Shown: in pieces, positions 1 to 45,718 of the stretch | Numbering within the stretch: position 1 is the first letter of the stretch | How the letters are laid out: each line of letters starts with the position of its first letter | NCBI GenBank assembly: GCA_002049795.1 | Contig: MUKC01000021.1 | Coordinates: 1 to 45,718, forward strand | DNA: 45,718 nt | Reading direction: 5' to 3' | DNA from: Desulfobacca sp. 4484_104 | Lineage (GTDB): Bacteria; Desulfobacterota; Desulfobaccia; Desulfobaccales; Desulfobaccaceae | Position numbers and translations under genes: made by a program | The notes under the pieces: generated by a model | Told to the model about the DNA's origin: nothing | Database searches by the model: none | What the model saw: only the letters and a program-made list of their open reading frames with translations

Positions 1-335
1 CCGCCAGTTTTCAGCCTACCTTTCATAAATGGGCCGGCGAAGTCTGCCGCGGCTTCCAGCTTCATGTCACTGACCGACAGAGTTTTAAACCGTATTTTAC
101 CACCCTGAGTCTGATTGCCGCCATCAGGGAATTGTATCCCGAGCAGTTTGCCTGGCGGCCGCCGCCCTATGAGTACGAATATGAGCGACTGCCCTTTGAT
201 CTACTTACCGGGGATGGAGCGATTCGGGCAGGGTTGGAGCAGGGTCGGCCAGTGGTCGAGCTCGAACAAGACTGGCAGACAGGGTTAGAGAAATACCTTG
301 AGATACGGCAGCATTATTTAATTTATCCGGATTGA
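1..335 (+). CDS. NamZ/DUF1343 exo-beta-N-acetylmuramidase, 3' end
   Basis: The 3' part of a gene that begins before the window. The reading frame is open from base 3 to the stop at 333-335, giving about 110 residues. The segment FHKWAGEVCRGFQLHVTD and, later, DLLTGDGAIR are typical of the C-terminal half of DUF1343 proteins. That family includes NamZ, an exo-acting beta-N-acetylmuramidase that works on peptidoglycan fragments. The N-terminal catalytic part is outside the window, so activity and any signal peptide cannot be judged. The gene converges on radA and the two stop regions overlap by about 13 bp. Confidence 0.8.
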   Translation, partial: ASFQPTFHKWAGEVCRGFQLHVTDRQSFKPYFTTLSLIAAIRELYPEQFAWRPPPYEYEYERLPFDLLTGDGAIRAGLEQGRPVVELEQDWQTGLEKYLEIRQHYLIYPD

Positions 336-1720
336 GAGCGTTGGTAAGGGGGAAATAAGGTCCGCAGGGCCGCGGCGACATCGGCCACTTCCTGCAATGC
401 CAGCCCCGGGAAGCTCGGCAGCCGGGTCTGGTGGCCCCGGGCCAGCAAGGCGCGGCGGAAACCCAGTTTATGGCCCTCTTTAAGACGCATCTCGGCCTGG
501 CCCACGCCCCGGACTTCACCGGTCAGGCCCACTTCTCCAAAGACCAGCGTATCCGCGGGCACTGGTCGGTCCAGAAAAGAAGAGGCCAGCGCGGCAATAA
601 TCCCTAAATCCACCGCCGGCTCCGTCAGCCGTACTCCCCCGACCGCATTGACAAACAGATCCTGACTGCCAAAGGCCAGCCCCACGCGTTTTTCCAAAAC
701 TGCCACGAGCAGCGACACCCGGCCCGGATCAACCCCCATCGCCTGGCGACGCGGCAGGGCCAGACTGGAGGGGGTAACCAGGGCCTGCACCTCCACCAGG
801 ATCGGCCGGGAGCCTTCCACGCAGGGCACTACCACCGAGCCCGGACTTTCCAGGGAGCGTTCGGATAAAAAGAGTTCAGAGGGATTGGTCACTTCCCTCA
901 GACCGGCTTCGCTCATCTCGAACACTCCCAACTCATGCGTAGCTCCAAAGCGGTTCTTGACGGTGCGCAGAATGCGAAAGGCATGGCCGCGTTCGCCCTC
1001 AAAATAGAGCACCGTATCCACCATGTGCTCCAGCAGCTTGGGTCCGGCAATGGCCCCCTCCTTGGTGACGTGGCCGATGAGAAAAATCGGGTAACCGCGG
1101 CGTTTGGCCAGTTGCACCAGGCGGAAAGCGGTCTCCCGGACCTGGCTGATGGAGCCGGGCGCGGCCGGCAGGGTGGCGGTATAAAGGGTTTGGATGGAAT
1201 CCAGGACCAGGTAATCGGGTCCGACGGTTTCCATCATCTTGATAATATTTTCCAGACAGGTCTCGGTAGCGACCAAGAGTTCCGGCGCGCTGATCCCCAG
1301 CCGATCGGCCCGCAGCTTAAGTTGGGCGCTCGATTCCTCCCCCGAGACATAGAGCCCGCGGCGCTTCGGGCCACAGAGCCGATCCAAAACCTGAAGCATC
1401 AGGGTTGACTTGCCGATACCCGGGTCGCCGCCCAAAAGGACCACCGAGCCGGGCACGACGCCGCCTCCTAAAGTCCGGTCAAATTCGCTGAGGCCACAAG
1501 GCAGGCGATCTTCGGCGCGGGCGGTCAGACTGACCAGCGGCACCGGACTGCTTTCCGGCCCGGCTGGCGGGATCTCCCGGTTGCCCGAGGCCATGGGAAC
1601 TACTAATTCCTCTACCAGGGAGTTCCAGGCCCCGCAGTCGGGGCACTTCCCCAGCCATTTAGCGGCCCGATAGCCGCAGCTCTGACAGACAAAAATAGGG
1701 CGCGGGGGTTTTTCAGCCAT
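323..1720 (-). CDS. radA: DNA repair protein RadA
   Basis: A full-length RadA (465 aa), an ATP-dependent branch-migration factor in recombinational repair. Residues 12-29 hold a four-cysteine zinc finger (C12, C15, C26, C29). The Walker A motif GGDPGIGKST lies at 97-106. The RadA signature KNRFG is at 255-259. The last 150 or so residues form the Lon-protease-like domain, with a GEVGLTGEVR segment. The length is normal for the family. It starts with ATG, is divergent from the CCA-enzyme gene about 175 bp away, and its 3' end overlaps the convergent NamZ gene. Confidence 0.97.
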   Translation of the reverse strand: MAEKPPRPIFVCQSCGYRAAKWLGKCPDCGAWNSLVEELVVPMASGNREIPPAGPESSPVPLVSLTARAEDRLPCGLSEFDRTLGGGVVPGSVVLLGGDPGIGKSTLMLQVLDRLCGPKRRGLYVSGEESSAQLKLRADRLGISAPELLVATETCLENIIKMMETVGPDYLVLDSIQTLYTATLPAAPGSISQVRETAFRLVQLAKRRGYPIFLIGHVTKEGAIAGPKLLEHMVDTVLYFEGERGHAFRILRTVKNRFGATHELGVFEMSEAGLREVTNPSELFLSERSLESPGSVVVPCVEGSRPILVEVQALVTPSSLALPRRQAMGVDPGRVSLLVAVLEKRVGLAFGSQDLFVNAVGGVRLTEPAVDLGIIAALASSFLDRPVPADTLVFGEVGLTGEVRGVGQAEMRLKEGHKLGFRRALLARGHQTRLPSFPGLALQEVADVAAALRTLFPPYQRSQSG

Positions 1721-1894
1721 AAAGTTAATGTAGCGATCTATTTAAAATTAAAGGCAATCTTACGTTTTCTGGGCTAGTCCGGTCTGAGTCTAGATTATAC
1801 CGTAATGCGCCGGATTTGCCGAGTCCGGATAAATGGTTTATATTTAAATTTTATTTAAGTTAGCATTTGAACCCCGCAGGAGCATTATCCGCCT
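1721..1894. other. Divergent intergenic region radA / CCA enzyme
   Basis: About 170 bp between two divergent genes. It is AT-rich close to each gene and must hold both promoters, but no convincing -35/-10 pair stands out by eye. Confidence 0.4.
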
Positions 1895-3207
1895 ATGACC
1901 GCGCCAACGCAACCGCCGCCCGACCTTGTTCGGCTCGTTAGACAATTACAAGGACGACAGGCCCTCCAGGTTCTGGCCCAACTGGCTGCAGACCGCCACC
2001 TCGAGGTCTATCTGGTGGGCGGGGTGGTACGGGAACTGGGTCGGGGCCGGCAAGCCCCGGATCTGGACCTGGCGGTTAATCGTCACGCCCTGGAACTGGC
2101 CGCGGCTCTGGCTGATCAGCTCGGCGGCACCTTCGTGCTGCTGGACGAACGGGAACGTACCGCCCGCGTCGTCTGGCAGGGCGAAAATCTGGATTTTGCC
2201 GAGTTTAGGGCTCCGGACCTGGTGACCGATCTGCATAAACGCGACTTTACCATCAATGCCATGGCCATTTCCTTAATCCCCCTGATGCGCGCCGGTCAAT
2301 TGGAATGGCTGGATCCCTGGGGCGGCCGGGAAGATTTAGAGGCCGGGCGCGTGCAAATTTTGGCCGCCGAAAACTTCCACGATGATCCGCTGCGGATGCT
2401 CAGGGCCTTTCGCTTCGCCGCGACCCACGGCTTAACCCTGACTGCCGATACCTGGGCCGCGATATGCAAGTATCGGCAGGAATTTCGCCGGGTGGCCGGG
2501 GAACGCATCCATCAGGAACTTTTTCACCTGTTAGGGGTCGAACGGACCTTTCCCACCCTGGTACAAATGGATCAGGCGGGGCTCTTGGGCCAAATTTTTC
2601 CAGAGCTAGAGGACCTGAAAGGCGTAGAGCAGAACGGTTATCATCATCTGGATGTTTTCCAGCACTCGATGCTCGCGGTGGACTGCCTCGAACAGATCCT
2701 GCTCCATCCCCAAGATTGGTTTGGCGATCTGGGCCGGGTGATTACCGACTATGCCCGGCGGGATAGTAAGGCGGTGCTGCTCAAATTGGCGGCCCTGTTT
2801 CACGATTTAGGCAAACCCCAGACCCAGGAACGCCGGGACGATCCCGAACGTTTTACCTTTTATCACCATGAACGGCTGGGGGCCGAACTGTTTACCCAGA
2901 TCGCCTGGCGGTTGCGGTTCAGTCAGGAAGAATTACGCGTCTTATTGAATTGCATATGCGGCCGTTCCTGCTGTTGCCGATCTTTCGCCAAGGTGAATTG
3001 ACTCTCCGGGCCCTGGGACGATTGGTCAAGGCGGAACCTATGGAACATCGACCTCGATTAATTTCCGGAGATGACCTGATCCAGGAATTTCATCTGACTC
3101 CAGGACCACAGTTCCGCCAGCTGCTGGAAGCGGTCGAAGAGGCCTGTTTGGAAGGCCGGATTAGCACCCGCCAGCAGGCCCTGGACCTGGTAAAAAAATT
3201 GCTCTGA
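1895..3207 (+). pseudogene. CCA tRNA nucleotidyltransferase, frameshifted and shortened
   Basis: A class II nucleotidyltransferase of the CCA-adding/poly(A) polymerase family with an HD domain. The first 350 or so codons look intact: GG at 42-43, DLD at 56-58, RDFTINAMA near 115, and the HD motif ALFHDLGK near 300. Near base 2945 the frame breaks. The expected continuation (HMRP, then LTLRALGRL) is in the +1-shifted frame, which runs from about 2944 to the stop at 3205-3207. After LGRLVKA, that C-terminal part jumps directly to RPRLISGDDLI. Relatives carry an extra 60-80 residues there, so an internal deletion is also likely. Read without the shift, the protein ends at 3001 with a Cys-rich nonsense tail (368 aa). 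It is either a decaying gene or a sequence error combined with a short variant. Confidence 0.8.
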
Positions 3208-3242
3208 CCCCAAGGTCAAGAAAGAAGGGTAGGGGACCAAAA

Positions 3243-3917
3243 TTGCTAGCGCGTCAGACCCAACTCAGGCAGGATATCGTGCACGTCGGCCACCTCCTGC
3301 ATCAGCGCCACCTGGTGGCCGCTACCGATGGCAACATTAGTGCACGGCTGACGGATGACCGTTTACTCATCACCCCCAGCGGTCTCAACAAGGGCTTTCT
3401 CCAGGAGAGCGATATATTGACCGTTGACCTGAACGGCAAGGTTATACAGGGGGAGGGGAGACCCTCTTCGGAAATCCAGATGCATCTGACTGCCTACTGC
3501 CAGCGCCCGGATATTGGGGCGGTAGTCCACGCTCACCCGCCTTTAGCCACCGCCTGTTCGATTGCCGGAGTATCTCTGGAATCGGGAGTGCTCCCCGAAG
3601 TAATCATTACACTGGGGGCCATCCCCACGGCTCCCTATGCGACCCCCGGAACCGCGGCAGTTTCTCAATCCATTCAGGAACTGATCCGTTATTATGATGC
3701 CATCATTCTGGCCCAGCATGGCGGCCTGACGGTGGGCCGCAACCTGACCGAGGCCTACAACCGCATGGAAAAGCTGGAGCACGCGGCTTTAATTATGGTT
3801 ACCGCCCGGCAGTTGGGTCGGCTGCAACCGCTGCCCGCCGCGGAAGTGGAAAAGCTCACCCGCTTGGGCATTGAACACGGCTGTCGCCCCCCAGAGGCCA
3901 GGAACCTACTTAAATAA
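3243..3917 (+). CDS. Class II aldolase/adducin family protein (FucA/AraD-like)
   Basis: A 224-aa protein of the zinc-dependent class II aldolase family, which includes L-fuculose-1-phosphate aldolase and L-ribulose-5-phosphate 4-epimerase. Zinc-site residues are visible: H96 and H98 in VHAHPP and H159 in LAQHGG, with the catalytic-type E77 in SSEIQMH. The spacing matches FucA closely. The start is TTG at 3243, chosen because GGTAGGGGA lies just upstream and the N-terminus fits the family. The substrate cannot be told from sequence; FucA-like proteins also act in methionine salvage. It lies 35 bp after the CCA-enzyme gene and may be cotranscribed. Confidence 0.9.
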   Translation: MLARQTQLRQDIVHVGHLLHQRHLVAATDGNISARLTDDRLLITPSGLNKGFLQESDILTVDLNGKVIQGEGRPSSEIQMHLTAYCQRPDIGAVVHAHPPLATACSIAGVSLESGVLPEVIITLGAIPTAPYATPGTAAVSQSIQELIRYYDAIILAQHGGLTVGRNLTEAYNRMEKLEHAALIMVTARQLGRLQPLPAAEVEKLTRLGIEHGCRPPEARNLLK

Positions 3918-3953
3918 AAGAAAATTTATCTTAACCATTAACCGAAAAAATGC

Positions 3954-3982
3954 TTGACAGGGATTTTCATTTTAACAATAAT
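3954..3982 (+). promoter_or_regulatory. Sigma-70-type promoter of the IHF/HU gene
   Basis: A perfect -35 box TTGACA at 3954-3959, a 17-bp spacer, and a -10 box AATAAT (5 of 6 matches) at 3977-3982. It lies about 65 bp before the ATG of the IHF-like gene. Confidence 0.75.
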
Positions 3983-3995
3983 AACTTGGCAGATA

Positions 3996-4015
3996 CACCT
4001 ATAGGTGCCAGGCAC
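3996..4015. promoter_or_regulatory. Overlapping palindromes, possible operator
   Basis: CACCTATAGGTG (3996-4007) is a perfect 12-bp palindrome. It overlaps GTGCCAGGCAC (4005-4015), a palindrome around a central A. Both sit just after the -10 box, around or downstream of the expected transcription start, where a repressor could act. No known operator was recognised. Confidence 0.35.
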
Positions 4016-4048
4016 TGACTTGCTGCAACCACTAGAGGAGAGGCGATC

Positions 4049-4333
4049 ATGGCCCTGACCAAGGAGAAGATCATCAACAATGTCCATAACCAGATCGGAA
4101 TCAGCAAACAAGAAGCGCGGGATGCAGTGGAGCGAGTCCTGGAGATCATGAAAGATACTCTGGCCCGAGAAGAGGACCTGCTGATCAGCGGTTTTGGCAA
4201 GTTTTCGGTGCGCCGTAAGAACGCCCGTCGCGGCCGGAACCCGCAGACCCGCCAAGATCTAATGTTGCGGCCCCGTAATGTCGTAGTTTTCAAAACCTCC
4301 GGCGTATTGCGCAATCGCATTAATGGGGGCTAA
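4049..4333 (+). CDS. IHF alpha-like / HU-family DNA-binding protein
   Basis: A 94-aa nucleoid protein of the HU/IHF fold. The MALTKEKI start, GISKQEARDAVE, the ISGFGKFSVRRKNARRGRNPQT arm region (split here as ISGFGKFSVRR and GRNPQT) and the VVVFKTSGVL segment fit integration host factor alpha better than HU. It bends DNA as a dimer. It starts with ATG after AGAGGAG. A strong promoter and palindromic sites lie upstream, so this is a well-expressed, perhaps self-regulated single gene. The dimer partner is not in the window. Confidence 0.92.
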   Translation: MALTKEKIINNVHNQIGISKQEARDAVERVLEIMKDTLAREEDLLISGFGKFSVRRKNARRGRNPQTRQDLMLRPRNVVVFKTSGVLRNRINGG

Positions 4334-4701
4334 AAACTGAGGTATCGACTAGAGCTTTACACCTAATTACCGGTTGAATTACTAAATTTCCAGAGCACCT
4401 CCTGCCCCTGGCGGGCCAAAATTCCTCTCGGGTTTATAACTGTCTAAGCGATTCTCTAGATTCCATCGTTTTACTATCCCGATAACTAGCTCTAAAAATA
4501 TCTGAGTCGTCTACAGGAATTGCTACTATCCCTTTACAACTAGAACTGAGGGGATTTAACTGAAGTGCTTTCCCTGTGGCAGCCCGAGCCGGAGAAAATC
4601 GTAGTGAGCCCGGCTGATAAATGTTAATATAAATGATATTGTGGGTAACCTTTGATTAGGCTTAAGCTTGCCCCTGGAGTAGCCTGAGATGATGGTTAAT
4701 T
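4334..4701. other. 368-bp intergenic region, no gene seen
   Basis: No convincing coding frame. One weak hairpin (AGCCGG 4587-4592 with CCGGCT 4610-4615, 17-nt loop) lies about 90 bp before the radical SAM gene. It matches no riboswitch class that I recognise. Confidence 0.4.
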
Positions 4702-5871
4702 ATGGATAATTGGTTTGTGCAGTGGAACACCCGGAGCTGTAGCCGCCGCCAGTTTATCAAGGCCGGAGCCCTGGGATTGGCCGCCCTGTCCTTACCGGCG
4801 CTGCCTTTACCGGCATTGAGCCAACGGGTGCGCTACGGATTTATCCAGCCTCGTTTGGCCTCGTTTTTTACCCCTTCGTCGGGCGGCATGGTGCGTTGTA
4901 ATCTCTGCCCCCATAATTGCGAGGTCATGGACGGCGAGCGCGGCGAATGCGGGGTGCGGGAGAATCGGGGCGGCCAATATTACAGTCTGGTCTATGGCAA
5001 CCCCTGCGCGGTGCACATCGACCCCATCGAAAAGAAGCCGTTGTTTCATGTGCTCCCTGGCAGCGCCTCCTATTCCATTGCCACCGCCGGTTGTAATCTG
5101 CACTGCAAGTTCTGCCAGAACTGGGAAATCTCCCAGGCGCGTCCTGAGGAAACCTACAATTTTGCTTTTCCGCCGGCGGCTGTGGTCAAAAACGCCCAAG
5201 ACACCAACTGTCCCTCCATTGCCTATACCTATGTCGAGCCGATCATTTTCTATGAATACATGATGGACGTCGGGCGCTTGGCCCGCCAGGCCGGAATTCT
5301 CAATGTCAGCCACTCGGCGGGCTACATCAACCCCCAGCCTCTGGAGGCGCTGTGCGAAGTCCTGGATGCGGTCTGCATCGACCTCAAGGCCTTCACCGAT
5401 GACTTTTACCGCAACCTGGTGGGTGGCACCCTGGCCCCGGTGCTGACTACCTTAAAGACCCTGCGCCGCAAACAGGTGCACCTGGAACTGGTCAATCTGG
5501 TTATCCCCCAGCTAAACGATAACCCCAAGGAAATTAAAAAAATGTGCACTTGGATTAGAGACGAACTGGGACCTTTGACCCCCATGCATTTTTCCCGGTT
5601 TTATCCATTACATAAGATGCGCAACCATTTCCCTACTCCGGTAGCGACCCTGGAGCAGGCCCGGCAGACCGCCCTGCAGGCAGGTCTGAAATATGTCTAT
5701 ATCGGCAACGTTAGGGAAAATCCGGCCGAAAATACCTACTGCCATAACTGCGGCAAACTGATCATTCCCCGCCGAGGCTATATGATCGGCGAGGTCAAGA
5801 TGCAGGACGGCGCCTGCGCCTTTTGCGGGACGAAGATTCCAGGGGTCTGGCAAGAACCAAAGACGGTATAA
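4702..5871 (+). CDS. Tat-signal radical SAM enzyme, AmrS-like
   Basis: A 389-aa radical SAM protein resembling the AmmeMemoRadiSam (AmrS) and pyruvate-formate-lyase-activase-like group. Order of parts: a Tat-type signal (RR at 15-16 in SRRQFIK, then a hydrophobic stretch to about 40); a Cys cluster C66, C69, C73, C83; the radical SAM CX3CX2C cluster C131, C135, C138; and C-terminal CHNC and CAFC pairs suggesting a second metal site. The ATG at 4702 is the only possible start, because an in-frame stop lies at 4690. The Shine-Dalgarno is weak. The usual partners AmmeMemo-A/B are not adjacent. A Tat signal on a SAM-dependent enzyme is odd, because SAM is cytoplasmic. The signal may instead serve as an anchor or be vestigial. 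Substrate unknown. Confidence 0.88.
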   Translation: MDNWFVQWNTRSCSRRQFIKAGALGLAALSLPALPLPALSQRVRYGFIQPRLASFFTPSSGGMVRCNLCPHNCEVMDGERGECGVRENRGGQYYSLVYGNPCAVHIDPIEKKPLFHVLPGSASYSIATAGCNLHCKFCQNWEISQARPEETYNFAFPPAAVVKNAQDTNCPSIAYTYVEPIIFYEYMMDVGRLARQAGILNVSHSAGYINPQPLEALCEVLDAVCIDLKAFTDDFYRNLVGGTLAPVLTTLKTLRRKQVHLELVNLVIPQLNDNPKEIKKMCTWIRDELGPLTPMHFSRFYPLHKMRNHFPTPVATLEQARQTALQAGLKYVYIGNVRENPAENTYCHNCGKLIIPRRGYMIGEVKMQDGACAFCGTKIPGVWQEPKTV

Positions 5872-5880
5872 GCTATCCTT

Positions 5881-5905
5881 GGCGCGTAGGACGCGCCCTA
5901 TTTTA
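5881..5905 (+). terminator. Terminator made by a dispersed hairpin repeat
   Basis: GGCGCG (5881-5886), loop TAGGA, CGCGCC (5892-5897), then CTATTTTATTT. A perfect 6-bp GC stem with a following T-rich run lies 10 bp after the AmrS-like gene. It is copy 1 of the repeat at 5931-5950 and elsewhere. Confidence 0.6.
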
Positions 5906-5950
5906 TTTAAATCTGAGAAGCATTATCTTCGGCGGGTGGGACGCGCCCTA
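5881..5950. repeat. Direct repeat, GGCGNGTRGGACGCGCCCTA, two copies 50 bp apart
   Basis: Copies at 5881-5900 and 5931-5950 differ at only two of 20 positions, and the similarity runs a few bases further upstream (TATC before each). An inverted, more diverged relative (TAGGGTACGTCCTA) is at 5982-5995. A copy of the core TAGGACGCGCCCTA is at 28159-28172. This looks like a small dispersed palindromic element. Confidence 0.65.
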
Positions 5951-6040
5951 GTGTAAACATTCTCAGAGCACATTGATATCATAGGGTACGTCCTAGGCAC
6001 CCTGTTCGCTATTTTAGAGTTGGGATGCAGTTCACTTAAA

Positions 6041-6212
6041 CAGGGAAACCCCTTTTTGCGTAGGGGCCTTCAGAGAGGAGAGAAGGCCCAGGAGAGGGGG
6101 ATGATTATCAATCTTATTCAGCCCTGGCTAGGGTTTTCGAGGGCCATATTGGTGGTGTTTTTTTATCTGACCCGGCGGCATGGGTGCTTTGCCCCAGCCG
6201 GTTTTTTTGCCC
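6041..6212 (+). ncRNA. Candidate structured RNA ending in an intrinsic terminator
   Basis: Several hairpins in a row: CCCCT 6049-6053 with AGGGG 6062-6066; a perfect 8-bp stem GGGCCTTC 6064-6071 with GAAGGCCC 6082-6089, which shares bases with the first and so could alternate with it; a GCCCT/AGGGC stem near 6121-6146; then a CCGGC...GCCGG hairpin near 6172-6202 followed by seven Ts. A short frame inside (ATG 6101, strong GGAGAGGGGG before it, 38 codons, stop 6215-6217) could instead be a small membrane peptide overlapping the terminator. No known RNA family was recognised. Confidence 0.3.
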
Positions 6213-6373
6213 TTTGACCAACCGGGCGGAGTCTTATAAACGCCCCAAGCCATGATCAGCATTAACCCCATCAAAAGCTTGATAATCCTGGACATCTGTT
6301 TTCTCTGTTTTGATTGCCACCTACCTTTTAACTGGCCGGACTGAAAAAATGGTGACTGCCTGCTTGATTTGCC

Positions 6374-6979
6374 TCAATCCAGGGAGCGCCCGGTGGTGTG
6401 GGCGCGCTGCCAATCGAGAAGACGCTGGCGAAACTCGGGCGTATAATTCCTCAGCGGCTCAAGTTTCACCTGGACTGCCCCTTCCCGGTCTCCTGACCCG
6501 ACAATGTCGAGGAAATACACGGTTTGCGCCTTCAAGTTGACCTGGACGTCTTGACCAAGGCTGCGCCGCCCCCAAGGCCCATAAAGCATCACCTGGACCG
6601 ATAGACGCCGGTTGCCGGCCCGGACTTCACAAACGTCGGTGATCAAGGTGTCTAAACACTGGCCCTGATAGACCTTGCGGCCGTCCACATTGATGAGGGA
6701 GAGACGATAGGCGTCCCTCGGTTGTTCTAACTGCTCCGGGGCCCACGGCAGCCCTTGCTGGATCCGGTCGGCAGCTTCGGGCACCAAGGCCGTCGCCAAC
6801 TTAGGGTCGGTGATCAATAGGGCTGTTACCTCATGCGGACTTTTTTCGGGCGTTTCCCGAAAAATATAGAGGTGTTTATTGCAGAGCGGCCCGGAACAAC
6901 TTACGGCCAGGGCCATTACTCCGATAAAGATAAAGCCTAGGGCCAGGGCCGCGCTCCATTTCCCGCGCCGAAATTGCAT
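6374..6979 (-). CDS. Predicted lipoprotein, unknown function
   Basis: A 201-aa protein with a basic N-terminus, a hydrophobic segment and a lipobox-like LAVSC near residue 28, so probably an outer- or inner-membrane lipoprotein. The mature part has further Cys residues near 33, 108 and 116 and no motif I recognise. It is mostly hydrophilic beta-type sequence. The start ATG has AAAAGG seven bases upstream. It lies alone between palindromic elements and the convergently placed TrpD-like gene region. Confidence 0.7.
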   Translation of the reverse strand: MQFRRGKWSAALALGFIFIGVMALAVSCSGPLCNKHLYIFRETPEKSPHEVTALLITDPKLATALVPEAADRIQQGLPWAPEQLEQPRDAYRLSLINVDGRKVYQGQCLDTLITDVCEVRAGNRRLSVQVMLYGPWGRRSLGQDVQVNLKAQTVYFLDIVGSGDREGAVQVKLEPLRNYTPEFRQRLLDWQRAHTTGRSLD

Positions 6980-7131
6980 AATTCAACCTTTTCCAATGGA
7001 TTATCGAGAATCGGGACAAGGCCTCCGGCAGTCTAAATCATTTCCCCCAAACCTGGTCCAGGATAGCAGTCGGCCTATCGGCTGTCAAGAGAAAACCCGA
7101 TTCGCGCCCGGTCGAATTTAGTCACCGTCAA

Positions 7132-8247
7132 TTACCTATTAAGGGTCTTTGCTAAGGCAGTGAACAAGTTTTGGCAAGGACCGGCTACTAAGTGCTGTAA
7201 GGTCTCCCAGGCCCGGCCTTGAGCCAAGGCCTGTTTGGCCTGTTCCACGCCCGCCAGCCAGGACCGGGCTTTTCCCAACAGATAGAGCACCCCCGCGGCA
7301 TTGACGCATAATAGATCAGCTACTGCCCCCGCTTCTCTACCGGCCAGCACTGCTAACAGAGCCAGGGCATTGTCGCTTACAGTGCTGCGGCTGGCAATGG
7401 CCTCATACGGATAAGCTGGGACCCCCAAATCAGCGGGGGTCAGGATATATTCGGCCATTTGTCCGTTGCGCCATTCCACCACCTGGGTGGGACCGCAGAC
7501 CGAAACTTCATCCATTCCCTGTTCCGGAGAATGGGCCGCGCTCCGGCCATAGACCGCCAGTATCCCGGTCAGACCGATTTCCCGACCGATTTCCACCACC
7601 TGACGGGCCAAAGACGCGCTATAAGTGCCAATCAGCAGGTGTTTAGTGGAACGACAGGGCATCAGCAAGGGACAGGCGATATTAAACACCGTGGTAAAAC
7701 GCATAACCTTGATCAGCCTCCCCCATCCGGTTTTTAAAAACCTTTCGCCGGGAATATAGCACAGCCGATGCTCTTCCAGGCATTGGGCCGCCAGGGTTAA
7801 AGGGGCTTCCAGATCCAGGCCAAAGGCCTCAAACATATCGGAGGCCCCGGAGACCCCGGTCGCGGCCCGCGAGCCCTTTTTGGCCACATAGGCTCCGGCC
7901 GCCGCGGCAATGATCGCCGCGCCGGTGGAGACGTTGACCGTCTTGAGGAAATCTGAACCGGTTCCAACGATGTCGGCACTGGGTTCCGGAAGTCGAGGGT
8001 CGATGACCTCAACATCGTAGTCCATCTGGGCTTCCCAGGCCCCGGCAATCTCCTCCAACGTCGGAGACTTGGCCAGATGGGCAATCAGAAAGGCCCCTTG
8101 CTGAAGCTCCGGCTGCTCGGAAAGCAGGATCTGGCGATAAAATTCCTTGGCCTGCGATCGGGAGAGATGACGCCCCTGCAGCAGTTCCAAAATGGCGCGG
8201 CCAAACCCTCTTAGGGCCTGTTCTGCAAATCTGGTATTAGCTTCCAT
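7132..8247 (-). CDS. TrpD-like phosphoribosyltransferase, B12-riboswitch operon
   Basis: A paralogue of anthranilate phosphoribosyltransferase (TrpD, glycosyltransferase class IV fold), about 371 aa. Recognisable motifs are GTGSD at 95-99 (TrpD: GTGGD), NVSTGAAI near 105-112, and KKGSRA near 123-128 (TrpD: KHGNR). The changes at these substrate-contacting positions suggest an acceptor other than anthranilate. The frame is open to 8283, but ATG 8247 is preferred: AGGAAAAGGG lies upstream inside the dehydrogenase gene, and this start overlaps that gene's stop by 11 bp, so translation is probably coupled. It is the second gene after the cobalamin riboswitch. No other trp gene is near. By context its acceptor may be a cobamide lower-ligand base or precursor; that is inference only. 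Confidence 0.85.
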   Translation of the reverse strand: MEANTRFAEQALRGFGRAILELLQGRHLSRSQAKEFYRQILLSEQPELQQGAFLIAHLAKSPTLEEIAGAWEAQMDYDVEVIDPRLPEPSADIVGTGSDFLKTVNVSTGAAIIAAAAGAYVAKKGSRAATGVSGASDMFEAFGLDLEAPLTLAAQCLEEHRLCYIPGERFLKTGWGRLIKVMRFTTVFNIACPLLMPCRSTKHLLIGTYSASLARQVVEIGREIGLTGILAVYGRSAAHSPEQGMDEVSVCGPTQVVEWRNGQMAEYILTPADLGVPAYPYEAIASRSTVSDNALALLAVLAGREAGAVADLLCVNAAGVLYLLGKARSWLAGVEQAKQALAQGRAWETLQHLVAGPCQNLFTALAKTLNR

Positions 8248-9316
8248 GAAATAAACCCTTTTCCTCTGCACTACAACAATCAATGGTGATTTTGAGTCCT
8301 TGGCGATTCTGGACCAGGTGCAGGCCGGTTTCCACCTCAGCCAGCGGTAGCCGGTGAGTCAGCAACTTATCCCCTGGAATGCGCCCTTGGGCCAGCAATT
8401 CCAAGGCCAGGGCGTTCTGGCGGGAGGTGCAGCCGTAGGCCCCGACCAGGCTAGCCTCCAGATAATGCAGACGATTTAAGTCCAGCGCCTGGGAAGCCTG
8501 ATCGGGCCGCAGGCCGGAAAACAGACAGAGGCGGCCCCGTTTGGCCAACCCCGCCAGGGCCCACTCCAGGGCCTCGATTGCCCTACAGGCCAGCATAGCG
8601 ACATCGACACCCTGACCGCCTGTAAGTTCCCCGATGGCCGCGACCGGATCCTGATCACCGGCGTCGATCACTTCATCGGCCCAGCCTTGCCGGGCTAGTG
8701 CGATCCGCTCCGGAGCTATCTCTACCAGGATAACCCGCGAGGCCCCCCTGAGGTAGGCCAGTTGGGCGTGCAACAGGCCGATCGGGCCAGCCCCGAAAAT
8801 TGCCACGTGCTCCCCGGGACCTACTACCGCCTGCTCCTGACCGTTGATGCAGCAGGCCAGCGGTTCGGCCAGGGTGGCCACCCGAAAAGAGAGAGCCGCC
8901 GGAATAAGGTTGACCGCGCCCTGGTGCACTCCGGCCGCGGGGACGGCCAGAAATTCCGCCAGACCGCCGTTATGATGAAAGCCCATAATGCGCATTTCCT
9001 GACAGAGGTTGGGAACCCCGCGCAGGCAATAACGGCAACGGCCACAGGGGAGGCCCGGCGCTATCTGCACCCGGTCGCCGATCTGCAAACCCCGCACCCC
9101 GTTGCCAACCTCGACAATGGTTCCGGCCATTTCATGTCCCAAGATCCGGGGCAGGATCAGGTCGCGGTGCCCTTGGTGCCACATCTTGGCGTCGGTGGCG
9201 CACAGGGAGCAGGCGGCCATCTTTATCAACAAGCCCCCTTGAGGACATGCTGGCCGAGGCACCCGACCGAGCTCTAATTTCTTAGGCGCTATTAATAATA
9301 CCGCGTTCATCTCCAT
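8237..9316 (-). CDS. Zinc-dependent alcohol dehydrogenase family protein
   Basis: A medium-chain dehydrogenase/reductase of about 360 aa. Visible features: the catalytic-zinc region CSLCATD and GHEMAG, the structural-zinc four-Cys loop (CGRCRYC then a C eight residues later), and the nucleotide-binding GAGPIGLL. It resembles sorbitol/threonine dehydrogenases and 2-deoxy-scyllo-inosamine dehydrogenase-like enzymes. The frame is open to 9412, but ATG 9316 is best because AGAGGG lies five bases upstream. The upstream extension overlaps the terminator at 9352-9384. First gene of the B12-riboswitch operon. Substrate unknown. Confidence 0.9.
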   Translation of the reverse strand: MEMNAVLLIAPKKLELGRVPRPACPQGGLLIKMAACSLCATDAKMWHQGHRDLILPRILGHEMAGTIVEVGNGVRGLQIGDRVQIAPGLPCGRCRYCLRGVPNLCQEMRIMGFHHNGGLAEFLAVPAAGVHQGAVNLIPAALSFRVATLAEPLACCINGQEQAVVGPGEHVAIFGAGPIGLLHAQLAYLRGASRVILVEIAPERIALARQGWADEVIDAGDQDPVAAIGELTGGQGVDVAMLACRAIEALEWALAGLAKRGRLCLFSGLRPDQASQALDLNRLHYLEASLVGAYGCTSRQNALALELLAQGRIPGDKLLTHRLPLAEVETGLHLVQNRQGLKITIDCCSAEEKGLFHGS

Positions 9317-9351
9317 TGCTGCCCTCTTGGCCGCAGTCAGTTTTTGGCCAT

Positions 9352-9384
9352 AAAAAAATCCCCTGACCCGAGTGAGCCAGGGGA
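9352..9384 (-). terminator. Riboswitch-linked intrinsic terminator
   Basis: Read on the minus strand: TCCCCTG, a 12-nt loop, CAGGGGA, then seven Ts. It lies between the cobalamin aptamer and the dehydrogenase start, the expected place for transcription attenuation in response to B12. Confidence 0.85.
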
Positions 9385-9420
9385 CCCTGTTACCATAAGT
9401 CAATCCCCTCAAGTCAATCT

Positions 9421-9585
9421 GCTCGTCTTCTGGCTCCCGGATCTTTCTCCGCCGGCCCTTCCCACCTGGGTTAAGCGCCCAGGCAGTGGTTTTTGCCGGA
9501 TTCGTCCCCGGTCACAGCGGCGGGACCGCCCCGGATTTTCACCGGGTTCCTTGGCCAACCTCGGGCTGGCCCGCAGACTAACTCT
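9421..9585 (-). promoter_or_regulatory. Cobalamin (B12) riboswitch
   Basis: Minus-strand core features of the cobalamin aptamer appear in order: AAGGAACCCGGTGAAAATCC, then GGCGGTCCCGCCGCTGTGACC (two halves of one region), then CACTGCC near 9486, GGGAAGG near 9455, and the B12 box GAGCCAGAAGAC at the 3' end (9421-9436 region). The match to the known class is strong. With the following terminator it should switch off the dehydrogenase/TrpD-like operon when B12 is plentiful. The 5' limit is approximate. Confidence 0.93.
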
Positions 9586-9642
9586 CGCCTGTCAATAAGT
9601 CTCTTTTTAGTTTATTACTAAACTAGAATTGCGCCGTCAAGT

Positions 9643-9718
9643 TAAAAAATCCTCGGATATTTCCTTTAGTTAAGGCGGTACGAGCCGCTGCTCGGGGGAA
9701 TAGCCCCGTTCTCCGAGG
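9643..9718 (-). terminator. 68-nt multi-helix element with U-tract after the GAF gene
   Basis: CCTCGGA (9651-9657) pairs perfectly with TCCGAGG (9712-9718). Inside are CGGGG/CCCCG, GCGG/CCGC and CCTT/AAGG hairpins. On the minus strand the closing helix is followed by ATTTTTTAAC. It probably ends the GAF-gene transcript. The branched shape is unusual for a plain terminator. Confidence 0.6.
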
Positions 9719-9746
9719 CCATTGCCGTCAGACCACCATTTCTGAA

Positions 9747-10814
9747 CTAAATACTGCGGGTAAAGCCGGTGAAACGGTAGAGATCGCTCATGATCTCTTC
9801 GTGTTCGCCCTTGAGTTTCTGATACATCCGGGCATTCTCCAGGGCCAGGGCGGCTTGCTCGGCCAGGGAGGAAATAAAGGTAATTTCATCTTCGGAGAAA
9901 TCCCGAGGATCGCTGCTGTAGATCCGCAAGACCCCGATAACATTACCCTTCAGGCTGATGGGCACCGACAGGATGGAGGCAATGCCCTCCTCGGTGCAGG
10001 CCTGGGGGTATTGCGCCCGGGGGTCGGAAGCCACGTCATACATGGACACCGGCTTGCCGGTCATGGCCTCGGCAATCGATTTATCGGTTTCTACCGGCCC
10101 TTTATTGATATAGCGATCGCTCAGGCCGTAACTGGCGACCAACTCCATCTGGCGGCGTTTTTCGTCCAACAGGCGCACGGCCGCGGCCTTGATATCAAGC
10201 GCCGTGGTGGCGGTCTTGACCAGCAGATGCAGCACCTTTTGCACCTCCAGGGTGGAATTGATGGCCTTGGCAACCTGCTGCAGGGCCTTGAGCAACTCCA
10301 ATTCCTTGAGGCGGGCCTCGTACATCTGGGCATTGATGATCGCCTGGCCGCCCAATTCGGCCACCGCGCCGGCAAATTCCACCTCATCCATGGTGAATTC
10401 CCGAGGCTCCGAGGTCAACAGCCGCATGACCCCAATCACTTGGCCTTTGACCAAAATAGGGATGGCTACCAGGGTGGCGATACCTTCCTCCTTGGCATCC
10501 TGGGGGTACTGGATGCGCGGGTCGCTAGTGGCGTCATAGATCGCTACCGGACGGCCGCTCAGGGCCTCAGCCACACTTTTGTCCATATCCACCGGCCCTT
10601 TATGGAGGTATTTTTCACTGATGCCGGTAGAAGCCATCAGTTCCAGGGTATTGGTGCGCGGGTTGACCAGGCGAATGGTACAGCCCTTCAGATTCATCAC
10701 CTCTGTCATTTTATTGACGATCAACTCCATAACTTCTTGCACCGACAGGGTGGAACTGACGGCCCGGCTGATCTCCTGAAAACTTAACAGGTAAAGCCTT
10801 TCTTTGGTGGTCAT
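9747..10814 (-). CDS. Tandem GAF-domain sensor protein
   Basis: A 355-aa soluble protein made of two similar GAF domains (about residues 15-165 and 185-335), joined by a helical linker. The halves look like a duplication: GPVDMDKSVAEALSGRPV and GPVETDKSIAEAMTGKPV, and the DPRIQYPQ and DPRAQYPQ segments. There is no kinase, cyclase or DNA-binding output domain, so it probably acts on a partner in trans. Ligand unknown. The start ATG follows AGGAGGGATTGAG, a very good Shine-Dalgarno. Confidence 0.9.
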   Translation of the reverse strand: MTTKERLYLLSFQEISRAVSSTLSVQEVMELIVNKMTEVMNLKGCTIRLVNPRTNTLELMASTGISEKYLHKGPVDMDKSVAEALSGRPVAIYDATSDPRIQYPQDAKEEGIATLVAIPILVKGQVIGVMRLLTSEPREFTMDEVEFAGAVAELGGQAIINAQMYEARLKELELLKALQQVAKAINSTLEVQKVLHLLVKTATTALDIKAAAVRLLDEKRRQMELVASYGLSDRYINKGPVETDKSIAEAMTGKPVSMYDVASDPRAQYPQACTEEGIASILSVPISLKGNVIGVLRIYSSDPRDFSEDEITFISSLAEQAALALENARMYQKLKGEHEEIMSDLYRFTGFTRSI

Positions 10815-10844
10815 CTCAATCCCTCCTTTGGTTGGGATACAGCT

Positions 10845-11030
10845 TTATTCCCAATTAGGTGTCTTTCCTTTACTTATTTCAAGAGCATGCCAGCTCATCT
10901 TAAAGGTTTTGGTGCTGAAATTTGGAATGTTTTCTGTAATGATACTCCAGGCCTCTTTCTGATTGATACCCTTGTTGTATAAAATTTTAACTTTTAAAGT
11001 GCGCTGCGACTCATTCGCCAACTCTTCCAT
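10845..11030 (-). CDS. Small hypothetical protein
   Basis: A 61-aa frame, ATG start with only a weak TTAGGAA upstream, ending about 30 bp before the GAF gene. It is basic and helical, with a segment (INQKEAWSIITENIPNFS) that could be a helix-turn-helix, but no family was recognised. It is AT-richer than its neighbours. It might be a small regulator cotranscribed with the GAF gene, or not a gene. Confidence 0.4.
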   Translation of the reverse strand: MEELANESQRTLKVKILYNKGINQKEAWSIITENIPNFSTKTFKMSWHALEISKGKTPNWE

Positions 11031-11341
11031 TAATGCTGTTTTGGTATAATTCCTAATACTTACCTCTCAGTCATTAATCTAAGCTCAGAGTGCTGAACTT
11101 CGTCCCGCAGTTTCTGTCAGGCCTCAGCCCTCCGCGGCTTGAGTCGATCGCTCTCATCCTGGAAGTTATTGGTAATCTGGGTTCGCGCTTAATCTTTTCG
11201 CTCAGCCTCCGAAGATGTACTGTTTATCGATTCCGCTATATTATATCGTCAGTGCTTATTATTATATAATCCTGGGAAACCAAAAAGTTTTTATGGTAGA
11301 TTTTAAAATATCAGCTATAGTAAATTTTCTGGTAAAGTTAA
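11031..11341. other. AT-rich intergenic region
   Basis: No coding frame seen. A TATAAT hexamer at 11265-11270, about 75 bp before the thymidylate-synthase-like gene, could be its -10 box; the -35 region is poor. Confidence 0.4.
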
Positions 11342-12838
11342 ATGAACCTCAACAATGTTTTTATTGACATGGAATTTATCCCCCTCTTTTTCCAGGAGAA
11401 ATTATCGCTAATCAACCCCCACGGGATGATCGGCGTGGTCACTTTGTGGTCAAAGATCGAATATGTGCAGCAACGCTTTCGCCAGGCCGGGGTAGATCTC
11501 GATCCGCAGACCTCGCCGATCGCCTTATTTGGCACGCTTTACGGCAACGGCTTGCGGGAGCTACTGCGTAATTTGCTCTATAATCCCCAGATTCAGGTGC
11601 TGCTGATCTGCGGCCGCAATCGCTCCGGGTCGCGGGAAGAGCTGCAAAAATTCTTTGACCAGGGACTAGAATTAGGCGACTCCAAGCTGGTCAGTTATCA
11701 GGCCCTGCCTACGGGGGAAGAAGTCCAGACCTGCCGTATTAGCGGCACCGGGCGCTTGATCGATAGCCTGGTCCGACCGGAACATTTCGCGGCGCTACCC
11801 CAACTCCACTGGCTGGGGGAACCGCAAGAGCCTGCCACCTTGGCGCGCATCGCCCAGTTTTTCGTGACCTGGAAGCCAGGGCCGGCTTTAAACAACCTGC
11901 CCCGACAGGCCATACCCTTGCCCGAGGTGGCGATCAGCCATTTCCCCGGTAACCCGAGGGCCCATACCGTAGTCCGGGATACCCCCCTGGCGGCCTGGAA
12001 AGAGCTATTATATATCATCAGTCGGTTCGGCCAGCCGGTAACCCTGAAAAAAGGTGAACGCATCGAATTATCCAACCTCAAGGTAATCGTCGAGCAACCG
12101 GTCTTCGAACCGGAAGCTACCCTGCAAGCCCATAACTTTGACCCCGAGCAGTTGCGGCATTACCAGCGGGGGATTTTGCAGGGAGAAAAAGCCGCGGATG
12201 AAACCTATAATTATGGCCATCGGCTGCGGCAGTATTTCGGCCTGGACGGGCTTCAGGCCTGCATCGAGCGGCTGCAGGCGGATTCGGAGGATCGCAAGGC
12301 TTATGTGGTGCTCTGGGATAACCGCCGGGACTTAGCCGCATCAGAGGGACACCCCTGTTTGGTCTCCCTGTTTTTCCGGCGTTTTGAGGAAAAATTAACC
12401 TTAACCGCTACCTTTCGGACCCATAACGCCCTGGATGCTTGGCTGATTAATCTCTACGGTTTGATGGCCATCCAACAGTATGTGGCCCAGGGCGCGGGGC
12501 TGCCCCCCGGCGCTATCACCGTCATCAGTCATTCGATCAGCATTGACCGGCGGGAATTGGATCGGGCCCTGGAGGTCATCGGGCCTCGCCCCTTCGAGAT
12601 CCGCACCGATCCCTGCGGCTATTTTCGCATCAGTCTGGACCAGGGTGAGATTGTGGTGGAACACCGCTGGAGTGATGTGACTCTGAAAACCTATCGGAGC
12701 GACAAGGCCCGGCAATTACAGCACTACTTGGCCCGCGACCTGGCCCTCTCGGATCTCAATCACGCCTTGTATCTGGGGCGGCAACTGGCCCGGGCGGAAC
12801 AGTGCCTGGAGGAGGGGGGGGAGTTTATCCAGGAATGA
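11342..12838 (+). CDS. Archaeal-type thymidylate synthase-like protein with N-terminal MtrA-like domain
   Basis: A 498-aa protein. Residues about 25-200 (GVVTLWS, NPQIQVLLICG) resemble the MtrA/DUF4346-type domain seen with methanogen thymidylate synthases. The C-terminal half (about 280-470) is a thymidylate synthase fold. C339 in GHPCLVS is the likely nucleophile. DETYNYGHRLR and THNALDAW, with N370 in LINLYGL, correspond to dUMP/folate-site motifs. The expected reaction is dUMP to dTMP, or a related dUMP modification, with a C1 carrier that may not be ordinary methylene-THF. The start ATG has little Shine-Dalgarno; an ATG at 11369 is possible. The next gene, 45 bp on, may be cotranscribed. 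Confidence 0.85.
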   Translation: MNLNNVFIDMEFIPLFFQEKLSLINPHGMIGVVTLWSKIEYVQQRFRQAGVDLDPQTSPIALFGTLYGNGLRELLRNLLYNPQIQVLLICGRNRSGSREELQKFFDQGLELGDSKLVSYQALPTGEEVQTCRISGTGRLIDSLVRPEHFAALPQLHWLGEPQEPATLARIAQFFVTWKPGPALNNLPRQAIPLPEVAISHFPGNPRAHTVVRDTPLAAWKELLYIISRFGQPVTLKKGERIELSNLKVIVEQPVFEPEATLQAHNFDPEQLRHYQRGILQGEKAADETYNYGHRLRQYFGLDGLQACIERLQADSEDRKAYVVLWDNRRDLAASEGHPCLVSLFFRRFEEKLTLTATFRTHNALDAWLINLYGLMAIQQYVAQGAGLPPGAITVISHSISIDRRELDRALEVIGPRPFEIRTDPCGYFRISLDQGEIVVEHRWSDVTLKTYRSDKARQLQHYLARDLALSDLNHALYLGRQLARAEQCLEEGGEFIQE

Positions 12839-12883
12839 GAGATGGCAGGCTAAACAGCGTATTTTGATACCCGGAGAGTTGAG

Positions 12884-13504
12884 ATGGAAATCATTAAGGT
12901 CAAACATCATTCCGAAGACGAACTGATCGGCCGGCTGCGGCAGGTGCCGCTTAAAGAACAGCCCGAGGTCCTGGTTTACCGCCATGCTCTGATCACCCTG
13001 GAGCTTATTCATACTAACTATTTGCATCCGCCCCAGAACTATCTTTGGCTCCAAGAGTTGCGTAAGGTTCAGGAATTACGCTGGAGTCTTAGAGATAATG
13101 GCCTGGATATGTTCCGCCTGGATGGCTTTGTGACCTATACCGTCAGGGCACCGGAAGGGAAATTAGTCTCTTATGATCTCTACCCCCCAGTAATCGAGGA
13201 GTCCTTTGAAGCGGACGGTACAGTGGCGCTGATTATCAATGATGGCATGCACCGGGTTTATCTGGCCCGGCAGGAATGGGTGGTGCCGCAGGTGATCTAT
13301 GTGCGCGGGGTGCCCAAGGCCTTCCCTTATTATGCCTTCCCCCGCCCCCGGGGTTGGGAGGGTTTGGACCTGTTAGCCGAAAATCCTGACCGGAATCGCT
13401 ACCTGAAGAAATGTCATCGCATCCGTTACAACAAGACCCTGTATCGGGACTTTCAGGCGGTGTTTAAAAATGTCGGCGGCTCCAGGAGCGAATTGTCGCG
13501 TTAG
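12884..13504 (+). CDS. Uncharacterised protein with ParB/sulfiredoxin-like motif
   Basis: A 206-aa soluble protein; ATG with GGAGAG five bases upstream. The segment ALIINDGMHRVYLAR (DGMHR at 120-124) resembles the phosphate-binding motif of ParB/sulfiredoxin-fold proteins. The C-terminal third is rich in aromatic and basic residues. It lies 45 bp after the thymidylate synthase-like gene and so may share its transcript and nucleotide context. I recognise no named family, and the ParB link is tentative. Confidence 0.75.
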   Translation: MEIIKVKHHSEDELIGRLRQVPLKEQPEVLVYRHALITLELIHTNYLHPPQNYLWLQELRKVQELRWSLRDNGLDMFRLDGFVTYTVRAPEGKLVSYDLYPPVIEESFEADGTVALIINDGMHRVYLARQEWVVPQVIYVRGVPKAFPYYAFPRPRGWEGLDLLAENPDRNRYLKKCHRIRYNKTLYRDFQAVFKNVGGSRSELSR

Positions 13505-13515
13505 ATAGAGGTATG

Positions 13516-14211
13516 CTATCGGGACGCGGCATTAAGGTTGGTGGGAGGTGGAATTTCCCGAGGCAAACTTGGGGCCGAGGTAGCATCTTCCGGAATATAG
13601 GTAAGCACCGCGGCAACGCGAGCCGCCAAGACCTGGGCCAGGGCATAGACGCTAGGCGAGGATTTGGGCTTAGTATCCCAAATAATAAAATCCAACATGG
13701 GGCTGGGTTCGGCGCCCACCGCATCAGAGAGATAACCGATGACGGTACCGCTTTTTACCTCTATAATGCGTAGATCTATCTGGAGGCCAGATTTGCTGAT
13801 AGTGCCGCTGTCCAGAAAATAAGGCACCTGGCCCAACAGGATCAGGTCATAGCCTTTCAGGCGGCCGATCCGAAGAGCTTCTTCCAGTGTAGAATAAGTC
13901 TGGGGAATGAGTCTTAAATCATAAAAAGCCTGTTTTTTCAGAAATTGCTGGTAGAAAATCTCGGTTAAGGGCAGACTCACGTTAGGGACGTTGTCCGGGG
14001 TAGTAAAATAGAACAGGCCGGTGCGACTGGTTAACAATAACCGCGTGGGCGGATTTAGGAAAACCTGGGTAGGAGCGGCGTAAACTAAAGGTTCTAAAAG
14101 GTAGGGCCGCTCAATATTACAGCCCCCGGCGAGGAGGCCCAGACTGAACAATAACGCCAGGTGAAGCAAGAACCCTGACTCTGCGCGTGCAACTAAGCTG
14201 GCCGAGGGCAA
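13516..14211 (-). CDS. Predicted lipoprotein, unknown function
   Basis: A 231-aa lipoprotein: hydrophobic signal ending in the lipobox LAGGC. The frame is open upstream to 14301, but the TTG at 14211 is the likely start because AGGAGG lies six bases before it and the result is a normal short signal peptide. The mature part (LGQVPYFLDSGTISKSGLQIDLRIIEV and neighbours, cited here only in part) recalls CsgG/FlgO-like outer-membrane lipoproteins with alternating strands, though weakly. It converges on the ParB-like gene 12 bp away. Confidence 0.8.
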   Translation of the reverse strand: MPSASLVARAESGFLLHLALLFSLGLLAGGCNIERPYLLEPLVYAAPTQVFLNPPTRLLLTSRTGLFYFTTPDNVPNVSLPLTEIFYQQFLKKQAFYDLRLIPQTYSTLEEALRIGRLKGYDLILLGQVPYFLDSGTISKSGLQIDLRIIEVKSGTVIGYLSDAVGAEPSPMLDFIIWDTKPKSSPSVYALAQVLAARVAAVLTYIPEDATSAPSLPREIPPPTNLNAASR

Positions 14212-14423
14212 TTTTTTCCTCCTTCGCCAGTATAAGTTCAGCTTCGTAAAGCTTAAGGCTCGGCCGTAAACCGCTTTCCAGTAATTCATAATTGAAAGCA
14301 CCGCAAAATATAGACCAACAAGGAAAAGTTATCTTATTATTTAGGTTATCGGTAATCAGGCCCTCGGACTTTACCGATAAAGTTATTCTGCCGCTAATTT
14401 GTGGTTTTGGAGAACTTAAGCGT

Positions 14424-14636
14424 ATGATTGACTTGGAAGAGTTTCGCTCCGGGCAACATGGCATCCCATTCTCCTGTCTCGACGAACTACCGCCCTGTTG
14501 TGAATACTGCCCTTATCTCATATGGGAGGAATCGACGGTCTGCTTCTGTGACGCGCCGTTTTATTACTATTGCTGTTATAGCTGGCCCGACAAACTCCAA
14601 GATGCCGTGCCGCCGTGTCTGCAAGCCTTGGATTAA
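14424..14636 (+). CDS. Cysteine-rich mini-protein
   Basis: A 70-aa protein with nine cysteines, including PPCCEYC, CFC and YYCC, suggesting binding of zinc or an Fe-S cluster. ATG 14424 has GGAGA about 11 bases upstream. The frame is open further 5' but lacks a better start. No family recognised. It lies between two genes on the other strand and appears to be a single-gene unit. Confidence 0.55.
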   Translation: MIDLEEFRSGQHGIPFSCLDELPPCCEYCPYLIWEESTVCFCDAPFYYYCCYSWPDKLQDAVPPCLQALD

Positions 14637-14697
14637 TCAGGATAAAACGAAATCCCTGGGGGAACGGCACTGATCCGGCGCTAAAGGCGGAAGGCCA

Positions 14698-15300
14698 TTA
14701 ATTAATACGATATAACTTGGGGGACAGATAATAGGGGTTGTCGAAAACTCTGTTGCCCAAAATGATCAGGGGATGGACAGTCATGACCTCGTCAATGAGC
14801 TGCGCATCAAAATGATGACGGTTATATTGACATAAGTATATAGATCTATTATTTAAAATAGAATCATCGAGCTTCATCTCGTACTCCACCAAACGGTCAG
14901 AGCCCGGATAACCCCGCAGCGCCCAGGTCATTTCCCCGGTGGCCACCAGACCGGAATAACCTTCGTGTACGGCGCGCTCGCTCTCGTTCTGGACGAAATC
15001 CACCATCTGATCAGGATCAAATGAGTCTTGCCGAATGTAACTCTCATAACGGTTTAAGATCAGCAACTGGCCAGCGTCCTGATATCGTTTGGGGTCCACG
15101 CCTTTGCGCCATAAATAGGAAAGGATTTCCTGGGCCGGGTGGATATCGGCGATATAAATGACCCGGGCCTGCCGCTCCAACCCTTGCAGCAAAAAAGGAG
15201 TCACTACGGCAATATGTTCCTGCGGACTTTCATAGGCAAAAACCAGGTGACCGGAGAGCCGGTGGTTAATAAAATCTCCTAACTTGCCTAGATAGGCCAT
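14698..15300 (-). CDS. MEDS (DcmR sensory) domain protein
   Basis: A 200-aa protein made only of a MEDS domain, first noted in the dichloromethane regulator DcmR and in methanogen/methylotroph sensors. Typical elements are GHLVFAYESPQEH, VIYIAD, GEMTWALRG and LVEYEMKLD. The usual fused helix-turn-helix or kinase is absent, so signalling would need a partner. ATG 15300 is preferred over the TTG at 15312 because GGAG lies six bases upstream of it. Signal unknown. Confidence 0.85.
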   Translation of the reverse strand: MAYLGKLGDFINHRLSGHLVFAYESPQEHIAVVTPFLLQGLERQARVIYIADIHPAQEILSYLWRKGVDPKRYQDAGQLLILNRYESYIRQDSFDPDQMVDFVQNESERAVHEGYSGLVATGEMTWALRGYPGSDRLVEYEMKLDDSILNNRSIYLCQYNRHHFDAQLIDEVMTVHPLIILGNRVFDNPYYLSPKLYRIN

Positions 15301-15598
15301 GTTAGACTCCAAAGAATAAAAAGCTTACCGGTAAATTCGTTAATTTCCAGCTTTGATAAAACGTTAAGCATTAATTGATTTTTTGGCAAGCCAGGGAGCC
15401 AGGATTTAGTAAATTGACGCTGTATTTTAATTCAAATTGTTTTTAAAGTAATTAACCCGAATTTTCAAATCTTAGGACATCTTGCGTTAATCCGTCAGGG
15501 AAGCTGCAGCCCCGTCCAAGGTCTAAACCAGAGGTTGTGAGAATCGCGTTTTCTGATATAACAGGCACTAATGACAACCGCATAAGGAGGACATCAAC

Positions 15599-15883
15599 AT
15601 GGCAACCTTTATAATGTGTGGTCAATATTCGGGGGAGGCGGTGAAGCACATCAGCGCGGCCCGCACCGACCAGGCGATCAGTCTGATCAAGCAGTTTGGC
15701 GGTGAAGTGAAAGCAATGTATGCCTTGCTGGGGGAAACTGATCTGATTTTAATCCTTGATTTACCTGGAGTGGCAGAGGCCATGAAAGTTTCGGTGGCGC
15801 TGGGCCAGGCCACCGGCATTGCTTTTACCACTTCACCCGCGGTTTCGGTGGCCGAGTTTGATAAGCTGATGGCCGAGGTCTAA
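15599..15883 (+). CDS. GYD domain protein
   Basis: A 94-aa GYD-family protein, a small ferredoxin-like-fold protein found widely in anaerobes and methylotrophs, biochemical role unknown. The segments AVKHISAARTDQAI, YALLGETDLILI and GQATGIAFTTSPAVSV match the family. The start is very clear: AAGGAGG eight bases before ATG. It is divergent from the MEDS gene, about 300 bp away. Confidence 0.9.
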   Translation: MATFIMCGQYSGEAVKHISAARTDQAISLIKQFGGEVKAMYALLGETDLILILDLPGVAEAMKVSVALGQATGIAFTTSPAVSVAEFDKLMAEV

Positions 15884-15929
15884 CTACCGGCGACCTCGGA
15901 AGCTAAACAAGGATCGGGGTTATCAGCGC

Positions 15930-15977
15930 TTGATCAACCTGCCGCCTCCTGGGGTAGGGGCGGCGGCTAAAAAGGGG
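15930..15977. terminator. GC hairpin after the GYD gene
   Basis: GCCGCC near 15941 pairs with GGCGGC near 15960 over a short loop, between the convergent GYD and sufB genes. There is no real T-run; TAAAAA follows on the plus strand. A weak bidirectional terminator at best. Confidence 0.35.
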
Positions 15978-16030
15978 ATGGCGCGGCCAAGCCCGCGCGC
16001 CGGTAGATCAAGGTTCAGGAACTAAGCGGT

Positions 16031-17245
16031 CTAGAGACCCTTGCGGGCTTCCCGGATGGTGCGTTCGATTTCCTCTTCCAGGGCCAGAGGCAGACCTTCG
16101 ATCTTGATGCTCAAAAACCCCCGGACAATGGTGGAGGCGGCTTCGTCCTCGTCCAGACCGCGGGCCATAAGATATTCGATCTCTTCCTGGGCAATCTTAC
16201 CGACCGCGGCCTCATGCGACATTTCCACTCCGGCCACCTCACCGCTCAGCTCCGGGATGGCATGAATGATACCGGTTTCAGAAAGAATCAGCCCCTGACA
16301 CTCCAGGTGGGCCTTAACGTCCGGGAACTTGCCGACCAGATGCCCCCGTGAGATGGACTTCCCGCCGGTGGTTACCGATCGGGCAATGACTTCGGCCCGA
16401 GTTTGGGGGGCCTCCAGGTAGACCCGACTGCCCAGGTCCAATTCGGTATCGGGGTGGGCCACTACGATGGATTGCAGGGTGGTGACCGCCCCGGTGCCGG
16501 TCAGACGCACCAAAGGGTCCATCTGGACGGATTTCACCGGCTTGAGCAAAATGTAATTGGAAATAAAGGTCCCTTTTTCCTCCACTAAGATCGCCGAACG
16601 CGGCCGGACATGGATGTCAGACCCCCAGTTGTGGACCATGGTGAAGTTAACCCGGGCTCCGGCCTTGACATAAAATTCAGAAATACCCAGGTGCAGACCG
16701 GCCTTGACACCGGGATGGGTAGTGCAGCCGGTGATGACATTCAGTTCCGACTCCGGTTCGGCAATGACGATATTGTGGACATGTTGGGCCAGGCCCTCGG
16801 TGCGGATGTAGAGGCAGGTTTCCACTGGGTAGGCAATCTTGGCCCCCGGCAAGGCTCGAATAAAATAGCCGTTGTCCAGATCTAGGGCGGTTTGAGCCGT
16901 ATATTTATCCGAATCAGGAGCAACCAGACGCCAATAATAATCTGTTAGCCATTCATAGCGCGCCAGGGCCTCCGTAATGGGCAACACCTCCACCCCCGGT
17001 TGACTGACCTTACAATGCATCACCGCGCGGTCGGCCTGGAAGAACGTCGCGGCATGTTCTTCGTCGGTCAGCTCTATACCCGCCTTCAGCAGATGGGATC
17101 GTTCTGCCGCATCAAATCCCTGATATTGCTCATCGTAGGCCCAGTCACCGCCCTGACGGGAGTATTGGTTCAGGTCCACATCTTGTCCCGCCTCCGCCTT
17201 TTTATCGCGGCCTCGGGCGGCTACTCCTTTGAGATCGTCAGGCAT
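16031..17245 (-). CDS. sufB: SufB/SufD-family Fe-S assembly scaffold (SmsB-like)
   Basis: A SufBD-superfamily protein of about 404 aa, the scaffold partner of the SufC ATPase in iron-sulfur cluster assembly. The beta-helix core carries the repeats GSRVYLEAPQTRAEVIARSVT (partly cited) and GAVTTLQSIVVAHPDTELDLG. The C-terminal HAIPELSGEVAGVEMSHEAAVGKI contains the conserved family motif ending SHEAAVG (both cited in pieces of the region). It is the only SufBD gene here, and no sufD, sufS or sufE is adjacent. This is the compact two-gene (SmsCB) layout of archaea and strict anaerobes. ATG 17245 is chosen over GTG 17254 because GAGGAG lies eight bases upstream. It overlaps sufC by 25 bp. Confidence 0.9.
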   Translation of the reverse strand: MPDDLKGVAARGRDKKAEAGQDVDLNQYSRQGGDWAYDEQYQGFDAAERSHLLKAGIELTDEEHAATFFQADRAVMHCKVSQPGVEVLPITEALARYEWLTDYYWRLVAPDSDKYTAQTALDLDNGYFIRALPGAKIAYPVETCLYIRTEGLAQHVHNIVIAEPESELNVITGCTTHPGVKAGLHLGISEFYVKAGARVNFTMVHNWGSDIHVRPRSAILVEEKGTFISNYILLKPVKSVQMDPLVRLTGTGAVTTLQSIVVAHPDTELDLGSRVYLEAPQTRAEVIARSVTTGGKSISRGHLVGKFPDVKAHLECQGLILSETGIIHAIPELSGEVAGVEMSHEAAVGKIAQEEIEYLMARGLDEDEAASTIVRGFLSIKIEGLPLALEEEIERTIREARKGL

Positions 17246-17961
17246 CGTACGCACTCCTCGTATCCTTGTTCCTTAATGTGTTCCAAGATCTCCCGCGGAA
17301 TGCCATGACAGGCGATCTGACCGTCACACATCACATGGCCTTTATCGGCGTTGAGATAATTCAAAATAAACCCCGTATGGGTGATAATCAGTCCGGATTT
17401 ATCCCGGTCGGCCCGACGCCGTTCCTTTTGCAGCAAGCGGCGGATAATTTCCCCCACCATTTGCAGGTTTTCCAGATCAACGCCGGACTCCGGCTCATCC
17501 AACAAGACCAGGGCGGGATCTTGGGCCAAGAGCTGTAACAGTTCCGATTTCTTGATCTCTCCGCCGGAGAAACCATAATTAATTTCGCGTTCCAAGAAGT
17601 TCTCAAAATCATAATCGAAGGCCAGTGCCTCGGCTGCCGGGCGCCCCTTGCCGCTACAGACCTGCAACAGATCTAGGGTCTTGACTCCCCGGATAGTCGG
17701 TGGTCGCTGAAAGGCCAGGCCCAGTCCCAGCCGGGCCCGCTCATACGTCGGCATCTGGGTGATATCGGTACCCTTAAATAAAATGCGCCCCTGGACAACC
17801 TTATAGCGCGCAAAGCCCATCAGGGTCATCAGCAGGGTGGACTTACCGGAGCCGTTTTTGCCAAACAGAATATGAGTTTCACCTGTCTGAATCTTAAGGT
17901 TGATTCCCTTCAGGACCTCTTTATCTTCAATGGTTACCCATAGGTCTTCAATCTGAAGCAT
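17221..17961 (-). CDS. sufC: SufC-family Fe-S assembly ATPase (SmsC-like)
   Basis: An ABC-type ATPase of 246 aa without membrane parts. Walker A GKNGSGKST, signature FSGGEIKKSE, Walker B LVLLDEPESGVD and the typical SufC ending with a CVRCLTI segment are all seen. It powers the SufB scaffold. ATG follows AGAGGAGGGATC. It is the first gene of a two-gene operon with sufB. Confidence 0.95.
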   Translation of the reverse strand: MLQIEDLWVTIEDKEVLKGINLKIQTGETHILFGKNGSGKSTLLMTLMGFARYKVVQGRILFKGTDITQMPTYERARLGLGLAFQRPPTIRGVKTLDLLQVCSGKGRPAAEALAFDYDFENFLEREINYGFSGGEIKKSELLQLLAQDPALVLLDEPESGVDLENLQMVGEIIRRLLQKERRRADRDKSGLIITHTGFILNYLNADKGHVMCDGQIACHGIPREILEHIKEQGYEECVRCLTISKE

Positions 17962-18024
17962 GATCCCTCCTCTGGCGGCAATTGCGGCCTTACCTGTCGC
18001 CCGGCCACCTTGGGCATGATTAAT

Positions 18025-18054
18025 AAGCCCTCAAAGTTTTAGCTTTGAGGGCTT
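18025..18054 (-). terminator. 12-bp inverted repeat, probable terminator
   Basis: AAGCCCTCAAAG (18025-18036), 6-nt loop, CTTTGAGGGCTT (18043-18054), a perfect stem. It lies after the small secreted-protein gene and before sufC on the minus strand, where it is followed by TTATTAAT. Confidence 0.6.
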
Positions 18055-18115
18055 GATGAGGTGCTCTGGCTTACGCCTATCATCGTAAGCCATATTGGCT
18101 CCACCCAATTGATTA

Positions 18116-18433
18116 TTAATTGGTTCCCTTGGGCACCGCCATGGGCGCAACTTCTGGTGCTAATTTTTGATATTGAATACCAAATGCCCGAGTTTCAAAG
18201 ACCTTGGGGTTAAAGGCCTTGGTCAGTTCCACTTCTTCGGGAGTCAGAATGAAAACGATCCCGCTATCATCAACGATAGCAAAACGCTCGCCTTTGGCCA
18301 GACACTGGGACACGCTCATTTCCCCCTTAAGTGCCTTTTTGGAGACACACAGCAACTTATCTGCTAATGCTGGGGTCGCCACCAAGCCAACCATTACTGC
18401 CAGGACCAATCCCATTACAAGTTTCGACCGCAT
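18116..18433 (-). CDS. Small secreted protein, unknown
   Basis: A 105-aa protein with a clean signal peptide (MRSK, hydrophobic core, cleavage after PALA). The mature part is about 80 aa, with two Cys (LLCVS and SVSQCLA) that may pair, then a short beta-rich segment. ATG is preceded by AAGGAGGAAAGGGA, so expression may be high. No family recognised. It is a monocistronic unit ending at the 18025-18054 hairpin. Confidence 0.8.
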   Translation of the reverse strand: MRSKLVMGLVLAVMVGLVATPALADKLLCVSKKALKGEMSVSQCLAKGERFAIVDDSGIVFILTPEEVELTKAFNPKVFETRAFGIQYQKLAPEVAPMAVPKGTN

Positions 18434-18618
18434 TCCCTTTCCTCCTTTTTCCTGGTTAAAATAATTGCCTCTGCCATTTTGGTATAATAAGACAACTTAA
18501 AGATACCCCAACCACTTGATAATTTAGAGTACTATATACACCCTGATATTTAAAGTCAACAATTTATTTAACTTGGGTGAGGCTTTAATCTTGATATTCC
18601 AAACTCCAAGAAAAGAGG

Positions 18619-19008
18619 ATGATTTATTTCCCATGTCTCCTGAGCGGCTTGCGCTCTCCGATTGACGGAGCAATTTCTTCTTGTTACATTGCGGACAAGG
18701 CCGAATCCGCCGCGGCCGTGGCTCAGAAACTCATCAGTTGGAACCAGAGGTTGGCCCTCATCGGTCCCAATGCCTCCGGCAATGCCCTCCCCGCGGCCCG
18801 TATCTGTGAAGATGCCGGAGTAATCATGATCAGTCCCTGGTCCACCAATCCTAAAACCACGGAAGGTAAAAAGTACGTCTTTAGAGCCTGTTTTTTTTTG
18901 GTAAGCTACACCATGACCGGCATGGCCCTGCGGGCTATCTCTTATAATCGCACGATCGCAGCACCCCTGGGGGTGCCGGTTAATCGTATGATTTCTCTCA
19001 ACTTTTAA
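18619..19008 (+). pseudogene. LivK-type amino-acid-binding protein, remnant
   Basis: About 85 codons (near 18680-18900) match the N-terminal lobe of branched-chain amino-acid ABC substrate-binding proteins: KAESAAAVAQKLI, LALIGPNASGNALPAARICE and MISPWSTNPKTTEGKKYVFRA are family-like. Signal peptide, beginning and the remaining three quarters are missing. After FRACF, at a run of nine Ts (near 18891-18899), the family sequence stops and unrelated residues follow to the stop at 19008. No Shine-Dalgarno is obvious. No transporter genes are near. It is a decayed fragment. Confidence 0.8.
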
Positions 19009-19246
19009 TAATAATATCAAGTCGCTTTTAAAGAACAATTTTCACGCCTCCGTCGAGGCGCCATTCATTGGGCCCCAAAACGGCTAGATTGGATGATATC
19101 GGGCTGAAAAAGCTCGCCAAGTCTAGAGGCAGATAATTGCGGAGGGCTAATTTATACCCTTACAGAGAAAGTGGCATCTCCTAATGTATGGTAGGAGCGA
19201 GGCGGCGGCTTCTCCCCAACCTAGACGGTTCTATGTGGGGCATTTC

Positions 19247-19275
19247 AGTGGCACCGGCAAGATACCGGTGCCACT
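19247..19275. repeat. 11-bp inverted repeat (REP-like)
   Basis: AGTGGCACCGG, 7-nt loop, CCGGTGCCACT; a perfect stem with no T-run. It resembles the short palindromes found between genes in many bacterial genomes. Confidence 0.55.
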
Positions 19276-19356
19276 AGGGAAACAATATCTTTTATGAATC
19301 CCCAGCCCAGGTCAAATTTGAGCTTAAGTATCATCAAATTACTAAAAATTGAGGTA

Positions 19357-19377
19357 GCCCAGGTTTTTAACCTGGGC
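19357..19377. repeat. 9-bp inverted repeat after the acyl-CoA synthetase gene
   Basis: GCCCAGGTT, TTT, AACCTGGGC. A compact hairpin 17 bp past the end of the minus-strand synthetase gene; it may end that transcript, though a U-tract is lacking. Confidence 0.5.
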
Positions 19378-19393
19378 CGAAGCTAGTCCGAAA

Positions 19394-21305
19394 TCAGCCA
19401 ATCATCATCCGAGCATCCAATACTAGCGTTCCCTGTCCGGCCGGAAAGACCCGCACCGGATTGAGATCCAGTTCCTGTATCTGCGGGAATTGTAACATCA
19501 GATTAGACAGCGCCACCAGAGATTGGTCCAAAGGTGTGATCGCGCCGGGCCCCGAGCAGTACTTCAATGCCGCCCTCTACCATCGGCATGATTAGCGCTT
19601 GCCAGTCTTCGCCGGCCGGCAGCCGCTGTGCCGCCACCTGTTGCAACTGTGCGAACCCCTGGGCCGCAGCTTTTGGGGTTTCGAGGTTGAGCAGGACACC
19701 GCCCAGGTCAGATTTGTGTACCGCGCTAGGGGCCACCATTTTCAGGCAAACCGGACAGTTAAATTGAGCCGCGGCGCTCTCCGCCGCGGCGACTGAATCC
19801 ACCAGTTGCCACTCGGGGACGACTAGGCCCAGGCTCTGGAAAACCTCTAAGGCTATCGGCAATGACAGGGACCCGGGGGTATAGAGATGCGGCTCTAGCA
19901 CCCTCGACACCGCGGTTAATTCCAGGGCTGGGGCAATCGCGGGCGAATTGGCTACTGTGGAAGGGGAGGCCTGCCGGGCCAGGGCCAGGGCCTGAATGGC
20001 CTCTTCGGGAAAATCAAAGACCGGCACGCCGATTTCCTTCCGGAAGTAGTGCTGTTCCTCCAGTTCGCCGATGACCGCAATCACCAGCGGTTTATTATAG
20101 CGCTCGGCTAACCTGATCTGCTCTTGGACCGTGTCCCGCGCCACGCCCTTTTCCTCATCGGATAACGGCTCATAATTAAGGAGCACCGCGTCATAGACCG
20201 GATCGCGACAGAATTCATGCATCAGATCCCGATAGAGCGAAAAATCATAAACATCTCCCAAATCTACCGGATTGATGGGTTCAATGATCCCGGCCCGCGA
20301 GCGGCTGCGAATTAAATTCTGGATGCGGTCCGACAGCGGCGGCAACTCAAAGCCCCAACGCTGGCAGGCATCGGCCACCAATACCGCCTGCCCCCCGGAG
20401 CGGGACATCACGGCCAAACGGTTGCCCTTTAAGGGCGGCTGTTCCAGGGCCTTGGCAGCCAGCAAAAAATCGGCCTGGGTATGAACCCGACACAACCCGG
20501 CCTGGACACAGGCGGCATCCACCACCTTGTCGTCCACGGTCAGGGCCGAGGTATGGCTGCGGGCAATGGCGGCGCTGGCAATGCCAATATTGGCTTTATG
20601 GAGCAGGATCGGTTTGGTGGCGGATTGCCCCAGGTCCATCAGACGCCGGCCATCGACGATATCTTCCAGGTAGAGGTAGATAATATGGGTGCCGTCGTCT
20701 TCCAACAGAAAGGCCAGGACATCGTCTTCATTAATATTTAATTTGTTGCCCAGGCTAATGAATTTGTTCATCCCCAGTCCTTCCTGGGCCAGCCAGGAGA
20801 TCAGGTTGGCGCCCACGCCACCGCTCTGGGCCACCACCGATACACCTCCGACAGGCGGCCGCAGGGGAATCTGGGCAAAGGGCAGGCACAGGCCGACTTC
20901 CAGATTGATCAGCCCCAGGCCGTTGGGCCCCACCAGGCGGATGCCATAATCATGGAGGCGCTGGCGCACTTCTTCTTCCAGGACCCGCCCGGCCTCGCTG
21001 CATTCGGAGAATCCCCCCGACTCCACCACTACCCGATTAATCCCCCGTTGGGCGCAGTGGTCCAAGATCTTGGGGACGATCAGGGCCGGAGCCAGCACGG
21101 TTACCAGGTCAACCGGCTGGGGCAATTCCAGCACCGAGGGCACAATCTCCAGGCCGCGCACCTGACCACCCCGCGGTCCCACCGGAAATATCTGCCCCTG
21201 GAAGCCGAAGTCCAAGAGGTTATTGACTATAACCCGACCCAAATTAGTGGGCAATTCCGAGACCCCCACTACCGCCACGCTACGGGGATAGAAAAATTGT
21301 TTCAT
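19394..21305 (-). pseudogene. Acyl-CoA synthetase (NDP-forming), frameshifted near 3' end
   Basis: A fused alpha-beta NDP-forming acyl-CoA synthetase (acetyl-CoA synthetase ADP-forming type), which makes ATP from acyl-CoA. The CoA-binding domain starts with FYPRSVAVVG. The ligase domain has VAQSGGVG and a phospho-His-type segment ARSHTSAL. An ATP-grasp part follows with CLKMVAPSAVHKSDLGGV. The frame stops at 19503 after RRDHTFGPISGGAV. The true C-terminus (LSNLMLQFPQIQELDLNPVR, ending DARMMIG, stop 19394-19396) is in another frame directly after. The 60-70 residues that relatives have between these points, including the GGxxxE region, are missing, so an internal deletion with a frameshift is likely. 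ATG start with a weak Shine-Dalgarno. Confidence 0.85.
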
Positions 21306-21427
21306 CGCCTAAGGCTGCTCCTGCATCGCGTTGGTTATCTTCCTATGCTCCTAAACCGGCCGAGAACAACAGATAGGCCTTTACAGGGCAAGATTTTTCA
21401 GGAATATTGTTTAACGTAAGAGAAATC

Positions 21428-22090
21428 ATGGTCGAGTTCAAACACCAAGTCCCTAGCGACCCGGAAGCCAACGTGTTATACGAAAAATGTTCCGATGTCG
21501 ATGCCTGTTTCTGGCAGGAGCTAGCTGAGCGTCCGCCAGAAGAAGTGACCGCTCGCACCGGGGCCAGTTTTATGGACGGCAACTATCGGTTAGGTTTTTT
21601 GAACCAGATGCTGAGCATTGCTCCGGCTCGGCGTCAGATAGTCATCATGGGTAACACAGACCGGGAACCAGGCTTTCAACTCTGTCTGGTAACCTTGCTG
21701 TTCCTTTTGCGGGTAAATATTGCTACCCTAAACCTTACCCAGGTTAGCCCCCGTGAATTCAAGGGCGGCACTACCTTCTTTCAAGGTCCCCATGCCCTGC
21801 CGGTAGCCCAACTAGAGGACCGCTTTGGTCAGGATGCCGCAGGTTTTTTAGCCGCCGGAGATGAGCTTGGCGGCCAGCCCCAGGACTTGGGCGATGCGGC
21901 CCTCACCCTGCCGGTGTTTCCCGGCCTGTCGGTGGGGGTCATCCTCTGGGAGGCGGATGATGAGTTCCCGGCTCAGGTCAGCCTTACCGTCCCCGCGGGA
22001 TTAGCGCAATTTTGGCCCCTGGACACCGTATGGGCCTTGCTGAACGTGGTGACCCGGGAACTCCGGCGTGCCGGCTCTGACCAACCCTAA
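21428..22090 (+). CDS. DUF3786 domain protein
   Basis: A 220-aa protein of the DUF3786 family, common in anaerobic deltaproteobacteria and acetogens, role unknown. Family-like parts are EVTARTGASFMDGNYRLGFL, a central LTQVSPREFKGGTTFFQGPH region (cited in part) and the ending PLDTVWALLNVVTREL. The frame is open from 21407, but ATG 21428 is better placed after AAGAGAA. It is divergent from the acyl-CoA synthetase gene. A 16-bp palindrome follows its stop directly. Confidence 0.8.
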   Translation: MVEFKHQVPSDPEANVLYEKCSDVDACFWQELAERPPEEVTARTGASFMDGNYRLGFLNQMLSIAPARRQIVIMGNTDREPGFQLCLVTLLFLLRVNIATLNLTQVSPREFKGGTTFFQGPHALPVAQLEDRFGQDAAGFLAAGDELGGQPQDLGDAALTLPVFPGLSVGVILWEADDEFPAQVSLTVPAGLAQFWPLDTVWALLNVVTRELRRAGSDQP

Positions 22091-22091
22091 C

Positions 22092-22107
22092 TTCCAAGGC
22101 CTTGGAA
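22092..22107. repeat. 16-bp perfect palindrome
   Basis: TTCCAAGGCCTTGGAA, with no spacer, begins one base after the DUF3786 stop codon. It could be a protein-binding site or the foot of a terminator. Confidence 0.5.
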
Positions 22108-22125
22108 AACCAAACATAACTTTGG

Positions 22126-22199
22126 CATCGGCAGTTCCGACCATCTTGACGGTCGGCAATCTTGGCGAACTGTCAGAGTTTCAAGCTTAAAAGCCGATG
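22126..22199 (+). ncRNA. Candidate nested RNA structure
   Basis: CATCGGC (22126-22132) pairs with GCCGATG (22193-22199). Inside, AGTT (22133-22136) pairs with AACT (22168-22171), and CCGACC (22137-22142) pairs with GGTCGG (22151-22156). A T-rich run follows. It lies between the DUF3786 gene and the cyclase gene: a leader element, a terminator or an unrelated fold. No family recognised. Confidence 0.3.
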
Positions 22200-22442
22200 T
22201 TTAAATTTTACCAATCAAATCAGGTCAGCGCAACTTGGAAACTACCAAATTTGCCTGATTAAGACTTATCACCCTATATTTAAAGGATGATCCGCCTTTA
22301 GCCGGGAAAATTTTCATTGGCTGACCAAACATCGGGCCAGGTTTTTAATTTTTATATATAATAAACAGGTAATCAGAATACCATAGTGAGTCGTTCCGGG
22401 GCTGACTGCTCATCCGAAGTTGAGAAAAGTAAGGAATATGAT

Positions 22443-23288
22443 GTGTCAAAATTGACTATTGTGGAGGCCATAGAGCTGGCCATTGCCCAAGAGTTGCAGG
22501 CCAGGCACAGTTATCTGGAATTGAGCAACGAGACCGACGATCCGGAATTAAAGAATCTCTTAAAGGAGATTGCCGATGAGGAGGCCCAACATGAGACCGC
22601 GCTGCGCAGTCGTCTCCGCTTATATAAAGAAAAGGATCAGTTGCGGGATACTATATCTCGCTATGTCAGTCCGGGAGTATGTGATGAGATTATCAAAAAC
22701 CCGGACCTGATGCAATTAGGGGGGCGACGCCGTCAAGTAACCGTGCTATTTGCCGATATCTGGGGGTTCACGGCGATTTCCGAACAGAACAGCCCGGAAA
22801 TCGTGGTAGAAATGCTCAATAGATTTTTTACCGCCATGGTGGCTCTAGTCTTTGACCATCAGGGCACCTTGGATAAGTATCTGGGAGATAACTTGATGGC
22901 GGTGTTCGGCGTGCCTCTGGAGATTCCGCAGGCCTCGCATCGGGCCGTCGAATGTGCCTTGGCCATGCACCGCCGACTGGAGGAGATGCAGGATCAGGGG
23001 GAATTTCCCATCCGCCGCATTGGCATCGGCATCAATACCGGGGAGGCCATCGTCGGCAATATCGGCTGCAGTCGCCGCATGGATTATACCGTAATCGGGG
23101 ATACGGTCAATGTCGCGGCTCGTCTTCAGGTCCTGACCCGCGAGCTAGAGGCCGATACTATTATCGGCCCCTTGACTTACCAGGAGGTGGCCGGGGACTT
23201 CGAGGTGGTAGCCGCTCCACCAGTAATTCTACGCGGTCGTCGCGAAACCACCCCCGTTTATAAACTAATAGGTCCTAAGGGTCGATAA
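22443..23288 (+). CDS. Half-ferritin domain fused to a class III adenylate cyclase
   Basis: About 281 aa. N-terminal 65 residues form two helices like rubrerythrin/ferritin (IELAIAQELQARHSYLEL, then EIADEEAQH with an ExxH pair), half of a diiron bundle. After a short linker comes a class III cyclase domain. Counted from GTG 22386, metal-binding Asps are D124 (FADIWGFT) and D168 (KYLGD), the substrate pair is K164 and D233 (ATP-type), and R246 lies in VNVAARL. The product should be cAMP. GTG 22443 is preferred because TAAGGA lies seven bases upstream; GTG 22386 would add 19 residues. Iron, oxygen or peroxide sensing through a dimeric diiron site is the obvious hypothesis. Confidence 0.85.
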   Translation: MSKLTIVEAIELAIAQELQARHSYLELSNETDDPELKNLLKEIADEEAQHETALRSRLRLYKEKDQLRDTISRYVSPGVCDEIIKNPDLMQLGGRRRQVTVLFADIWGFTAISEQNSPEIVVEMLNRFFTAMVALVFDHQGTLDKYLGDNLMAVFGVPLEIPQASHRAVECALAMHRRLEEMQDQGEFPIRRIGIGINTGEAIVGNIGCSRRMDYTVIGDTVNVAARLQVLTRELEADTIIGPLTYQEVAGDFEVVAAPPVILRGRRETTPVYKLIGPKGR

Positions 23289-23308
23289 CCTCGGCAAGGG
23301 CAATAATT

Positions 23309-23755
23309 ATGGAAAAGTATGAACTATGGTCTGTTGGCCGGGTACGGCATCCCGGCGGCCAAACAATTATCGAGATTGACCCGCAATACGTCCCGGCCCT
23401 GGACGGGTTGGCCGGGTTCTCCCACGTCTGGGTGATCTATTGGTTTCACGAACATGACGATCCCCAGAGTCGCCAACTCCTGAAGGTCCATCCCCGCAAT
23501 AATCCCGCCAATCCTTTGACTGGGGTGTTTGGCACCCGCTCCCCCCGGCGGCCTAATCTGATCGGTCTGAGCGCGGTCCGCATCTTGGGCATTGAAAACA
23601 ATTTAATCTGGCTGGATAAACTGGACGCTCGGGAGGGCACCCCGGTAGTGGATCTCAAACCCTATCTGCCGGGCATTGATCTTCACCCCGAGGCCACTAC
23701 TCCGGCGTGGGTGACTCGCGCCGGTTCAGGCCCCAGGGAAACTCAGGCTCACTGA
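23309..23755 (+). CDS. TrmO/TsaA-family tRNA methyltransferase
   Basis: A 148-aa member of the TrmO (YaeB/TsaA) family, which uses SAM to methylate N6-threonylcarbamoyladenosine at position 37 of some tRNAs. Recognisable parts are LAGFSHVWVIYWFH, VHPRNNPANPLTGVFGTRSPRRPNLIGLS (cited as the conserved block) and LDALDAREGTP-like LDKLDAREGTPVVDLKPYLP (in part). It starts with ATG 20 bp after the cyclase gene and may be cotranscribed. Its 3' end overlaps the convergent M20 gene by about 59 bp. Some archaeal-type relatives have other tRNA targets. Confidence 0.9.
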   Translation: MEKYELWSVGRVRHPGGQTIIEIDPQYVPALDGLAGFSHVWVIYWFHEHDDPQSRQLLKVHPRNNPANPLTGVFGTRSPRRPNLIGLSAVRILGIENNLIWLDKLDAREGTPVVDLKPYLPGIDLHPEATTPAWVTRAGSGPRETQAH

Positions 23756-24950
23756 GACAGCACAGCAGGCTGGCCGCGGCCTTGAGTCCGACTCCGAGAG
23801 CGCCCTCATCGGGGTTCAGATCAGGGGTATGCAGGGGCCGACCTTTGGTGCCAGGCGTCCTAGCCCCCAGGAAAAAATAAAAGGCGGGAACTTGTTGGGC
23901 AAAATAAGAGAAATCTTCGCTACCCATCACGGGGCGCATCCGATAGAGACGGGTAGGACCGAAAATATGCTTCAGCACCAGGACGGCTTGACTGGTCAAC
24001 TCCGGGTCATTGTGGAGAATCGGGTATATAGGTTGGCTCCGCAAGGCATATCCGGCTCCATACCCCTGGGTCAGACCGGTTAACAGCGACTCAAAGCGGT
24101 CCACCAGATTGTCCCGCACCGCCCGATCCAGGTAACGCATAGTACCCTCCAATTGCACCCGATCAGCCAGGATATTGAAACGCGTTCCCCCGGCAATGCG
24201 ACCAAATACCAGGACCACCGGCAGTCGGCTATCCTTGCCCTGGGCCACCAGGCTCTGAAGCTGATTGATTATCTGGGCTGCAACCAGAATGGCATCGACC
24301 CCTTTATGGGGCGTAGCGGCATGGACTGATTGGCCCCTAATCTCCATTTCCACCCGGTCGGCGCCGGCGGTGACCACCTCTGGACAATAGCCCATCACTC
24401 CTCGTTCAATCAGCGGCGAGATATGCAGGGCCAAGATGGCCTCCGGCCGCGGATTTTCCAGAACCCCGGCCTGGACCATGACTTTCGCCCCGCCTTCCTG
24501 ACCCAGGGGCAGGCCCTCCTCGGCGGGTTGAAAGATGAAGCGAATCTGGCCCCGCAAGTGCTCTTTAAGTTCGGTCAGCAGCCGGGCCGTGACCAAACCA
24601 ATACTTAAGTGGAAGTCATGGCCGCAGGCGTGCATTACTCCGGGGACCCGAGAACGCCAGGGGCAATCGACTGCTTCGGTAATCGGCAAGGCGTCCATAT
24701 CCGCCCTATAGGCGATCACCCGCCCCGGGTGCTGACCGATTAAGGTTCCTACTACCCCGTGGCCGGCAATGCCGCTGGTGACTATAAGGCCCAACTTTCG
24801 GAGATAGTCCGCCACCACCTGCCCGGTGCGGACCTCCTGGTTAGAAAGTTCGGGATACTGATGGAAATCTCGGCGTAAGCGCTCAAGCTCTGGAATCAGG
24901 GCCGGGACCCGAGACGCGATGGTTTGGAGCAACTGGGTCACGGTGGTCAC
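23697..24950 (-). CDS. M20-family amidohydrolase
   Basis: A 417-aa metallopeptidase of the M20D group, with hippurate hydrolase, N-acyl-amino-acid amidohydrolase and IAA-amino-acid hydrolase-like enzymes. Metal-site signatures are MHACGHDFH, FQPAEEG and the C-terminal GSEDFSYF. The dimerisation domain begins near VEMEIRGQSVHAATPHKG (in part). It starts with GTG 24950 after AAAGGAGG; a second GTG four codons on is possible. Cytoplasmic, substrate unknown. Confidence 0.92.
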   Translation of the reverse strand: MTTVTQLLQTIASRVPALIPELERLRRDFHQYPELSNQEVRTGQVVADYLRKLGLIVTSGIAGHGVVGTLIGQHPGRVIAYRADMDALPITEAVDCPWRSRVPGVMHACGHDFHLSIGLVTARLLTELKEHLRGQIRFIFQPAEEGLPLGQEGGAKVMVQAGVLENPRPEAILALHISPLIERGVMGYCPEVVTAGADRVEMEIRGQSVHAATPHKGVDAILVAAQIINQLQSLVAQGKDSRLPVVLVFGRIAGGTRFNILADRVQLEGTMRYLDRAVRDNLVDRFESLLTGLTQGYGAGYALRSQPIYPILHNDPELTSQAVLVLKHIFGPTRLYRMRPVMGSEDFSYFAQQVPAFYFFLGARTPGTKGRPLHTPDLNPDEGALGVGLKAAASLLCCLSEPEFPWGLNRRESPTPE

Positions 24951-25199
24951 GGGGTTATTACCTCCTTTGGTATGAAAATTCCCTAAGATTACCTCTTACC
25001 TGGATACCGGAGCCATTCTATCACATAACAGCTGTCATGATAACCCTAACCAGGTGTTTAGCAGCTCCATCAAACTTTAATATTTTCCCCAAGAAACTTC
25101 GATTTAGGCGCGAAACTGCAGGTAGTTATTTCAACCGGTCATCTCTGTGACTGGCCGGTTTTCAAGCTGAGGTTGGGAGATAGGGTATTGTAAAGGGAG

Positions 25200-26171
25200 T
25201 TAAGAGCGCCCGGGTTGTTTCAGCGAGGCTTGTCCGAGCAACTTAATAAATTCCTGGAATAGTTTATGGTCCAATTTACCTTTAAATTCTTGCCACATCA
25301 AGGCCAGCGCCTCAAAAGAATGCATCGCCGGGCGATATGGGCGCCGTGTGGTCAAAGCGTCATAAATATCAACGATACGGGCCAAACGGCTGATCAACGG
25401 CAGCTCATCGCCGCCCAAGCCAAAAGGATAGCCGCTGCCATCTAAATCTTCATGATGCTGCAAGATGATGTTTTCCGCATCTGGCGGCAAGGGGTGAGTA
25501 GCCCTGACCAATTCCACCCCTAAAACAGGATGTTTCTTGATTTCGGCATACTCCTCGGGAGTCAGTTTCCCTGGTTTATTAAGAATTTCTTTATCAAGGC
25601 GGGTCTTGCCGATATCATGCAACAGGGCTCCTAAACCGTAATCGTTCAGCTTCACCTGACTCAGATCTGGGTTTAGACGATGCAGCAGGGCGACGAGCAT
25701 AAAACAGACGTTGACCGAGTGAGTATGGGTATAGTAATCATAAGCGGTGATTTGCAGAAGGTGATGTAAGACCTCGGGATGGGAGATGATCAGTTGCACC
25801 TGGCTCTTAGCGATGGTCTGGCAGTTCCGGATGTTTTTGGGTAAAGGTTGCAACAAGGCCTCCTGGACAATCTGCTGCGCGGTATCATATACCAAGCTTA
25901 CTTTAGTGGGCCAGGCCACGGCGTCACTTTGGATTACCTGCTCCACCCGGTTGAGCAAATATTTTATCTGAGCACTGCGCTCGGGTTTGGGGACAAAAAC
26001 CGTGGTTATCTTACATTGATTAAGGTATTGGCAGTTGTGAGGACTGAGCTGTTCCCGTGCCGATAGATAGAGAAAATAATGGTTCAGGGCGGCGCGCAGG
26101 TATATCGAGAACGGTAATTCCTGGCCCGGCTCCAGCGCACTTGTGGAGAGAGGATAAAATTCTTGACTCAT
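25200..26171 (-). CDS. HD-GYP domain protein (cyclic-di-GMP phosphodiesterase)
   Basis: A 323-aa protein. Residues 1-130 are an N-terminal region of the type often paired with HD-GYP. The C-terminal half is an HD-GYP domain with HSVNV, ALLHDIGKTRLD, the HHEDLDGSGYPFGL signature and a VDIYDALTT segment. With the GYP motif intact it should hydrolyse c-di-GMP. No membrane or receiver domain is present. Its Shine-Dalgarno is weak. Nearby motAB suggests a link to motility, though only by position. Confidence 0.92.
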   Translation of the reverse strand: MSQEFYPLSTSALEPGQELPFSIYLRAALNHYFLYLSAREQLSPHNCQYLNQCKITTVFVPKPERSAQIKYLLNRVEQVIQSDAVAWPTKVSLVYDTAQQIVQEALLQPLPKNIRNCQTIAKSQVQLIISHPEVLHHLLQITAYDYYTHTHSVNVCFMLVALLHRLNPDLSQVKLNDYGLGALLHDIGKTRLDKEILNKPGKLTPEEYAEIKKHPVLGVELVRATHPLPPDAENIILQHHEDLDGSGYPFGLGGDELPLISRLARIVDIYDALTTRRPYRPAMHSFEALALMWQEFKGKLDHKLFQEFIKLLGQASLKQPGRS

Positions 26172-26435
26172 TTCACGAAGATCGATTTATGGACCGGAAG
26201 CCTAACCGCCTTGAACAAAAAGCCCCATAAGTCAACTCCTAAAGTTTCTATCGGCATCAGCCGATAAATTCTTAAAGACTTCGGAAATTAAACAGGTTCC
26301 CCAGATCTTATAAATTAAAACAGCCGTGTCGGTATATTCAATCAAGGACGGAGGGCAAGCCGCCAGGGTAGGGCGAAGTGGTGACTGGTATTCCCTAACT
26401 TAACCTGAGGACAAAAACCCAAGATTAAGTAATCC

Positions 26436-27326
26436 ATGGATAAAACAACAATAATTGGTCTCCTGCTGGTAGCCCTGGTGGTAGTGGGGGGCCAATATCT
26501 CGAGGGTGGCTCCCTGGCGATGATCTTCCAAGTGACCGCCGCGGTGATCGTCTTGGGCGGGACCTTGGGCGCTGTCTGTTTAAGCTTCCCCCCCGCCCAT
26601 CTGCTGGTGGCGTGCCGGAGTTTAAGCCAGATTTTCTTTGAGCCCAAAGACGAAGCAAATCCCTTAATTGCCCAAATTACCGAATTTGCCTATCGCAGCC
26701 GCCGGGAAGGTATATTGTCCCTGGAAAGAGAGCTGGATAACCTCCCGAATGATTTCTTCCGTCGCACCCTGCAGTTGGTGGTAGATGGACTGGAACCCGA
26801 AACCATCCGGGACATCATGGAAATTGAACTGCGGCAGCTACGCGACAGCGGCTCGGTATCGGCTCGGGTCTTTGAAAGCGCCGGCGGCTATGCTCCCACC
26901 ATGGGCATCTTAGGGGCAGTATTCGGTCTGATCCAGGTCATGAATTATCTGACCGAGCCCAGCAAATTAGGCCCCGGTATCGCCGTGGCCTTTGTGGCCA
27001 CAGTATATGGGGTAGGTTCTGCCAACCTGCTGTTTTTACCCATTGCCCATAAACTTCAGCTACGTCATCAACGCCGGTTGTTATATAAAGAACTGGTGTT
27101 AGAAGGGGTGCTGGGGGTTTCGGCCGGGATACATCCACGCCTCATCGAGGAGAGATTGATCGGTCTGTTAGCGGGTTGGCCTTCGAAAACTCGGCGTCCT
27201 TTTTCTACTGCCAGCCTCTTTGTGGACCATACCCCGGCAGACCTCCAGGTTGAGCAAACCCTTCCTGCCGGCACCGCCAATCCGGAGCCCGGAGATTATG
27301 CAACACCGAACGTCACCCAAAACTGA
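26436..27326 (+). CDS. motA: Flagellar motor stator protein MotA
   Basis: A 296-aa MotA/PomA-type proton or sodium channel subunit of the flagellar stator. Four hydrophobic segments are visible: about 5-25, 30-50, 145-170 and 180-205. The loop between the second and third carries charged residues. FESAGGYAPTMGILGAVFGLI (the third segment, in part) has the conserved proline. The C-terminal 40 residues are a hydrophilic extension that overlaps motB. Start ATG follows a weak CTGAGGA. First gene of motAB; no other flagellar genes are in the window. Confidence 0.95.
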   Translation: MDKTTIIGLLLVALVVVGGQYLEGGSLAMIFQVTAAVIVLGGTLGAVCLSFPPAHLLVACRSLSQIFFEPKDEANPLIAQITEFAYRSRREGILSLERELDNLPNDFFRRTLQLVVDGLEPETIRDIMEIELRQLRDSGSVSARVFESAGGYAPTMGILGAVFGLIQVMNYLTEPSKLGPGIAVAFVATVYGVGSANLLFLPIAHKLQLRHQRRLLYKELVLEGVLGVSAGIHPRLIEERLIGLLAGWPSKTRRPFSTASLFVDHTPADLQVEQTLPAGTANPEPGDYATPNVTQN

Positions 27327-28143
27327 TCCCAAAAATTCTCAACAAGAGCGGTGGCTGATTTCCTATGCCGACTTTATCACCCTCTTATTGGCCTTTTTCG
27401 TTGCCATGTATTCCGTCAGCCGGTTGGACCAGGAACAATTGATTGAGGCCCAGGCGTCCATTCATCAGGCGATCCATTCCTACCTCCCTCAGGTCAGACC
27501 AAATCTTGCTCCCCTTAAAGGTAAAAGTAGTGAGAAAGTGGACTCTTCCGCGGTCCTCCGTCCAATGCCAGACCAGGTTCAGGTTTCGTCTCCGGCCGAT
27601 CTTTCCCAATTGCGACAGGTAGAGGAGGAGCTGATCCGTAATTTAAAGGCTAGTCCGGATTTTAAAGATGTCCAGATATTGAACACCCCTCAGGGCATGC
27701 TACTGCGTTTTCGGGACCTGGTGTTTTTTGATACTGCCAAGGCCGAGCTGCGGCCGGAGGTTTATCCTTTGCTGGATAAGATGGCATTAATATTTAATAA
27801 AATCCCCAATGAGATCATGGTCGAGGGTCACACTGATAATCGTCCCATCAACACCACGCAATACCCTTCTAACTGGGAACTATCCACTGCCCGGGCCACG
27901 GCTTTGGTGCGGTATCTGGTCGAGCACGCCCATATCGAACCTCGGCGGTTAGCGGCCGCGGGTTATGGACCATATCATCCGGTCGCCGACAACCGGCATG
28001 AAACCGGACGTCAGGCAAATCGCCGGGTAGATCTAATCATTAAATCTGTCCCCCTTGTCTTGCCGCCTAAAACTGCAAAATCCTCGCCCCCGAATGACCC
28101 GGAGACGTGGTCCAAGACTAACCAAGATGATTTTCAGGGGTAG
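27298..28143 (+). CDS. motB: Flagellar motor stator protein MotB
   Basis: A MotB-type protein of about 281 aa. N-terminal membrane helix SYADFITLLLAFFVAMY carries the conserved ion-binding Asp. The periplasmic part has a C-terminal OmpA-like peptidoglycan-binding domain (VEGHTDNRPI, WELSTARATALVRYL, RQANRRVDLII). It anchors the stator to the cell wall. ATG 27298 is chosen over upstream starts because it places the helix at the right distance and has CCGGAG nearby. It overlaps motA by 29 bp, so translation is probably coupled. Confidence 0.95.
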   Translation: MQHRTSPKTDPKNSQQERWLISYADFITLLLAFFVAMYSVSRLDQEQLIEAQASIHQAIHSYLPQVRPNLAPLKGKSSEKVDSSAVLRPMPDQVQVSSPADLSQLRQVEEELIRNLKASPDFKDVQILNTPQGMLLRFRDLVFFDTAKAELRPEVYPLLDKMALIFNKIPNEIMVEGHTDNRPINTTQYPSNWELSTARATALVRYLVEHAHIEPRRLAAAGYGPYHPVADNRHETGRQANRRVDLIIKSVPLVLPPKTAKSSPPNDPETWSKTNQDDFQG

Positions 28144-28158
28144 AGGTGGTTTGGCATC

Positions 28159-28172
28159 TAGGACGCGCCCTA
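28159..28172. repeat. Dispersed repeat core TAGGACGCGCCCTA
   Basis: An exact copy of the 14-bp core found at 5887-5900, placed 15 bp after the motB stop. The first half of the hairpin (GGCGCG) is changed to GGCATC here. Confidence 0.55.
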
Positions 28173-28308
28173 TCTGAGACGATTTTAGAACAGGGTAATT
28201 TGACCAGATAGTCTAAGGATTATTCTTCCCTCGGTCCCAAGCCAAAAAATGACCCCCAAATCAGTTCCAAGACTTGCATAACCCTGATTTAAAAAGTAAA
28301 AATTATAG

Positions 28309-29235
28309 ATGGAAAGTTTTTGGCGGCTAGTCGGCTGGCGACCAAGCTTTTTAGTAGTGGTTATGACCATGTTTATGGGGCTGATGCCTTCTTTTCCGGT
28401 CGAAGCCCGGGTTTATACCGACCAGTCGGAGCGCCGGGTGTCAGTGCCGGATAACCCGCAACGACTGGTGGCCCTGGCGCCCAGTATCACCGAGATTATT
28501 TTTGCCCTGGGTCAGGAAGCGCGGCTGCAAGGCGTTACCCAATTCAGTGACTATCCCGCGGCTGCACGTTCTTTGCCCAAAATCGGCTCCTACATTCATC
28601 TGGACCTGGAACGGATAATGGCCCTGCGCCCCGATCTATGCATCGGCATTAAGGACGGCAATCCCAAGTACGCGGTGGACCGCTTGACCGAGTTGGGAAT
28701 ACCGGTCTATGTGGTAGATCCCCGCAATTTAGCCGGGTTAATGCAGTCTATCCGGGAGATCGGTGAGTTGCTGGGGGCCTCGGACCAGGCCCAAAGACTG
28801 GTGGCTGACATGCAGCGTCGCCTGGATCAAATTAAGGCTTTGGTCACTAAGCACCCTGACCGCCCCAAAGTTTTCTTACAGATCGGCATTTCGCCCATTG
28901 TTTCGGCCGGTTCCAATACTTTTCTCGATGAGCTTATTTCTCGGGCCGGGGGTCAGAACCTGGCCGCCGGAGCGGAAGCTTATCCCCGGTTCAGCAAGGA
29001 GCAGGTCCTGGCCCTGCAACCGGAAATTATCATTATTACTTCGATGACCAGAGGCGGGGCTTTTGAACAGATCAAAGCCGAGTGGAGCCAGTGGCCTCAC
29101 CTGCCGGCTGCTCAAAACCAACGTATTTTTGTAGTGGACTCCGATATTTTCGATCGTCCCTCGCCCCGGATGATCAAAGCCCTGGAAGTCTTATTCGGTC
29201 TTATCCACCCCGAACTGCGGAGCCAATTGCCTTGA
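28309..29235 (+). CDS. btuF: Periplasmic cobalamin-binding protein (BtuF-like)
   Basis: A 308-aa ABC substrate-binding protein of the BtuF/FhuD class. Signal peptide with a long hydrophobic region, likely cut after PVEA. The segments RLVALAPSITEIIFALG, GVTQFSDYPAAA and LPKIGSYI are typical of the B12-binding subgroup, but iron-siderophore binding cannot be excluded. First of three overlapping genes with the permease and ATPase. No cobalamin riboswitch was found before it, unlike the dehydrogenase operon. Confidence 0.85.
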   Translation: MESFWRLVGWRPSFLVVVMTMFMGLMPSFPVEARVYTDQSERRVSVPDNPQRLVALAPSITEIIFALGQEARLQGVTQFSDYPAAARSLPKIGSYIHLDLERIMALRPDLCIGIKDGNPKYAVDRLTELGIPVYVVDPRNLAGLMQSIREIGELLGASDQAQRLVADMQRRLDQIKALVTKHPDRPKVFLQIGISPIVSAGSNTFLDELISRAGGQNLAAGAEAYPRFSKEQVLALQPEIIIITSMTRGGAFEQIKAEWSQWPHLPAAQNQRIFVVDSDIFDRPSPRMIKALEVLFGLIHPELRSQLP

Positions 29236-30242
29236 ACCTGCACCAGCCGCCACTCCTCCGGCGTCTCGTGAGCATCTCGGTGCTGCTTACCCTGTTGCTA
29301 CTGGTCAGCGCGGTTCTGGGTCTGGGTCTGGGGTCGGCTCCACCTCAACTGGTCGAAAGTCTGGGGGTGCTGTTTGGTCAGGCTGATCCGCAGTCGATGA
29401 CGGCCACCATCATCTGGCGTCTGCGTCTGCCGCGGGTGCTGCTGGCCGCCCTGGTAGGAGCTACCCTTTCGCTGGGAGGACTGGTATTTCAAGCCCTGCT
29501 GCGCAATCCGCTGGCCGAGCCGTACATCCTGGGAGTGTCGGGCGGCTCTGCGGTCGGGGCCATACTGGGTATCTTGCTGGGTCTGGCCCCCTTTCCAGGC
29601 GTGGCCTTGTTGGCGTTTGTGGGCAGTATGGCTACTCTGCTGTTGGTTCTGATCCTGGCAGCCGGGCGGGCCGCCTCTCAGAAAGGCTCTTTATTATTGG
29701 CCGGGGTCATGGTGAATGCCTTCTGCTCGGCGGTCATTATGTTTTTTATCTCTATTACTCAGGATGCCCGCCTGCACAATATCATTTACTGGCTGATGGG
29801 CGATCTGTCTCAGGCCTCGCCGGATCGCTTGGCATTGCTGTTATACTTGTTGCCTCCCTGTATTGTGCTGATTTTCCTATTGGCCCGGCCCCTGAATCTG
29901 CTGGCCCTGGGGGAGGAAGTGGCTATGTACATGGGCATTAACGTCAAGACCGTGTCCTATATGCTGTTGGTCATCACCTCGCTCATGGTCAGTGCCATTG
30001 TCTGCCAGTCCGGTCTGGTGGGTTTTGTGGGGCTGGTCATCCCGCATTTGCTGCGGCTGCTCTTGGGCCCGGATCATCGGCTGTTAATCCCGGCCTGTGT
30101 GTTGGGCGGCGGCAGCTACCTGGTGTTATGCGATCTCCTGTCCCGGCTCTTACCCTCCCAGGGCGAAATGCCGGTCGGGGTGATTACCGCCATCATCGGC
30201 GCGCCCTTATTTATCCTGCTCTTGCAAAGGGGCCGCGGATGA
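29232..30242 (+). CDS. btuC: FecCD/BtuC-type ABC permease
   Basis: A polytopic permease of about 336 aa with roughly ten membrane segments. Family marks include RLPRVLLAALVGATLSLGG, NPLAEPYILGVSGGSAVGA (both in part) and GLVGFVGLVIPHLLRLLLG. The start is TTG 29232, overlapping the btuF stop as TTGA, with GGAG nine bases upstream. The frame is open earlier, inside btuF, but that extension is not family-like. It forms the membrane channel of the BtuFCD importer. Confidence 0.93.
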   Translation: MNLHQPPLLRRLVSISVLLTLLLLVSAVLGLGLGSAPPQLVESLGVLFGQADPQSMTATIIWRLRLPRVLLAALVGATLSLGGLVFQALLRNPLAEPYILGVSGGSAVGAILGILLGLAPFPGVALLAFVGSMATLLLVLILAAGRAASQKGSLLLAGVMVNAFCSAVIMFFISITQDARLHNIIYWLMGDLSQASPDRLALLLYLLPPCIVLIFLLARPLNLLALGEEVAMYMGINVKTVSYMLLVITSLMVSAIVCQSGLVGFVGLVIPHLLRLLLGPDHRLLIPACVLGGGSYLVLCDLLSRLLPSQGEMPVGVITAIIGAPLFILLLQRGRG

Positions 30243-31045
30243 TTCCGGCCGTCAGAGTCGAAAATCTTGGTGTATCATATGGCAAGCGTGCCATTCTCCA
30301 TAATCTATCTTTCCAGATCCCGAACGGCAGTTTTTTTATCATTATCGGCCCCAACAGCTCCGGAAAAACCACGCTGTTGAAGACCATGGCCGGGGTGGTT
30401 AAACCCCAGCAGGGAGTGGTCGAAATCTTGGGGAAACCTCTGGCCGATTATGCCAAGAAGACCCTGGCCCAGAAAATCGCCGTGGTCCCCCAATATACCC
30501 CTACGGACGTGCCTTTTAAGGTCCTGGAAGTCGTCCTCATGGGGCGCTCCCCCCACCTGAGTCTGGCCGGTCTGGAGCAGAAACGCGATCTGGAAATCGC
30601 CGCGGCAGCCATGGCAGTGACCCGGGTCGACCACCTGGCGGACCGGCGACTGGATCAACTGAGCGGCGGGGAACTGCAGCGAGTGGTAATTGCCCGGGCC
30701 TTGTGCCAGCAGCCGCGGCTGATCATGTTGGATGAACCTACCGCCTCGCTGGACCTGGCCCATCAGGTGAATATCATGGACCTCCTGGAAGGCCTGCGGG
30801 AAGAACGGGGCCTGACGGTGATTATGATCTCGCACGATGTCAATCTGGCCGCCATGTATGGCGATCAACTACTGCTGCTGAAGGAGGGCCGGATCGTCAG
30901 CCTGGGCACCCCCCGCCAGGTACTAACTTATGCGGAGTTGGAACAGGCCTACGATTGCATGCTTCTGGTAGATGACAACCCCTTGCGGGATGTACCCCGC
31001 GTGACGCTGGTGCCCAAGAAGTTCCGGCACCAGTTAGACTGCTGA
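30239..31045 (+). CDS. btuD: BtuD-type ABC ATPase
   Basis: A 268-aa ATPase subunit. Walker A GPNSSGKTT, Q-loop VVPQYTP, signature LSGGELQR, Walker B LIMLDEPTASLD and switch His in MISHDVN are all present. ATG 30239 overlaps the permease stop as ATGA. It powers uptake of corrinoid or a siderophore. End of the btuFCD operon; a minus-strand gene follows 30 bp later. Confidence 0.93.
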   Translation: MIPAVRVENLGVSYGKRAILHNLSFQIPNGSFFIIIGPNSSGKTTLLKTMAGVVKPQQGVVEILGKPLADYAKKTLAQKIAVVPQYTPTDVPFKVLEVVLMGRSPHLSLAGLEQKRDLEIAAAAMAVTRVDHLADRRLDQLSGGELQRVVIARALCQQPRLIMLDEPTASLDLAHQVNIMDLLEGLREERGLTVIMISHDVNLAAMYGDQLLLLKEGRIVSLGTPRQVLTYAELEQAYDCMLLVDDNPLRDVPRVTLVPKKFRHQLDC

Positions 31046-31075
31046 TTAAGCTAGTCAGGATGCAACTCCAGGCCG

Positions 31076-31375
31076 CTATTTGCGTTTAAAAGGGACCACC
31101 TTGGCTTTAGGTTCGGGTTCAGTGGGCGACTGCGGCGGAAGCGGCTTGGGCGGAATAAGTTCCAGGCGCACCGGATTGCCGCCCATAGTGAATTCTGCCC
31201 CATTGATCTGACTATCTTCCAGAATCCAGGTGATATTACGGAGGGGGATACCTAAAACCAGCAGTTCGACCTGATACCAGCCCCGCTTAACATCCGGCTT
31301 GATATCGTTGATGCGGGCAAAAAAGGCCGGTTGACGGTTCATGTGGACCAGCACCAAATCATTGACGGTTGCCAT
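31076..31375 (-). CDS. Hypothetical protein, 99 aa
   Basis: A compact beta-rich protein (VHMNRQPAFFARINDIKPD, WYQVELLVLG) with a Pro- and Lys-rich tail. ATG 31375 is favoured: GGGG lies five bases before it; a GTG six bases earlier is possible. It resembles small conserved unknowns of sulfate reducers, but I cannot name a family. Convergent with btuD. Confidence 0.7.
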   Translation of the reverse strand: MATVNDLVLVHMNRQPAFFARINDIKPDVKRGWYQVELLVLGIPLRNITWILEDSQINGAEFTMGGNPVRLELIPPKPLPPQSPTEPEPKAKVVPFKRK

Positions 31376-31498
31376 GCGCACCCCGTATTGGATATAGTAA
31401 ATTAAGCTTTCGAGGTTTCACAGACCAAATTTAACATAATTACTTTTAAGACCACAAGTTTGATCTCAACCTTAAAGACCGCACAGCCGGGAGAACCG

Positions 31499-31921
31499 AT
31501 GCCATCAGAAGCTAACCACCCCCAATTTATTGATCTGAGCGATAAAATTAAAGAGGACGCGCGCGGCCTGGCCTATTTTCCGTTTCTAGCCGAGACAGAA
31601 TTAGGTGACCGGTCCGCGCTCCTGGAGAGTTTCCATCTGGTCTCGGTTTTGCCGGGCCAGGTGCGGGGTAATCATCAGCATCCCCACAAGCGGGAATGGC
31701 TCTACGTATTTAACGGGGAAGGCGATTTTATCTGGCAGGATGACCAGGGACAGCGGCACCAGCGGCGGTTGGCAGGGGACCGCACCATGGTAATCATCCC
31801 GCCTGGCATCCCGCATGCGCTGAGCAACGACGGCCCCCAAGTGCTTTATTTGCTGGCCTGGCGGTTGCCGGAAGTCTCAGGCAAGGCAGAACCGGATACG
31901 GTGCCCAGCCCGATAATTTAG
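31499..31921 (+). CDS. Cupin-domain protein
   Basis: A 140-aa single-cupin protein. The metal-binding pattern GNHQHPHKREWLYVFNGEG, with two His and one Glu, and the second motif IPPGIPHAL are clear. It resembles FdtA/WxcM-like sugar isomerase cupins. Function is uncertain: isomerase, binding or regulation. ATG 31499 follows GGGAGA. Confidence 0.85.
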   Translation: MPSEANHPQFIDLSDKIKEDARGLAYFPFLAETELGDRSALLESFHLVSVLPGQVRGNHQHPHKREWLYVFNGEGDFIWQDDQGQRHQRRLAGDRTMVIIPPGIPHALSNDGPQVLYLLAWRLPEVSGKAEPDTVPSPII

Positions 31922-31965
31922 AAAAGCTGATTTATCCTGTATCACCATTAGATGAATATCTCTGT

Positions 31966-32013
31966 AGGGGCTTGATCTATCAAGCCCTTTAGGGTGCAAT
32001 GAATTGCGCACCT
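31966..32013. terminator. Two hairpins between convergent genes
   Basis: GGGCTTGAT (31968-31976), CT, ATCAAGCCC (31979-31987), followed by TTT. Next, GGTGCAAT (31993-32000) pairs with ATTGCGCACC (32003-32012) with two extra bases. Probably a bidirectional terminator for the cupin gene and the PanE-type gene. Both stems have a REP-like look. Confidence 0.6.
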
Positions 32014-32023
32014 AATACAATGA

Positions 32024-33010
32024 TTAGTATTTTAATGTGATTGCTGTCTGGCCCGGCTCCCACTGGTCCCGGAGAGATGACTGTGATTCCAGAAAGCGAA
32101 TCAATTGGCAGATTGTCTGATTGTAAGGCGTGGCCAACTTTAGGGGCGCAGCATAGCGGCAGATGGCGCCGTTTAAGGCGTCGATTTCGGTGCGGCGGCC
32201 CTGGCGCAGATCCTGCGACATTGAGGGCAAGTGCGCGGCGGTGGGCGGCACTAAATTGGTCAGGAAATGTTGAAAATATCTTTCCGCCGTTGGCTGGCCT
32301 AAGGGTATGTGGCGGGCCGCGGCTACCTGATAGATTTCCTGAATCAGGGCCAACATTAACTCACGGGTGGCGGGATTTTCTGCCAACGCGCCGTAAGTGA
32401 CGCCGAGAATGGCGCCCAACGGATTGAGGGCACAGTTATAAAGCACTTTGTCCCATAAAGGGGTCAGGATATTGTCCACTACCGCAGTGGGAATGCCGGC
32501 CTGGTTGAGGTCGGCGGCCACCTGGGCCAGAGTGGCGGTCGGAGCCTGGGGGGAAATGGCCCCCAGCAATACCTTATCGGCGTAAACCGTAACCGTGGAC
32601 ACCCCAGGCCGGGAGATGGCCGCGCCAAAGATCACCCGCGCCCCGATAGTACACGCCGGGCCGAATTCCTGAGCCAGGATTTCCAAATTGCCCAGGCCGT
32701 TTTGCACTGAAATGATCAGACCGTGCCGCGCCAGCAGTTTTTTTACGGCCAGGGCCGCGGTCAGGGTATCAAAGGACTTGACACAGAGCAGGATAATATC
32801 AAAAGGCTCCGAGGCGGGTAGGGCGGGCTGCCATGCGGCGACCGGACCCAGGTGAAATTCCCCCCAGATGCCGTTGATGGTCAGACCCTGGGTGGTTAGA
32901 TGGTCAAAATGGGCGCCCCGACCGCAAAAGGTAACTGGGTATCCGGCGTGTTGCAGTAAACCGCCAAAGACCGTGCCCAAGGCCCCGGCACCCATGATCA
33001 AATATCGCAT
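32024..33010 (-). CDS. 2-dehydropantoate 2-reductase family protein (PanE/ApbA)
   Basis: A 328-aa NADPH-dependent ketopantoate reductase-like protein, a pantothenate-pathway step. N-terminal MGAGALGTVFGG is the dinucleotide-binding motif. Central LLCVKSFDT, SVQNGLGNLE and the C-terminal KVLYNCALNPLGAI (catalytic-Lys region) and SMSQDLRQGRRTEID are PanE hallmarks. ATG follows AGAGG six bases upstream. Several paralogous families share this fold, so the exact substrate is likely but not certain. Divergent from the zinc-ribbon regulator, 20 bp apart. Confidence 0.92.
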   Translation of the reverse strand: MRYLIMGAGALGTVFGGLLQHAGYPVTFCGRGAHFDHLTTQGLTINGIWGEFHLGPVAAWQPALPASEPFDIILLCVKSFDTLTAALAVKKLLARHGLIISVQNGLGNLEILAQEFGPACTIGARVIFGAAISRPGVSTVTVYADKVLLGAISPQAPTATLAQVAADLNQAGIPTAVVDNILTPLWDKVLYNCALNPLGAILGVTYGALAENPATRELMLALIQEIYQVAAARHIPLGQPTAERYFQHFLTNLVPPTAAHLPSMSQDLRQGRRTEIDALNGAICRYAAPLKLATPYNQTICQLIRFLESQSSLRDQWEPGQTAITLKY

Positions 33011-33030
33011 CCCAAGCCTCTGCTAATCCT

Positions 33031-33321
33031 ATGCTTACTCACCGACAGGCTATCAAAGAATTGTTAAAGGAGCAACCTCTTTCGCTGCGCGAGCTCTCCC
33101 AACAGCTGTCGCTCTCCGAGAAAGAGGTGCTGGAGCATTTGGGCCATATCGCCCGGGCCCCCGGCCCCGGCTATCGTTTCCAGATCACTCCGGCGGTCTG
33201 CCAGCATTGCGGCTTTGTCTTTAAAAAGCGGGACCGCCTGCGCACCCCCTCCCGCTGTCCACTCTGCCGCCACCAGTCAATTAGCCGCCCCCGGTTCGCA
33301 CTGCTCAAACAGGGAGGCTAG
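33031..33321 (+). CDS. Predicted transcriptional regulator, HTH plus zinc ribbon
   Basis: A 96-aa protein. The first half is a winged-helix type HTH (LSLRELSQQLSLSEKEVLEHLGHI); the second half is a zinc ribbon with CQHC and CPLC. This matches a small conserved group of predicted regulators of archaea and anaerobes (COG3357-like). It starts 20 bp from the divergent PanE gene, so it may regulate it. Confidence 0.8.
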   Translation: MLTHRQAIKELLKEQPLSLRELSQQLSLSEKEVLEHLGHIARAPGPGYRFQITPAVCQHCGFVFKKRDRLRTPSRCPLCRHQSISRPRFALLKQGG

Positions 33322-33335
33322 TTTTGCTTTAACCA

Positions 33336-33703
33336 TCATTCCAAACTCAGATAACAGGTCCAGGTGGGTTTGCTTCCCAGGGTCCGTCTGATCATCAACC
33401 AGACTTCTCGATCTGGCCGGCTATTTTTGGACAAGGTGACCCGTCTCTTAGTAAACTCGTATTCCACAGGGCCTTTCGTGCCTTCGGCAACCTTGCGTTT
33501 ATACCAGAAAAATTTGTTGAGGTGCTTAGCAAAAGTTTCTGCCTTGATCGGAGCCTTCTCCTGGACTTTGTCCTTTGGGGGGATGCCACCCAACTGAAAG
33601 AGTGGCATTTGCATCCCAAGATTCAGAGACTCTGGGAGATGTTGGAGACGATCAATGCCAAATCGGACTAGCTTTGGCAGGATTAAACCGGTAAGGCGTT
33701 CTT
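33336..33703 (-). pseudogene. Transposase fragment
   Basis: The minus-strand frame is open from about 33703 to a stop at 33336. It contains AETFAKHLNKFFWYKRKVAE, GPVEYEFTKRRVTLS and VWLMIRRTLGSKPTW, which look like the central part of an IS701/IS4-type DDE transposase. Both ends are missing and no inverted repeats were found. The best ATG in it is at 33614. Confidence 0.55.
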
Positions 33704-33784
33704 AAGGCATGACAAGCAGGCTACTCTCTCTAAAAAGTGGAGGTTATATGCGGGCCCTGGGTCGCGAAGGATTAGGAGGAACGA

Positions 33785-34072
33785 TTAAAGTATCCGGGTA
33801 AGCAGAGTACGATCCAGTTGATGGACGGCCATCAGGGTTTTCCGACTGCTATTTTGCAATTGATCGCAGAGAGAATCAACCAGATCTCGGGCCTGGTCCA
33901 CGGCATTTGGATCAGAAAGCAGAGCTCGCCGATTTTCACCGCCAACCAGGGTAATGACATCGGCTATCTCCAGGTCGGAGGTCGGCCCCTGGGCTTCAAC
34001 TCGCGTCTGCCGGGTCGAAGTCTTTTCTATCTTACCCCCCGCGATGATATGTAATAAATCGTTGACTTTCAT
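33785..34072 (-). CDS. Small hypothetical protein, FlgM-like?
   Basis: A 95-aa hydrophilic protein: MKVNDLLHIIAGGKIEKTS, a middle stretch SDLEIADVITLVGG, then helices ending HQLDRTLLTRIL. The overall plan recalls the anti-sigma factor FlgM, but the match is weak. ATG with AGAGAA three bases upstream. No flagellar operon is adjacent. Confidence 0.5.
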   Translation of the reverse strand: MKVNDLLHIIAGGKIEKTSTRQTRVEAQGPTSDLEIADVITLVGGENRRALLSDPNAVDQARDLVDSLCDQLQNSSRKTLMAVHQLDRTLLTRIL

Positions 34073-34549
34073 ATTCTCTGGGTGCTGCGTCTGGTATCAA
34101 TAACCGCGTCTCCATCGTCTTTCTTATCGGCACAAGAAAAACTAATCTTTAATAAAAGCAACTATGGCGATAAGCTCAAGCGACTCGCGCAATTTCGTCG
34201 ACAACGGTAGTTCTTTGGAATAGAATAACAGGACATGAAAATTCCATTGCCCCAAAAGGTGGCTTTTTAGAGATTAGCCGTAGCTTTACCGACCAGGGCC
34301 GGGATAGTTAAAGTCAGAGTAGGGGTCGGCGACGGTATGGTTTATCTGGCATACGGTCTGCATTCTGGATCAGAAAGTCAGGTCAAGGCGGTTGCCCCGT
34401 GGGCAGATATCCTCCTGGCCATGCCGCGAGAGTTATGGAATTTTCTACTCTTAAAGCACGAAATTTAGTTTCAGTCTTAAATAAGATTGGCTAAACGATG
34501 ATCTACACGGAGGTTAGCAGCTCCCCTAAAATTTAGCGAAAGGTAGCCC
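34073..34549. other. Intergenic region with a short coding remnant
   Basis: About 480 bp without a convincing gene. A 65-codon frame (34271-34468, plus strand) with no good start reads like a coding remnant (GDGMVYLAYGLHSG, AVAPWADILLAMP), but no family was recognised. Confidence 0.4.
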
Positions 34550-36010
34550 ATGAAACGTACCCTGTTACTTAGTCCTCCCTGTTTTAAAGATTTTGATGGC
34601 GGTGCCGGGTCTCGCTATCAAGCCACTCGGGAGGTAACCTCATTCTGGTATCCCACCTGGCTCTGTTACCCGGCCGGATTAATTCCCGGAAGCCGGGTGT
34701 TGGATGCTCCGCCCTTGAACTTAGGGGTTGCGGAGGTGGTAGAACAGGCCCGAGGTTATGAATTAGTGGTCATCTTCACTTCATCCGCGTCTCTAACTTA
34801 TGATCTCCAGACGGTGGAAGGCCTGAAAGCCAGTTATCCTGGTGTAACCGTGGGGATGGTCGGGCCTCAGGTTACCATTCTGCCCGATGACACCTTAAAA
34901 GCCAGTATGGCTTTAGACTTTGTGGCCCGCCGGGAGTTCGATTACACTGTCCGGGAACTGGCTGAAGATCAACCCTGGAATAAAATATTAGGCCTCAGTT
35001 ATCGTAAAAATGGCCAGATTTATCACAACCCGGACCGTCCCTATATCGAAGATTTAGACGCCCTGCCCTGGGTGACCGAAATCTACCATCGTGATCTGGA
35101 TATCAAGCGTTACCATATACCCTATCTGCGAGATCCCTATATTTCCATTTACACTGGCCGGGGTTGCCCCCATCACTGTATTTATTGTCTGTGGCCCCAG
35201 ACCTTATCCGGCCACCGCTATCGGGTGCGCAGTGTGGCTGACGTGGTCAATGAAGTACGTCGCAGTTTAGAGTTGTTCCCCCAGGCCGCAGAAATCTTCT
35301 TTGATGATGATACCTTTACCGCCAATCCGGAGCGGGTCCGGCAACTGGGTCGGGAATTCCGTCCTTTACAATTTACCTGGTCCGCCACCGGCCGGGTTAA
35401 CACTGATTACCAGTCCTTAAAAGCCATGAAAGAAGGCGGCTTGCGCCTCCTGGTGGTGGGTTATGAAACCGGCAATGACCAGATCTTAAAGAACATTCGC
35501 AAGGGCGCCACTATTGAACAGGCCCACCGCTTTACCCGCTGGTGCAAGGAATTGGGTATTCAGATTCATGGCACCTTTATTGTGGGGTTGCCCGGCGAAA
35601 CCCCCGCCACCATTGAGGAATCGATCCGCTTTGCCTGTGAGCTGGACCCGGATACTATCCAGGTATCGCTGGCTACCCCTTATCCGGGCACGGCCTTTTA
35701 TGATCTGTGCGTTAAACAGGGTTATTTCCGCTCCGGCGTCTTGGTGGACGGCGATACCGGTTATCAGCAATGTGTTATAGAATATCCCGAGCTTAAGGCG
35801 GAAGAAATTTTTCAGGCGGTTCCGCGTTTTTATCGTAAATTCTATTTTCGCCCCCGTTACATGGCCCGGACCGTGAAAACCATGCTGGTGGATGCTGCTG
35901 AACGCCGTCGGTTGCTTAAAGAAGGCAAGGAATTCTTTGGCTTTCTATTCCGGCGGCACCAAACTGGCGAGAGCGGGGCAAGGGATTCCCTTAAGACTTC
36001 AGCTTCATGA
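34550..36010 (+). CDS. hpnJ: Hopanoid biosynthesis radical SAM protein HpnJ
   Basis: A 486-aa B12-binding radical SAM enzyme. N-terminal part (about 1-180) has the HpnJ-like opening FDGGAGSRYQATREV and SFWYPTWLCYPAGL. Then the radical SAM core with CPHHCIYC near residue 205 and GLPGETPATIEES. It helps make the cyclitol-ether head group of bacteriohopanepolyols. ATG after AAAGGTAG. It overlaps the next gene as ATGA at 36007-36010. Member of a three-gene operon. Confidence 0.93.
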   Translation: MKRTLLLSPPCFKDFDGGAGSRYQATREVTSFWYPTWLCYPAGLIPGSRVLDAPPLNLGVAEVVEQARGYELVVIFTSSASLTYDLQTVEGLKASYPGVTVGMVGPQVTILPDDTLKASMALDFVARREFDYTVRELAEDQPWNKILGLSYRKNGQIYHNPDRPYIEDLDALPWVTEIYHRDLDIKRYHIPYLRDPYISIYTGRGCPHHCIYCLWPQTLSGHRYRVRSVADVVNEVRRSLELFPQAAEIFFDDDTFTANPERVRQLGREFRPLQFTWSATGRVNTDYQSLKAMKEGGLRLLVVGYETGNDQILKNIRKGATIEQAHRFTRWCKELGIQIHGTFIVGLPGETPATIEESIRFACELDPDTIQVSLATPYPGTAFYDLCVKQGYFRSGVLVDGDTGYQQCVIEYPELKAEEIFQAVPRFYRKFYFRPRYMARTVKTMLVDAAERRRLLKEGKEFFGFLFRRHQTGESGARDSLKTSAS

Positions 36011-37815
36011 ATTACAAAGAGTTTCTTAGTCTTCTTTGTCAAGGAGGCCCAGGATTCTGCCAGGTTGCCGTTACTAACGCCTGTAATGCTCAGTGTCGTT
36101 TCTGTAATTTTCATCAGCTCAAGCCGGAAGATTGGGTTATGGCGGATGATACCCGTCTGGCCCGCGGGTTGCGACTCCTGGCCCAGGGTGGGGTGAAATA
36201 TTTAGTGTTTACCGGAGGAGAGCCTCTGCTGTATCCCCCTCTGGTGGACATCTTGGCTCAGGCGCGGGACCTGGGTATTATCACCCTGTTATGTACCAAT
36301 GGGGCCTTGCTTGATCTCCCTAAACTGTCTCAACTGCAAGAGGCCGGTCTAGATAGCTTGATTATTTCGATTGATGCCGCCTCTGCTCAACGGCACGATG
36401 GACACCGGGGGCTATCCGGCTTAACCGATCATATCAAGGCCATGGTCCCGGAAATCCGAGCACAGGGGATTAAACCTATCGCCTCGGTTACGATCAGCCG
36501 ATTACTTGATGAGTTGGCGGCGTTGCCTAAGTTCTTAATAGGTTTAGGGTTTCATTTGGTCACCTTTTCCTATCCGCTGACCAGGCTAGATTCCCCTTAT
36601 CTGGGCTGTGCTGACCATGATCTGGTGAGGTTTTCTCCGGACGAACTCTATGGCTGGTTTGAACGCCTTAAGTCCTTAAAGTCCCAGAATCAGATACAAA
36701 TTCTTAATCCTCGGCTGTCCTGGATAGAACTACAACGCCAATTGACTAACCGCCGGCTGCGCTTCCCCTGTCTGGCCGGGTATAAATATTTTTTCCTGGA
36801 TTGGCAACTTAAGGTTTACCGCTGTCATTATGTCAAGACTCCGCTGGGGGATTTGGAAGATTTCCTCACTCTGCCCCGGATACAATTTTTTATCCCTGGC
36901 CTCCTGGGTAGAGGGGTTGCACTGGATAAGGCACTGATGATCAATGATTGTCTTTCCCTTCCCCGCCGGTCAGTTATAATTACCGGTGATGATTTCGGCC
37001 TGGCGTCGCCACTCAACCATGCCGTTGCCCTGGCACACCGGCAAGGAGTCTTAACCTGTGCCAGTCTGATGGTATCGGCCCCGTATGCGTCCGAAGCCAT
37101 CGCCCTGGCCCGGGAATTACCAAATCTTTGTCTGGGCAGCCATCTGACCCTGATCCAGGGCCGATCGATCCTACCGCACCGTTATCTCCCGCATTTAACC
37201 GACTCCCAGGGCAATTTCGCGCCGCAGCCACTAGGAGCCGGGCTGCGTTTTTTCTTTTCCGGCCGACTGCAGGATGAGATTCGCCGTGAACTGGCGGCCC
37301 AGATCGAAGCCGTGTTGCGCACCGGGCTGACTCCCTGGTTTATCAACGGGCACCTCAATATCCATTTACATCCCCGCGTCTGGCCCCTAGTTCTGGAACT
37401 GACCCAGGAGTATAGTATTCTTGGAGTCCGCCTGCCCCAAGAAGACCTCAAGATCACCCTGGGACTGAATCGGCAGCGCCTGAGCTACAAGCTGGCCCAT
37501 GCCTTGATCTTTGCCTGGCTGGTCGGTCGGGCCCGAAGTTCGGCCCGCCAATTTGGCCTTAAAACCAATGACCATCTTTTCGGGCTGCTCAATGATGGCC
37601 AGATGGATGAATCTTATCTTCTGGGCCTGTTGCCCCGCTTGCGGCCAGGGGTAACCGAAATTTATTGTCATCCTGCCCTATGGTCCAATGCCCAATTGCG
37701 TCACTGGATGCCAACCTATCGCCATCAGGCTGAATTTAGTGCCCTGCTCAGTCCCCGGATCAAGCAGGCTCTTATTGAAAATAATTTGGAACTTAGCAAT
37801 TTCCAGCGGTTATAA
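36007..37815 (+). CDS. Radical SAM enzyme fused to HpnK-type deacetylase
   Basis: 602 aa with two enzymes. Residues 1-320: a radical SAM domain with cluster Cys C26, C30, C33 and likely extra-cluster Cys C255, C273, C315. Residues 321-602: a complete YdjC/HpnK domain with ITGDDFGLASPLNHAV (metal Asp), GSHLTL and NGHLNIHLHP (metal His). HpnK removes the N-acetyl group from GlcNAc-bacteriohopanetetrol ahead of HpnJ. The radical SAM half may act on a related hopanoid or lipid. It starts at the ATGA overlap with hpnJ. No stop or start-like break lies at the junction. HpnI is not in the window. Confidence 0.88.
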   Translation: MNYKEFLSLLCQGGPGFCQVAVTNACNAQCRFCNFHQLKPEDWVMADDTRLARGLRLLAQGGVKYLVFTGGEPLLYPPLVDILAQARDLGIITLLCTNGALLDLPKLSQLQEAGLDSLIISIDAASAQRHDGHRGLSGLTDHIKAMVPEIRAQGIKPIASVTISRLLDELAALPKFLIGLGFHLVTFSYPLTRLDSPYLGCADHDLVRFSPDELYGWFERLKSLKSQNQIQILNPRLSWIELQRQLTNRRLRFPCLAGYKYFFLDWQLKVYRCHYVKTPLGDLEDFLTLPRIQFFIPGLLGRGVALDKALMINDCLSLPRRSVIITGDDFGLASPLNHAVALAHRQGVLTCASLMVSAPYASEAIALARELPNLCLGSHLTLIQGRSILPHRYLPHLTDSQGNFAPQPLGAGLRFFFSGRLQDEIRRELAAQIEAVLRTGLTPWFINGHLNIHLHPRVWPLVLELTQEYSILGVRLPQEDLKITLGLNRQRLSYKLAHALIFAWLVGRARSSARQFGLKTNDHLFGLLNDGQMDESYLLGLLPRLRPGVTEIYCHPALWSNAQLRHWMPTYRHQAEFSALLSPRIKQALIENNLELSNFQRL

Positions 37816-37829
37816 AGGAGAATCCCGAC

Positions 37830-38210
37830 ATGATGACCAAGACCTTATTGACCCTGATCATCGCCATTATCTCGGTCTCGATAGGTGACGTTCTACTGTC
37901 GCGGGGCATGAAACAGATCGGCGCGGTTTCTTCCTGCCATCCCCGTGAGCTCCTGAAACTGGGCATGCAGATTTTCAGCCATCCTACCATAATTGTCGGT
38001 ATCCTCTGTCTGGCCGTCTTCTTCTTTCTCTGGCTCGCGGTACTTTCCTGGTCAGACCTAAGTTTTGCCCTGCCCCTGACTGCCCTGAGTTATGTGGTTA
38101 CCGCCATCTTGGCTCAGTACCTGTTGCAAGAGGACATAACCCCGATCCGTTGGGCCGGGACCGTGCTGATCTGTATGGGCGTGGCCCTGGTCACTAAGAG
38201 TGGCTACTAG
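37830..38210 (+). CDS. Small DMT-superfamily transporter (SMR/EamA-like)
   Basis: A 126-aa membrane protein with four hydrophobic helices, related to small multidrug resistance and ArnE/ArnF-type proteins. Opening TLIIAIISVSIGDVLLSRGMKQ and the segment DLSFALPLTALSYVVTA are characteristic. ATG pair at 37830 after AAAGGAG. By position it could move or flip a hopanoid or lipid-linked intermediate; this is inference. Last gene of the operon; a terminator follows. Confidence 0.88.
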   Translation: MMTKTLLTLIIAIISVSIGDVLLSRGMKQIGAVSSCHPRELLKLGMQIFSHPTIIVGILCLAVFFFLWLAVLSWSDLSFALPLTALSYVVTAILAQYLLQEDITPIRWAGTVLICMGVALVTKSGY

Positions 38211-38230
38211 CTGGGGCTGACGCTTAAACG

Positions 38231-38255
38231 CCCTGAAGGTCAGTTCAGGGGTTTT
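38231..38255 (+). terminator. Terminator of the hopanoid operon
   Basis: CCCTGAA (38231-38237), 6-nt loop, TTCAGGG (38244-38250), then GTTTTA; 20 bp after the transporter gene. Confidence 0.75.
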
Positions 38256-38275
38256 AGCCAGGTCTGCCCTAAAAC

Positions 38276-38494
38276 CTAGCCCCGATCATGACCAGAAGAA
38301 ACCACTGCCTGGAGATTTGGTCTTTGGCCCAGGTAGATCTGCAACCAGGCCGAACCACCATTGACTCCAGACCTTAATCTGACCGCTATTTCCAGCGGGA
38401 GACAGATAAGCGGCCAGATCAGCGACGTCACCAGGATGGCCGAGAACAGCGCCAGAAAACTGCTAATCATGAAGCCGATGATATCAATTTGCAT
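38276..38494 (-). CDS. Small membrane protein, unknown
   Basis: A 72-aa frame with one or two hydrophobic helices in the first 40 residues (IIGFMISSFLALFSAILVTS and beyond) and a polar tail. ATG 38494 has AGGGAG seven bases before it. No family recognised. Confidence 0.5.
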   Translation of the reverse strand: MQIDIIGFMISSFLALFSAILVTSLIWPLICLPLEIAVRLRSGVNGGSAWLQIYLGQRPNLQAVVSSGHDRG

Positions 38495-38551
38495 TTCGTA
38501 TCTCCCTCTGATGGCCTGTTTGCTTTCCGTTCGGTTAGCCAGGCTGACCAC

Positions 38552-39508
38552 TTGCCGAAGTTTGAGGTTATTGCCAATAATTTTTTGTTATCGCTCGTGA
38601 TTCTTGCTGATATTATCAAGCAAAACCGGTACCACCCATACTTACAGATTAATTAATAATATCAATATATTATTTTTAGTTAAGTATGGGGCTTTAAGGC
38701 CGCCAGGATGAGTGTAGGTGTTAAGCTTGGGGGTTTGGGGGTTAGAGGATGTTTCTAACCAGTTGGGTCATACCCTTGGCGTTGGTGTGGAACAATATGG
38801 TCCGGACCACTGTAAAGGTCAACATTTTTTTGGACACGGTTTTGGTTTAAATTGCGGTGGCCCGAGGGTTATCAGTGTCCACGCTGTGGCCCTCGGAAAG
38901 CCTCTTTTATTCGTACCAGAAATTTATATCAATGCTGTGCCTGTCGTTATCAGGTTTCTTTGACCGCCGGAACCGTTATGCATATAACTCGCACTCCTTT
39001 GCCAAGCGGAATTTTGCTACCCCTTTAATCGACGTTTCTGGGAATCCCAAATGTTCAACCGGATGATCACCGCTTGCCTTAATACTCAAACCGTTACTTT
39101 TTTGGAGCTAATACCAAGTTGCGATCAAAGAACTAAAATGCCCCCTCACCCTTGCCCTTTCCCCCCGCCAGGGGGGAAGAGGGGATAAAGGATAAAATTA
39201 CTCATTTGAAAGCTAATCGGTATAAAGCAATAAGCAAAAAGTTTTTTTACCTGCGTGCTGACGTCCTGGTCTTGGTTAGTTTTGAAAACGCATGGCAATG
39301 TCGTTTACCAACAATAATGTTAATTGAAGCCGGTTGGTTGGCCATTGGCCGTGGCGATATAGAGAGCGGCAGGAGAATTTCAGACTTGAACGGAATCGAT
39401 AGCTTGGAGTAGAAAAATATTGATAACTTCGGGAAGAAAAGATGAGCAGAATTCTTGTTTCTATCCAACCCGATCTGGGCGCTTCACAATTTGATCATGT
39501 GAAAACCT
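38552..39508. other. Long gene-poor stretch
   Basis: About 950 bp with only short, low-quality frames. It contains the palindromic repeat at 39141-39184. It may hold decayed sequence; nothing recognised. Confidence 0.5.
39141..39184. repeat. C-rich/G-rich inverted intergenic repeat
   Basis: CCCCCTCACCC... pairs with GGGGGGAAGAGGGG around CGCCA. It resembles the common CCCTCACCCTAACCCTCTCCC-type intergenic repeat of many proteobacteria and cyanobacteria. Confidence 0.6.
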
Positions 39509-42100
39509 TTAATCCTGATCTGGGGGAGTAACGGAGCCGGGTTCTCCGGCAAAGCGGTAATTGCCCTCTAAGAAGGCCTGAATATACCACTCTACGGTGG
39601 TCTCATCCGCCATAACCATATCGCGCTGCCGCGCACAGCCCATCAGTCGGCCTAAAAGATCGAGTTTTTCTTCCAGCAGGGGACGGGGATATTTCCATAG
39701 CCTGGCGACCACCAGGTCCCCGGTAATCTCCACCTCTAGATCTAATCGGGTCAGTACTTCCCCCAGGAATCGGGCCCGCCGGCCGCGCCGCGATTCATCC
39801 GCGGCTCCACCTTTAAAGCGAAAATTAAGATAATTATCATTGCGGACATCACTGACCAGGGCGTCAATAGTGGCAAAGTGATATCCCAAACGCGAACTGT
39901 AGTTCAGGTAATTTTCGGAGACGATCGCCAGGGTGCGCGCCCAAAAGTCGGCATGTTGCGGAGCCGCGGCTGTCAAAGACCGGGAGACAACGGAATAAAG
40001 CCCCCGCACATCAATGGGGATGGGGCCAGCCCAGGAAATCTCGGGGTGGCTGATGCCTCGCCATAAAGCCCGCAGAGGAATCGAAGTAATATCCTCCGGT
40101 GACACGAACCGCCCCCGGTGGTCAGTCCGGATGCCGCCGCCCAGGTCAATAATGTAGAGGTTTAAGGGGATGTTAGTCTGCAACTGCACCATGTGCACTT
40201 CACCCTGCCGGGCCTGTTCACCGAGCTCAAACATCTCGGTGACCGCCATCTGATGCGCAAAGCGGGTAATATCATGCAGCGTTTGACAAGCCGCGGGGGT
40301 GAAATTGGCTAGCTGGGGGTCGGTAAGCCGCAAAGGGGTGATCCATCGTAATACCCGCCGCAGCCGGGCATAAATCGGCGTTTCGGCCAGCAGCGAGGTC
40401 TTGGCGACCGGGGCTTGCAGGATTTCCTCCAGGCGACCCTCGTAAACCTTGATCTGGTTGGCATCTACGGTAATTTCCTGGCCGGGACGCAAAACCTGCG
40501 TGGCTTTTCCGGTATCCACGAGGGCAGGAATCTTAAACTCGCGGGCCAGGATAGCCAGATGGGAGGTGGCACTGCCAATATCTATGACCATGCCCGCGGC
40601 TTTGTGTAACACCGCGCCATAGCGCGCCGTAGTATGCCGGGCCACCAGGATAGCCCCGTCCGGGAAACGGCTCAGGTCCGCTTCGTGGTCAACCAGAAAC
40701 ACTGGCCCCGCCGCCACCCCAAAACAGGCCACTGTACCGTGGTCGAGCAACACGGGATGGCGCTCCTCGAGGTGCGGCGGCAGCACCCCGGTGGCGTGCG
40801 GCCTCAGCAAGGTCAAGGGCCGCGATTGTAAGAGTAGTATTTGTCCTTGTTGATCTACGCTGAATTCAATATCCTGGGGGCTGCCGAAATACTCCTCCAG
40901 CTGAAGGGCATAGCGGCCTAAAGTGAGTAGTTCCTCGCTGGTCAGAGCCGGTTGGGAATCTTCCTCAAGGGGGACAGCCTCTTCTTTGATCCCTTTATCG
41001 GCGGCGATCCACCGTTTGGTTTTGCGGCTGATCTGTTGTTCAAGTAAATCCAGGGCCGGTTTTTTGGAAAGCACAAAGTGATCCGGAGTTAAGCTGCCGT
41101 CAACTACAGCCGGTCCCAATCCCCAGGCGGCATCAATGACCAGGACATCGTCGCGACCGCCAGTCGGCTCCGCGGTAAAAATCACCCCGCTGGAGCGGGC
41201 CGGTACCATGGCCAAGCACCCCACACTCATGGCCAGTTGCCGTTGCAGCAATCTTTTCTGGCTTAAATACACCAAAGCGGTAGGAGTAAATTGGCTGGCC
41301 AAGACTTCCAGATAACTCGGGAAAAATCGGTCAAAAGGCACATTCAAGACCGTGAGGAATTGTCCGGCAAACGAAGATTCCAGATCCTCGTATAAGCCGC
41401 TGCTTCTTAAGGCCAGATAGGGTTTATAAGCCAGCGCGGTTATCAAATGATCATATTGCTGATTTACCTCTTCCACCAGACTGGAAGGAATTTTTGCTTG
41501 CAACAGCATTTCTCGCAAAATCCGGCTTTTTTCGGTCAACTGCTCCATATTATTAATATCCAAGTCTTTGAGGAAACTGGCCAAAGGTTCGGTCAGGCGA
41601 TTTTCCGCCAGCACCAGGCGGTAGGCTTCGTTGGTCAGCACAAACCCTTCGGGCGTGGGGAGCTGCAAGCGATTCTTGATCTCTCCCAGATTGGCGATTT
41701 TCCCTCCTACTTGCAGGAGCAAGCGCCGGTCCACCTGACTCAGAGGCAATACCCGCGATATCGGCACGCCCGAGGGTGCAGCCGCGGTCTCGTTCTGAAT
41801 CTTGGCAGCAATGTTTTGGTAAACCTTTACCAATTCAGCATAGCGATTGTCCCCCAGGGTGTTCAACTCCTGGACGATGGTCTGCACCTTCTCCAGAATG
41901 GATTCCGTGCTAGCTCGGATGAACTGAGGATCAAAGACATAGTCGCCCTCCAGGGTAGCCTCCATATGGGACATGACTTCCAGAGCAGCATTGTTGGCCT
42001 CCAAGAGATTCTTGAAGCTTTGGTATTTTTTCTTGAAAAATTCCTCCCCGCCGGCCGGGGCTGAGGGTTTTTTTCTTCTGAAGAGATTTAATAGTTTCAA
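39509..42100 (-). CDS. PEP synthase-like protein (PPDK N-domain, swivelling His domain, unknown C-domain)
   Basis: 863 aa. Residues 1-110 are helical, possibly a coiled coil. Residues about 115-435 are the PEP/pyruvate-binding ATP-grasp domain (R232 in LRSSG, EDLESSFAGQ near 239-248, QDIEF and LLLQSRP near 409-428). Residues about 450-560 are the phosphohistidine swivelling domain, with the His at 514 in GSATSHLAI. After that comes a 290-residue C-domain, not the PEP/pyruvate barrel of PpsA or PPDK, so the phosphate acceptor is unknown. TTG start after AGAGG. It is the last gene of a kinase-receiver-receiver operon, so the swivelling His may take part in signalling. Its C-domain matches the partial gene at 45409-45718. 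Confidence 0.88.
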   Translation of the reverse strand: MKLLNLFRRKKPSAPAGGEEFFKKKYQSFKNLLEANNAALEVMSHMEATLEGDYVFDPQFIRASTESILEKVQTIVQELNTLGDNRYAELVKVYQNIAAKIQNETAAAPSGVPISRVLPLSQVDRRLLLQVGGKIANLGEIKNRLQLPTPEGFVLTNEAYRLVLAENRLTEPLASFLKDLDINNMEQLTEKSRILREMLLQAKIPSSLVEEVNQQYDHLITALAYKPYLALRSSGLYEDLESSFAGQFLTVLNVPFDRFFPSYLEVLASQFTPTALVYLSQKRLLQRQLAMSVGCLAMVPARSSGVIFTAEPTGGRDDVLVIDAAWGLGPAVVDGSLTPDHFVLSKKPALDLLEQQISRKTKRWIAADKGIKEEAVPLEEDSQPALTSEELLTLGRYALQLEEYFGSPQDIEFSVDQQGQILLLQSRPLTLLRPHATGVLPPHLEERHPVLLDHGTVACFGVAAGPVFLVDHEADLSRFPDGAILVARHTTARYGAVLHKAAGMVIDIGSATSHLAILAREFKIPALVDTGKATQVLRPGQEITVDANQIKVYEGRLEEILQAPVAKTSLLAETPIYARLRRVLRWITPLRLTDPQLANFTPAACQTLHDITRFAHQMAVTEMFELGEQARQGEVHMVQLQTNIPLNLYIIDLGGGIRTDHRGRFVSPEDITSIPLRALWRGISHPEISWAGPIPIDVRGLYSVVSRSLTAAAPQHADFWARTLAIVSENYLNYSSRLGYHFATIDALVSDVRNDNYLNFRFKGGAADESRRGRRARFLGEVLTRLDLEVEITGDLVVARLWKYPRPLLEEKLDLLGRLMGCARQRDMVMADETTVEWYIQAFLEGNYRFAGEPGSVTPPDQD

Positions 42101-42139
42101 GGAGAGCCTCTACAAGAATGCCGCGGTGAAAAGAAAGGG

Positions 42140-42526
42140 TTAAGTCGGCAGGTGGTCTTGCCGCCAACGTAGGGCCTTGGCAATGGTCATCAGGATATGT
42201 TCTTTCCGGAATGGTTTGGTAATATAGTCAAAAGCGCCATGGCGCATCGCCTCTACCGCGGAGCTAACACTTCCATAAGCCGTGATGATAATCAAGGGTA
42301 GGTACGGGTCAATCTCCTTGACTATTTTTAACAACTCGATGCCCTCCATCTCCGGCATGCGCAGGTCGCTGATCAGCAGATCGGCGTGATATTCCCGGCA
42401 CCACTCAACAGCCTCCTGCGGATTGGTGGTGGTGATCACCTGGTGATCGGTCTTTTCGGTCAGAATCAGTTTGAGCAGGTCCAATAGATCGGGTTCATCA
42501 TCAACGATGACGATAGTGGCAGACAT
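42140..42526 (-). CDS. Receiver-only response regulator
   Basis: A 128-aa single CheY-like domain. Acidic pocket VDDEPD, phosphorylated Asp in LLISDLRMPEMEGIE, T in IIITAYGS and K in ITKPF are all conserved. ATG 42526 follows AAGGAG. It has no output domain. Second of two receivers between the kinase and the PEP synthase-like protein; about 25 bp precede the latter. Confidence 0.93.
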   Translation of the reverse strand: MSATIVIVDDEPDLLDLLKLILTEKTDHQVITTTNPQEAVEWCREYHADLLISDLRMPEMEGIELLKIVKEIDPYLPLIIITAYGSVSSAVEAMRHGAFDYITKPFRKEHILMTIAKALRWRQDHLPT

Positions 42527-42621
42527 CAATCAGCTCCTTGAATAGTACTACAATAATCACAGTTAATTATAAACCGCCCCTAAAAATGCTCTGCCGGTCA
42601 CTGGTGCCGGACCGTCTGGCG

Positions 42622-43074
42622 CTAATCGCCGGGACTACGGAAGGTCTTGGCGGCCGTTTTCTCAGACTGCATTCGATCTCGCAATTCCCGATTTTCCCGG
42701 GTAATCCGCTGCCACTCCAGGGCCCGCTCAATGGCCACCAGGATCTGCTCCTTGCGGAAGGGCTTGGTGATGAAATCATAAGCCCCGCGGTGGACGGCTT
42801 CCTCGGCCGATTCCAGGGTGCCGAAGGCTGTGATGACCACCACCGGAATCTCTGGATCGTGGTTCTTGACCGTATCAATAACCTCAATACCATCCATGGC
42901 GGGCATTTTGAGGTCGGTGATGACCAGGTTAAAGTTTTCCTGGGCGAGCAACTCTGGCAGTTCCAAGGGGTTAGTCGTCGTCACCACCTGGTGTGGCGTC
43001 TTATCAGTGATGATCATTTCCAGCATGATCAGCATGTCTGGTTCATCGTCAATGATCAGAATCTTGGCTGACAT
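42622..43074 (-). CDS. Receiver-only response regulator with short tail
   Basis: A 150-aa receiver protein, about 50% like its neighbour at 42140-42526. Conserved: IDDEPD, ITDLKMPAMDGIE, VITAFGT and ITKPFRKEQ. The 25-residue C-terminal helix is too short for DNA binding. ATG 43074 follows AGAGGA and overlaps the kinase gene by 26 bp. It is probably the direct partner of the kinase, passing phosphate on or titrating it. Confidence 0.93.
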   Translation of the reverse strand: MSAKILIIDDEPDMLIMLEMIITDKTPHQVVTTTNPLELPELLAQENFNLVITDLKMPAMDGIEVIDTVKNHDPEIPVVVITAFGTLESAEEAVHRGAYDFITKPFRKEQILVAIERALEWQRITRENRELRDRMQSEKTAAKTFRSPGD

Positions 43075-45301
43075 AAATGTCCTCTGTTGTTAATTCCTGG
43101 TCAGTGGGCGAAGCTACGGGCAGGGTAATTGTAAAGGTGGTGCCGCTCTGATCTCCCGCCTCTTCCCGGGTTCGGCTCTGACATTCGATGGTACCGTCGA
43201 ATTTGGTCACGATCGCATAACTCACGGAAAGACCTAACCCGGTGCCTTCACCGACTTTGCGGGTGGTGAAAAATGGGTCATAGATTTTATGCAGGTTTTC
43301 CTGTTTGATCCCCTCCCCGGTGTCGGCAAATATGATCCGCACCCGATCGCCGGTAGCATTTAAGCCGGTGGTGATGGTCAGGTCACCGCCCTGGGGCATG
43401 GCGTTCACCGCATTGGTAACCAGGTTTAAAAATACTTGTTGCAGTTGGGCGGCATCGCCCCGGACCAGCGGCAGACCTTCCGCCAGTTGTAAGTGGTATT
43501 TAACCTTTTTGGTCAGCAGGGTGTTTTGCACGACTTCCATGACCATCGCCACATTGCGATTAATATCGGTATGGTACTGGACCTTCTCCGGGGTGCGGGC
43601 AAATGTCATCAGGTTTTCGACAATTTTTTTGCAATTATTGCCCTGGCGCTCGATTGTCTTCAGGATCCTAAGCTCTTGGGAATCGGCTTCAGCTTTCTCC
43701 AGCAGCATATCGGTAAATCCCAGGATGATCGCCAGCGGATTATTGATCTCATGTGCCACTCCGGCGGCCAGTTGACCCAGCGACGCCAATTTTTCCGTAT
43801 GGTATAACTGTTCTTCCATTTTTTTACTACTGGTAATGTCGTGGGCGATGATCAGCACACTCATAATCTCGTGGTTTTCGCGGATGGGGGTGAAATTGAG
43901 GTTGAAGTAGTATTCTTTCCCGCCCAGCACGACTTGGAGAGTGGTGCGGCGGCCACTATGGCTGGCGAATACCTCATCAATCTGATGGTGAATCCCCCTA
44001 CCGGCGCGGCCGGGGAACACCTCATAGATGCTTTTACCAATAATTCCCTGCGGGGTATAGCCGAAAAGCTTGACTCCATAACGGTTAATCGAAATTATTT
44101 TTCCCTCGTCATCTACATTGATAATGGCATCCTCAGCTGATTCTACCAGAGATTTATAGAGCTTTTCCGATTTTGCCAGCTCTTCGGTAGATTGCTTCAA
44201 GGCCGCGGTTTTGCGTTGCACTTCCTGTTCCAGGGCCGCGGACCAGCGGCTTTCATAATAAATAATGACGCCGCCGCCCAGGAGGATGATGAGGATTACC
44301 ACTCCTTGGAGGAGGAATTGGCGTACATATACGCCGTGGACGGCGCCCGCTACCTCGGTTTGGGGAGCCACCACCGCCACTGACCAGACTAACCGGGTAT
44401 TGTCCCCTTCCAAGGGGATGGGCGCATAGGCGATAAATTTTTTCATCTTTTTAACGATACCACGGTGCCAGCCACTCCAGTACCAGGAACAGCCCTCGCT
44501 CCCGGCCAGCATCTTTTCTTTTTGAATCCGATTGATTTTCGCAAAAGAGATTTTGGGAGCCCGTTGTTCCCGGACCTCAAAGGCTGATTTGCCAATAAAG
44601 CCTGCCTCCGGGTGGTAGAGAAAATTACCTTGCTGATCAATTACCCAGGCATAGCCAGTCTGTCCGGAACGGATGTCCTGGCAGTACATCTTGGTTAAAC
44701 GCGAGGGGTCTACCAGAAAATATAGGCAGCCCACAAATTCCCCGGAGGCCACCGGATGGCTTTCATCTAACGACACCTGATAGGTGGGGAGCCCGATAAG
44801 CAAATAGGGATTTTGTCGGGAAAGGGAAGGGAAATTAGCCCCTACCCGTTTTAGGAAAAATTTATTCTGGTTGGCCCGGTCACTGGCCCAGCGTAAGCAT
44901 TCAATCTGGCCAACCGCCGCCGCCGCCACCTGATCATGTCCCTTGGCATTTAAACGATAGATTTTTTGGCGCCGCGCTTCGATCAGACCGATTTCCATGG
45001 TGCCGAATTTCTTGACACTGGCCATGGTGATCTGCAGGCGATTGGGCCAGGAGACCTCCAGATACTGCACTGACGGGGATAAATTCAGGGTGTGCAATTC
45101 ATTTTTTAAAAAATTAAACTTATCGGATATATCCGAAGCCACCCCTTGGGCAATGGTCAGTTGCTGCTGGTTGAATTGCTCACTGATAATGTCCCGCATT
45201 TTATTGGCGGACATCAGTCCCAGGACAAAGGCGCCGGTTAACACGATGATGGTCACCGAGCTCACAATAATATAAAGTTTTGAGGATCCTAAACGGGGCA
45301 T
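43049..45301 (-). CDS. Cache-PAS histidine kinase
   Basis: 750 aa. A membrane helix near 10-31, an extracytoplasmic Cache-type sensor domain (about 40-320) and a second helix near 333-352. Then comes a PAS domain (AIINVDDEGKIISIN) and HisKA with phospho-His in GVAHEINNPLAI. The HATPase domain has N-box NAVNAMP, G1 ADTGEGI and GEGTGLGLS. It probably senses a small extracellular ligand. The start ATG has a weak Shine-Dalgarno. First gene of the four-gene operon. Confidence 0.95.
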   Translation of the reverse strand: MPRLGSSKLYIIVSSVTIIVLTGAFVLGLMSANKMRDIISEQFNQQQLTIAQGVASDISDKFNFLKNELHTLNLSPSVQYLEVSWPNRLQITMASVKKFGTMEIGLIEARRQKIYRLNAKGHDQVAAAAVGQIECLRWASDRANQNKFFLKRVGANFPSLSRQNPYLLIGLPTYQVSLDESHPVASGEFVGCLYFLVDPSRLTKMYCQDIRSGQTGYAWVIDQQGNFLYHPEAGFIGKSAFEVREQRAPKISFAKINRIQKEKMLAGSEGCSWYWSGWHRGIVKKMKKFIAYAPIPLEGDNTRLVWSVAVVAPQTEVAGAVHGVYVRQFLLQGVVILIILLGGGVIIYYESRWSAALEQEVQRKTAALKQSTEELAKSEKLYKSLVESAEDAIINVDDEGKIISINRYGVKLFGYTPQGIIGKSIYEVFPGRAGRGIHHQIDEVFASHSGRRTTLQVVLGGKEYYFNLNFTPIRENHEIMSVLIIAHDITSSKKMEEQLYHTEKLASLGQLAAGVAHEINNPLAIILGFTDMLLEKAEADSQELRILKTIERQGNNCKKIVENLMTFARTPEKVQYHTDINRNVAMVMEVVQNTLLTKKVKYHLQLAEGLPLVRGDAAQLQQVFLNLVTNAVNAMPQGGDLTITTGLNATGDRVRIIFADTGEGIKQENLHKIYDPFFTTRKVGEGTGLGLSVSYAIVTKFDGTIECQSRTREEAGDQSGTTFTITLPVASPTDQELTTEDIYVSQDSDH

Positions 45302-45408
45302 TTCAGCTCACGCTAATTGCCACTCAAATGATCTCGATTTGACAATATGATAAACTAGTTATATCCATTATGGTTACATGTTTCTGGGCTGAATAGGTTT
45401 ACACTAAG

Positions 45409-45718
45409 TTAATAACTGAAAGCGCTACCGTGTTTTTCGAAAAAATCTTCGATATAACCCAGGACTACTCCATCATCCGACATTACCATATCCATCTGTT
45501 TGGTGTAAACTTCCAGCCGGCCCAAGATTTCCAAGACTTGCAACAATGACGGCGTTGGCTCGCCGACGAGTCGGGCGTCATGACGGCGTTGGCTCGCCGA
45601 CGAGTCGGGCGTCCAACAGATCGCCGTTCAAGGTTACCTTGAATCCCAACCTGGACAAGACCCCGTCAATGAGTTGGAGCCGTCTTACCCGCCGTTCTAA
45701 GGACGCGGCGCCGCCTTG
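45409..45718 (-). pseudogene. 3' end of a second PEP synthase-like gene, broken by a tandem duplication
   Basis: Reading the minus strand from the window edge: QGGAASLERRVRRLQLIDGV, then LGFKVTLNGDLLDARLVGEP. It matches the C-domain of the 863-aa protein (KGGAADESRR..., DLEVEITGDLVVARLW). At the second repeat copy the frame hits TGA. If one copy of the 34-bp repeat is removed, the frame runs on through LLQVLEILGRLEVYTKQMDM and ends IEDFFEKHGSAFSY at stop 45409-45411. The rest of the gene is outside the window. Confidence 0.8.
45546..45613. repeat. Perfect 34-bp tandem duplication
   Basis: The unit beginning ATGACGGCGTTGGCTCGCCG spans 45546-45579 and is repeated exactly at 45580-45613. Since 34 is not a multiple of three, it shifts the frame of the gene that contains it. 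Confidence 0.95.

Follow-up and report, generated by a model that had tools for sequence, protein, structure and literature searches.

A cobalamin riboswitch precedes a zinc dehydrogenase and a TrpD-like phosphoribosyltransferase that may supply the cobamide lower ligand in some Desulfobacterota

Why would a cobalamin riboswitch govern a zinc-dependent dehydrogenase together with a relative of TrpD, the anthranilate phosphoribosyltransferase? The question is raised by a locus on the minus strand of a 45,718-nucleotide stretch of DNA from Desulfobacca sp. 4484_104 (the window; part of contig C59 in a genome of 2.65 Mb). A first-pass annotation of the window proposed that the transferase activates an unusual cobamide lower-ligand base in place of CobT. 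Our comparative analysis keeps the direction of that proposal, namely unusual lower-ligand handling, and drops the substitution for CobT. We consider it fairly probable, from the sequence comparisons described below, that the locus forms a module under B12 repression that supplies or activates the cobamide lower ligand and that it works alongside CobT. Some anaerobes probably use the pair, so far undescribed, in making or choosing their base.

In a survey of approximately 11,000 bacterial species, the lower ligand was left unassigned for 42% of predicted cobamide producers because the known ligand genes were absent (PMC6461909). The pair offers a B12-regulated lower-ligand candidate found mostly in CobT-containing genomes that lack known base-making genes. 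Such a candidate is easily hidden because annotation pipelines would call its key gene trpD. It would serve as an additional marker when the cobamide of a bacterium is to be predicted, and it offers two enzymes for assay. While B12-repressed cobamide genes are known, the two enzyme families have, as far as we found, apparently not been placed in the cobamide pathway before; our search of the open-licence literature returned no description of the pair with CobT, a cobamide, or a cobalamin riboswitch. In Chlorobium, trpD and a dehydrogenase were reported from low-coverage regions that also contained cobalamin genes, with no link drawn between them (PMC8620254).

The riboswitch, its terminator, and the dehydrogenase gene

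A cmscan search of Rfam recovered the cobalamin aptamer on the minus strand at positions 9403 to 9593 (RF00174, 89.0 bits, E 8.3e-21), with a match that covers the full model (1-189 of 189) and exceeds the gathering score of 31.5 bits. The first-pass annotation had recognised this aptamer, which extends to 9593 rather than 9585. RF00174 at the pair was the sole Rfam match in the whole window. The btuFCD-like genes of the same window (Peripla_BP_2, FecCD, and ABC_tran domains; plus strand, about 28309-31045) had been described as lacking a riboswitch, and this held, since the scan found no second one. Five further cobalamin riboswitches are located elsewhere in the genome. For three of them, the downstream sequence looks like a gene for a TonB-dependent receptor (L044), an ExbB/ExbD/TonB set (L045), and cbi genes (L046), respectively.

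The intrinsic terminator noted at first pass was also recovered. It is visible in the sequence and in the minimum-free-energy fold at about 9352-9388 (minus strand) as a hairpin followed by U7. A simple terminator scan did not pick up this hairpin, probably as a result of the loop and stem limits of the scan. The stretch containing aptamer and terminator folded better than all 200 of 200 shuffled sequences (z -3.6). A 12-nucleotide inverted repeat (I1, 83% complementary) connects the aptamer 3' strand GAGCCAGAAGAC at 9425-9436, a putative anti-terminator strand, with the terminator 5' arm at 9374-9385, its putative partner, both on the minus strand. This pairing looks like an anti-terminator, and its formation would exclude that of the terminator hairpin. 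Aptamer, terminator, and competing pairing together are the layout of a predicted transcriptional off-switch. When cobamide is ample, the aptamer would fold and free the terminator, turning both genes off; when cobamide is scarce, the aptamer 3' strand would instead pair with the terminator 5' arm and transcription would go on. L040 and L041, which are orthologous loci, repeat the order of aptamer, terminator, and gene, and the terminator layout likewise recurs in L072, L074, L080, L081, L114, and L115.

The gene nearest the riboswitch (8237-9316, minus strand) encodes a zinc-dependent medium-chain dehydrogenase of 359 amino acids (Pfam ADH_N, 2.6e-27; ADH_zinc_N, 5.1e-19) and overlaps the TrpD-like gene by 11 nucleotides. 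A motif check identified the catalytic Cys/His/Glu residues, the structural Cys4 site, and the Rossmann glycines; the catalytic His is replaced by Glu in three relatives. The nearest named families are L-threonine 3-dehydrogenase and the IolM-type polyol dehydrogenases, which have the same zinc medium-chain architecture. The window protein nevertheless scores under every NCBIfam equivalog cut-off (tdh, 175 of 458 bits; IolM, 198 of 450) and carries motifs of its own family, such as G(H/Q)RDL..P and N..HY. By the tdh cut-off, it is not assigned to L-threonine 3-dehydrogenase.

Relationship of the TrpD-like protein to anthranilate phosphoribosyltransferase

The second gene (7132-8247, minus strand) encodes a phosphoribosyltransferase of 371 amino acids with the Pfam domains Glycos_trans_3N and Glycos_transf_3. 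Automatic pipelines would label it trpD because its score of 241 bits exceeds the NCBIfam trpD cut-off of 199 bits. The top PDB matches to its AlphaFold model (pLDDT 89.4) were all TrpD structures, with 1kgz as the nearest fold (TM-score 0.90 by target length). The protein thus has the fold of canonical TrpD, as well as its PRPP motif (GTGxD) and metal motif (DE), but is set apart from it by phylogeny, by its cobamide and riboswitch neighbourhoods, and by the replacement of two residues of the acceptor site. A profile built from 17 members of the family and run over the phylum gave 475-561 bits for members, with the exception of one whose gene is split in two by contig ends, and no more than 297 bits for canonical TrpD. 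The tree is divided by a branch with 100/100 support, with 19 family members on one side of it and 14 canonical TrpDs on the other. The Desulfobacca genome itself also encodes a canonical TrpD, on contig C116.

TrpD binds PRPP through its GTGGD loop, a Ser, and the DE motif, and holds the carboxylate of anthranilate with an Asn (N138 in Mycobacterium tuberculosis) and an Arg (R193 in M. tuberculosis, R164 in S. solfataricus; PMC9835598, PMC5537072). The residues for PRPP and metal (GTGxD, NxS, and DE) are conserved in all 19 members of the TrpD-like family, with the fourth residue of GTGGD altered; in the same 19 proteins N138 is changed to Ala or Ser and R193 to Ile or Leu (M. tuberculosis numbering). 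The 14 canonical TrpDs retained all of these residues. The motif changes read at first pass, KKGSR and GTGSD, were correct. An invariant new Arg (R177) is found in the TrpD-like proteins two residues before the equivalent of the lost R193. Engineered changes of the same kind are available as PDB entries 4x58 and 4x5b, the N138A and R193L variants of the M. tuberculosis enzyme with PRPP.

The residues, the tree, the gene context, and the second, canonical TrpD of the genome rule out the anthranilate enzyme, and by its sequence the TrpD-like protein is not a canonical member of that family. The first-pass annotation had named two outcomes that would speak against a cobamide role, the lack of a cobalamin match and homologues clustering with trp genes; the match is present and the homologues do not cluster with trp genes. 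We also rejected a DNA-binding protein of the TrpD2/YbiB type, as the PRPP motif is retained and the YbiB model reached only 31 of 185 bits. With the PRPP and metal site kept and the carboxylate site lost, the acceptor is therefore expected to be a compound other than anthranilate.

Distribution and neighbourhoods of the pair

Twenty of the 395 Desulfobacterota genomes in our first sample carry the family, and an extra sample of one class added three more carriers, for a total of 23 within the one phylum that the search covered. The dehydrogenase gene adjoins the TrpD-like gene in every evaluable carrier (in G053 a contig end interrupts the locus). The pair directly follows a riboswitch in 13 of the 21 loci that could be evaluated overall and in 12 of 18 in the first sample, whereas none of 18 canonical trpD loci does so. 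CobT was found in all 20 carriers tested versus 253 of 375 non-carriers (p 5e-4), a p-value that, like that for the riboswitch at carrier versus canonical trpD loci (Fisher p 3e-5; 17 controls), is optimistic because the carriers are related to one another. A tblastn scan of contigs from close relatives returned only one near genome and a canonical TrpD, and searches of plasmids found no recognisable member of the pair.

Inspection of the gene context of homologues, which had been proposed at first pass, placed CobT, CobS, CbiZ, a cbi operon, and btuBFCD beside the family, often together with a cobalamin riboswitch. Among the 23 carriers, CobT is next to the pair in four and fused to the dehydrogenase in two. 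The series riboswitch, dehydrogenase, TrpD-like gene, and CobT is found at L072, is followed by CobS at L080 and by CobS-CobD-CbiB at L081, and has a layout at L114 identical to that of L081. At L076 and L077 the dehydrogenase is fused in frame to CobT, with CobT halves scoring 437 and 413 bits, beside the TrpD-like gene; the two fusions belong to one clade and may represent a single event. The order dehydrogenase, TrpD-like gene, CbiZ, BtuB, and BtuFCD was found at L156 and repeated at L157 and L078, and at L158 both genes lie within a cbi operon. The riboswitch and the pair stand alone in the window and at L040, L041, L074, L075 (where the order is reversed), and L115. Neither riboswitch nor cob neighbour was found at L066-L070, and the upstream side is incomplete at L071 and L073. 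Linkage to CobT or the nucleotide loop therefore comes from homologous loci (six with CobT, three with CbiZ, and one in a cbi operon) and not from the window locus, for which the proposed connection to cobamides is drawn from its riboswitch and its homologues.

On these distributions we rejected the replacement of CobT envisaged at first pass, as CobT is present in 20/20 carriers; because six loci have it either as the following gene or as a fusion with the dehydrogenase, the pair appears to act with CobT. CobT itself (TIGR03160) has phosphoribosyl chemistry in common with the TrpD-like protein and is the genetic partner of the pair, but it belongs to another family, and all carriers tested have both proteins. 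A comparable arrangement is the BluB-CobT2 protein of Propionibacterium freudenreichii, in which a redox enzyme is reported to be fused to CobT, the fusion coupling base synthesis to base activation (PMC4657239). The present case differs in that the fusion partner is a zinc dehydrogenase, the TrpD-like gene is adjacent, and the hosts are anaerobes without BluB over the cut-off.

We also evaluated the known lower-ligand genes of the carriers. No BluB exceeded the cut-off in the 20 carriers tested, where the scores were uniformly low and of the kind that related oxidoreductases give. Six of the 23 carriers have bza genes (BzaF in G113, G184, G353, and G412; BzaAB in G313 and G384, in the latter beside CobT), and the other 17 have neither BzaF nor BzaAB. 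The anaerobic bza pathway, whose own role is the oxygen-free supply of the lower-ligand base, resembles the pair in its position beside CobT in relatives (a T. lovleyi plasmid and G384). It differs in using radical SAM ThiC paralogues that act on aminoimidazole ribotide and are unrelated in sequence to the pair. In the first sample, BzaF was present in 3 of the 20 carriers and in 78 of the 375 non-carriers, and exclusion between BzaF and the pair was not significant among CobT genomes (p 0.20). In the genus g88 the two alternate, with three species carrying the pair but not BzaF and one carrying BzaF, next to CobT, but not the pair; a further species lacks both. A replacement of BzaF by the pair is suggested in this one genus and not significant across the phylum.

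A role in lower-ligand supply and its alternatives

A lower-base role is our favoured reading because the pair has a B12 riboswitch and its relatives are fused to or beside CobT. The TrpD-like enzyme would transfer phosphoribose from PRPP to an aromatic amine or nitrogen base other than anthranilate, and the zinc dehydrogenase would oxidise or reduce the product with NAD(H). Judging from the operons and the dehydrogenase-CobT fusion, the base would then be passed to CobT and activated with NaMN for CobS. In tryptophan synthesis, ring carbons of indole come from the phosphoribose that TrpD has attached, and there is therefore a precedent for building a heterocycle from a phosphoribosyl arylamine. 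On this model, we tentatively suggest that the pair might help to build a base independently of both bza and oxygen, with phosphoribose carbon entering the heterocycle as it does for indole. More speculative still is a complete new anaerobic, bza-independent ligand route, in which an amine would be phosphoribosylated, the heterocycle would be finished by the dehydrogenase with ribose carbon, and CobT would take up the base directly, sometimes within one fused protein. The CbiZ neighbours would fit a remodelling process in which the cell strips a cobamide taken up from outside and rebuilds it with a base of its own.

A kept PRPP site, an altered acceptor site, and a cob neighbourhood would also be expected if the TrpD-like enzyme joined phosphoribose to an unusual nucleotide-loop base itself, in parallel to or instead of CobT. 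We find this unlikely given that all 20 carriers tested have CobT, which in six loci adjoins the pair or is fused to the dehydrogenase. Moreover, inversion at alpha-PRPP should yield a beta-nucleotide, whereas cobamides are alpha-linked, and the dehydrogenase would be left unexplained. The stereochemistry is compatible with a different use of the same enzyme, the remaking of beta-NaMN from alpha-PRPP and the nicotinate released by CobT, which would support the donor of CobT rather than the base. Such recycling would also suit the CobT linkage and a nicotinate phosphoribosyltransferase gene that is divergent beside the riboswitch in G023 (L040, 5653-7047), although that gene means that a canonical nicotinate enzyme is already next door. 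PF04095 occurs in 11 or 12 of the 20 carriers and in about 9 of 20 genomes used for comparison, which shows no pattern of replacement, and a substitution for nicotinate phosphoribosyltransferase was rejected. With the Arg and Asn that bind the carboxylate lost, even if nicotinate too bears such a group, and with no role left for the dehydrogenase, we regard recycling of NaMN as very doubtful. A step elsewhere in the cobamide pathway, either the aminopropanol linker (through a threonine-dehydrogenase-like enzyme) or corrin synthesis, is suggested by the place of L-threonine 3-dehydrogenase among the nearest named families and by the pair within the cbi operon of L158. This too is quite unlikely: the tdh cut-off is missed by a wide margin (175 of 458 bits), the operon at L081 contains CobD, the threonine-phosphate decarboxylase, the fusion partner is CobT, and the neighbour at L156 is CbiZ, which removes the lower-ligand loop.

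The first-pass annotation had offered the alternative that the pair carries out the reaction of a B12 enzyme without B12 and is repressed by B12 for that reason. To our knowledge, there is no B12 enzyme of matching chemistry, and the idea sits poorly with homologues that are fused to CobT and located in operons for cobamide synthesis, uptake, and remodelling. The metE and nrd genes, which are likewise under off-type riboswitches (PMC8620254), provide a parallel, and we would give such a replacement only a very slim chance. The favoured lower-ligand reading has to accommodate a division within the family, as the window pair belongs to subfamily A and all CobT links to subfamily B. Subfamily A may have drifted in function, because it is distinct from B and is without riboswitch or cob neighbours outside Desulfobaccaceae. 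At the extreme, its role would be unrelated to cobamides and the riboswitch would have been merely borrowed in Desulfobaccaceae, in line with the absence of a riboswitch at five evaluable A loci outside this family and with the position of at least three loci behind PTS enzyme I- and SmpB-like genes. We consider this highly improbable, since all three Desulfobaccaceae carriers have the riboswitch and the dehydrogenase and transferase stay paired, recognisably as the same families, in A and B. The two subfamilies have both genes and a 100/100 stem in common and may share a function.

Dehydrogenases with an altered catalytic zinc site

In three further carrier loci, the dehydrogenase of the pair has the catalytic-zinc histidine replaced by glutamate, so that GHE reads GEE (L072:5696-6781, L074:9188-10162, and L078:8748-9752, all on the minus strand). 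This substitution may bring different zinc binding or chemistry.

Gene surroundings of the pair

The setting of the pair varied among loci. In the orthologous locus of another member of the Desulfobaccaceae (L040, genome G023), a canonical nicotinate phosphoribosyltransferase gene (5653-7047, minus strand) adjoins the riboswitch in divergent orientation, and a ThiC gene (3532-4803, plus strand) lies a few kb beyond it; this layout was not observed next to the window's pair. Elsewhere in the window, the product encoded at positions 11342-12838 of the plus strand combines a PterinBD-DUF4346 domain with a weakly matching domain that resembles thymidylate synthase. Within subfamily A, the branch of the window's TrpD-like protein, genes resembling PTS enzyme I and SmpB precede the pair in family f91 (L067, L068, and L070), joined by an HPr-like gene in L068 and L070; no riboswitch was found ahead of the pair in these three loci. 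The most divergent member of subfamily B, the CobT-linked branch, is at L073:4026-6239 (minus strand, genome G053), where a contig end truncates the upstream side of this member and a gene resembling molybdopterin oxidoreductase sits downstream.

Other cobalamin riboswitches of the genome

Of the other cobalamin riboswitches of the window's own genome, one (L047:2084-2271, plus strand, contig C136, 91 bits) is flanked by genes that by inspection look acsB-like and acsC-like; the acsC-like frame, immediately 3' of the aptamer, is missing its usual N-terminal stretch. Sequences may have been joined here during assembly, a stretch may have been deleted, or the riboswitch may have an unusual target. 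The highest-scoring in this genome (L043:514-697, plus strand, contig C139, 122 bits) is followed by more than 1 kb without an obvious same-strand gene, and the first plus-strand frame thereafter resembles an HU-type DNA-binding protein.
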